The position numbers and the translations under genes are program-made. From assembly GCA_945878525.1 (NCBI GenBank), contig CAMCTU010000008.1, positions 1 to 41,169 of the forward strand: 41,169 bases of DNA. Reading direction: 5' to 3'. Below are positions 1-41,169 of the stretch, in pieces. The notes under the pieces were generated by a model, which was not told the DNA's origin, searched no databases, and saw only the letters and a program-made list of their open reading frames with translations. Source of the stretch: Sphingobacterium thalpophilum (lineage in GTDB: Bacteria > Bacteroidota > Bacteroidia > Sphingobacteriales > Sphingobacteriaceae). Position 1 is the first letter of the stretch, and each line of letters starts with the position of its first letter.

Positions 1-2
1 CA

Positions 3-491
3 AGCCTTATTACCAATGCGCCCACTATAGCCAATCAATTGAAATTAAGCGGGAATGGATTTTCTAATAATGGACTATATCCTAAATTATATACGTGTGA
101 CGGTTTAGGGATTTCGCCTGGATTTCAATGGCTTGATGCTCCTTCCACAACTACCAACTATGCTATTACGATGCATACCATACCACCAACAGGTGATAAA
201 CACGTATATTTTGTATTGTATAATATCCCAGCTACCACAAGTTCTATACCTGATAATTCAAAATCCATAGGGATTTTTGGAATTAATACTGTAGACGGAA
301 AAACTACTTATACACCTCCTTGTTCTCAAGGGCCGGGGGCGAAAACCTATATTATAACTCTTTATGCTTTAAACGGACCGCCAACAATTACAGTCCCTAA
401 CAATCAGGTTACGATGGATATTCTATTAGCTGGGATGAAAAATAAAATTGTTGACAGTGCCGTAATGAGCGTCACTTATACCAAACCTTAA
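3..491 (+). CDS. YbhB/YbcL (PEBP) family protein, 5' end cut by the window edge
   Basis: The reading frame is open to the left edge, with no stop before the first in-frame alternative start (TTG at 39), so the true start lies outside. The visible part matches bacterial phosphatidylethanolamine-binding-protein-like (Raf kinase inhibitor-like) proteins: an early G-x2-P-x2-YTCDG segment followed by SPGFQW, a central YNIP strand, and late YTPPCSQGPG and LYAL segments. The canonical ligand-site motif DPDxP is replaced by TIPPTG, and the usual His before the late strand is Lys (GAKTY), so the classical anion pocket looks altered. The stop lies two bases before the start of the YHYH gene, so the two are probably co-transcribed. 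Molecular function in bacteria is poorly defined; family assignment is good, role unknown. Confidence 0.8.
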   Translation, partial: SLITNAPTIANQLKLSGNGFSNNGLYPKLYTCDGLGISPGFQWLDAPSTTTNYAITMHTIPPTGDKHVYFVLYNIPATTSSIPDNSKSIGIFGINTVDGKTTYTPPCSQGPGAKTYIITLYALNGPPTITVPNNQVTMDILLAGMKNKIVDSAVMSVTYTKP

Positions 492-493
492 TT

Positions 494-1894
494 ATGAAAA
501 ATTTGTTTTTTTTGGTACTTGCTTACCTTTTAGTACACAATACAACAGTATTTGCGCATACTGGTGGTCACTATCACAAAGGAGATAACATTGTTTTAAA
601 CACCTGGAGGCTTAAGTCGGGCGAGATAGTCAAAGGAAATTTTTCATTTGCAAGAGATAATAAAATTTATCTTGAACAGGAAGAAGGGCTTATAATACCC
701 GTATCAATAGAAGATTTAAATATTCATGATCAGAAATTAGCTAATTTTAGAATAAATAAATTTTCAGCTGTCAATACTGTTACAATTGACAACAATCATT
801 ATTATGGTTCTGATTTAAACAAATATATTCTATTATCAATTCTATTGATTTCAATACTGGTATTAATAACACTTAAAAAGCCTATATTTCATAATTATAC
901 CTTAAATCCTATCATGAGGTTAGCTTCGATAGGGTTTTTATTCATGTTTTCTGTTTTTATTGCATGTAAAAAATCTACCACTTCTACTCCCACTTCCACC
1001 TCTAATTCACCAGTTAACCCAATTGAAATAGTAATTCCTAAAACAAATACTTTATTTATTGATTCAGCTTTTACAGCATTTAAACCTGCAATTAGTACAA
1101 CTTGGGATAACACTTATTTTTATATTTCATCTAATGGAATACCTAATCATAAAATGATGATTGGGATTACAAATTGGCAACAACAAGTTCCAATTACACA
1201 ACCTTATAATGGCACAAATAGTTGGGCTATCCCATTACAACCAGTGTACGCATCTGTTCCTCTAAGTACAAAGACAAATTTAATGAAAGGTGCAGTGGCC
1301 GTTGCTGTAAATGGAATACCCATTTTTAATGCATTAAATAATAGAGGTGAAGACTCCTATAAAATTGGAGAATTAGACACTTGGGGTGGACATTGTGGCA
1401 AGGCAGATGATTATCATTACCATACGGCACCACTACATTTATCAACAGTAAATGGACTAAAACCTATTGCATTTGCACTAGATGGATTTCCAGTATATGG
1501 AGTAAAAGAACCTGATGGAAGTACTATGATTGAACTTGATTCTAGTCATGGTCATACTGGCAAAAATGGAATTTATCACTACCATGGTACAACTGATTAT
1601 CCGTATGTTATTGGGGCTTTAAAGGGAAAGGTTACACTTGATCCAGCCACTACCGCCCCTGAAAATCAGGTTATTCCTCAAGCTTTCACCAAACCAGTGC
1701 GCCCAGCTACTAGTCCATTAAGTGGTGCAGCTATAACAGACTTTACTGCTGTAGGTACCAATGGTTATTTACTTACGTATAAAATTGGAAGTAAAAATGG
1801 TTCTGTAAAATACAGTTGGGACTCGAATAATAAGTTTACCTATATATTAACCGATACCGAAGGAAATGCAACAACATCAAGCTATCAGCGATAA
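494..1894 (+). CDS. YHYH-domain protein, apparent fusion of an exported SHD1-like protein and a YHYH lipoprotein
   Basis: 466 residues. Residues 1-21 form a signal peptide (cleavage near VFA/HTGG), followed by a His-containing segment (HTGGHYHKG). Residues about 37-82 (TWRLKSGEIVKGNF, then KIYLEQEEG and DQKLA) resemble the SLA1-homology-domain-1 fold. Residues 111-127 form a membrane segment. Residue 141 is a Met that starts a complete lipoprotein signal (MRLASIGFLFMFSVFIAC), with the lipobox Cys at 158 and a Thr/Ser/Pro linker. The C-terminal half is the YHYH domain: WGGHCGKADDYHYH with YHYH at 307-310, FALDGFPVYG, and a second YHYH at 361-364. The His clusters suggest metal binding, but that is inference. 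The family's activity is unknown. An independent translation start at 914 (ATG, in frame) is possible and would give a 326-residue lipoprotein. Confidence 0.8.
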   Translation: MKNLFFLVLAYLLVHNTTVFAHTGGHYHKGDNIVLNTWRLKSGEIVKGNFSFARDNKIYLEQEEGLIIPVSIEDLNIHDQKLANFRINKFSAVNTVTIDNNHYYGSDLNKYILLSILLISILVLITLKKPIFHNYTLNPIMRLASIGFLFMFSVFIACKKSTTSTPTSTSNSPVNPIEIVIPKTNTLFIDSAFTAFKPAISTTWDNTYFYISSNGIPNHKMMIGITNWQQQVPITQPYNGTNSWAIPLQPVYASVPLSTKTNLMKGAVAVAVNGIPIFNALNNRGEDSYKIGELDTWGGHCGKADDYHYHTAPLHLSTVNGLKPIAFALDGFPVYGVKEPDGSTMIELDSSHGHTGKNGIYHYHGTTDYPYVIGALKGKVTLDPATTAPENQVIPQAFTKPVRPATSPLSGAAITDFTAVGTNGYLLTYKIGSKNGSVKYSWDSNNKFTYILTDTEGNATTSSYQR

Positions 1895-2114
1895 TTTAAA
1901 ATTTAGCTTTATTGATGCGTTCCCATTTTTTGTTTGATTGCCTTATGATCTTGATTTGCAATACTGAATTCGGAAACGAAAAAAAATGTAGTCGTTTATG
2001 ATCGGTTTAATTATCTCACTAATTATAAACGTCTATCATTTGAAATCATAATACCTAAGTTAAGATTTCACCCTGTTTAGTTAATAACAAAATCAAATCC
2101 AGAAAAAAATAAAG
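1895..2114. other. Intergenic region, AT-rich
   Basis: 220 bases between the YHYH gene and the lipoprotein gene. I see no exact TAnnTTTG promoter box, no strong terminator hairpin and no convincing small gene. A promoter for the lipoprotein may lie here, but no site can be defended. Confidence 0.4.
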
Positions 2115-3074
2115 ATGAATTTGAAAATAGTAATTCTTATTGTAATAATTTTAATGACAGGGTGTTCAAAAAATACCTCACAAACAGATAATACTATTGT
2201 CACTCAACCCGTAACTTATATGGGTACTGGATCAGTAACACAAGGAGTTGGAATAGTAACGAATAGTACTATTTTTAGTTGTAATGGAGGTAGGGTTACG
2301 AATATGGGTAGTATAATTTCAAAGGACAATAAAACATGGATATTGCCAGGTGAAAATAGTTTTACTGCCGGTACAAAATTATTTGACCTGTATAATGAAT
2401 GTGTTGGCAAAACACCATCTAATATTAATCAAGCAGATACATCGAAAGCTCCAGTCATCGTCATTGACAATGATGGTGAAATCATCAGTGGGTTTTTGTA
2501 TGGCGATAATTATTTTGAACTTTATGTAAACGGAAAATTAGTAGGAGTTGATCCAATTCCATATACCCCGTTTAATTCAATATTTGTTAAATTTAAAGCA
2601 AAGAGGCCTATTAAATATGCCATTAAGCTTATTGATTGGGAAGAAAATTTAGGTATTGGAAGTGAATTAAATGGCGGAAATTCCTTTTATCCAGGTGATG
2701 GAGGATTTATTGCCAAGTTCAGTGATGGCACTGTTACCAATGCCAATTGGAAAGCTCAAACATTTTATATAGCACCATTGAGTAACGTAAATTGTGTCGC
2801 TGAATCAGGCACTAATCGTAATTCAAGTGGATGTGGTACTTACCCGAGTTCCGCAAATAATGCATTCGGTTTACACTGGGAAATCCCTAGTGACTGGTAT
2901 TCAGCTACCTATAATTTCAAAACTTGGCCATCGGCAAGTATTTTTTCAGTAGCTCAGGTAGGGCCTAAAGTTGCATTTTCCAATTTTTCATCACAATTCT
3001 CTAATGCTCAATTTATTTGGTCATCCAATTTAATTTTAGATAATTTGGTGTTGCTTAGATTTGATGCAAATTAA
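2115..3074 (+). CDS. Secreted lipoprotein of unknown function
   Basis: 319 residues starting with a textbook lipoprotein signal: a short basic n-region, a hydrophobic stretch and the lipobox LMTGC with Cys17, then a polar linker. The mature part is predicted to be all-beta. It has a segment around GDNYFELYVNGKLVG typical of galactose-binding/jelly-roll folds, a conserved-looking Trp-rich end (HWEIPSDWYSATYNF, FIWSSNL) and several Cys. I do not recognise a named family with certainty. The position next to the PEBP and YHYH genes, on the same strand and inside the tRNA scar at 3203-3265, suggests it belongs to the same accessory cassette. Role unknown; a surface or periplasmic binding function is a guess. 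Confidence 0.65.
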   Translation: MNLKIVILIVIILMTGCSKNTSQTDNTIVTQPVTYMGTGSVTQGVGIVTNSTIFSCNGGRVTNMGSIISKDNKTWILPGENSFTAGTKLFDLYNECVGKTPSNINQADTSKAPVIVIDNDGEIISGFLYGDNYFELYVNGKLVGVDPIPYTPFNSIFVKFKAKRPIKYAIKLIDWEENLGIGSELNGGNSFYPGDGGFIAKFSDGTVTNANWKAQTFYIAPLSNVNCVAESGTNRNSSGCGTYPSSANNAFGLHWEIPSDWYSATYNFKTWPSASIFSVAQVGPKVAFSNFSSQFSNAQFIWSSNLILDNLVLLRFDAN

Positions 3075-3202
3075 GTTAGCCTCCTACTTAAAATTCTTAA
3101 AATTTGTACTATACATCTAAAAATCATATTTTTTTATTTTAATCGTTGTGCTTTTTATATCAATCACAGCTGCAAAAACTTAAAAAGGAAAAGATAATTT
3201 AT

Positions 3203-3265
3203 AGTTGGTTCAGAGCATCCCGACTAACAGTCGGGAGGGTCAAGGTTCGAACCCTTAGCTTCTCA
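3203..3265 (+). pseudogene. 3' remnant of a tRNA gene (possible attachment-site scar)
   Basis: The segment reads as a tRNA from the D-loop to the discriminator base: AGTTGGTTCAGAGC, anticodon stem CCCGA (3219-3223) and TCGGG (3231-3235) around a 7-base loop CTAACAG, then a T arm CAAGG-TTCGAAC-CCTTA with one mismatch, then a 3' acceptor strand GCTTCTC and A. The 5' side is missing: bases 3187-3202 do not pair with the acceptor or D-stem partners, so this cannot fold as a functional tRNA. The apparent anticodon AAC is also atypical for bacteria. No CCA is encoded. Such 3' tRNA fragments are commonly left at the distal end of integrated elements, so the element would be to the left. Confidence 0.6.
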
Positions 3266-3379
3266 CTTTAGTCCAGACTATTCATTCAAAGGCATTGAAT
3301 GCTATAAATCAGAAAAAAGAATAGGAAAAGCAACAAGCCGAAGGCATAAAAATAAAATATTTCAAAAATAATTTGCAAT

Positions 3380-3416
3380 TACGAAAAGTTCGTAGAATAT
3401 TTACGAAAAGTTCGTA
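3380..3416. promoter_or_regulatory. Double BlaI-type operator
   Basis: Two identical 15-bp palindromes, TACGAA-AAG-TTCGTA, lie at 3380-3394 and 3402-3416. They are 22 bases apart centre to centre, about two helical turns, so two repressor dimers would sit on the same face of the DNA. The second ends three bases before the ATG of the BlaI-family reading frame at 3420. BlaI/MecI repressors bind dyads of similar layout upstream of their own genes, so autoregulation is likely; the exact half-site TACGAA is read from the sequence, not known for this protein. Confidence 0.75.
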
Positions 3417-3419
3417 GAT

Positions 3420-3596
3420 ATGGAAAAGTTAACATCAAATGAAGAAGAAGCGATGCAGGTAATCTGGAATCTCGGCTTCGGAACTATTAAGGATTTTCTG
3501 AATGCTTTACCTGATCCTAAACCACCTTATACAACCCTTGCCTCAACGGTAAAAAATCTGGAGAAGAAAAAATTTATCCTGACTCGGAAGTATTGA
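3420..3596 (+). pseudogene. Truncated BlaI/MecI-family transcriptional repressor
   Basis: A 58-codon frame starting MEKLTSNEEEAMQVIWNLG and continuing through KPPYTTLASTVKNLEKKKF. This matches the N-terminal winged-helix domain of BlaI/MecI/CopY repressors (helix 1 with EEEAMQVIW, recognition helix with YTTLASTVKNLEKK). Full-length members have about 120 residues. Here the frame ends at the sequence RKY, exactly where the family continues with the wing and the dimerisation helices, so the C-terminal half is missing and the product is probably non-functional or dimerisation-deficient. No BlaR1/M56-type partner gene is nearby. The two operators just upstream are intact. It is too short for most gene callers. 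Confidence 0.75.
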
Positions 3597-3678
3597 TAGC
3601 TTTTTAACAAATTTTAACTATGCTTTAAACCATTTTTGGTTAAATTAGTCCGATAATTGTTTTATCAGAAATACTTCC
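3587..3678. repeat. Inverted repeat flanking the break in the BlaI-like gene
   Basis: GGAAGTATT at 3587-3595 and its perfect complement AATACTTCC at 3670-3678 bracket 74 bases of AT-rich DNA that includes a small hairpin (AACC-ATTTTT-GGTT). The left arm begins within the last codons of the truncated BlaI-like frame. This could be a small inserted element, a transcription terminator-like fold, or chance. Confidence 0.35.
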
Positions 3679-3807
3679 ACAATTATTAACCATTTATCAG
3701 AATTTTCAGCCAAAAAAAACATCTGTTATTGTTTTTACGTGTTAGAAACATTTTAATTGAGTTTTTTATAAAATCAAAGGATTATATCCTAATTAAAATT
3801 GAATAAA

Positions 3808-4725
3808 ATGAGAACCAACATTTTAAAATTTACAAAAATCGCTTTAAACACTTTCTGTTTTGTGGTTTCATCATTAACGGTAACACACGCTCAAAAATTA
3901 AGCGATGTTCAAGAAGGAAGCGTTTGGGTATCTGCAGTGAAAGTTGATGGTAAGCATAATGAGTGGGTAAACAACTTTAAAGCAACGAATAAAAGTACAA
4001 ACCTAACTTACACCCTTGCTAACGATGCTAAAAACTTATACTTAGCGATACAATCAAACGATGTAACTAATAATAATAAAATTATGTTAGGCGGTATTAC
4101 CTTGACGGTCAATCCTTCTGGTAAGAAAAATGATAAGGAAGGCTTTAAAGTAATTTATCCGGTTATTGCCAGACGCAGGCCGGGTGGTGGACCGGGCGCT
4201 GCTGGTGCTACGGCAGGGGTAAGAATGCAAGGCGGTCCGGGTGGTGGTTTTAGCCGCTTCCAGGATATGAGTCCGACCCAAAGAGATTCATTACAAAGAG
4301 CCATAGCCAGAACACAATTAGCGGGCGCTAAAGAAATTAAAGTTTTTGGTTTTAAAGATATTCCGGATAGCTTAATTTCTATTTATAATGAATTCAGTAT
4401 TAAAACGATTGCTTCTATCAGTGATGAAGGAGTTTTTATGTATGAAGTTTCCATCCCATTGGAATTATTAGAAATGTCGGCGGATAAGCCTAAAGAGTTC
4501 TCGTACAATATTAAGATTAATGGCTTACAAATCAATTTCGGAGGTTTTTCCGGCGGAGGCAGACCTCCCGGTGCTCCTAGCGGAGGTGGTGCCAGTGAAA
4601 GTGTTACTGTGGTACGAGTTGAAGGCGGTGGTGGAGGCGGCGGTGGAATGGGTAGTTTTAACTTCCAAGATTTAATCACTCCCACAGATTTCTGGGGTAA
4701 ATATGTTTTAACAAAAGAAAATTAG
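3808..4725 (+). CDS. Exported Gly-rich protein with an N-terminal beta-sandwich (CBM9/DOMON-like) domain
   Basis: 305 residues from the ATG at 3808; a TTG three codons upstream is a weaker start. A signal peptide ends near THA/Q (about residue 28). Residues about 35-110 (VDGKHNEW, LTYTLANDAKNLYLAIQ) look like the beta-sandwich domain found in CBM9-like and DOMON-like proteins, which bind sugars or haem in other proteins; the ligand here is unknown. Two Gly-rich tracts follow, one around residues 125-150 and one near the C-terminus with a run of Gly around 4624-4645. The gene is 20 bases upstream of the outer-membrane barrel gene and the pair share Gly-rich low-complexity insertions, suggesting a periplasmic or surface partner of that protein. 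Confidence 0.6.
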   Translation: MRTNILKFTKIALNTFCFVVSSLTVTHAQKLSDVQEGSVWVSAVKVDGKHNEWVNNFKATNKSTNLTYTLANDAKNLYLAIQSNDVTNNNKIMLGGITLTVNPSGKKNDKEGFKVIYPVIARRRPGGGPGAAGATAGVRMQGGPGGGFSRFQDMSPTQRDSLQRAIARTQLAGAKEIKVFGFKDIPDSLISIYNEFSIKTIASISDEGVFMYEVSIPLELLEMSADKPKEFSYNIKINGLQINFGGFSGGGRPPGAPSGGGASESVTVVRVEGGGGGGGGMGSFNFQDLITPTDFWGKYVLTKEN

Positions 4726-4745
4726 AATTTCAGTATCAACATTTT

Positions 4746-7619
4746 ATGAATATAAGGGCCATGCCGGCGTATCTGTTAGGCAAAAAAAATGCTAAAATTA
4801 CTCTGTTTACATTGATTTTTAGCCTTACAATTGCTCAGCTTTTTGCGCAATCAACACCGAGACCACCGGCTACATCGCCCCAGCCCATTCCGCTGAGACA
4901 AGTATCGGGTATGGTTAAAGATTCGCTTGATCAAGCCGTGATTGGTGCAACTGTAATATTAACCTCTACTGCAGATACACTTAAAACATCAACCAATGAG
5001 GATGGGATTTTTATTTTTAAAAATGTAAAATCCTGGGTTTTTAAAGTTCAGGTAACTTCTTTGGGCCATGTCAGAAAGGTTATTTCTGGTAAATACAATG
5101 ATGCTACAGCCCGAATTACTTTAGACCCTATCATCTTAAAAAATGATGAGAAAGTATTAAGCGAGGTCATTATTAATGGCACGCCATCCATCGTATATAA
5201 AACAGATACAGTAGAGTATCGGGCCAGTGATTATGTGGTAAGGAAAGGTGCTACTGTTGATGAGTTGTTGCAAAAAATGGAAGGTGTTCAAGTGGGTAAT
5301 GATGGTTCGGTAACTGTAAATGGAACAGCTGTGGCAAGAGCACGTCTAAATGGTAAAGATATTTATGGCGGCGATGTAGCTACAGCAGTCCAGAATTTAC
5401 CTGCAGAAATTGTAGACAAAGTTCAGATGGTAGATGATTATGGAAATACTGCTGCCAGAACCGGAGTTAAAGATGGTGATCCAACCAAGGTGTTGAATAT
5501 TACTACAAGGCAAGATAAATCTGTTGGCAACATGGCAAGGTTAAACTCGGGTCTTGGTACCCTCGATCAATATGAAGGTAGTGCCAACTTAACCCGTATC
5601 AATAAGAATCAGACCATTACTGTTAATGCAACTTTACTCAAAACGCCCAACGGAATTGCAGGTCAAAATGCGAGTATTGGCAGGTTGGGTGGAGCATCCA
5701 ACCGAGGTGGAAGAAGTGGTGTAGGTTTTGGTGGAGGCGGTGGCGGAAGTGCAACAGGCGGTACTAACTTAAGAACTGCACCAGCATTTACTTATCGGGA
5801 CAAATTTGGTAAAAAGATAGATTTTTTGGCCAATTATAATTTTAATTATACTGATAATACTGCCCAAACCATAAGTAGATCTCAAACAATCAGTACTTTA
5901 GGGATAACTGATTCTAACCGGGATGCTAACTTTGAATCCAATAATAAAACACATACCATTGGTTTTGAAATAGAATATGCGATTGATAGTGCCAATTATC
6001 TTCAGTTTTCCCCAAACCTGAATTTTGTCAATTCAACAGGATTCAACAGGTCTACAAACTTTCAAAAAGGTTTGATCAATCAGGATCAAGTTAATAGCAA
6101 TAACAATATCAGTACCCGACCAAACATTGGCGGAACGTTGGCTTACCAACATATTTTTAAAACTCCTTCAAGAACTTTCTCTGCCGAAGCTACCATTAGG
6201 CAGCAAGAAAATAACAATGCGGATGAGCAATTAAATCTTTTCAATTACAGAAATAGTAATCAATTATTCCTAGGTGATTCAATTCTTAATCGTCTTATTG
6301 ATGTCAATAACCTTCAAAACAGTGTTCGTGGTAGTTTAACATACACAGAACCTTTGGGGAAATTATCTCGGTTGGAATTTAACACGAATGTAGAAAACAG
6401 AGACTATAATAATAGTCGCATGACCAGTGATATTAAGGCTAATGGAAATTTATCCCTTCTGGATACCTTTAGTAACGTGTTTAACTATTCCTTTACGCAA
6501 TACCGTAACTCTATTAATTACAGATATGGTAGTAATAGCAGCTTGTTTAATTTCTCTTTGGGTGTCACTGGTATTAATACTTCTTTGGTAGGAAGCAGTA
6601 CCAGTGTTGCCTCTAGAATTGATAAACAAAATTTTAGACTTATACCCATTGCTCGTGTTCAATTGAGACTTTCGAGTACGCACAGAGCTTCACTGAACTA
6701 TAACGGTAGAGCTATTGAGCCATTATTTAATCAAATTCAACCTGTTAAAGACGTTTCAAATCCCCAAAATGTCATCGTGGGTAACCCCGATTTGAATGTT
6801 GCATTTGCACATAGTTTAAATGCTCAGTATAGCAATTACATTGCTAATTCAAGAATTAACTATGAATTAAGACTTATCTCCTCGTTTACAGAAGACCAAG
6901 TAGTCAATAATGTTGTTGAGATTAGAGATCCAGGTGCTTTTGGTGTATTTAGAAATGAAACACGATACGTAAACTTAAATGGGAACAACAGCACTATTGG
7001 CGACTATTCCATTTCTAAGCAGCTAAGCGATAGAAGATATAACCTTAGTTTTTTTGGGAATGTTATCAACTCAAACCGTGTTTCGATGAGTAATAACCAA
7101 ATGAACAGCTCAAAAACCTGGGGGTTTAAACAAAGTTTTGGTCCACGAATGACTCCTAAGCCCTGGTTTGATATAAATCCATACGTTTCATATGATCTTA
7201 ATAAAATAGATTTTTCTTTAGCTCGTTCTAATGATATCGTTCAAAAAATTTGGGCACTGAGTTTAGATGGGAACATTTATTTTGCCAAGAAATACCAATT
7301 TGGGTATGCAGTCAGCAAAAATTATGTAAGTGGTATTGGCAATAATATAACGAACAACCCCTTCATTATTAACACGATGTTGCAAATGCGGGTGTTTAAA
7401 AATAAAGGATCTTTACAATTGAGAGCCTATGATTTGTTGAACCAAAACAATTTCATCAACAGAACACAAAATGATTTAGGATTTACAGAAACTTTTACCA
7501 ACCCAAACAGCCGTTATGTTATGCTGAACTTGAGTCTAAATTTACAAAAATGGACTGGAGCAGTAGGAAATAATAACAGACCTCTGATTAGAAGGGGCGA
7601 TGGAAGTTTTATGAACTAA
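4746..7619 (+). CDS. Outer-membrane beta-barrel protein of the TonB-dependent receptor type
   Basis: 957 residues. A long signal peptide ends near LFAQS (about 35). Residues about 52-115 are a carboxypeptidase-like regulatory domain (VSGMVKDSLDQAVIGATV, then NEDGIFIFKNV). Residues about 168-235 are plug-like (ATVDELLQKMEGVQV, LNGKDIYGGDV, LPAEIVDKVQMVDDYG). The remainder is a series of amphipathic strands ending in an aromatic-rich segment, as in the Bacteroidota outer membrane beta-barrel family related to TonB-dependent receptors. A Gly-rich insert (about 310-330) sits where the plug meets the barrel. There is no SusD-like partner, so polysaccharide uptake of the SusCD type is not supported; the substrate cannot be inferred. 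Probably co-transcribed with the gene just upstream. Confidence 0.8.
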   Translation: MNIRAMPAYLLGKKNAKITLFTLIFSLTIAQLFAQSTPRPPATSPQPIPLRQVSGMVKDSLDQAVIGATVILTSTADTLKTSTNEDGIFIFKNVKSWVFKVQVTSLGHVRKVISGKYNDATARITLDPIILKNDEKVLSEVIINGTPSIVYKTDTVEYRASDYVVRKGATVDELLQKMEGVQVGNDGSVTVNGTAVARARLNGKDIYGGDVATAVQNLPAEIVDKVQMVDDYGNTAARTGVKDGDPTKVLNITTRQDKSVGNMARLNSGLGTLDQYEGSANLTRINKNQTITVNATLLKTPNGIAGQNASIGRLGGASNRGGRSGVGFGGGGGGSATGGTNLRTAPAFTYRDKFGKKIDFLANYNFNYTDNTAQTISRSQTISTLGITDSNRDANFESNNKTHTIGFEIEYAIDSANYLQFSPNLNFVNSTGFNRSTNFQKGLINQDQVNSNNNISTRPNIGGTLAYQHIFKTPSRTFSAEATIRQQENNNADEQLNLFNYRNSNQLFLGDSILNRLIDVNNLQNSVRGSLTYTEPLGKLSRLEFNTNVENRDYNNSRMTSDIKANGNLSLLDTFSNVFNYSFTQYRNSINYRYGSNSSLFNFSLGVTGINTSLVGSSTSVASRIDKQNFRLIPIARVQLRLSSTHRASLNYNGRAIEPLFNQIQPVKDVSNPQNVIVGNPDLNVAFAHSLNAQYSNYIANSRINYELRLISSFTEDQVVNNVVEIRDPGAFGVFRNETRYVNLNGNNSTIGDYSISKQLSDRRYNLSFFGNVINSNRVSMSNNQMNSSKTWGFKQSFGPRMTPKPWFDINPYVSYDLNKIDFSLARSNDIVQKIWALSLDGNIYFAKKYQFGYAVSKNYVSGIGNNITNNPFIINTMLQMRVFKNKGSLQLRAYDLLNQNNFINRTQNDLGFTETFTNPNSRYVMLNLSLNLQKWTGAVGNNNRPLIRRGDGSFMN

Positions 7620-8209
7620 TTACTCCGCAATATTTTTTCATAAAGCAATGGCTTAATTGAGAATTTAATTTAACCAATGTTTAAATTAAAGAATTTAACA
7701 GATAGGCTGATAATTATTCAGATTATCTGAAACCAATTAATTTGTTTTTAAAAAACAATGCCTGTGTGTTATTGGCAGATTCAGCCCTTTTACTACGGAG
7801 TAGTTCCGGCACAAAATTGTGTTCTGATTCAAACTACCAATAGCGGCAAGTTACCTTCTCTAGCAAGGTTTATTTTACATGATAGTTTTTATCAATTGGA
7901 CTGAAGTTATTTCAAGAGATTGATTTCTATTACAAAAGAAAATCATGCAATTTAAAATTCCCAAGCAAGATTTTATTTCTAACACACATTATTTTATAAA
8001 CCATTGATATGGTCAAGCTCATACCCCCTGTTAAAGAAGTAGTAATCGCGGTGCTATAAAACTAATAAGGGGTTGCAAGTAATCGTTACAATTACACGCA
8101 ACCCCTTTTTGGTCGAAAACAAAAAATTTACCAAACGCCCATCAACTAAGAACTTTTTAAAAGATATAAACTTGTTCAAATGTTTATAGGTGTTTTAAGA
8201 TGTCGGTTC
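7620..8209. other. Long intergenic region ending in a terminator
   Basis: About 590 bases without a supported gene between the barrel protein and the convergent small exported protein. It contains an AT-only hairpin (TTTAATTTAAC at 7664-7674 with its near complement at 7679-7690) and the strong hairpin at 8067-8110. I found no conserved protein remnant in the frames I checked; the middle part (7740-8060) is unexplained. Confidence 0.5.
8067..8110 (+). terminator. Intrinsic terminator hairpin
   Basis: AAGGGGTTGC (8067-8076) pairs perfectly with GCAACCCCTT (8098-8107). Inside it, after a 2x2 internal loop, GTAAT (8079-8083) pairs with ATTAC (8091-8095) around a 7-base loop, and a T run (8106-8110) follows. 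Read on the plus strand this is a good rho-independent terminator, but it lies about 450 bases after the barrel gene, so either that transcript has a long 3' tail or an unseen transcript ends here. Confidence 0.7.
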
Positions 8210-8521
8210 TTATTTTTTAACCAGTTTGGTAATTTCCAGAACACCATTCGTGATAGAGCCTGTAATGGTTACCTCTTCACCAACGAAGTTTTCTACTTTT
8301 TTGGTGTCCTTGATGGCATAAACTTTATCGCCACTTACAAAAACAATTTTGGCGCCGTTCTTTACACAGTCTTTGGCACAGGCAGAATGGCCCTTATTAT
8401 TACCCTTAACCCCACATTTATCGTCAGTGATAAATCCGGTCCATTCTCCTTTGTCAATTGCGTTGGCGGCTGTAAAGAATAAAGCTACAACTAGAAGCAT
8501 TAAGTACTTTTTCATATTCAT
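8210..8521 (-). CDS. Small exported protein with two Cys-containing motifs
   Basis: 103 residues with a signal peptide cleaved near ANA/ID. The mature part carries GEWTGFITDDKCGVK and HSACAKDCVKNGAK, then a beta-rich segment (VYAIKDTKKVENFVGEEVTI). This layout is seen in a family of small secreted proteins found in Bacteroidota and Acidobacteria that probably adopt an OB-like fold; their function is unknown. The three Cys and a His in the first half could form a disulfide or bind a metal (inference). A second ATG two codons downstream is an equally good start. It is a single gene, convergent with the barrel gene. Confidence 0.7.
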   Translation of the reverse strand: MNMKKYLMLLVVALFFTAANAIDKGEWTGFITDDKCGVKGNNKGHSACAKDCVKNGAKIVFVSGDKVYAIKDTKKVENFVGEEVTITGSITNGVLEITKLVKK

Positions 8522-8716
8522 ATCATTTTATAAATAAATATAATTCTTTTTCAAGAAATTTCAAATTGTTCATTTCACAACTATCAATTCATACATTATA
8601 TCACTCTTGCCTCGGTATAATATCCTGCTTTGATTCATTCTAAATTCTCAATTTTCCATCTGAATACTATCGGGACTCAACTCCTTTTCCCTATCTTTAT
8701 ATTATATCGAACAATT

Positions 8717-8941
8717 ATGTCAAAAACAAAACTTACAATCAATAGTAACGGTTCCGTAAAAATAGAAGGCGATTTTGAGATCGTAGATCGTAATGGTGGT
8801 GTTTACGGACTTCAGGGCCGTACGGTTTTATCTATTTGCCGCTGTGGACTCTCAAAAAACAAACCTTTTTGTGATGGTGCTCATAATGGGCATTTCGAGC
8901 ATGATGCTATCGCTTTTGATCTTCCTCCAAAAAAGGTCTAG
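8717..8941 (+). CDS. CDGSH iron-sulfur domain protein
   Basis: 74 residues from the ATG at 8717; the frame runs further upstream but the extra residues do not belong to the family. It contains the diagnostic motif CRCGLSKNKPFCDGAH, giving ligands Cys41, Cys43, Cys52 and His56 for a mitoNEET-type [2Fe-2S] cluster with 3Cys-1His coordination. No signal peptide, so it is cytoplasmic. A near-consensus -7 box (TATCTTTA, one mismatch) at 8692-8699 supports this start. Bacterial members are thought to act in electron transfer or redox sensing; the partner here is unknown. Confidence 0.9.
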   Translation: MSKTKLTINSNGSVKIEGDFEIVDRNGGVYGLQGRTVLSICRCGLSKNKPFCDGAHNGHFEHDAIAFDLPPKKV

Positions 8942-9002
8942 TGTATATCTTTTCTTTTAGGCACCTTATTTGTAAATTCATCTGATATCGAATATTGAAA
9001 AC

Positions 9003-9881
9003 ATGAAAATAAAAGGATTTTTAGGAATACTGATGCTGGCAGCATTGGTATCTCAATCTTGCGTCAGCACCAAGAAATATACTGCCTTGCAAACCAGTCA
9101 GAGTCAACTTCAAACTAATTATAATCTGCTTCAGGAAAGCAATCGTGATCTTGAAAGGAAATATCAAACTAGTCAGAAAGAGCTTCTGGCATCCGGAGTT
9201 CGGGTGAAAAGTTTGGAGGAACAAATTGCATCCGAAAAGTCGAATATTGCTTCATTACAGGATGCGCTCAATAAATGTTTAACCTCCAGTAATCAGGGGA
9301 ATATAAATATTTCCAAATTGGTGGATGAGATCAACAGCTCTAATAAATACATTCAGCAATTGGTTAATACTAAAAACAAGAATGATTCCCTGAATCTGGT
9401 CTTAACGAACAATCTGACCCGATCTTTAAGCAGGGAAGAAATGAAGGATGTAGAAGTTCAGGTATTGAAGGGGGTGGTTTATATTTCGCTTTCAGATAAT
9501 ATGCTCTATAAATCAGGAAGTTATTCGATTTCGGACCAGGCCGGGGAGATTCTTGGCAAGGTGGCCAAAATTATAAAAGATTATGATGGATACGAAGTAT
9601 TGATTGAAGGTAACACGGACGATGTGCCAATTTCTACGACAAATATTCGTAACAACTGGGACTTAAGTACTTTGAGAGCATCTTCAGTGGTTCAGTCATT
9701 ACAGAATACTTATGGTGTGGATCCAAAGCGTCTCACTGCAGGAGGCAGAGGAGAATTTAATCCAGTTGCAGATAATGATACAGAAGCTGGAAAAGCAAAA
9801 AACAGAAGAACACAGATAATTATTACTCCGAAACTGGATCAGTTTATGGAGTTAATTGGGAAAGCACCTGAAAGTAAATAA
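9003..9881 (+). CDS. OmpA-family lipoprotein with a coiled-coil linker
   Basis: 292 residues. The lipobox is VSQSC with Cys20. Residues about 28-105 are rich in Gln, Leu and Ser heptads (LQTSQSQLQTNYNLLQESN, then SLEEQI and SLQDALN), predicting a coiled coil that would span part of the periplasm. The C-terminal 115 residues form an OmpA/MotB peptidoglycan-binding domain: a YISLSDNMLYKSGS strand, then IEGNTDD, the NNWDLSTLRASSV signature and AGGRGEFNPVADN with KAKNRRTQI. It most likely anchors the outer membrane to peptidoglycan. Its neighbours are unrelated. Confidence 0.88.
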   Translation: MKIKGFLGILMLAALVSQSCVSTKKYTALQTSQSQLQTNYNLLQESNRDLERKYQTSQKELLASGVRVKSLEEQIASEKSNIASLQDALNKCLTSSNQGNINISKLVDEINSSNKYIQQLVNTKNKNDSLNLVLTNNLTRSLSREEMKDVEVQVLKGVVYISLSDNMLYKSGSYSISDQAGEILGKVAKIIKDYDGYEVLIEGNTDDVPISTTNIRNNWDLSTLRASSVVQSLQNTYGVDPKRLTAGGRGEFNPVADNDTEAGKAKNRRTQIIITPKLDQFMELIGKAPESK

Positions 9882-10029
9882 AAACAAAGTGCTATAAATG
9901 AAAAATTTAAGCATACTGTTGGCACCAAATGGTCTTACTGCCTGGTGTTTATTTTATAGCTTGAAAGTCAGGCTTTTTCCTGATTTTGATTTTATTTCCT
10001 AACTTTATATTCGAATAAAAAAATTTAAA

Positions 10030-10533
10030 ATGCGCATTAAAGCTTTGATTTTTTTTGTGCTTCTGTTCTCTTTAGAATCATTTGCCCAAGCTCCTGTGCT
10101 TGTTGTAAATCGAATTGAAAAGCGGACTAATGAGCATATCAGGCAAACCTCCATGTACCAGTTTAAAGACGGTGGGAATGTGACTAAATTGAGCTTCTCA
10201 ATCAGGGCGCTAGATGACAATTATTTCCTGCTTTTAAATCTGCCGATTGCTGCATCAGTAAAGCGGGGGACTGAAATAAGTGTCATTATGGAAAACGGAC
10301 AGATTATTAAATTAACATCAAATAATGATGTCTTTTCTTTGAACGAGACTGATGTAAATAGGCGGATGATGGTGTTCGATCTGAAGTCTGGTAAAGAGCT
10401 TAAAGATCTTTTAAAACAGCCGGTTAAATCTATTTCGATTCCTACCAGTAATAAAGGAATTGTGTTGGTCAATTTATTAGTGAAAGACAAAGGGATGATC
10501 ACATCCAGTATTATGCTAGTACAAAAAAAGTAA
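10030..10533 (+). CDS. Exported protein of unknown function
   Basis: 167 residues with a clear signal peptide (MRIKALIFFVLLFSLESFAQ) and a single predicted beta-rich domain; there are no Cys residues and no motif I recognise. A box TAACTTTA (one mismatch from TAnnTTTG) lies about 30 bases before the start. After the stop, TCACTGA (10539-10545) and TCAGTGA (10555-10561) form a hairpin that overlaps the stop of the convergent small gene; it lacks a T run and may only separate the two transcripts. Confidence 0.65.
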   Translation: MRIKALIFFVLLFSLESFAQAPVLVVNRIEKRTNEHIRQTSMYQFKDGGNVTKLSFSIRALDDNYFLLLNLPIAASVKRGTEISVIMENGQIIKLTSNNDVFSLNETDVNRRMMVFDLKSGKELKDLLKQPVKSISIPTSNKGIVLVNLLVKDKGMITSSIMLVQKK

Positions 10534-10554
10534 ATTATTCACTGAGTTAATTTA

Positions 10555-10722
10555 TCAGTGAGTGATTTCATTTTTTAAGGGCTCATTCAATTCCTGATTC
10601 AAATCCTGTTCTTCGAGTTGTGAAATCAATTCTGAAATTTCTTTTTTCATAAAAAATCCAACCATTCTCTGAAGTTTTTTTAAAAGGCTTATTGCAGCTT
10701 TGATTTTTTCCCGATCAGTCAT
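10555..10722 (-). CDS. Small charged protein, hypothetical
   Basis: 55 residues from the ATG at 10722. The frame can extend to 10899, but the extra N-terminal part is low-quality sequence. The preferred product starts MTDREKIKAAISLLKKLQ and ends in an acidic, Gln/Glu-rich helix (LISQLEEQDLNQEL). It looks all-helical and cytoplasmic. No family recognised. It could be a spurious frame; the helical amphipathic pattern is the only support. Confidence 0.35.
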   Translation of the reverse strand: MTDREKIKAAISLLKKLQRMVGFFMKKEISELISQLEEQDLNQELNEPLKNEITH

Positions 10723-10927
10723 AGGAAGTAAAATTATGCTAAAAATATTAGTATTGCAAGGGTGATTTTTATTTTTTGTACGGGGTACTAGGAGTTTAGC
10801 TTTTTTTAATTGCGAGTGTAGCGAAGTAACCTCCTTGTCAATATTATTAGTCATTAGAGAAGACAAGGTTAAAGTTTTGTACATATTAATATGAATCAAT
10901 TTTTATACTTTTAATAAAAAGTAATAA

Positions 10928-11005
10928 ATGAAAATTTTCTTAATCCTCGCCATCCTTTTTATCATCATCCTCATGCTGGCCAGGATGAAGAAATTTCCTT
11001 TTTAG
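10928..11005 (+). CDS. 25-residue single-pass membrane microprotein
   Basis: An ATG-started frame of 25 codons encodes a hydrophobic run (IFLILAILFIIILMLA) followed by a basic tail (RMKKFPF) and a TAG stop. The positive-inside arrangement predicts a single membrane helix with the C-terminus in the cytoplasm. Too short for routine gene calling. No known family; support is only the composition and the fact that the surrounding 250 bases otherwise contain no gene. Confidence 0.4.
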   Translation: MKIFLILAILFIIILMLARMKKFPF

Positions 11006-11165
11006 CTTTTACCGCTGCAATTTATGCTTGCTTTAACTTCTGATTAGAGTAAATGTTAATAATATAAGTATTTTATTATTAGTGTGATAGCATTTCATTT
11101 TTTCTAAATATCTTGGCTTCTTAACAATTGCCTTTATATTTATCCCTTTAATTAACCAATTTATT

Positions 11166-12131
11166 ATGGCATCAGAAGTAAATATCCCGCGTCTTAATCT
11201 TGACGATTACATAAATGGTACACCTGAGCAGAGAAAACAATTTTCTGATAATATCGGCAAGGCGTTTAATGATACCGGTTTTGTAACTATTGCTAATCAT
11301 GGGATGACACAGGAGTTAATCAATGATCTTTATACTGAGGTAAAGCAATTCTTTAGTATGCCAGATGATCAGAAATTAAAATATGAAATTCCAGAACTCG
11401 CCAGCCAGAGGGGGTATACAAGCAAGGGAAGAGAGAAAGCAAAGGACTCAAAAACTCCCGATTTAAAGGAATTCTGGCAAAGCGGACAGGTAGTTACAGA
11501 TGGTGATTCGGTGAAGGAGGAGTATCCTGATAATGTTCTAGTTAATGAGCTCCCGGGTTTCAATAGGGTAACCAGTGAGGTGTATCAGCGCTTAGAATAT
11601 GCTGGTAAGCATTTATTACGTGCGATTGCTGTTTATCTCAATCTTTCTGAAGATTATTTTGATGATAAAGTTCACAAAGGCAACTCAATTTTACGTGCTA
11701 TTCATTATTTTCCTATTGAAAATCCCGATAGCATTCCTGCAGACGCAGTCCGTGCCGGAGCACATGAAGATATAAACTTAATTACTTTACTGATTGGTGC
11801 CAGCGCTGATGGTTTAGAGGTTTTAACCCGCGATGGCCAATGGTATCCTGTAAAAGCGAATGTAGAAGATATTGTGGTTAACGTAGGTGATATGCTGCAA
11901 CGATTGACTAATAATAAATTGAAATCTACTACCCATCGCGTGGTCAATCCACCGAGGGAGTTAATGAAAACTTCCAGGTTTTCAGTCCCGTTTTTTCTGC
12001 ATCCAAAAGCAGATATGGATCTTACTACTTTGAGTTCTTGCATCGATTCAGAACACCCGAGAGCGTATACAGACATCACTGCAGGGGAGTATCTGGATGA
12101 GCGGTTGAGGGAGATTGGTTTGAAGATTTAA
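11166..12131 (+). CDS. 2-oxoglutarate/Fe(II)-dependent dioxygenase, isopenicillin N synthase family
   Basis: 321 residues. The N-terminal part (IPRLNLDDYINGT, FNDTGFVTIANHGM) is the DIOX_N domain. The C-terminal double-stranded beta-helix carries the iron ligands His200 and Asp202 (GAHEDINLITLL) and His257 (STTHRVVNPP), with Arg271 and Ser273 (SRFSV) as the RxS cosubstrate motif. All catalytic residues are present, so the enzyme should be active on a small molecule; the substrate is not predictable. It is monocistronic, and an inverted-repeat element begins 37 bases after its stop. No neighbouring biosynthetic genes were seen. Confidence 0.88.
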   Translation: MASEVNIPRLNLDDYINGTPEQRKQFSDNIGKAFNDTGFVTIANHGMTQELINDLYTEVKQFFSMPDDQKLKYEIPELASQRGYTSKGREKAKDSKTPDLKEFWQSGQVVTDGDSVKEEYPDNVLVNELPGFNRVTSEVYQRLEYAGKHLLRAIAVYLNLSEDYFDDKVHKGNSILRAIHYFPIENPDSIPADAVRAGAHEDINLITLLIGASADGLEVLTRDGQWYPVKANVEDIVVNVGDMLQRLTNNKLKSTTHRVVNPPRELMKTSRFSVPFFLHPKADMDLTTLSSCIDSEHPRAYTDITAGEYLDERLREIGLKI

Positions 12132-12168
12132 GTGGATTTGAATATGGGGCATTGAAAGTGCTTACCTA

Positions 12169-12323
12169 GTCATTTCGAACGCATCGGCAATATATTTTTC
12201 TTGAGCTTGAAATATGCGTTGTGGAGAAATCTGTAGATAGAGAGCTTGCTTTTGAACATGAGATTTCTCTTCGCTTTTGTTATCTTTTTAAAGAATACAA
12301 TTGAGTTCGCTCATCGAAATGAC
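12169..12323. repeat. Inverted-repeat (MITE-like) element, copy A
   Basis: 155 bp bounded by perfect 10-bp inverted ends GTCATTTCGA and TCGAAATGAC. Internal arms GAGAAATCT and AGATTTCTC also pair, so the transcript could fold into a long imperfect hairpin. A diverged copy in the opposite orientation occupies 33012-33162, with matching ends and core. It carries no protein. Elements of this appearance are scattered between genes in many Bacteroidota genomes; whether this one is mobile is not known. Confidence 0.75.
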
Positions 12324-12341
12324 GGGTATCAGGCAACAGAA

Positions 12342-12827
12342 CTACTTCTTCATCTCCCCCTTAATACTCAAATCCAGCTCCGCTTGCCGGTGTGTTCCGA
12401 TGATATAATTTAATCCGTCGCGGTCCGTAAGCTTGACAGCATCCTTACCCCCGGCATAAAAATGAATCGTTCCTTTTTGATGAAGATTATAAACTGGGTT
12501 ATTGATGATATATGAACTATAGGGAACAGACTCTACTTTAACAATACTATTCAAGTCTATCTTAACCATTTTGGTAGTCCATATTCCGTTAAGAACTATA
12601 CTCTTATTATTTACAGTGGTTTTGTAATGAAGTACAAACATCATGATAACTGAACCAATAAGGATTCCGAAACCAACTACCAGAAATAGCTCTGCGTTCT
12701 GACCCTGACTTCCGGAAAGGTAGTAAGCCCCAAAACAAAATAAAGCCAATACTATTCGGATACTGATCCGACCGTAATCACGACCCAGATATTGTTTTTC
12801 TATGAAAGCTTTTTGGTTTCCCTCCAT
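12342..12827 (-). CDS. Two-helix membrane protein with a PH-like C-terminal domain
   Basis: 161 residues. Two closely spaced membrane segments (IVLALFCFGAYYLSG and LFLVVGFGILIGSVIMMFV) are followed by a cytoplasmic beta-rich domain (KTTVNNKSIVLNGIW, VKIDLNSIVKVE, IHFYAGGKDAVKL) that resembles bacterial PH-type domains. The gene starts one base after the tilS stop, so it is translated from the tilS transcript. No signal peptide or catalytic motif. Function unknown. Confidence 0.65.
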   Translation of the reverse strand: MEGNQKAFIEKQYLGRDYGRISIRIVLALFCFGAYYLSGSQGQNAELFLVVGFGILIGSVIMMFVLHYKTTVNNKSIVLNGIWTTKMVKIDLNSIVKVESVPYSSYIINNPVYNLHQKGTIHFYAGGKDAVKLTDRDGLNYIIGTHRQAELDLSIKGEMKK

Positions 12828-12828
12828 T

Positions 12829-14166
12829 TTAGATGATTTGTTCTAAGATAAAAACTTTTTTTGTGTTGGGACTAATTTTATAGCGCTCATCAATTCTTAA
12901 ACCGGCGACCCATAAAATATCACCATTATTGTTTTCAAGGATCCCAATATCTTTTTTATGGTTCAGACTGATTTTCCTGTCAACAAATAAGTCGCTAAGC
13001 TTCTTCTTTTGATTTAATCCTAGAGGTAGAAAATAATCTCCATTTTTCCAGCTTCTTAATTTAAGTGGAAAGCTGAGCAGATCAAAGTCAAGCTGGGCAA
13101 TATTCTCATCCATTCTTAATGCAAACTGACCGATAGGAACAGTTTTACTACCATATTTTTGCTCGTTCCAGGTATAAATCGCTGAAAGGGAATCAAGTAA
13201 AGTCTCTTCGTAACTAGGCTCTTTAATGGGACTTAAAATTATACACCTGCGGTCAATCAGCAACTGATGTCTTAAAGAATGAAATATTTTTCCAGGATTA
13301 CCATCCCAGGAATGGCTAAGATCATTGAGCACAGATTCTGTAAATCCGTAAGGATTAAACAATCCGTAAAGCAATGTATTTAAGGGATTCAATTTCTTCA
13401 GTTCGGCAATACTGATCTCAAATTCATCTTTTGTAAGCTTTTTAAACAGGCGCTCTTTTATTTCCTGAACCTGAAGATCAAGTAAGATCTCCAATTCTGC
13501 AAAACGCCTTCTGTTTGCTTCAAAGGTTTGCTCCAAGGCCGGATTGAGCTCTTTAAGAACAGGGATTACTTCTAAACGAAGTTTGTTTCTGGTGTATTTA
13601 ACGGATAGGTTTGAGCTGTCTTCCCGGTATTTATAATCATTCTTTTGAACCAATTCATCTATCTCATCTCTGTTTAAAAACAAAAGCGGGCGGATAAGCT
13701 TACCTTTTTTTGGTAAAATACCATGCAATCCTGAAATACCGGTCCCGCGGGTTAAGTTGAGTAGCATAGTTTCAATCACATCATTTTGATGATGGGCTAC
13801 AGCTGTGTATTGATAGTTAAATTCATTCCTGATTTTTTCTAACCAGTTGTAGCGCAAATCCCTTGCAGCCATTTGAATGGAAATATGATTTTCACTAGCA
13901 TATTCACTGGTTTCAAAGCAGCAAGTATAAAACGGGACTGCAAGTCCTTCAGCAAGCCCCTCTGTGAAGCGCTCATCCAGTTCCGATTCGTCTGCGCGAA
14001 GATTAAAGTTGCAATGAGCAATGCCGAAACTATAGCCTGCAGCTTTGAACAAATATGCCATCAATACAGAATCACGACCCCCACTAACTGCGAGCAAGAC
14101 AGACTCTCCCTCATGAAAAAGGGCATGCTGTTTGATGAATGATTCTAGTCGGCTTAGGGCTTCCAT
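12829..14166 (-). CDS. tilS: tRNA(Ile)-lysidine synthase
   Basis: 445 residues. The N-terminal ATP-pyrophosphatase loop SGGRDS (28-33) and the family segments IAHCNFNLR, AARDLRYNWL, AVAHHQNDVIETMLLNLTRG and GISGLHGI identify TilS. This enzyme ligates lysine to C34 of the CAU-anticodon tRNA(Ile), converting it from an AUG to an AUA reader; it is essential in most bacteria. The C-terminal third contains the TilS C-domain (RSWKNGDYFLPLGL, KLSDLFVDRKI). A box TAATTTTG (14172-14179) lies five bases before the ATG. It is divergent from the OstA-like gene, with only 53 bases between the starts. Confidence 0.93.
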   Translation of the reverse strand: MEALSRLESFIKQHALFHEGESVLLAVSGGRDSVLMAYLFKAAGYSFGIAHCNFNLRADESELDERFTEGLAEGLAVPFYTCCFETSEYASENHISIQMAARDLRYNWLEKIRNEFNYQYTAVAHHQNDVIETMLLNLTRGTGISGLHGILPKKGKLIRPLLFLNRDEIDELVQKNDYKYREDSSNLSVKYTRNKLRLEVIPVLKELNPALEQTFEANRRRFAELEILLDLQVQEIKERLFKKLTKDEFEISIAELKKLNPLNTLLYGLFNPYGFTESVLNDLSHSWDGNPGKIFHSLRHQLLIDRRCIILSPIKEPSYEETLLDSLSAIYTWNEQKYGSKTVPIGQFALRMDENIAQLDFDLLSFPLKLRSWKNGDYFLPLGLNQKKKLSDLFVDRKISLNHKKDIGILENNNGDILWVAGLRIDERYKISPNTKKVFILEQII

Positions 14167-14171
14167 ATGCT

Positions 14172-14179
14172 CAAAATTA
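14172..14179 (-). promoter_or_regulatory. -7 promoter box of tilS
   Basis: TAATTTTG on the minus strand matches the Bacteroidota -7 consensus TAnnTTTG. Only five bases separate it from the tilS ATG, so the mRNA would begin at or next to the start codon. No -33 TTTG was found at a usual distance. Confidence 0.55.
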
Positions 14180-14207
14180 TTTAATTAAAAAACCTTAGCC
14201 AAAAAAC

Positions 14208-14215
14208 TATTTTTG
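14208..14215 (+). promoter_or_regulatory. -7 promoter box of the OstA-like gene
   Basis: TATTTTTG matches TAnnTTTG and lies four bases before the GTG start at 14220. With the usual distance from box to transcription start, the mRNA would have essentially no leader. Confidence 0.55.
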
Positions 14216-14219
14216 TAAG

Positions 14220-16226
14220 GTGAAAAAAGTAATATTTTCAGTTCTGTTTTCAATACTATCGGTCGCAGCGTTTGCTCAAGGGCGACAGATTGAGATCAGA
14301 TCATCCGAATTAGTCAAAGGTTTTCAGTCTTTCGGGTTTGCGCGAATAATCCGTCCCGTGTTTGTTCACGAAGGGTCAACTCTCGCATCCGATAGTGCTG
14401 ATTTTAATCAGGCAGCAAACACTTTTGAGGCATTTGGTCATGTTGTAATCACTCAGCCTTCCGGAACCGTCATCTATTCTGATCATTTAAACTACGATGG
14501 AAATACCAAACTTGCAGTCCTGACCAACAAGGTAAGATTAATTGATGGGGATGCGACCTTAACCACCGATCATTTAACCTATAACATGACCACCAAGATT
14601 GGAACTTATACTGGCGGGGGTAAGATTGTGAATGGTAAAAATGTGCTGACCAGTAAAAATGGATATTACTTTGAGACTTCAAGAGATTCATATTTCAGGT
14701 ATGATGTAGTACTTACCACACCTGAAGCATTGATCAAAACCGATACACTCAAATATAATTCAACTTCTAAAATTGCTTATTTCTATGGGCCTACAAATAT
14801 TTATGGCAAAGATGATACGCTTTACACTGAGAACGGAAATTATAATACCCAAAGTGACCAGGCCCGGTTTGGTAAGAAAAACCTGTATACTCAGGGAAGT
14901 AAGTCATTGACAGGTGATAGTCTTCTCTACGATCGTAAAGCAGGTTATGGAAGGGCGATTGGGAATGTGATCTTTATTGATACAGCTGAAAAGGCCCAGC
15001 TTAGGGGAGGGATAGGACTTTATCAAAAGGCTGAAGAAAGTATTCTTGTAACAATAAATCCATATGTTGTAATCATTTCTGAATCGGATTCTGCAAAAGT
15101 GGATTCCATCTGGATGACCGCTGATACCCTGTTCAGCAAAGTGATTTTTACGCGTGACCTTGTTCCTTACAAGAAGGAAGAAATGATTCCAGACGATCAG
15201 CTTGCTGCCATAGAAGAGCCGGTTGCAGTGTCTCAGGAAGTTGCTTATGATCCTGCAAGTACACGGGCCGCAATCATTACGGATAAAATTGTGGAAGCCT
15301 CTGATACACTTAAAACTTCGGTTATAACAAAAGAACCTGATAAGCTGATTCCGCCGAAGGATAAAGAAATACCAATCGTAAAACCTGAAAAGAAGCCCCC
15401 TTCTAAATCAAAAACTAACAAGGATATAAAATCTCCTGATGAAAAGGGTAAATCAGATAGCCTGAAGACTTCGAGATTACCTACTGATTCAATCTCTGCC
15501 GACACTTCAAAGACCAGAATAATTTTAGCCTATCATCATGCCAAAATATTCAAATCGGATTTGCAGGCCAGGGCAGATTCTATGTTTTTTAGTTATTCTG
15601 ATTCAACTGTCAGATGTTATGTAAACCCAATGATCTGGGCCCAGGGCTCCCAGCTTTCAGGGGATACAATTTATCTGCAGATGAAGAATAAGAAAATGGA
15701 TAATATGCTGTTACAGCACGATAGTTTTATAGTTAATACAGAAGATGCCGATTCAACCAATTTTAATCAAATAAAAGGAAAAGTGATTAATGGCTATTTC
15801 AAGGATAATAAACTGAGCAGCATGTTTGTGGATGGAAATGCAGAAAGTGTTTATTATGTGAAGGAGGATTCTTCATATACCGGTTTGAATCATTTAGTCA
15901 GTGGCCGGCTAAAGATTTTGTTAGACGATAATAAACTCCAGAGTATAACTGCAATTCGTTCGATTGATGCCTCCATTACGCCGATGGAAAATCTCAAGGA
16001 GGAAGAAAGGGTTTTAGAGGGATTTATTTGGAAACCAAAAGATCGACCAAAATCAAAAGAAGAAATTATCCCTAAGTTTGTAAAAAAAGAGGGAAAATTG
16101 GGACCGGTAAAAAAAACCCCTGAAAAAGCACCGGTTAAGTCATCAGAAAAGAAAAACACTACTGAAAAAGCGAAAAATACAATAGTAACTAAGCCTAAAG
16201 TTCCATCACCAATAAAGCAGAATTAA
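14220..16226 (+). CDS. OstA-like (LptA/LptD N-terminal-like) protein
   Basis: 668 residues with a GTG start and signal peptide (KKVIFSVLFSILSVAAFAQ). Residues about 25-330 contain repeated OstA beta-jellyroll motifs (DSADFNQAANTFEAFGHV, YSDHLNYDGNTKLAVL, LTTDHLTYNMTTKIGTYTG, SLTGDSLLYDRKAGYGRAIG), the fold of LptA and the LptD N-terminal domain, which form the periplasmic bridge for lipopolysaccharide transport. A second OstA-like stretch follows (about 440-600). Lys/Pro/Ser-rich linkers lie at about 385-425 and in the last 70 residues. It is much longer than LptA and lacks the LptD barrel; Bacteroidota commonly have such a protein. The only Met-like start is the GTG. It overlaps the convergent rdgB by four bases. 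Confidence 0.82.
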   Translation: MKKVIFSVLFSILSVAAFAQGRQIEIRSSELVKGFQSFGFARIIRPVFVHEGSTLASDSADFNQAANTFEAFGHVVITQPSGTVIYSDHLNYDGNTKLAVLTNKVRLIDGDATLTTDHLTYNMTTKIGTYTGGGKIVNGKNVLTSKNGYYFETSRDSYFRYDVVLTTPEALIKTDTLKYNSTSKIAYFYGPTNIYGKDDTLYTENGNYNTQSDQARFGKKNLYTQGSKSLTGDSLLYDRKAGYGRAIGNVIFIDTAEKAQLRGGIGLYQKAEESILVTINPYVVIISESDSAKVDSIWMTADTLFSKVIFTRDLVPYKKEEMIPDDQLAAIEEPVAVSQEVAYDPASTRAAIITDKIVEASDTLKTSVITKEPDKLIPPKDKEIPIVKPEKKPPSKSKTNKDIKSPDEKGKSDSLKTSRLPTDSISADTSKTRIILAYHHAKIFKSDLQARADSMFFSYSDSTVRCYVNPMIWAQGSQLSGDTIYLQMKNKKMDNMLLQHDSFIVNTEDADSTNFNQIKGKVINGYFKDNKLSSMFVDGNAESVYYVKEDSSYTGLNHLVSGRLKILLDDNKLQSITAIRSIDASITPMENLKEEERVLEGFIWKPKDRPKSKEEIIPKFVKKEGKLGPVKKTPEKAPVKSSEKKNTTEKAKNTIVTKPKVPSPIKQN

Positions 16227-16798
16227 ATTTTTGTTTTAAGGAAGCTGATTAGTTTCTTAACTGCAATTGCTCTGTGGCTAATGCGGTTTTTCTCTGAAGG
16301 ATCCATTTCCGCAAAACTGATTTCGTAACCATCAGGCTTAAAAATTGGATCATATCCAAAGCCCATACTTCCGGATTGTTCCTGCATGATTTTACCCTCA
16401 ATGCTTCCTTCAAATAAATACTCATTACCATTCAGGAGCAGGGAAATAACGGTTCTGAATCTGGCGGTTCTATTTTTTTGTCCTTCCATACGATTTAAAA
16501 CCAGTTGCATATTCTGTTGAAAATCACGGGTGCCAGAATACTGTGCAGAATTTACACCTGGCTCAGCATTCAATGTATCAATCTCAAGTCCCGAATCATC
16601 AGCGAAACAATCACAATGATACTTCTGGTAAATATACCTGCTTTTCTGACCTGCATTTTCTTCAAATGTGCTACCTGTCTCAGGAATGTCATCAAAACAA
16701 GCGATATCATTAAGGCTTTTCAAATGAATGTCTTCATCAACTATTGCGCGAATCTCATTCACTTTATACTCATTACTACTTGCAAATACCAGTTCCAT
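16223..16798 (-). CDS. rdgB: XTP/dITP diphosphatase (non-canonical purine NTP pyrophosphatase)
   Basis: 191 residues, the full length for the RdgB/HAM1 family. It has the N-terminal SSNEYKVNEI nucleotide-binding motif, TFEENAGQKS, the catalytic segment ADDSGLEID, PGVNSAQYSG, and the C-terminal GFGYDPIF and SHRAIAVKKL motifs. The enzyme hydrolyses ITP, dITP and XTP to monophosphates and keeps deaminated purines out of nucleic acids. The start follows the upstream gene's stop by one base, so the two are one operon driven from the box at 17426-17433. Confidence 0.92.
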   Translation of the reverse strand: MELVFASSNEYKVNEIRAIVDEDIHLKSLNDIACFDDIPETGSTFEENAGQKSRYIYQKYHCDCFADDSGLEIDTLNAEPGVNSAQYSGTRDFQQNMQLVLNRMEGQKNRTARFRTVISLLLNGNEYLFEGSIEGKIMQEQSGSMGFGYDPIFKPDGYEISFAEMDPSEKNRISHRAIAVKKLISFLKTKI

Positions 16799-16799
16799 C

Positions 16800-17399
16800 T
16801 TAAAAGTCTTTCATTACACTCCAAAATTCCCTCTTTTTTGTCGTATCTTTTATCATTTCATCAATGCTGTAGGTGGAAAGTATTTTCGCACCTTCAATTT
16901 TTATAATCTGGTTAGCGCTTTGAGAAGACAAGGCAATCTGCTGGGGGTCAACGCCAAACAGTACAATTTTATTGAAACTAAAAAACTCCTTAAGGTCATC
17001 AAATCGAACACCGGGATATTGATACAGATTTAGAACTGCGAAATCCCGCAATTCCATACCTTTTGCAGACATGATCTTTAACAGGGTTTCTTTCTGAATG
17101 CTGCTGATATCTTTTTGATTTGGCTCATTGAACAGAATCAGAAAGAATTTATTGTTTTCACCCAGATAACTGAATTCTCTTGTTGTTTCAGATGTTACTG
17201 GCATTTCTATCAGCTCCTTTGGTTCCTGAACTAGCTCATTTGCCACTGCTTGATCAGAAATGCTGTCAAGCTTTTTGTTGATTTCAGGTTGTGGTTCTGA
17301 ATTTATGATTTGAACCTGCTCCTTTTCATAAATAATGTACAGATCTTCTGTCATCAAAAGCCTTAAGGCATTACTGTTTTGGCTAAGCAGGTTCGACAT
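16800..17399 (-). CDS. Conserved-looking cytoplasmic protein of unknown function
   Basis: 199 residues from the ATG at 17399. A frame extension to 17465 is rejected because it would lie upstream of the promoter box TAAGTTTG at 17426-17433. The N-terminal segment (MSNLLSQNSNALRLLMTEDLYII) is followed by a variable, Gln/Glu/Pro-rich linker (residues about 30-75) and a C-terminal alpha/beta domain (FFLILFNEPN, LRDFAVLNLYQYPGV, FNKIVLFGVDPQQI, IIKIEGAKILSTYSIDEM). The pattern recalls small clamp-loader psi-type or nucleotide-pocket folds, but I cannot assign a family. It is co-transcribed with rdgB. Confidence 0.65.
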   Translation of the reverse strand: MSNLLSQNSNALRLLMTEDLYIIYEKEQVQIINSEPQPEINKKLDSISDQAVANELVQEPKELIEMPVTSETTREFSYLGENNKFFLILFNEPNQKDISSIQKETLLKIMSAKGMELRDFAVLNLYQYPGVRFDDLKEFFSFNKIVLFGVDPQQIALSSQSANQIIKIEGAKILSTYSIDEMIKDTTKKREFWSVMKDF

Positions 17400-17425
17400 C
17401 TTATTATTTATGGTGAAATTGCAGG

Positions 17426-17433
17426 CAAACTTA
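17426..17433 (-). promoter_or_regulatory. -7 promoter box of the unknown gene-rdgB operon
   Basis: TAAGTTTG on the minus strand, 26 bases before the ATG at 17399. It settles the choice of that start over the longer one. Confidence 0.5.
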
Positions 17434-17723
17434 ATAAAGCATCTGTTAAAAATAGTTAAAAGCATGCAGCTTCTTTTTCAAAAGCTTAACTTAGTTGAGT
17501 TCCTGAAGTTATTTATTCCTGAAGGAATCGTTAAATTTATAATTACAAATTATTAAGTTCCAATTCATTTAAATCATTGATTTATGAATAATAACTGATA
17601 ATTTTGCTGAAATAAAATTTCATAAGGTCTCTGCAGGGAGGCTTATTGTATTTTATAGGGATTGGACTGCTAGAAGGCGATATTTTGCGAATTCTATTTG
17701 CATTAAAAGAAGAAAAATTGGAA

Positions 17724-19088
17724 ATGAAAAAGACCTTAGGGACATTAATCATATTGTTACTATTAAGCGTTGTGCAACTACATGCACAGAAAGTAAAAAA
17801 ATCCATCGACAAAGTTGCTGCCGTAGTTGGAAGTTCAATTATTTTGCAATCTGAGATTGAAATGCAATACTCCCAGTATCTTGCTCAGGGTAATCCTCCA
17901 AACCCCGATGTAAAATGCAGCATATTACAGGGATTACTTTCGCAAAAAATTCTTGGACAGCAGGCGATTATCGATTCAGTTACAGTAACAGATGATCAGG
18001 TAGACGGAGAAATTGAGCGGCGTTTACGTGCAATGACTGGCCGTGCCGGGGGACCAGAGCGTCTTGAAGAATTTTTGGGTCGGTCATTGATTCAATATAA
18101 GGATGAGATCAGACCTGATATTAAAGAAATGCTGATCGCTCAGAAGATGCAGGCCAAGATTACTGAGAATGTGGCGGTTACGCCACTTGATGTGAAGCGT
18201 TATTTTGAAGCCATTCCGAAAGATAGTTTACCTTTCTTCAATACAGAAGTAGAAATCGCAGAGATTGTAGTATTTCCAAAACTTAATAAAGTGGAGAAAG
18301 AATCTTTTCATGATAAAACGGAAGTTTTACGTTTGAGAATCAAGAATGGTGAAGATTTTTCAACACTGGCCAAATTGTATTCACAGGATCCCGGATCTGC
18401 ACGAGAAGGGGGAGATCTGGGATTTATGGACAGAACCAGTTTAGTGAAAGAATTTGCAGCTACAGCCTTTAAGCTGAAATCTGGTGAATTATCTCAGGTT
18501 ATTGAAACAGAATTCGGGTTTCACGTGCTCCAGGTTATTGAGCGACGTGGTGAACAGGTTAATGTTAGGCATATATTAATTAAAACTGAGTCAACTCCTG
18601 CCAGTCTAGATAGGGCGAAAGCACATATTGACAGTATCTATAAAGCTGTGATTGATAAGAAAATTGATTTTGCAGCAGCTGCATCTCTGCATTCTGATAA
18701 TAATGAAACAAAATACAATGGCGGGTTGATGTTAAATGCAGATAATGTTCAAAGTCGGACTACTTTGATTCCTACAGACAAGCTTGATCCTCAGGTGTTT
18801 TTAACAATTGATACCATGAAAGTTGGAAATTTTTCAAAGCCTTCATTATTTACTCAGGCTGACGGAAAGACTGGGTATCGCTTTCTAAGGCTCAAGTCAA
18901 AAACAGGGCCACATCAGGCAAATCTTGAACAAGATTATCCCAAGATTAAGGATGTTACTTTTGAAGATAAAAATAACCGTACCATTAGTGAATGGTTTGA
19001 AAAGCGTCGTAAAATAACTTTTATTAAAATTGATGCTGAGTACCAGACTTGTCCCCAGTTATCGAGCTGGACAAGCGCTAAAAATTAG
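17724..19088 (+). CDS. SurA-like periplasmic peptidyl-prolyl isomerase/chaperone
   Basis: 454 residues from the ATG at 17724, chosen because it begins a good signal peptide (KKTLGTLIILLLLSVVQLHAQ); the frame's upstream extension has no such feature. The N-terminal domain (DKVAAVVGSSIILQSEIEMQ) is the SurA_N chaperone part. Two parvulin domains follow: a canonical one at about 175-285 (DFSTLAKLYSQDPGSAREGGDLGFM, with FAATAFKLKSGELSQVIETEFGFHVLQV) and a degenerate one at about 290-390. In other bacteria SurA escorts unfolded barrel proteins to the outer membrane. Three bases separate it from the MoxR gene, so they share a transcript. Confidence 0.88.
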   Translation: MKKTLGTLIILLLLSVVQLHAQKVKKSIDKVAAVVGSSIILQSEIEMQYSQYLAQGNPPNPDVKCSILQGLLSQKILGQQAIIDSVTVTDDQVDGEIERRLRAMTGRAGGPERLEEFLGRSLIQYKDEIRPDIKEMLIAQKMQAKITENVAVTPLDVKRYFEAIPKDSLPFFNTEVEIAEIVVFPKLNKVEKESFHDKTEVLRLRIKNGEDFSTLAKLYSQDPGSAREGGDLGFMDRTSLVKEFAATAFKLKSGELSQVIETEFGFHVLQVIERRGEQVNVRHILIKTESTPASLDRAKAHIDSIYKAVIDKKIDFAAAASLHSDNNETKYNGGLMLNADNVQSRTTLIPTDKLDPQVFLTIDTMKVGNFSKPSLFTQADGKTGYRFLRLKSKTGPHQANLEQDYPKIKDVTFEDKNNRTISEWFEKRRKITFIKIDAEYQTCPQLSSWTSAKN

Positions 19089-19091
19089 AAA

Positions 19092-20057
19092 ATGAAAATA
19101 TATCAGTCTGATGTTGAAGCTGTAGATGCCCTTCACCTTTCTTACAAAAGCATAAGGCAAGAGATATCACAGGTCATAATTGGTCAGGATGATGTGGTCA
19201 AATCTGTACTAATTTCTATTTTCAGTAATGGTCATTGTTTGCTAGTTGGTGTGCCGGGGCTTGCTAAAACTCTTTTGGTGCAAACTGTGGCACAGGTTCT
19301 GGATCTTAGCTACAATCGGATTCAGTTTACACCTGACCTAATGCCTTCAGATATTATCGGATCAGAGATATTGGGCGAAGACCGTTCATTTAAATTTATT
19401 CGCGGTCCCATATTTTCAAATATCATTCTGGCCGATGAGATCAATAGAACACCACCAAAAACGCAGGCAGCTTTACTTGAAGCAATGCAGGAAAAGGTTG
19501 TTACCGTTGGTGGTCAAACCCATCGCTTGCCCCAACCATTTTTTGTTTTAGCCACACAAAATCCAATTGAACAGGAAGGGACTTATCCTTTACCTGAGGC
19601 GCAGCTTGATCGGTTTATGTTCAATGTTTTTTTGACTTATCCTTCATTTCATGAAGAACTTCAGGTTGTAAGAAATACGACAACAAATCGTAATCCTGAA
19701 CTTAAAAAGATATTAAATGCACAGGAAATCAGCTATTTTCAACAGCTGGTCAGAAACATTCCAATAACGGATAATGTGTTGGAATATGCCGTTTCCTTAG
19801 CCGCTAAAACCCGTCCCGGAACAGCTACGGCAACTGATGACGTTAATAAGTTTTTAAGCTGGGGGGCAGGTCCGAGAGCTTCTCAGTTCCTGGTTCTTGG
19901 TGCTAAATGTCATGCAGCAATCAGCGGGAAATATTCACCTGATAAAGAAGATGTAATGGCAGTTGCAGAGCCTATACTCAGACACCGGATTGTAAAGAAT
20001 TATAAAGCTGAAGCTGAAGGGATAAGCACAGAAATGATTATCAGCAAGCTGCTCTAA
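19092..20057 (+). CDS. MoxR-family AAA+ ATPase
   Basis: 321 residues. Walker A is GVPGLAKT (53-60), Walker B is ILADEINR followed by the family motif TPPKTQAALLEAMQE, and FVLATQNPIEQEGTYPLPEAQLDRF is the MoxR sensor region. MoxR proteins act as chaperones for the assembly of VWA-domain partners, which usually lie next to them with a DUF58 gene. Here no DUF58 or VWA gene follows; a decayed small gene overlaps its end on the other strand, so the usual cluster is either elsewhere or lost. Confidence 0.9.
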   Translation: MKIYQSDVEAVDALHLSYKSIRQEISQVIIGQDDVVKSVLISIFSNGHCLLVGVPGLAKTLLVQTVAQVLDLSYNRIQFTPDLMPSDIIGSEILGEDRSFKFIRGPIFSNIILADEINRTPPKTQAALLEAMQEKVVTVGGQTHRLPQPFFVLATQNPIEQEGTYPLPEAQLDRFMFNVFLTYPSFHEELQVVRNTTTNRNPELKKILNAQEISYFQQLVRNIPITDNVLEYAVSLAAKTRPGTATATDDVNKFLSWGAGPRASQFLVLGAKCHAAISGKYSPDKEDVMAVAEPILRHRIVKNYKAEAEGISTEMIISKLL

Positions 20058-20367
20058 TCCATCACTTTTATATTTGAGATAAACGCAGCTTTATGCTCGT
20101 CTGAATAAACTCCATAAGCATCTATGATGATGCCTTTGTGTCACTGAATGCTTTCAATGCCATATATTACTGAGTTGTCTTCAGGATCACTTATCCCATC
20201 AAAACGATAGTATTCGGTAATTTTTAGATCACTTGGCTGAAATTTCTCACTTATTTCCTCACAATACAGACAGGCATCTTCATAATGAATTCATAATCAT
20301 AGCCTCTTTTGCGAAGGCCATTGACTGCTTCAAGCAGATTTCGGTAATAGTACGGGCTTGCACTCAT
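20054..20367 (-). pseudogene. Decayed small gene of the family loosely annotated as phosphoribosylpyrophosphate synthetase
   Basis: On the minus strand an ATG at 20367 opens MSASPYYYRNLLEAVNGLRK, then RGYDYEFIM, and soon hits a stop. A different frame continues at once with EDACLYCEEISEKFQPSDLK, then ITEYYRFDGISDPEDNSVIY, and after an internal TGA with HKGIIIDAYGVYSDEHKAAF. Read together these match a small (about 100-residue) Bacteroidota protein whose database name is misleading; it has no PRPP synthetase motifs. At least one frameshift (near 20280) and one in-frame stop (near 20140) disable it. The frame ends inside the last codons of the MoxR gene. Confidence 0.72.
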
Positions 20368-20476
20368 GGCTTGGTTCTCAGTTGTCGGTTGTCAGTTGTC
20401 AGGAATATCCTGCTTCACTGGGTATACCTATTTTATTTACACCCATTCTCCATTGTCATTTATCAAAGATCACCTA
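20368..20476. repeat. Three tandem 7-mers and spacer
   Basis: GTTGTCG, GTTGTCA and GTTGTCA follow directly at 20381-20401. The rest of this stretch up to the NTF2-like gene shows no gene. It lies upstream of the decayed gene's start and may be part of its relic promoter region. Confidence 0.4.
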
Positions 20477-21349
20477 TCAATTACTCGCTGGTGTATAAAT
20501 CTCCAGGATTACATTCCATTTATGTTCTTCCTGTGATTCCCATATCCGTACATAATGGTATTTTGTGATTAGTATGTTTCTGGTGACATAGGCAATGCCA
20601 TAAGAGTAAGCTAGGTCACTTCCAGTTGCCCGATCGGTATTTAGAGGCTCAGATTCTATGCTGATCTGGTTCTTTCCTAAAAAATTATTGATTCTTGCTT
20701 TTCCAATAATTGGTTCTTCACCTTGGAATAGAAAGCGGGAGTTTTCTGTTAGAAAAATGTCGTGGGCAAGATTCTGGTCTTTAATCAGGGTGTTTGAAAA
20801 CAATTGATCTGTTGCGATAATTATCTGTTTTCGTTGTCTTATCCGTGCCTGAGACACTTGCTCAAAGAATTTAATTCTTTTTGGATCTGTAAAATTTAAC
20901 TCTGGTTCAACTATTGGTTTTTTGTGTGATATACTTAGGTTCAATGCTAATTTCCAAACACCTTTAAAATCTGTTTTCCATACTGAAAGGTATTGACCGA
21001 AAATCGGTGCAGTCTTTGGCTCGCCTAAAAATGTGAAGGGTCCTGTAGTGAAACCCCAATCACCACTTTGTGAAATTTTAGCATAAGCAGGAACCCAGCT
21101 AAGCTGACCCGGTCCATCCATGGTTCCTCTGCCATAAAAATCTTTAACTTTTACCATATCCGGACGGAAAATTAATGTTTCGTCGTCTGCAACTTTTAAA
21201 AATGCTTCTTTCGATCCATTCTTTTTGGCAAGTGCCGATAAGTAGTTCTCTGCTGCTACCAATGAGTTTACTCTACCATTGCTTTCCTGGCTAAAACTTA
21301 ATATTGAAATAAATAAAAGGATGATTGAAAATACAGAAAATAGCTTCAT
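20477..21349 (-). CDS. Exported NTF2-like (DUF4440/SnoaL-type) protein
   Basis: 290 residues with a signal peptide (MKLFSVFSIILLFISILSFS). Two NTF2-like cone-fold repeats can be seen: residues about 30-145 (AAENYLSALAKKNGSKEAFLK, then GDWGFTTGPF, SVWKTDFKGVWKLALNL) and about 165-285 (TENSRFLFQGEEPIIGKARI, GSDLAYSYGIAY, HYVRIWESQEEHKWNVILEI). No catalytic residues can be assigned; such proteins may be enzymes or ligand binders. Monocistronic on the minus strand. Confidence 0.7.
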   Translation of the reverse strand: MKLFSVFSIILLFISILSFSQESNGRVNSLVAAENYLSALAKKNGSKEAFLKVADDETLIFRPDMVKVKDFYGRGTMDGPGQLSWVPAYAKISQSGDWGFTTGPFTFLGEPKTAPIFGQYLSVWKTDFKGVWKLALNLSISHKKPIVEPELNFTDPKRIKFFEQVSQARIRQRKQIIIATDQLFSNTLIKDQNLAHDIFLTENSRFLFQGEEPIIGKARINNFLGKNQISIESEPLNTDRATGSDLAYSYGIAYVTRNILITKYHYVRIWESQEEHKWNVILEIYTPASN

Positions 21350-21477
21350 TAATTTATTGGTTTTTACAAGAGGAACTACAGCATAAAATATGCCATAAAA
21401 TTCAATTATTTAGAATTAGCTAGTTTTTTGACTTTAAGGAAATTAATACTGGTTCAAATGCCTTTACTCAGAAAATT

Positions 21478-22938
21478 TTAGATTTTATTCCAGGTAGTGC
21501 CCTCTTTATTGTCCATTAGCTGTATACCGATTGAATTTAAACCTATGCGAATCTTATCTGATGTCGCATAATCCTTATTAGATTTCGCTTCTGATCTAAG
21601 ATTAATGATAAAGTCAAGTAATTTCCCCATGTCATCTGTCTGGTTGCTTTCTTCTTTTAAACCCAAAACGCCGATAACAAAATCGTCCATCAGCTTTTTT
21701 AATGCTTTAATATCAGAAGCACTTGCATCAGTTTTTCCATCATAAACACTGTTGATGATATGTACAGCCTCAAATAGTTCGGCAATTAGAACCGGGCTAT
21801 TGAAATCATCATTCATTGCAGCATAGCATCTTTCTGTCAAACTTTTTAGATCGACCGCAGAATTTTGCGCAGGGCTTAATTTCTCAATCAGTCCATATGC
21901 ATTGATCAAACGCTTAAATCCTTTATCAGAGGCTTCCAATGCTTCATTTGAAAAATCAAGTGTACTTCTATAATGTGCCTGAAGCATGAAAAAGCGGACC
22001 GACATTGGCGAATATCCCCGGGTCAGTAATTCATGGTTCCCGGTAAAAAGCTCATGAGGTAAAAAGCCATTTCCTTTACTCTTAGACATTCTTGTACCGT
22101 TTACTGTCAACATATTGGTATGCATCCAGTACTTGGCAGGCTGAACATGATTACATGCTTGTGACTGAGCAATTTCGTTGGTATGATGTGTAGCTGCAAG
22201 ATCCATTCCGCCTCCATGAATGTCAAAACTATTACCAAGGTATTTACTGCTCATCGCAGAACATTCAATATGCCATCCGGGGAAACCAGTGCCCCATGGA
22301 GAAGGCCATTGCATGATGTGCTCTGGTTTAGCTTTAATCCATAATGCAAAATCAAGACGACCACGTTTCTCATTCTGTCCGCCAAGTTCTCTGGTATTTT
22401 CTAACAGATCATCTAATTGTCTGTTGGTCAATATGGTATAATTAAATTCCTTACAATATTTTTCTACATCAAAATAGACTGTACCATTTACTTCATAAGC
22501 ATAGCCGTTTTGAAGAATTTGCTTCACCATTTCAATCTGCTCAATAATATGACCTGTAGCAGTTGGTTCAATTCCCGGAGGCAAAGCATTAAATAATCTC
22601 ATTACATCGTGAAAGCCAAGGGTATATTTTTGAACAATTTCCATTGGTTCGAGTTGTTCAAGTCTGGCTTTCTTTGTAAATTTATCATCCCCTTCGTCCA
22701 TATCCCCTTCCAGATGTCCTGCATCCGTAATATTTCGTACATATCGAACTTTATATCCTAAATGTAGTAAGTATCGGTAAATGAGATCGAACATTACAAA
22801 GGTGCGACAGTTGCCTAAATGAACATCACTATAAACTGTCGGACCACAAACATAAAGCCCTACAAGTGGCGGATGAAATGGTTCAAATTTTTCTTTAGTT
22901 CTTGAAAGGGTATTATAAATGTTCAGGTTACTATCCAT
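21478..22938 (-). CDS. cysS: Cysteinyl-tRNA synthetase
   Basis: 486 residues, typical of class I CysRS. CGPTVY with zinc ligand Cys31, the HIGH-like HLGN (40-43), GWHIECSAMS, GGGMDLAATHHTNEIAQS and RMSKSKGN (283-290, the KMSKS loop with Arg for Lys) are present, followed by the helical anticodon domain. The enzyme charges tRNA(Cys). A box TAAGTTTG (22943-22950) ends four bases before the ATG, so the transcript is predicted to be nearly leaderless. No T-box or other leader could fit. It is transcribed separately from the EEP gene 50 bases upstream. Confidence 0.95.
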   Translation of the reverse strand: MDSNLNIYNTLSRTKEKFEPFHPPLVGLYVCGPTVYSDVHLGNCRTFVMFDLIYRYLLHLGYKVRYVRNITDAGHLEGDMDEGDDKFTKKARLEQLEPMEIVQKYTLGFHDVMRLFNALPPGIEPTATGHIIEQIEMVKQILQNGYAYEVNGTVYFDVEKYCKEFNYTILTNRQLDDLLENTRELGGQNEKRGRLDFALWIKAKPEHIMQWPSPWGTGFPGWHIECSAMSSKYLGNSFDIHGGGMDLAATHHTNEIAQSQACNHVQPAKYWMHTNMLTVNGTRMSKSKGNGFLPHELFTGNHELLTRGYSPMSVRFFMLQAHYRSTLDFSNEALEASDKGFKRLINAYGLIEKLSPAQNSAVDLKSLTERCYAAMNDDFNSPVLIAELFEAVHIINSVYDGKTDASASDIKALKKLMDDFVIGVLGLKEESNQTDDMGKLLDFIINLRSEAKSNKDYATSDKIRIGLNSIGIQLMDNKEGTTWNKI

Positions 22939-22942
22939 GCTG

Positions 22943-22950
22943 CAAACTTA
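22943..22950 (-). promoter_or_regulatory. -7 promoter box of cysS
   Basis: TAAGTTTG on the minus strand, separated from the cysS ATG by CAGC. Start-codon choice is firm because the protein N-terminus matches the family, so the short spacing is not caused by a wrong start. Confidence 0.6.
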
Positions 22951-22988
22951 AAAATTGAAAATCTATTTCTTAGGGATATTGAACGCTT

Positions 22989-24113
22989 TTATTTTAATTC
23001 TACATCAGATCGGACAGGAAAGTGATCGGACATTTTTTTGTTGATAATCAAATAATTCTTAACACTGAATTCAGGCGAGGTAAAGATATAGTCTATCTGG
23101 AAATTTGGAAATGCTCCATTATAAGTAACTCCGAAGCCACTTCCTTTTTCACGAAAGCTGTTGTTTAGGCCTTTAGAAATGGTTTTAATCGTGTAAGAAA
23201 TTGGTGTATCATTGAAATCCCCTGTGATGATGTAAGGAACCGTGCAGGAGTCTGAATGACTTTTTACCATTTTCACCTGATTGCTTCGTTTTATAAAAGC
23301 AGTTTTTAACCTGCTCCCAATTTTTTTTGAAGATTCAACATCAGTGTCGATCTTCTGTTTTACATTCTCCAGATATTTATAATCCTCTGGTTGAAATCTT
23401 ATTGACTGGAGATGTACATTATAAACCCTAAAGATTTTATCGTCCTTCTTCAAATCCACCCAGATTGCTTCATTCCAGTTCATTTTTTTTGCAAATTGAA
23501 TGTTTCCTTTATTTTTTATCGGAAATTTAGAGAAGATTGCCATACCAATGGCCTCATATCCATTATCAGTTGATGGTTTAAAGTAATAATGTTCAGTTTT
23601 CAGTATTTCCAGTATATATTTTTTGAAGTTATATTCTCCTCTTTTTCTGCTAAAAAATTCCTGAAAACAAATCACATCAGGCTGTTCATTTCGAATTATA
23701 TTCAGTATCTGATCCTTAGTGAACTGATCATTCTTATCTCCAAATTGCTTAAAATTATGAACATTATAAGTCATCACCCGGAGAAAGCTTTCCGAAGATT
23801 TTGGAACCATTATAGCAGTATTTTCTCTGAATCCAATATAATTCAAAACCACAGTCCATCCCGCAAGAATTGCGATGCCTGAAATCAAAGCAAATCTTGG
23901 CCAGCGGATCAGCCAGTAAATTACGAGGAGGACATTGATTAGAAGTATAGCTGGGTAAGCAAGTCCGAAGAAGGGAGTTATCCAGAAAAAGGAAGGGTCC
24001 AGATATGATGCCAAATAGCTCAATAACAGTGCTATTACTGCAAATAAATTAATTGCAAGCACGAGTTTACTGAACAGGTGAATGCGGGGTCTTTTTCTGT
24101 TTAATTTTGGCAT
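22989..24113 (-). CDS. Membrane-anchored endonuclease/exonuclease/phosphatase-family protein
   Basis: 374 residues. Three membrane helices in the first 100 residues (LVLAINLFAVIALLLSYLA; ITPFFGLAYPAILLINVLL; FALISGIAILAGWTVVLNY) precede an EEP domain with MTYNVHNFKQFG, the metal-binding Glu in VICFQEFF, IITGDFNDTP and the terminal SDHFP. All core catalytic motifs of the DNase I-like phosphodiesterase fold are present. Substrate unknown; nucleic acid, lipid phosphate or phosphoinositide-like targets are all seen in the superfamily. It overlaps the upstream rhomboid gene by one base and is the last gene of the mutL operon. Confidence 0.85.
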   Translation of the reverse strand: MPKLNRKRPRIHLFSKLVLAINLFAVIALLLSYLASYLDPSFFWITPFFGLAYPAILLINVLLVIYWLIRWPRFALISGIAILAGWTVVLNYIGFRENTAIMVPKSSESFLRVMTYNVHNFKQFGDKNDQFTKDQILNIIRNEQPDVICFQEFFSRKRGEYNFKKYILEILKTEHYYFKPSTDNGYEAIGMAIFSKFPIKNKGNIQFAKKMNWNEAIWVDLKKDDKIFRVYNVHLQSIRFQPEDYKYLENVKQKIDTDVESSKKIGSRLKTAFIKRSNQVKMVKSHSDSCTVPYIITGDFNDTPISYTIKTISKGLNNSFREKGSGFGVTYNGAFPNFQIDYIFTSPEFSVKNYLIINKKMSDHFPVRSDVELK

Positions 24114-24964
24114 TATTTTTTACTAACTTTAAATAATTCGTCTTTTTCATTTTTACTCAGACTTTCATAGCCAGATTTAGAGATTTTGTCAAGGATATTA
24201 TCAATTGTGTCCTGGTCAGTTTGAATGGTCTCTGATCTTGTATTACTTTTATTTGGCACAACTTTAAGCTTGGATCTCTTTTTTAGAATTCTACTAAGGT
24301 CACTACCATTATTTAACTGTTTTATAAATACAAATCCTAAAATGGCGCCACCAATATGTGCAATACTACCACCGGGATTACCTCCACCCATCCCAATAAT
24401 ATCAAATACGAAATAGGCAATAGCCAGATATTTTAAACGAACTGCTCCAAAAAGGAGTAGTCGTATGGTATAATCAGGTACTAATGTTGCTGTTCCGATA
24501 ACAATAGCCATAACACTGGCAGAGGATCCTAACAGGAAAGATTTTTGAGTAAGGTCACTAAAAGCTGGCAGAGTATTATATGCTAAAAGATATAATAAGG
24601 CTCCTGCAATTCCACCTGCCAGGTAAGTAAAGATGAACTGGCGTTTATTCAGAAAATCCATAAAAATCATTCCCATCCAATATAACCAGAGCAGATTGAA
24701 TAGTATATGGAAAACTTCCCGTTGCAGGAACATATAAGTGATAATGGTCCAAGGTTTATAAGCAAGAATTTCCAGGTTTGCGGGCATGGATAACTGCCTA
24801 ACAAGCCAGCTGGCTACAGAAGTGTTTGTCTTAAATAGAAATTCTGCAACCGCGATAAGAACAATAATCAGAAATACAAAAATATTTATCCCGATGAATA
24901 AATAAAGAGGGTTCCCTGAGCGGAAGGCCTTTGAGTATAATTCGTTCAATAAATTCTTATTCAT
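24113..24964 (-). CDS. Rhomboid-family intramembrane serine protease (second of a pair)
   Basis: 283 residues with six or more membrane segments. The catalytic Ser lies in LLGSSASVMAIV (GxS at the helix start) and the His in SIAHIGGAILGFV; MFLQREVFHILFNLLWLYWMG is the family's loop-1/HxxxN segment. The C-terminal 70 residues are a soluble charged tail (KVVPNKSNTRSETIQTDQD...). It begins four bases inside the end of the first rhomboid gene, so the two are translationally coupled. Substrates cannot be predicted. Confidence 0.87.
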   Translation of the reverse strand: MNKNLLNELYSKAFRSGNPLYLFIGINIFVFLIIVLIAVAEFLFKTNTSVASWLVRQLSMPANLEILAYKPWTIITYMFLQREVFHILFNLLWLYWMGMIFMDFLNKRQFIFTYLAGGIAGALLYLLAYNTLPAFSDLTQKSFLLGSSASVMAIVIGTATLVPDYTIRLLLFGAVRLKYLAIAYFVFDIIGMGGGNPGGSIAHIGGAILGFVFIKQLNNGSDLSRILKKRSKLKVVPNKSNTRSETIQTDQDTIDNILDKISKSGYESLSKNEKDELFKVSKK

Positions 24965-25734
24965 AAAAAATTATCGTGGTGTTTTAGATGCCACATTTTC
25001 ACTAAGATAAAACCGAAAAGGGCTCCTCCCAAATGTGCAAAGTGTGCTACTGAATCGCCTGAGAATTGCTTAACTCCCAGGAATAACTCCAGCAATATAT
25101 AAACCGGAATTATGTATTTCGCTTTAACAGGAACAGGAATGAACATGATGAACAGTTCAGCATTTGGAAAAAGCATACCAAAAGCGATCAGAAGCCCGAA
25201 AATTGCACCCGATGCTCCAACCATAGGAGTGAGATATATACCCAAAAGCGTGGATGCCTGATCTTTCGAAATTAGATCGGGATTAAAAGAAATGGTTCTC
25301 TTTAGTGAGTCTACCATAAAATTACCATTATTAACGGCACTTCCGGTGATGCTGTAAACCTCAAAACTTTGTACCAGCAATTGGAGAGCCAGAGCACCCA
25401 GACCTGTAATCAGATAAAAATTCAGAAATCTTTTAGAGCCCATAATGAACTCGATCGAAGATCCAAATGTGTAGAGGGCAAACATATTGAACAGGATATG
25501 AAACAAGGAAGAATAATCATGCATGAACATGTAGGTTATTACTTGCCAGATCCTAAAGTCAGGACTATCGAAGTAATGAACTCCCAAAACCTGAGTCATC
25601 ATTGGGCCACCAAACATAAGTGTGGCGATGTAAAAAATTACATTGATGATTAGCAGGTTTTTTACTACCGTTGGGATATTTGCAAATGGGGAAAGCCTTT
25701 CATTCATAAGGTAATATTTAATATTATTTTTCAA
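24961..25734 (-). CDS. Rhomboid-family intramembrane serine protease (first of a pair)
   Basis: 257 residues and a compact rhomboid core: MFMHDYSSLFHILFNMFALY (the HxxxN oxyanion segment), catalytic Ser in VGASGAIFGLL and catalytic His in AHFAHLGGALFGFI. Both key residues are present. The start lies 11 bases inside mutL, and the end overlaps the second rhomboid gene by four. Pairs of rhomboids after mutL suggest gene duplication; the second has a longer C-terminal tail. Confidence 0.9.
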   Translation of the reverse strand: MKNNIKYYLMNERLSPFANIPTVVKNLLIINVIFYIATLMFGGPMMTQVLGVHYFDSPDFRIWQVITYMFMHDYSSLFHILFNMFALYTFGSSIEFIMGSKRFLNFYLITGLGALALQLLVQSFEVYSITGSAVNNGNFMVDSLKRTISFNPDLISKDQASTLLGIYLTPMVGASGAIFGLLIAFGMLFPNAELFIMFIPVPVKAKYIIPVYILLELFLGVKQFSGDSVAHFAHLGGALFGFILVKMWHLKHHDNFL

Positions 25735-27580
25735 ATCTTAGAAGTAATTCTTCAAGTGTAAAGGTGCTGATTACAGGTTTTCCACTGATGGAGGTATTTG
25801 GCATTTCACATGCAAATAGTTCATCTATAAGCAAGTTCATTTCATCTGTTGATAAAGCAAGACCTGATTTAATGGAGGTATTACGTGCTAATGCTCGAGC
25901 CAGACTATCGCGTTTATTTAGTTTTAAAGTGCTTTGGTTATTCTTATATCCTTCAATTAAATGTTCCATCATTTCAACTTCATTAATTTTTGTGCCTATG
26001 TCTGCAGGAATACCATCTATGATAAAGGTGTTTTTCCCAAATGTGCGGATCTGAAATCCCAGGGCGTGAATATCTGGTAAAAGGTCTTTGACCAGCTCAA
26101 AATCGCTCGTATTCAGTGAAACAGTTTGTGGAAACAGACTTTGCTGGCAAGCACCCTGACGATTCTCAAGATGTTGAAGAAATCGTTCATACAAGATCCG
26201 TTCATGTGCTGCCTGTTGATCGATCAACATAAATCCTGACTTGATTTGAGAAATTATAAAACGGTTATGCAGTTGAAAGATTTGCTTGCCAAAAATCTGT
26301 AGTACTTGCTTATCAATTTCAACAGGGCGGTTTCCTTCCAGCTCCATTCCACTTTGCCTCGCCTGGTCGGGATGAACTATTTCATACAAAGACCCCCAGT
26401 TTTTGTCGATGGTCTGCCTTTCCTGCCCAGCATTTCTAAGAAATGGAATTTCCCGTTCTATTCTTCCCGGATTAAATGGGTTGAAATCAGGGTTGAAAGC
26501 TATCGAGGGAGGTATGATATCTTCTTGAGCTTTGGTGGTGATCATTTGGCCGAAAGCGGTTTCTTGATTGAAGTCAAGCGTCGGACTGATATTATACTTA
26601 CCCAACGACCGCTTTACTGCAGAACGAATGATAGCATAAATTGCTTTTTCATCTTGATATTTGATTTCTGTTTTTGTCGGATGCACATTGATATCGATTT
26701 TAGTTGGGTCGATGTCAATAAATAAAACATATAAAGGAAAACTATCTGAACTTAAAACCTCTTCAAAGGCATTCATTACCGCATGATTCAAATATGGATC
26801 TTTGATGAAGCGGTTGTTTACAAAGAAAAATTGCTCACCTCTGGTCTTTTTGGCGAATTCCGGTTTCCCAATATACCCTTTTAGGTCTATAATCGATGTT
26901 TTTTCTTCAACCGGCACCAGTTTTTGATTGTAGGTATTCCCAAAAAGGTGGATGATTCGTTGTTTCAGGCTTCCTTTTGGCAAATGAAAAACCTCATTCC
27001 CATCGTGATTTAGCGTAAAAAATACTTCGGGGTTTGCCAGAGCAACACGCTGAAAATCATCATTAATATGACGCATTTCTACGGAATTGCCTTTCAGAAA
27101 ATTACGTCTTGCCGGTGTATTATAAAATAAATTTTTTACACTGATACTGGTTCCCGGGGGGCAAGAATCAGGTTCCTGACTGATAATTTCTGATCCTTCA
27201 ATCCGGATGCAAGTTCCCAAATCATCCTCATGACGTTGGGTTTTTAATTCTACCTGTGCTATTGCTGCAATTGAGGCCATGGCTTCACCTCTGAAACCCA
27301 TAGTTCGAATGGCAAAAAGATCTTCTGCTTTTCTGATCTTTGAAGTTGCATGGCGTTCAAAACACATGCGTGCATCGGTCAGACTCATTCCACATCCATT
27401 ATCAATGACCTGGATAAGTGATTTTCCGGCATCCCTGATCAGAACTTGAATCTTATCCGCACCCGAATCAATAGCGTTTTCAATGAGTTCCTTTAATGCC
27501 GAGGCCGGTCTTTGAACCACTTCTCCAGCTGCGATCTGGTTGGCAACTGAATCAGGTAAAAGCTTTATTATATCAGACAA
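25724..27580 (-). CDS. mutL: DNA mismatch repair protein MutL
   Basis: 618 residues. The N-terminal GHKL ATPase has IAAGEVVQRP, ELIENAIDSGA, DNGCGM and GFRGEAMASIA. The C-terminal domain has DQQAAHERILYE, close to the DQHA-x2-E-x4-E metal-binding motif of endonuclease-type MutL but with Gln for His, and CEMPNTSISGKP near the end. It couples MutS mismatch recognition to strand removal. The start codon is TTG at 27580: an in-frame stop lies three codons upstream and no ATG is available without losing the conserved N-terminus. First gene of the operon with both rhomboids and the EEP protein. Confidence 0.93.
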   Translation of the reverse strand: MSDIIKLLPDSVANQIAAGEVVQRPASALKELIENAIDSGADKIQVLIRDAGKSLIQVIDNGCGMSLTDARMCFERHATSKIRKAEDLFAIRTMGFRGEAMASIAAIAQVELKTQRHEDDLGTCIRIEGSEIISQEPDSCPPGTSISVKNLFYNTPARRNFLKGNSVEMRHINDDFQRVALANPEVFFTLNHDGNEVFHLPKGSLKQRIIHLFGNTYNQKLVPVEEKTSIIDLKGYIGKPEFAKKTRGEQFFFVNNRFIKDPYLNHAVMNAFEEVLSSDSFPLYVLFIDIDPTKIDINVHPTKTEIKYQDEKAIYAIIRSAVKRSLGKYNISPTLDFNQETAFGQMITTKAQEDIIPPSIAFNPDFNPFNPGRIEREIPFLRNAGQERQTIDKNWGSLYEIVHPDQARQSGMELEGNRPVEIDKQVLQIFGKQIFQLHNRFIISQIKSGFMLIDQQAAHERILYERFLQHLENRQGACQQSLFPQTVSLNTSDFELVKDLLPDIHALGFQIRTFGKNTFIIDGIPADIGTKINEVEMMEHLIEGYKNNQSTLKLNKRDSLARALARNTSIKSGLALSTDEMNLLIDELFACEMPNTSISGKPVISTFTLEELLLRFEK

Positions 27581-28140
27581 GTTAATTTAGTTTATTGTAT
27601 TAAAGAGCTTTGTATTCCTTGTTCTCAAGGTATTTAATTTAAAGAAACACTGGTAAATTAACAGAAATCTTTCAGGCTTCCGAATAAAATGTGTTTTCTA
27701 ATTCAAAGATAAGGTGTTTTAATGTTAAGGGGAGTATAATGTGAATAAAGGGAGAATAGAATGATATAAAATGCCCAGGGATTGAATAAATGGATTATCC
27801 TGAATAGAGTAATGATAGTCCCAGAATACAGAATTACATCTTACTGAACTTTTTAACCCGATTTTTTTACAGGCTTTACAGTGCGTATATAAGCATAGTT
27901 CGCTTTCAAATCTTCAGTTTTCATATTTCTGTACATTGCCCAGGGTAACACTTATCATCAGCGAGTTTACAGGTACTATCAGCAGGTGAATTGAAACGAT
28001 TAACATACATTTTTTCTGTGTAGTTGGCAATTCCGTTATCGGGATCAGGGGATCAAGCTTTTTAATTGAGTTTTTGAAGGATAATTTCTTGCGCATAATT
28101 TATATTTACCAATTAAATTTATTTCTATAATAATTCGTTT
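27581..28140. other. Long intergenic region with a cluster of very short frames
   Basis: 560 bases between the divergent mutL and amidohydrolase genes. 27600-27850 shows no gene or conserved structure. 27853-28096 on the minus strand holds three short frames described separately. No promoter box for mutL could be defended. Confidence 0.5.
27853..28096 (-). other. Cluster of micro-frames, possibly a broken small-peptide gene
   Basis: An ATG at 28096 opens MRKKLSFKNSIKKLD, a basic start similar to Bacteroidota peptide leaders. A different frame then carries a Cys-containing end: an ATG at 28010 gives 29 residues ending STCKLADDKCYPGQCTEI, stop at 27921-27923. A one-base loss in the CCCC run near 28045 would join the two. 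The stop overlaps an ATG (ATGA, 27921-27924) of a 23-codon frame starting MKTEDLKANYAYIRTV, which suggests translational coupling. Without any modification enzyme nearby a peptide product role is only a guess; it may equally be a relic. Confidence 0.3.
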
Positions 28141-29769
28141 ATGAACAGAAATTTCATTTTGCTGGCTCTCATAGCTCTGTTTTTTTCTTGCAATTCTCAA
28201 AAAGAGGTTGATCTGATTGTTCACAATGCAATGGTTTACACTGTGGATGATAACTTTTCAGTCGTAGAGGCATTTGCGGTAAAAGATGGGAAAATATTAG
28301 AAACCGGAAGTTCTAAGGATATATTGAAAAAGTATAAGGGGAAAATCCTTGATGTGGAAGGAAATGCTGTTTATCCGGGTTTCATTGATGGGCACTCACA
28401 TTTCTATGGATATGGCGAGGGTCTTCAGCAGGCAGATCTTGTTGGAACCAAAAGTTGGATAGAAATTCTGGAGAAGCTGCAGCAATTTGGCAGGGAAAAT
28501 CCCGAAGGTTGGATCATTGGCAGGGGTTGGGACCAGAACGACTGGTCGATTAAGGAATTTCCTGATAATACCAAGCTGAATGAGCTTTTTCCCAACAGGC
28601 CGGTGGTACTTACCCGCATAGACGGTCATGCGGCTATTGCAAATAAAGCAGCGCTTGATCTGGCGGGATTTAAACCCGGACACAAGATCATTGGCGGAGA
28701 GGTGGAAACCATAAGCGGAAAGCTTTCAGGAATATTGATTGACAATGCTCAGAATGCTGTTTACACCAAAATTCCGGAACCAACTTTAGCGCAGATCAGG
28801 GAATCATTTTTAGATGCTCAAAAGAATTGTTTTGCTGTAGGATTAACCTCGGTTACTGATTGTGGCATTAATCATGGTCTAGTACCTGTAATTACCGAAC
28901 TTCAGAAAAATGGTCGACTTAAGATGCGCATATATGCTATGCTTAGTGATTCCAAAGAAAATTATGATTTCCTTTTTAAAAATGGTGCTTTAAAAACCGA
29001 TCGGTTAAATGTTCGTTCCTTCAAAGTTTATATGGATGGAGCTCTCGGATCGAGAGGTGCACGCCTTTTGGAACCTTATTCGGATAAGCCAGGCTATTCA
29101 GGATTTTTATTAAGTGATAAGAAGCATTTTTCCGAAGTAGCTCAGAAAATTGCTGATGCGGGTTTTCAGATGAATACCCATGCTATTGGTGATTCTGCTA
29201 ACCGTGAGATATTGAATGTTTATGCCAAAGTTTTAAAAGGTAAAAATGATTTTCGTTGGCGGATTGAGCATGCACAGGTAGTGAATCAGGCCGATTTTAA
29301 AATGTTTGCTGAAAATAATATCATTCCTTCGGTACAAAGTACACATGCCACCTCTGATATGTATTGGGCTGCAGATCGCTTAGGATCTGAAAGGCTTAAA
29401 GGTGCTTATGCATTTAAACAATTACTGGATCAAAATGGATGGATCGTTCTGGGGACTGACTTTCCTGTTGAAAATATAAACCCTATGTATACGTTTTACG
29501 CGGCAGTGGTTAGAAAAGACATGAAGGGTTATCCTGAAAGTGGTTATCAGATGGAAAATGCGATAAGTCGCGAACAGGCTTTGCGCGGAATGACAATTTG
29601 GGCTGCCAAAGGTCAATTTGAAGAGAAGGAAAAGGGTAGCATTGAAGTAGGTAAATTTGCCGATTTTTTAATACTTGATCAGGATATTATGAAAGCTGAT
29701 GATGGGCAGCTTTTTAAGACCCAAGTATTAAAAACATATTTAAATGGCGAGAATGTTTACAGTAAATAA
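28141..29769 (+). CDS. YtcJ-like metal-dependent amidohydrolase, lipoprotein
   Basis: 542 residues. Lipobox FFSC with Cys17. The amidohydrolase_3 (YtcJ) pattern is clear: GFIDGHSHFYGYG (metal ligands HxH), TRIDGHAAIANKAAL, KVYMDGALGSRGARL, MNTHAIGDSANREIL, WRIEHAQV and LGTDFPVENINPM. It hydrolyses an amide or related bond in an unknown substrate, here outside the cytoplasm because of the lipid anchor. Its last 26 bases overlap the next gene, so the two are co-translated. Confidence 0.85.
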   Translation: MNRNFILLALIALFFSCNSQKEVDLIVHNAMVYTVDDNFSVVEAFAVKDGKILETGSSKDILKKYKGKILDVEGNAVYPGFIDGHSHFYGYGEGLQQADLVGTKSWIEILEKLQQFGRENPEGWIIGRGWDQNDWSIKEFPDNTKLNELFPNRPVVLTRIDGHAAIANKAALDLAGFKPGHKIIGGEVETISGKLSGILIDNAQNAVYTKIPEPTLAQIRESFLDAQKNCFAVGLTSVTDCGINHGLVPVITELQKNGRLKMRIYAMLSDSKENYDFLFKNGALKTDRLNVRSFKVYMDGALGSRGARLLEPYSDKPGYSGFLLSDKKHFSEVAQKIADAGFQMNTHAIGDSANREILNVYAKVLKGKNDFRWRIEHAQVVNQADFKMFAENNIIPSVQSTHATSDMYWAADRLGSERLKGAYAFKQLLDQNGWIVLGTDFPVENINPMYTFYAAVVRKDMKGYPESGYQMENAISREQALRGMTIWAAKGQFEEKEKGSIEVGKFADFLILDQDIMKADDGQLFKTQVLKTYLNGENVYSK

Positions 29770-31585
29770 ATTGTTGAAAATAACCGCATTGCCGGTCGCA
29801 GTTTGTCTGCTTTGTTTTTTTACTCTGTCTGCATGTGCACAAATGGCAGAAAATCTTAGGAATGAATCCTGGTTGATTGAGTGGAAAAAAGTTGAAAATT
29901 CAACTGTATTATTAAATAACGAAATTCAACTGATACCATTAAACGATTTGATACCATTGACTCTTGCCAGCGTCAATATTGGTTCTGCCTATGCATCCGT
30001 ATTCGATAGTATATTAAATAAGTATACTCATGTGGAGTCCTTTGCATCAGCAAAGTATAATCATGATATGCTTAGCTTTAATGATTTGAATGACGACCTG
30101 AAGTTTTTTAACACTATAATTGTTCAGGTAACAGATCAGGCGCTGAATGATCCCCGAACTATTCCCTTATTATTTGATCTTCAGTTAAATAAATCACTGA
30201 TTATTAGTTTATCAGGTGAAGCAGGCAGCATGAAGTTTCTCGAAGGTTTGAACGCAGTAATTATATGGTCTGAAAGGAAATCGGCAGTCTCCGCAAATTT
30301 TGCTGCTCAATTGGTATTCGGGGGAACTGCAGTAAATGCCCGGTTGAATCAGCAAATTTCTACCAAATACCATTTAAATTCAGGCTTTTCTACCATCAAA
30401 ATCCGATTGAAATATACGGTGCCTGAGGAATTGGGAATCAATAGTGCTGAACTCAACAGAATTGATGAAATCGCAGAAGAAGCAATTCGGCAGAGAGCTA
30501 CTCCCAGCGCAGTTGTGCTTGTAGTGAAGGATGGAAAAATTATTTTTAACAAGGCCTATGGCACCCGGACTTACATAGACCGAACACCAACACGAATAAC
30601 TGACATTTATGATCTGGCTTCGGTTACAAAGATTTCGGCAACAACAATGGCGGTTATGCGTTTGTTTGAAGAAGGGAAAATAAAGCTTGATACCAATGTT
30701 GGAGCCTATATTCCGCGATCAAGAAATACCAATAAAAAGGATATACCTGTTAGGGAGGTGATGCTTCATCAGGCTGGATTCATTCCTTTTATCCCGTTTT
30801 ATAGAAATTTAACAGAATCAGATTATAGTAGAGATTCTTCTGAAGTACATCCGGTAAAGGTTGCTGATAGTTATTATTTACGAAAAGATTATTTCAAGCA
30901 AGTTATGTGGCCGCTGATGCTGAACTCCACACTTTCAAACCAGGGTAAGTATGTCTACAGCGATTTGAGTATGTATTTTATGAAGGATATTGTGGAACGC
31001 CAATCCGGAAGGCCGATGGAATCTTATGTTATGGATCAGTTTTATAAGCCGCTGGGTATGACAAGGGCAGGCTTTAATCCGCGCCTCCGATTTCCAAAGG
31101 AAGAGATAATTCCAACGGAAGATGACAAGGAATTCAGAAAGACTTTACTTGAAGGATATGTTCATGATCAGGGTGCAGCAATGGTCGGGGGGGTGTCTGG
31201 CCATGCCGGACTTTTTTCAAATGCCAATGATCTTGCAATATTATACCAGATGATTTTGAATGGAGGAATTTATGGCGGAACTCGATACTTCAAGGCTGAA
31301 ACGGTAAATATGTTCACCGCAAAACAATCTGCCATTAGTCGTCGCGGACTTGGTTTCGATCGTTGGGATGCAGAGAGTACCAAAGGCTATCCTTCAAGGC
31401 TTGCTTCTCCGCTGACATTCGGGCATACCGGTTACACTGGAACTTGCGTCTGGGTGGATCCCAAATACAATCTGGTTTATATATTTTTATCCAACAGAGT
31501 GAACCCCGGGGTAACCTCGAAGCTTATTGATCTGAATATCAGAGGCCGCATTCAGGATGTGATTTATGAAGCGATTAGAAAGTAA
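29744..31585 (+). CDS. Serine hydrolase (class C beta-lactamase-type) with a GH3_C-like N-terminal domain, lipoprotein
   Basis: 613 residues; an ATG three codons downstream is an equally good start. Signal and lipobox TLSAC give a lipid anchor. Residues about 40-225 (VLLNNEIQLIPLNDL, TIPLLFDLQLNKSLIISLSGE, AAQLVFGGTAVNARL) resemble the C-terminal domain of GH3 glycosidases. From about 240 on is a beta-lactamase-fold domain with the nucleophile motif SVTK (Ser293, Lys296), YSD (YSDLSMYF) and HTG (HTGYTG). In related Bacteroidota proteins a GH3 catalytic barrel precedes these domains; that barrel is absent here. Likely acts on peptidoglycan-like or ester/amide substrates at the envelope. Confidence 0.8.
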   Translation: MARMFTVNKLLKITALPVAVCLLCFFTLSACAQMAENLRNESWLIEWKKVENSTVLLNNEIQLIPLNDLIPLTLASVNIGSAYASVFDSILNKYTHVESFASAKYNHDMLSFNDLNDDLKFFNTIIVQVTDQALNDPRTIPLLFDLQLNKSLIISLSGEAGSMKFLEGLNAVIIWSERKSAVSANFAAQLVFGGTAVNARLNQQISTKYHLNSGFSTIKIRLKYTVPEELGINSAELNRIDEIAEEAIRQRATPSAVVLVVKDGKIIFNKAYGTRTYIDRTPTRITDIYDLASVTKISATTMAVMRLFEEGKIKLDTNVGAYIPRSRNTNKKDIPVREVMLHQAGFIPFIPFYRNLTESDYSRDSSEVHPVKVADSYYLRKDYFKQVMWPLMLNSTLSNQGKYVYSDLSMYFMKDIVERQSGRPMESYVMDQFYKPLGMTRAGFNPRLRFPKEEIIPTEDDKEFRKTLLEGYVHDQGAAMVGGVSGHAGLFSNANDLAILYQMILNGGIYGGTRYFKAETVNMFTAKQSAISRRGLGFDRWDAESTKGYPSRLASPLTFGHTGYTGTCVWVDPKYNLVYIFLSNRVNPGVTSKLIDLNIRGRIQDVIYEAIRK

Positions 31586-31707
31586 AATGCTTCTGCTGGC
31601 ATGGGTTTTGATTTGTTAATGGAATTAGAAATTAACTTCGCTTAATTTTTTTTCAAAAACATTATAGAGACTTAATATAATTTAAGTTCTATTCTTATCA
31701 TAATTAG

Positions 31708-31715
31708 TAAATTTG
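31708..31715 (+). promoter_or_regulatory. Possible -7 promoter box upstream of bshA
   Basis: TAAATTTG fits TAnnTTTG. It would give bshA a leader of about 130 bases. No -33 element at the usual spacing, so confidence is low. Confidence 0.35.
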
Positions 31716-31849
31716 TAATTGGTATAATTAACAAAATGCAAAATCACGAGCTTAGCAATTACTAACTATCATGAACATGCTTTTGATAGCCCGCCTGGCC
31801 AAGCCGTTCGGAACTGATTCATTACCATTAAAAAACAAAAAACAAACAA

Positions 31850-32986
31850 ATGAAAATTGGAATAGTTTGTTATCCTACTTTCGGTGGTAGTGGGGTGGTA
31901 GCCACAGAATTAGGTAAGGCATTAGCCGATAACGGACATCAGGTACATTTTATAACCTATAGACAGCCGGCAAGACTTGATTTCTTTTCTGAAAACCTGT
32001 TTTACCATGAGGTTTCTGTCTCGAACTATCCTTTATTTGATTACCCACCTTATGAACTTGCACTCGCGAGTAAACTGGTAGACGTTGTCAGGTTTGAAAA
32101 GCTTGATTTGCTGCATGTTCATTATGCTATTCCTCATGCATCTGCAGCTTTTATGGCGAAGCAAATTCTGGCAACTTATGGAATTCATATTCCTGTGGTC
32201 ACAACCTTACATGGAACTGATATTACTCTGGTCGGTAAAGATCCAACTTATAAGCCTGTTGTTACCTTTTCGATTAATCAATCGGATGGTGTAACTGCGG
32301 TTTCAGAAAATCTTAAGGAAGATACTTACAAGCATTTTGATGTAGTAAAAGACATTAAGGTTATTCCAAATTTCATTGATTTACAGCGTTTTAGTCTGAA
32401 GGCTAAGGATCATTTTAAGCTAGCAATTGCACCAAATAATGAGCGGATTGTTGTACACACTTCTAATTTTAGAAAAGTAAAGCGCACACAGGATGTGGTT
32501 CATATCTTCGAGAAAATTCAAAAGGAGATTCCCTCTAAATTATTAATGGTTGGTGACGGTCCGGAAAGAGTTTATTGTGAGCAGCTGTGCCGTGATCTGG
32601 AAATATGTGACAATGTGAGATTCCTTGGGAAGCAGGACGCAGTTGAAGAAATTCTATCGGTTTCCGATTTATTTATCATGCCTTCTGAATCAGAAAGTTT
32701 TGGTTTGGCAGCTCTGGAGGCAATGGCTTGTAAGGTACCAGTTATCACCTCTAATGCTGGTGGTTTACCTGAACTGAATATTGATGGTATTACCGGATAT
32801 ATGGATAATGTGGGGGATATCGATGCAATGGCTAAACATTCAATTTTTGTTTTAAAAAATGATAAGCAATTGGCAGAATTTAAAGAAGGAGCACTTAAGC
32901 GTGCACAAGAATTCGACCTGAGTCTGATTTTGCCGATTTATGAGCAATACTACATGGATGTGTTGAAGGAAGCTGCTTGTAAATAG
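31850..32986 (+). CDS. bshA: N-acetyl-alpha-D-glucosaminyl L-malate synthase
   Basis: 378 residues, GT4 glycosyltransferase. The N-terminus MKIGIVCYPTFGGSGVVATE and the segments HVHYAIPHA, TTLHGTDITLVG, VIPNFIDLQRF and the C-terminal E-x7-E site (PSESESFGLAALEAM) are those of BshA, which joins UDP-GlcNAc and L-malate in the first step of bacillithiol synthesis. The later steps (BshB, BshC) are not in the window, but ytxJ at 39357 is a second sign of a bacillithiol system. Monocistronic; its transcript meets the FKBP transcript at the bidirectional terminator at 33185-33226. Confidence 0.93.
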   Translation: MKIGIVCYPTFGGSGVVATELGKALADNGHQVHFITYRQPARLDFFSENLFYHEVSVSNYPLFDYPPYELALASKLVDVVRFEKLDLLHVHYAIPHASAAFMAKQILATYGIHIPVVTTLHGTDITLVGKDPTYKPVVTFSINQSDGVTAVSENLKEDTYKHFDVVKDIKVIPNFIDLQRFSLKAKDHFKLAIAPNNERIVVHTSNFRKVKRTQDVVHIFEKIQKEIPSKLLMVGDGPERVYCEQLCRDLEICDNVRFLGKQDAVEEILSVSDLFIMPSESESFGLAALEAMACKVPVITSNAGGLPELNIDGITGYMDNVGDIDAMAKHSIFVLKNDKQLAEFKEGALKRAQEFDLSLILPIYEQYYMDVLKEAACK

Positions 32987-33011
32987 TAGATCAGGATAAG
33001 TTTCAAATCCC

Positions 33012-33162
33012 ATCATTTCGATGAACGAAATGGATTGCTGTATTTAAAAACATTTCAACTGTGAAGAGAAATCTCATGATTTGGAGCAGCTCAGAATCAA
33101 CAGATTTCCCCACACTGAATTCAATTTCAAGAAACAAATTCTATATGTGTGTTCGAATTGAC
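33012..33162. repeat. Inverted-repeat (MITE-like) element, copy B
   Basis: Diverged copy of the element at 12169-12323 in the opposite orientation. Shared blocks in order are TCATTTCGATGA, GAAGAGAAATCTCATG, AGC-GCTC, ACAGATTTC, CCACA, TTTCAAG and the outer end TTCGAAxTGAC. The outer ends are no longer perfect complements. It lies just after bshA and before the terminator. Confidence 0.7.
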
Positions 33163-33184
33163 GGATTTATGCTGTCAGCCTATA

Positions 33185-33226
33185 CCAAAAAAGTCCTTCC
33201 TGAATGTTCAGGAAGGACTTTTTTGG
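33185..33226. terminator. Bidirectional terminator between bshA and the FKBP gene
   Basis: A 20-bp perfect inverted repeat (33185-33204 and 33207-33226) with only TG at its centre, ending in six T on the plus strand and six T on the minus strand. It serves as rho-independent terminator for both converging genes. Confidence 0.93.
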
Positions 33227-33240
33227 TTGAAAAGCTGTAA

Positions 33241-34182
33241 TTATTGTTTCGGAGCAGCAGCAGCTACAGGAGCTGTTCCCGGAATGATGTTTACTATATC
33301 AAGTTCAAAGACCAAAGGAGAATATGGAGGAATTCCCTGATTTCCCTGCTCACCATAAGCCAATTTTGAAGGTAAAATGATTGTTCCTTTTGTACCTTTA
33401 TTTAAAAGCATTAAGCCTTCTTCAAATCCTGGGATAGAACCACCCATTCCGACTGGAAGTTTCAATGGCTCATAAGGACGTGCCGGGTTAAAAGTGCCGT
33501 TTTTCTTGGCTACTTCCGCCAGACTGCTATCGAATACTTTACCACTTAAAAACATGCCAGTGTAATTTACTACGACTGTATCACCTGGATTTGCTTTTGC
33601 TCCAGTACCTTCTTTAGAAATTATATAGTTCAAGCCAGATGCAGTTACTGTAGGTTTCAAGCTTTTTGAGCTAACATAAGCTTTGAGTTTAGTAGCTTCT
33701 GTAGTTTTTGCCTGCTCCATTTCTAATTTCAGGTACTCGTCAATCTTAGCGCGAAAAAGACTATCACTTAAAGTTCCTTTTGGAATTACCTTATCGATCT
33801 TAACATTGTAAATGAGGTATTTTTTAGTGGTATCTGAAGGTTGTGGACGACCCATCTTTTGAACCATTGAATCGATATTGATTTTGAATGTTGCACTGTC
33901 ACCTTCACTTAAGAGGCCAAGAGCAGCAAAAAGATCGCCTTTGAAGACAGATTTTTCCTTAACCAATAAAGAAGCACGATCATAATCATAAGAACTGTAC
34001 AGAACTGAATCACCTTCAGTTTTTTCAACTGCTTTGAATGCTATAAAATCACCTTCTTTGATTTTTTCTCCAGGTTTGTCGGTGTGAATCTTGAATAACA
34101 TATCCCCTTCACCTTTTTCAAAATTGTTGCAAGCCGTTAATCCCGTAACTGCGAGCCCTAGTACTATTACTAATTTTTTCAT
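33241..34182 (-). CDS. FKBP-type peptidyl-prolyl isomerase, lipoprotein
   Basis: 313 residues. Lipobox GLTAC with Cys18. Residues about 25-180 form an N-terminal domain with FKBP-like strands but no active site. The C-terminal FKBP domain (about 200-300) has NYTGMFLSGKVFDSS, IPGFEEGLMLLNKGTKGTII, SKLAYGEQG and IPPYSPLVFELDI, including the aromatic and Asp residues of the active site. Likely helps folding of exported proteins in the periplasm. The C-terminus ends with an Ala/Pro tail. Confidence 0.9.
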   Translation of the reverse strand: MKKLVIVLGLAVTGLTACNNFEKGEGDMLFKIHTDKPGEKIKEGDFIAFKAVEKTEGDSVLYSSYDYDRASLLVKEKSVFKGDLFAALGLLSEGDSATFKINIDSMVQKMGRPQPSDTTKKYLIYNVKIDKVIPKGTLSDSLFRAKIDEYLKLEMEQAKTTEATKLKAYVSSKSLKPTVTASGLNYIISKEGTGAKANPGDTVVVNYTGMFLSGKVFDSSLAEVAKKNGTFNPARPYEPLKLPVGMGGSIPGFEEGLMLLNKGTKGTIILPSKLAYGEQGNQGIPPYSPLVFELDIVNIIPGTAPVAAAAPKQ

Positions 34183-34338
34183 TTGTTTTTTCTATTGTTT
34201 TGAAATATACATTGTTTTTTAGTTGAATCAATCAGGAGTTGAAAAATTTTAATTTTATTTCAAAAGCACCTGAAAGCTTCCTTTGTATTTAATTATTGTT
34301 TATTACTGTTATAAAATCAATTCTATTTAATATTCTGA

Positions 34339-35349
34339 TTATTGTATCAATAGTGATTTGTATTCTGGCAGAATCAAATCAAATTTTTCTCTCACTGTTT
34401 CTATTTTCTCATTGGAGAAACCACCTGCCGCATTTTTATGACCTCCACCATTGAAGAATTTTTTACAAATTTCATTAGCCGGGAAATCACCGGTCGAGCG
34501 GATAGATAATTTAACTATATCCTGACGTTCAATAATAAGGATTGCAAGCCGGATTCCTGTTATTGAAAGTGCGTAATTTACTATCCCTTCTGTATCTCCG
34601 GTTGAAATTTTATATTTATCAAGTTCTTGTTTTGTAATAAGAATAATCGCTGAGTTGTATTCATTTAATACTTCAAGCTTGTTCAGCAGGCAGTGGCCAA
34701 GGAAGCGTAATCTGGTTTCTGAAAAATCATCATATACCTTTTGGTGGATCAGCGTATTATCTGCACCACAATCAATCAGGTCTGCAACAATCCGGTGCAC
34801 GTTGGAAGTTGTTGAACGGAATCTGAAAGAACCTGTATCAGTCATTATTCCAGTGTAAAGGCAGCTTGCAATGGCTTGATTTAGCAAAGTTCTTTCACCC
34901 ATTACATTCACAATAAACTCATAAACTAGCTGAGCGGTTGCGCATGCGCTGATTGTCCAGAGACGATAATCTTCAAAACCCTCAGGCTCCAAATGATGAT
35001 CGATTAAAACCTTTTTTGCTTTCGAATCACGTACATAGGTCCCCATATCGTAAATGCGAACCAAAGAATTAAAATCAAGGCAGAATATCAGATCTGCTGA
35101 GGCAATTAATTGCTGTGATTGTTCAGGTTTTTCAGTGTAGATTATGACATCAGAATTATTAGGAAGCCAGTCTAAAAAAGTAGGATAATCTGTTGGTGTA
35201 ATTACACTTACCTGATGACCTTTAAGTAAAAGGTACGCATACATCCCTAAAGAAGAACCCATAGCATCACCATCCGGCTTAGGATGTGTAGTGATTACAA
35301 TGTGCCTTGGTTCAGCTAAATACTCTTTAAGGGAGGTTAATTCTAACAT
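34339..35349 (-). CDS. DHH-family phosphoesterase (NrnA-like)
   Basis: 336 residues from the ATG at 35349. The longer frame to 35403 is rejected because a box TAACTTTG (35368-35375) lies between. DHH motifs: THPKPDGDAMGSSL (His22, Asp26, Asp28), DLIFCLDFNSL, the DHH in LIDHHLEP, and GIMTDTGSFRF; the C-terminal DHHA1 domain has FFNGGGHKNAAGGF. This is the NrnA layout: degradation of short oligoribonucleotides and possibly pAp. Divergent from ndk. Confidence 0.9.
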   Translation of the reverse strand: MLELTSLKEYLAEPRHIVITTHPKPDGDAMGSSLGMYAYLLLKGHQVSVITPTDYPTFLDWLPNNSDVIIYTEKPEQSQQLIASADLIFCLDFNSLVRIYDMGTYVRDSKAKKVLIDHHLEPEGFEDYRLWTISACATAQLVYEFIVNVMGERTLLNQAIASCLYTGIMTDTGSFRFRSTTSNVHRIVADLIDCGADNTLIHQKVYDDFSETRLRFLGHCLLNKLEVLNEYNSAIILITKQELDKYKISTGDTEGIVNYALSITGIRLAILIIERQDIVKLSIRSTGDFPANEICKKFFNGGGHKNAAGGFSNEKIETVREKFDLILPEYKSLLIQ

Positions 35350-35367
35350 GTATCGTAAAAAGAAACG

Positions 35368-35375
35368 CAAAGTTA
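35368..35375 (-). promoter_or_regulatory. -7 promoter box of the DHH phosphoesterase gene
   Basis: TAACTTTG on the minus strand, 18 bases before the ATG at 35349; it decides the start. Confidence 0.5.
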
Positions 35376-35438
35376 TTAAAATAACTGATTTGCAGATGCG
35401 CATTTTTTATAATCCTTTATCCTTTGATTAATTAGCAT

Positions 35439-35446
35439 TACTTTTG
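35439..35446 (+). promoter_or_regulatory. -7 promoter box of ndk
   Basis: TACTTTTG matches TAnnTTTG and is followed 21 bases later by the ndk ATG, giving a leader of about 15 bases. Confidence 0.55.
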
Positions 35447-35467
35447 CAGCAATTTTGATTAAATAAG

Positions 35468-35887
35468 ATGGCAACAAACAAAACTTTTACAATGATTAAG
35501 CCCGATGCTGTAGCCAATGGCCACACCGGAGCAATTTTGGATGATATTATCAAAGCTGGTTTTAAAGTGATTGCTTTAAAATACACTAGATTGAGCAAAG
35601 ATATTGCCGGACAATTCTACGCAATACACAGTGAGCGCCCTTTTTACAAAGACCTGGTCGATTTTATGTCATCCGGTCCAATTGTAGCTGCAATTCTAGA
35701 GAAGGATAATGCTGTTGAGGATTTTCGTAAGCTGATTGGGGCAACTGACCCAACAAAGGCAGAAGCTGGTACTATCCGAAACAAATATGCAAAATCTATT
35801 GATGCGAATGCAATACATGGATCTGATTCAGACGATAATGCTGAAATTGAAGGACGTTTCTACTTTACAGCATTCGAGCGTTTCTAA
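35468..35887 (+). CDS. ndk: Nucleoside diphosphate kinase
   Basis: 139 residues, full length. [10 protein letters not shown] at the start, [18 protein letters not shown], and the phosphorylated His117 in NAIHGSDS are all present, as is the terminal [12 protein letters not shown] framework. It transfers the gamma phosphate between nucleoside triphosphates and diphosphates. Followed by a hairpin at 35900-35929. Confidence 0.95.
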
Positions 35888-35899
35888 CGCTCAATAAAC

Positions 35900-35929
35900 C
35901 ATCACCCTGTAAAATATTACAGGGTGATG
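35900..35929 (+). terminator. Hairpin after ndk
   Basis: A 13-bp perfect stem (CATCACCCTGTAA at 35900-35912 with its complement at 35917-35929) and an AATA loop follow 13 bases after the ndk stop. There is no T run, so it may act as a weak terminator or protect the 3' end. Confidence 0.55.
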
Positions 35930-35946
35930 ATATAAAAACATCTGAG

Positions 35947-36141
35947 ATGAAAATTCTTCAAGCCCGCTACCTGATATTTTTTCTGGTTATGCTCATCGTA
36001 CCAGCTGCCGTTTCTTATTGGGGTGGTTGGGATCGGAATGTGGATTATTTATTTATTCTCAAGGCATTCTCAATTGCCTTTTTCTTGACAGTTTTGTATT
36101 ATCTGATGGTAAAAAACTACAGCGAAAAAAAGATAAGTTAA
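35947..36141 (+). CDS. Small two-helix membrane protein
   Basis: 64 residues with two membrane segments (YLIFFLVMLIVPAAVSYW and LFILKAFSIAFFLTVLYYLM) and a short charged end (KNYSEKKIS). It starts 60 bases after ndk, beyond the hairpin. No family recognised. Confidence 0.55.
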   Translation: MKILQARYLIFFLVMLIVPAAVSYWGGWDRNVDYLFILKAFSIAFFLTVLYYLMVKNYSEKKIS

Positions 36142-36230
36142 CCGGAGATCGGTATAAAATCATTTTGGTCACAAAACCTTACCTGATCAATTCTAACCTT
36201 ACTTATTGTCTTTCCTTAATTTCAAGGTTT

Positions 36231-36521
36231 TTAAAGAAAAATTATTTCATCAATAATACTGCTTCCTGCGCGTTCATTCATTTTCTCTATTATATTGCTG
36301 CGCATCATCAATAATTCATTTTTAATCACTGCAGATTCAAGCCTTATAAATAATTTTCGGTCGCGAATAAAAATATCCTTAGTACGATTGGCGACTGCTT
36401 TTCCCATCATTTCGGGCCATGCCACAATCAGGGATGTTTCATCAAACTTTCTCCTCAGTTTGTAAACCTGAAGCATTTGTTCTATTGCATCCTTAAGGGG
36501 TTTGTCGTTGGTACGGCTCAT
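36231..36521 (-). CDS. DUF721-family protein (DciA-like helicase loader candidate)
   Basis: 96 residues from the ATG at 36521; a longer frame reaches 36614 but would run into recF without matching the family. The sequence (KPLKDAIEQMLQVYKLRRKF, VAWPEMMGKAVANRTKDIFI, LFIRLESAVIKNELL, IIDEIIFL) is typical of the DUF721 family. DciA, its best-known member, loads the replicative helicase. Its position directly behind recF, on the same strand, fits a replication role; the assignment to DciA itself is inference. Confidence 0.75.
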   Translation of the reverse strand: MSRTNDKPLKDAIEQMLQVYKLRRKFDETSLIVAWPEMMGKAVANRTKDIFIRDRKLFIRLESAVIKNELLMMRSNIIEKMNERAGSSIIDEIIFL

Positions 36522-36582
36522 ATGTAAAGGACTATTGAATCCTTGTTTAAATTTAATAAAATCTGTTACTATTGCAGGATGA

Positions 36583-37683
36583 TCAGTTAGCAATAATTCC
36601 TTTTTCAATATCAAAAATATTAACCGCCACGCCCAGTTTTAAAAAAATAGTCTCAATTCTATCCCTGCTTGTATCTGTAATAAAGATTTGTCCGAAATCT
36701 TTGTCAGATACCATTTTCATAAGCTTGGTGGTTCTGGCATCATCCAGTTTATCAAAAATATCATCCAAAAGGAGCAAAGGTTCAAATCCCTTTTGTTGGA
36801 GCAAAAAGGTGTATTGGGCAAGTTTTAAAGCAATTAGAAATGATTTTTGTTGACCTTGTGAGCCAAATTTTTTCATCGCCATCCCTTGAATACTAAAATT
36901 CAGCTCGTCTTTGTGTACTCCACTGGAAGTACGCTCAAGTATCCGGTCACGATCAAGATTTCTTTTTATAATGGTAGAAAAGTCTGTTTGAAATAATGGT
37001 GAATCATAAACCAGTTCAACTTGTTCGGCGTCTTCACTAAGGTATCGATAGTGTTTGTTGAAGATTTCAGTAAATATCTCCATAAAGGCTTTACGTTTCT
37101 CGAAAATCTTATTGCCGGAACGAATAAGCTGATCATCGTAAATCTCTAAAAGCGCTGCATCAAAATTGCCCGACACTGCAATCTGCCTTAACAGAGCATT
37201 TCTGTTCATCAGATTACGGTTGTAATTGATAAGTTCATCCAGATAGAGGCTGTCTGTTTGAGAAATCACATTATCTATAAACTTTCTGCGTTCTTCACTT
37301 CCTTCAGTAATCAGACTGATATCATTTGGAGAAATCATGACCAATGGAAAAAGGCCTATATGATCGGCAAGGCGTTGATATTCTTTTTTATTGCGCTTGA
37401 ATTTCTTTTTTTGATTGCGCTTCAATCCACAGTAAATCACCTCGTTTGAATTGTTTTTCCAGAAAGTACCCTGAATCATAAAAAGTTCTTCACCCTGTCT
37501 GATCTGCTGACTGTCTATCGGGTTAAAATAGCTTTTGCAAAGTGATAGGTAATGAATTGCATCCAGCAGGTTTGTTTTACCTGCTCCGTTATTTCCTGTA
37601 AAAGCATTGATAGTATCTGAAAAACTTAGCTCGGCTTCAGAATAATTCTTAAAATTAATAACAGATAATTTTTGAAGCCACAT
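36583..37683 (-). CDS. recF: DNA replication and repair protein RecF
   Basis: 366 residues from the ATG at 37683 (MWLQKLSVINFKNY); an upstream start at 37698 adds five residues that the family lacks. Walker A GNNGAGKT (30-37), the signature SQGQQKSFLIALKLAQ and Walker B LLLLDDIFDKLD are intact. RecF works with RecO and RecR to load RecA at gaps. A box TAATTTTG lies at 37714-37721. Confidence 0.94.
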   Translation of the reverse strand: MWLQKLSVINFKNYSEAELSFSDTINAFTGNNGAGKTNLLDAIHYLSLCKSYFNPIDSQQIRQGEELFMIQGTFWKNNSNEVIYCGLKRNQKKKFKRNKKEYQRLADHIGLFPLVMISPNDISLITEGSEERRKFIDNVISQTDSLYLDELINYNRNLMNRNALLRQIAVSGNFDAALLEIYDDQLIRSGNKIFEKRKAFMEIFTEIFNKHYRYLSEDAEQVELVYDSPLFQTDFSTIIKRNLDRDRILERTSSGVHKDELNFSIQGMAMKKFGSQGQQKSFLIALKLAQYTFLLQQKGFEPLLLLDDIFDKLDDARTTKLMKMVSDKDFGQIFITDTSRDRIETIFLKLGVAVNIFDIEKGIIAN

Positions 37684-37713
37684 AGTTAATACCTGCACTG
37701 GGACGCACTTTCA

Positions 37714-37721
37714 CAAAATTA
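37714..37721 (-). promoter_or_regulatory. -7 promoter box of recF
   Basis: TAATTTTG on the minus strand, 30 bases before the recF ATG. Confidence 0.45.
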
Positions 37722-37779
37722 GTCTTTTCGGCTTGTTTTACAGCTCAAATAAAAAAAATCAATCTGTCTGATTTAAAAG

Positions 37780-37809
37780 TTGATACTTAGTACGAAAAAT
37801 GTATTTTTG
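37780..37809 (+). promoter_or_regulatory. Promoter of the TPR protein-ribH unit
   Basis: The most complete Bacteroidota promoter in the window: TTG (37780-37782), 19 bases, then TATTTTTG (37802-37809). It shows that the start at 37854 is right and the TTG at 37815 is in the leader. Confidence 0.7.
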
Positions 37810-37853
37810 CGGAATTGGATTTAGTGAAACGGTTTACAACTTTTTATATACAA

Positions 37854-38534
37854 ATGTCAAAAGATCAAAAAGATAACGTAACAGAAACTGATAATCAGTT
37901 AGGGAACACGAGCAAATTTGTTCAGGAAAATGCAAAAAGCCTAGCCGTTATTGGTGCAGCTATCATTGCTTTGGTGCTATTATACTTTGGTTACCAAAAC
38001 TTCTACCTGGCGCCCCGGGCTGAAAAAGCAGCCAACGAGATGTTTAAGGCAGAAGAATATGTAGCAATAGATTCTCTGAAAGACAGAGCAATTAAGGGTG
38101 ATGGCTCATATCCCGGATTCGAAAAAATAGCTGGTGAATATTCCAGTACTAAATCTGCGAATTTGGCTAATGCTTACCTTGGAGGTCTTTACCTTCAGAA
38201 AGGTGAGTATCAAAAAGCTGTTGATGCTCTTGGGAAATATAGCAGCACCGGTAGCCCGGTAATTGATCCTTTAGTACTAGGAATGCTTGGGGATGCTTAT
38301 AGTGAATTAAAGGAGTATAGCAAAGCCATTACTTTCTACAAGAAAGCTGCTGACAAAAATAAGAATACCTTTACGAGTCCGCTTTTTCTAAAAAAGCTGG
38401 GATTGGTTTACGAGGAACAAAAAGAATTCAAATCAGCGGTTGAAACTTACAAGAAAATCAAAACCGATTATCCGGAAAGTGTAGAGGCTGCCTCAGTGGA
38501 TGCCTATATCGCACGGTCTGAAGCAAAATTATAG
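37854..38534 (+). CDS. Membrane-anchored tetratricopeptide-repeat protein
   Basis: 226 residues from the ATG at 37854. A polar N-terminus is followed by one membrane helix (SLAVIGAAIIALVLLYFGY, about 29-47) and a soluble part with TPR-like helices (LANAYLGGLYLQKGEYQKA, LGMLGDAYSELKEYSKA, LKKLGLVYEEQKEFKSA). The arrangement is that of YfgM-type proteins, which associate with the secretion machinery in other bacteria; here that role is inference. It precedes ribH by 63 bases on one transcript. Confidence 0.82.
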   Translation: MSKDQKDNVTETDNQLGNTSKFVQENAKSLAVIGAAIIALVLLYFGYQNFYLAPRAEKAANEMFKAEEYVAIDSLKDRAIKGDGSYPGFEKIAGEYSSTKSANLANAYLGGLYLQKGEYQKAVDALGKYSSTGSPVIDPLVLGMLGDAYSELKEYSKAITFYKKAADKNKNTFTSPLFLKKLGLVYEEQKEFKSAVETYKKIKTDYPESVEAASVDAYIARSEAKL

Positions 38535-38597
38535 ATAAAACATTTTTAATGGTTGTTATCGTATATTGTAGGTAACAGCCATTTATTATTTAAGAGC

Positions 38598-39092
38598 ATG
38601 GCCAGTATTTTAAAAAGCCTTTCGGATTTCTCACATGTGGAAGTCCCTTCAGGTAAAGCTTTCAAAATTGGTATTGTGGTTGCTCAGTGGAATGCAGAAA
38701 TCACCAATGCCTTGTACAATGGAGCTTGTTCTGCTCTGTTAACTAATGGAGTTCTTGAAGAAAATATTTGTACAGTTCAGGTTCCCGGCAGTTTCGAATT
38801 AACCAGTGGAGCTGATATTTTACTTTCTTCTAAAATGCTGGATGCGGTAATTTGTTTAGGCTGTGTAATTCAGGGTGAAACACCGCACTTTACCTTTATT
38901 TGTAATGCAGTTGCAAACGGACTGGTAAATGTTTCAATTAAACACAACAAACCTGTCATTTTTGGCGTATTAACGACAGATAACCAACAACAGGCAAATG
39001 ATAGAGCAGGAGGAAAGCACGGAAATAAGGGTGAAGAGGCAGCGGTTACTGCAATAATAATGGCAGATGTGAAGGCCAGTGCCTTTCAATAA
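38598..39092 (+). CDS. ribH: 6,7-dimethyl-8-ribityllumazine synthase
   Basis: 164 residues from the ATG at 38598; the frame continues upstream but the added residues do not match the family. KIGIVVAQWNAEIT (substrate-binding aromatic Trp31), VPGSFELTSGADIL, the catalytic His97 in GCVIQGETPHF, and GVLTTDNQQQANDRAGG are present. It condenses two riboflavin precursors. There is no room for an FMN riboswitch between it and the TPR gene. Confidence 0.94.
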   Translation: MASILKSLSDFSHVEVPSGKAFKIGIVVAQWNAEITNALYNGACSALLTNGVLEENICTVQVPGSFELTSGADILLSSKMLDAVICLGCVIQGETPHFTFICNAVANGLVNVSIKHNKPVIFGVLTTDNQQQANDRAGGKHGNKGEEAAVTAIIMADVKASAFQ

Positions 39093-39144
39093 ATATTTAT
39101 TTGAATATTGAATTAAAATCAATAATTTTAAAAAAACCGTAAGT

Positions 39145-39258
39145 ATGAAAAAAGTAATTATAGGTATAATAGCCTTATTCATAGCCACAACTTTATTGCA
39201 GGCATGTTCTTCAAGGCTTTGCCCTGCTTATGGTACTTATCCAAAATCAAGGCGTTAA
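39145..39258 (+). CDS. 37-residue lipoprotein
   Basis: ATG at 39145 opens MKKVIIGIIALFIATTLLQAC, a complete lipoprotein signal with lipobox LLQAC (Cys21), then a 16-residue tail containing RLCPAYGTYPKSRR. Very short lipoproteins with a CPAYG-like tail occur in other Bacteroidota; function unknown. Below the length cut-off of gene callers. Confidence 0.6.
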   Translation: MKKVIIGIIALFIATTLLQACSSRLCPAYGTYPKSRR

Positions 39259-39321
39259 TCCTAAAATTTCCTGAAATCTTCAATTTTACCAGACTTTGAC
39301 TTCCCTGGTCATGTTTTGTAT

Positions 39322-39329
39322 TAGATTTG
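39322..39329 (+). promoter_or_regulatory. -7 promoter box of ytxJ
   Basis: TAGATTTG, 27 bases before the ATG, with a TTG 23 bases upstream of it. Confidence 0.4.
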
Positions 39330-39356
39330 AACGCCAATATGACTAGTATTTAAACA

Positions 39357-39686
39357 ATGAACTGGATCCAACTTAACAGCCAAGAGCAATTACAAAATAT
39401 CATTAACGCTCAAGGTTATAGTGTTATATTTAAGCATAGCACCCGATGTTCGGTAAGTATGATGGCTAAAAAAAAATTTGAGCACGACTGGGATGAAATA
39501 CCAAAAGGAACTCCTTTGTATTATCTTGATCTGATTAGTTACCGGGATATATCAAACGCAATAGCAAGTACATTTAATGTACATCATGAATCACCACAAC
39601 TTCTTTTGATAAAAGACGGTGAATGCATCTACGAAACATCTCATAGCGAAATTTCTGCGGAAGATTTAGCAGCACAAATTAGTTAA
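39357..39686 (+). CDS. ytxJ: Bacillithiol-system redox protein YtxJ
   Basis: 109 residues with a monothiol thioredoxin-like fold. The active-site segment VIFKHSTRCSVS places Cys31 after the family's HST; the strand YYLDLISYRDIS and the cis-Pro segment HESPQLLLIKDG follow. YtxJ proteins are thought to remove bacillithiol from protein thiols, and the presence of bshA in the same window fits. Monocistronic. Confidence 0.9.
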   Translation: MNWIQLNSQEQLQNIINAQGYSVIFKHSTRCSVSMMAKKKFEHDWDEIPKGTPLYYLDLISYRDISNAIASTFNVHHESPQLLLIKDGECIYETSHSEISAEDLAAQIS

Positions 39687-39731
39687 GTTGAAAGCTTAAA
39701 GCCAAAAGTTGAAACGGTGTTGCTATTCTGC

Positions 39732-40142
39732 TTAATCCTTAAAATTAAATTCAATATTCTGAATCAAATCTGGGTGCAGGCTTTTGGCAACAGGGCAATT
39801 TCTTGCTGACCTTTCTAAAACAGCACGCTGCTTTTCGGTGTAAACTATATCAGGGAAATTGAAGATTATTTGAATTTCACTTACCCTCCTCGGATCCGCG
39901 GCCATTATCTTAGTAATTGAACAACTGCTATTATCAATGTCAATTCCATGCTCCCTTGCTGCTATTCCCATAATTGTGAACATACAGCTACCTAGGGAAG
40001 CCGACATCAAATCAGTTGGTGAAAATGCCTCTGCTTTGCCCTGATTATCAAGGGGAGCATCGGTGATGATTTTATTGCCTGAATAAACATGTGTCGCCTG
40101 GGTTCTTAGTTCGCCCTGGTAGATAGTTTCTATAGTTGCCAT
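39732..40142 (-). CDS. OsmC/Ohr-family protein
   Basis: 136 residues. The two redox Cys are Cys53 (SASLGSCMFTIMGI) and Cys116 (SARNCPVAKSLHP), in the OsmC spacing. Such proteins reduce organic hydroperoxides with thiols; substrate not known here. A box TATTTTTG (40160-40167) lies 17 bases before the ATG. Cytoplasmic, convergent with ytxJ, so thiol-redox functions cluster here. Confidence 0.9.
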   Translation of the reverse strand: MATIETIYQGELRTQATHVYSGNKIITDAPLDNQGKAEAFSPTDLMSASLGSCMFTIMGIAAREHGIDIDNSSCSITKIMAADPRRVSEIQIIFNFPDIVYTEKQRAVLERSARNCPVAKSLHPDLIQNIEFNFKD

Positions 40143-40159
40143 TTTTTCAATTCTTGTAT

Positions 40160-40167
40160 CAAAAATA
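40160..40167 (-). promoter_or_regulatory. -7 promoter box of the OsmC gene
   Basis: TATTTTTG on the minus strand, with a TTTG 23 bases upstream of it and the ATG 17 bases downstream. Confidence 0.5.
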
Positions 40168-40278
40168 AATAAATTGTTGATTATGCCTTATCAAAGACTA
40201 AAAACCTCGCATGAAATACAGTTTTATGTCAAAAAAAGCGTTTAGACTCATCTCACCAAAATTCTTATTAAAATTCTT

Positions 40279-40286
40279 TACTTTTG
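40279..40286 (+). promoter_or_regulatory. -7 promoter box of lipA
   Basis: TACTTTTG ends four bases before the ATG of lipA, which predicts an mRNA that starts at or next to the start codon. Confidence 0.55.
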
Positions 40287-40290
40287 CTTT

Positions 40291-41169
40291 ATGATTGAAC
40301 TACCGGTTATTCCAGTTAATCAGATGCAGCGTAAGCCAGACTGGTTGCGTGTTAAGCTTCCAGTTGGTAAGGAGTATGCTCATGTAAGAAGTCTGGTTGA
40401 TACCCATAAGCTTCATACTATTTGTGAAAGCGGTAATTGTCCCAATATGGGGGAGTGTTGGGGTGCCGGTACCGCTACGTTTATGATCTTGGGAAATATC
40501 TGTACCCGGTCATGCTCTTTTTGTGCAGTTGCAACTGGAAAGCCTCTTGCCGTGGATACTGATGAACCTAATCGTGTAGCTAATTCTGTGCGCTTAATGC
40601 AGGTTAAGCATTGTGTTATAACTTCTGTAGATCGTGATGATTTGAAAGATGGCGGATCCACAATTTGGGCGGAAACTATAAATACTATACGTAAAGAAAG
40701 TCCTAGAACTACACTTGAAACCCTAATTCCAGATTTCAGAGGCATTTGGGAGAATCTTGACAGGGTGCTGGCAACCAAACCAGAGGTAGTTTCACATAAC
40801 CTTGAAACAGTCCGCCGTTTAACAAAGGAAGTAAGAATTCAAGCCAAATATGATCGTAGTTTAGAATGCCTTCGACGCATTAATGAAGCTGATTTACGTA
40901 CTAAATCAGGCATCATGCTGGGTTTGGGAGAAACTGAGGAGGATGTTTATGAAGCTATGGCTGATCTTCTTGAAGTAGGAGTACATATCCTTACACTTGG
41001 ACAATATCTTCAGCCAAGCAAAAATCATCATCCGGTTGTGGATTGGATTACTCCTGATCAGTTTGCTAAATATAAAACCCGCGGATTAGAGATGGGTTTC
41101 AAGTACATTGAAAGCGGACCGCTTGTTCGTTCCTCATATCATGCAGAAAAGCATCTTTTTGAATTTTAA
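40291..41169 (+). CDS. lipA: Lipoyl synthase
   Basis: 292 residues, complete; the stop is the last codon of the window. Auxiliary cluster ligands Cys45, Cys50, Cys56 ([12 protein letters not shown]) and radical SAM ligands Cys71, Cys75, Cys78 (CTRSCSFC) are in place, and the C-terminal RSSY (280-283) supplies the serine ligand. It inserts sulfur into octanoyl groups on lipoyl carrier proteins. A Met at residue 12 is an alternative start, but the first 11 residues match the family. Confidence 0.95.

Follow-up and report, generated by a model that had tools for sequence, protein, structure and literature searches.

Bacteroidota do without Shine-Dalgarno pairing, and their mode of start codon choice is an open question. 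The conserved promoter bases of Flavobacterium johnsoniae are T-12, A-11, T-8 to T-6 and G-5, TAHHTTTG and the transcript start are 4 or 5 nt apart in probable promoters, and in the mapped promoters the -33 element is weak or absent (PMC6847099). The box of F. psychrophilum lies at -12 to -5, and 5.5% of the mapped mRNAs of this species form a leaderless minority (PMC9723704). Leaders of 10 nt or less are found in 13% of cases in F. johnsoniae (PMC6847099). In B. thetaiotaomicron, 3.7% of mRNAs have leaders under 10 nt. Measurements thus put leaderless mRNAs in a small minority. The locus described here, from DNA recorded as Sphingobacterium thalpophilum, combines the same box with the same short distance on both sides of a divergent gene pair, tilS (for a tRNA-modification enzyme) and an ostA-like gene (for an LPS-transport-like protein), the latter starting with GTG.

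The tilS/ostA intergenic region

The features of the locus are collected in Table 1, with positions in the window, the whole 41,169-nt stretch of DNA that was analysed. The tilS ATG and the ostA GTG are separated by 53 nt. An earlier note on this DNA had placed TAATTTTG five bases before the former and TATTTTTG four bases before the latter, and the boxes, the codons and both gaps proved correct. Neither box has a G at either H position of TAHHTTTG, which classes both as -7 elements of the Bacteroidota sigma-A (sigma-ABfr) type. The -33-like TTTG of the tilS promoter reads CAAA on the plus strand and overlaps the A-tract upstream of ostA. On the ostA side there is no TTG near -33, and an A-tract is all that precedes the box. 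Only weak structure is computed for the first 45 nt of the two predicted mRNAs (-3.1 and -0.4 kcal/mol).

Table 1 Features of the tilS/ostA locus (window positions).
Feature	Position	Strand	Remarks
161-aa ORF	12342..12827	-	one base downstream of tilS, same strand
tilS, tRNA(Ile)-lysidine synthetase, 445 aa	12829..14166	-	ATG at 14166; PF01171 6.6e-44, TIGR02432 3.8e-47
tilS ATG	14164..14166	-	predicted mRNA +1 (or +2)
tilS -7 box TAATTTTG	14172..14179	-	5 nt (AGCAT) 5' of ATG; kept in relatives
TTTG, -33-like, tilS promoter	14200..14203	-	20 nt upstream of tilS -7 box; present in compact relative loci
A-tract AAAAAA upstream of ostA box	14201..14206	+	present in most relatives
ostA -7 box TATTTTTG	14208..14215	+	4 nt (TAAG) 5' of GTG
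ostA GTG start codon	14220..14222	+	predicted +1 of leaderless mRNA; invariant across family
ostA-like gene, OstA_2/LptA-like, 668 aa	14220..16226	+	signal-peptide-like N-terminus

The identity of both proteins is supported by several domain matches: PF01171, PF11734, TIGR02432 and TIGR02433 for TilS, covering its PP-loop ATPase and its C-terminal domain, and PF13100 (1.9e-48, above cut-off) and PF03968 (LptD_N, 2.1e-9) for the OstA_2/LptA-like protein. The ostA frame opens after a TAG at 14196-14198, and the GTG at 14220 is its sole ATG, GTG or TTG before codon 47, the next start-like codon being the GTG at 14358; a complete signal-peptide-like N-terminus, VKKVIFSVLFSILSVAAFAQ, is encoded from it. 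The next Met of TilS is residue 36, past the SGGRDS ATP-binding loop. The annotated starts are therefore secure, and the claim of the earlier note that neither protein has a usable downstream Met near its N-terminus holds; many relatives likewise have no alternative ostA start codon. The 161-aa ORF, for which no Pfam match was found, is probably on one transcript with tilS. On the other side, the ostA-like gene is convergent with a Ham1-family gene, the end of which overlaps the ostA stop codon.

Since gaps of 5 and 4 nt are those found between box and transcript start in Flavobacterium, both mRNAs should be leaderless. By this rule, which comes from another family, the tilS mRNA would begin at the ATG or one base earlier, and that of ostA at the G of the GTG.

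Conservation of the arrangement in Sphingobacteriaceae

A scan by OstA protein similarity yielded 80 loci, labelled Daejeonella, Pedobacter, Mucilaginibacter, Arcticibacter, Olivibacter, Parapedobacter and others, all Sphingobacteriaceae by name or kinship, and 79 of them have a readable ostA start. Judged from its nearest relatives, the DNA analysed here belongs to Daejeonella. This start was located as the GTG following the box, with ATG, GTG and TTG weighed alike; GTG alone occurred at the right spacing. In all genus and family relatives examined, tilS and ostA are divergent. All 79 readable loci, which as relatives are not independent observations, have an ostA gene starting with GTG either 4 nt (48 loci) or 5 nt (31 loci) after a TAnnTTTG box, if the five in which the box ends in TTTA are included. 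The tilS ATG is found 3-5 nt after a box in 72 of 76 loci, this close box being missing in the remaining four (L185, L187, L193 and L239). The length of the intergenic region varies from about 51 to more than 200 nt across relatives, with both gaps unchanged. The A-tract is also kept, with an A at 68-73 of the 77 aligned loci for each position from -19 to -15. As it is also present in wide-spacing loci (L198, L185), where tilS sits further off, the A-tract belongs to the ostA promoter.

Pattern searches in genera beyond these gave the same GTG at ostA in genomes of g4, g7, g14, g175 and g176 and in one g17 genome. An ATG start was seen at ostA in none of the genomes whose ostA start was recovered, a set that excludes most g17 genomes as well as g5 and g8. 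ATG matches after similar boxes in g14 were considered as exceptions to the GTG. In the two of these genomes that were tested (G459 and G468) they were rejected, ostA being located on another contig; in both, as in G190 (also g14), the ostA GTG follows TTTG by 4 nt. Among the matches listed for the strict pattern, none from other families of the class was linked to ostA. The arrangement is in all likelihood ancestral and selected in Sphingobacteriaceae and not a local accident, and this forms part of the explanation that we favour.

The invariant GTG of ostA

An A/G transition is all that separates ATG from GTG, and both serve as starts, so that the first base would be expected to drift as a synonymous purine does, or to reach A. 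On a tree built from the first 320 codons of ostA in 78 sequences, all of which have the GTG, its G changed 0 times. Over the same segment, 16 two-fold purine-synonymous sites underwent 4-21 changes each (mean 13.9), and none was invariant. Published rates of start switching in close genome triples are 4.0% for GUG to AUG versus 0.6% for AUG to GUG, the former being 6-7 times more frequent, and AUG is favoured more in low-GC genomes (PMC5622118). The genome studied here has a GC content of 38%. Taken together, this points to selection holding the G of the ostA GTG, with synonymous purine sites, and not further GUG starts, as the yardstick for the size of the effect. That choice of control leaves some room for retention of the GTG by descent or mutational inertia, in which no selection would act on the G: a start codon amounts to one site only, and all the sequences are explained by one GTG in their ancestor. 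The matched sites of the same alignment and the published bias towards AUG both argue against it in a genome this rich in AT, and we consider it unlikely.

The bases next to the GTG were also compared. The following base (window 14223, +) is an A in 77 of the 77 aligned loci (GTGA), and GTGC was found only in g14 genomes. Translational coupling through GTGA, as an overlapping stop and start, was dropped as an explanation, since no upstream ORF with its own start codon proved to be conserved. Of the 30 gap-5 loci, 26 have a pyrimidine just before the GTG, compared to 18 of the 47 gap-4 loci. This difference is what would follow from polymerase starting on the G at both gaps, though it is confounded by phylogeny.

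Spacing of boxes and start codons across the genome

Genes were called with a simple home-made hexamer model, blind to promoters, which gave 1805 genes on 2.22 of 3.07 Mb (window included). TAHHTTTG lies 4-5 nt upstream of 29 called ATG starts, against 2.2 expected from column shuffles (largest of 200: 6), so that the comparison of this spacing with chance, put forward in the earlier note, turned out positive. The tilS gene is one of the 29; ostA lies outside them because the caller placed its start too late. For gaps of 3, 4, 5 and 6 nt, the called ATG starts have 6, 20, 9 and 6 matches, respectively, compared to one in all for gaps 0-2 and 24 for gaps 7-15. A second peak, with 78 matches at gaps 16-25, represents leadered genes and is the largest box class of the genome; beyond gap 25 each gap has 2.1 matches on average. 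With permuted motifs there is about 1 match per gap. A strict box lies 3-79 nt upstream of 244 ATG genes; it is 4-5 nt away in 29 of them (12%) and 3-6 nt away in 41 (17%). When the count at gaps 4-5 was made free of called starts, 32 ATG codons were in frame versus 3 out of frame, and 3 GTG codons versus 1.

The peak at gaps 4-5 being apart from the leadered one, leaderless promoters, as predicted from box gaps, are a distinct and ordinary minor class in this genome. This histogram and the conservation over the family both favour the proposal of the earlier note that the tilS and ostA mRNAs begin at their start codons, which is still a prediction. Its remark that a leaderless GTG start is rare is true of E. 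coli but not of bacteria generally, and in this genome GTG is about equally frequent among short-gap starts and among all starts. The plausible GTG genes with box gaps of 3-5 nt are ostA, gpmI and nth, the last two (gpmI: C2; L005:5496, +; gap 4; nth: C32; L067:6253, -; gap 3) being apparent further leaderless GTG genes.

Of 193 divergent pairs, 4 have a strict -7 box 3-6 nt before each of the two starts, compared to 0.6 predicted from how often this occurs at divergent heads; besides tilS/ostA, these pairs are C2 12837/12926, C2 66362/66513 and C85 1919/2016. Within the window, short gaps were also observed for a cysS-like gene (22938, -), with TAAGTTTG at 22943-22950, 4 nt before the ATG, and for a lipoyl-synthase-like gene (40291, +), with TACTTTTG at 40279-40286, 4 nt before the ATG. 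At 37802-37854 (+), a TPR-protein ORF has a TTG 5 nt after TATTTTTG; it was set aside as probably not leaderless, the in-frame ATG at 37854 being a more natural start.

The size of the class at 16-25 nt, together with the leaders carried by the majority of mapped Bacteroidota mRNAs (medians 24-32 nt), raises the question of whether the tilS and ostA promoters are real but their transcripts start further off, or from extra promoters upstream, the closeness of the boxes to the codons being incidental. No strict box is found at leadered distance upstream of either gene within the window, and a start further upstream would cross the promoter of the other gene, antisense to its 5' end. Over the whole range of intergenic lengths, moreover, the family keeps the 4-5 nt gap. 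Five loci (L178, L179, L180, L182 and L210) have an in-frame ATG that follows the box by 1 nt and is the codon preceding the GTG. This ATG would be usable in a leadered mRNA, yet the GTG is retained, and it would precede the predicted +1 of a leaderless one. Leadered mRNAs are therefore quite improbable at this locus.

The conservation pattern around ostA could also be read as the binding site of a regulator overlapping the -7 box and the start codon; the G would then be retained because a protein binds there, and not on account of initiation. Near-fixation indeed extends to the A-tract (-19 to -15), the box, the GTG and the A behind it. The spacer at -4 to -1, however, varies freely and is 4 or 5 nt long, which is awkward for one continuous operator, and the conserved parts are those of a promoter and a codon; we regard this explanation as very improbable. 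That two boxes fell near starts by chance, AT-rich intergenic DNA often containing TAnnTTTG, would agree with the motif being common in the window without enrichment (42 found, 56 expected). Chance can nevertheless practically be dismissed, since the non-random feature is the spacing to the start codon and not the abundance of the motif, with the genome-wide excess given above, and conservation over the family already refutes it.

Proposed model

The most probable explanation, in which we have considerable confidence, is that two sigma-A promoters give rise to leaderless tilS and ostA mRNAs, and that at ostA both the spacing and the GUG with its +1 G are under selection. The 53 nt would hold two back-to-back housekeeping promoters of the TAnnTTTG type, from which RNA polymerase would start on, or within one base of, the two start codons, and the resulting mRNAs (AUG for tilS, GUG for ostA) would be translated by recognition of a 5'-terminal start codon. 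At ostA, selection would keep the GUG, the 4-5 nt distance to the box and the nearby A-tract, the spacer bases being allowed to drift; the G may be retained for damped translation or for GTP as first nucleotide. As the tilS -33-like TTTG overlaps the A-tract on the ostA side and is 4 nt away from the ostA -7 box, the polymerases of the two promoters probably compete in compact loci.

More tentatively, the leaderless GUG of ostA might itself be a conserved regulatory element in which the +1 G is selected, although the odds are somewhat against this. If so, the first transcribed base would also be the first base of the start codon, which would be the reason why selection keeps it. Initiation with GTP could then make ostA transcription depend on the GTP pool; alternatively, the weakness of GUG could keep ostA translation low and sensitive to initiation factors or to 70S levels; the divergent tilS mRNA, starting with A and AUG, would escape control of this type. 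A conserved pair of predicted leaderless genes with one side locked on GUG offers a natural system for testing the acceptance of a 5'-terminal GUG by Bacteroidota ribosomes, and for asking whether selection acts jointly on the first transcribed base and on the start codon. In practical terms, a box followed by 4-5 nt provides a simple rule for correcting start codon annotation in these genomes.

Comparison with known leaderless systems

Translation of leaderless mRNAs in mycobacteria requires a 5' ATG or GTG and nothing more (Shell et al. 2015, PMC4633059), which makes a GUG at +1 biochemically workable. Mycobacteria are however Actinobacteria with another promoter consensus, and ATG and GTG are interchangeable in their leaderless mRNAs (PMC4633059), whereas ostA has GTG only. 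In E. coli a leaderless GTG is under 10% active (figure quoted in PMC4633059), and the GTG found at ostA in each of the 79 loci sets it apart from the E. coli type of leaderless mRNA, with its 5'-terminal AUG. Whether Bacteroidota ribosomes behave on a 5'-terminal GUG in the mycobacterial or the E. coli manner was not found in the literature searched. The -10 motif adjoining ORFs in Deinococcus-Thermus (PMC12340547; TA-led genes, PMC3160421) likewise lies at a fixed short distance and defines a genome-wide class, for which a GTG example, pprI, has been described (PMC12340547; PMC3160421). It concerns about a third of the genes there, with TANNNT as motif, compared to about 12% of boxed ATG genes and TAHHTTTG here. 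There is also a close likeness with the sigma-A leaderless genes of Bacteroidota (PMC9723704, PMC6847099), which share the TAnnTTTG box, the 4-5 nt to the start and the status of a minority class. The tilS/ostA pair differs from the mapped Flavobacterium genes in being predicted from sequence, in having both sides of a divergent pair leaderless by that prediction, and in an ostA side that starts with a GTG fixed in a family. Leaderless genes are thus already known in Bacteroidota, and the unusual part is the predicted leaderless GUG, fixed family-wide.
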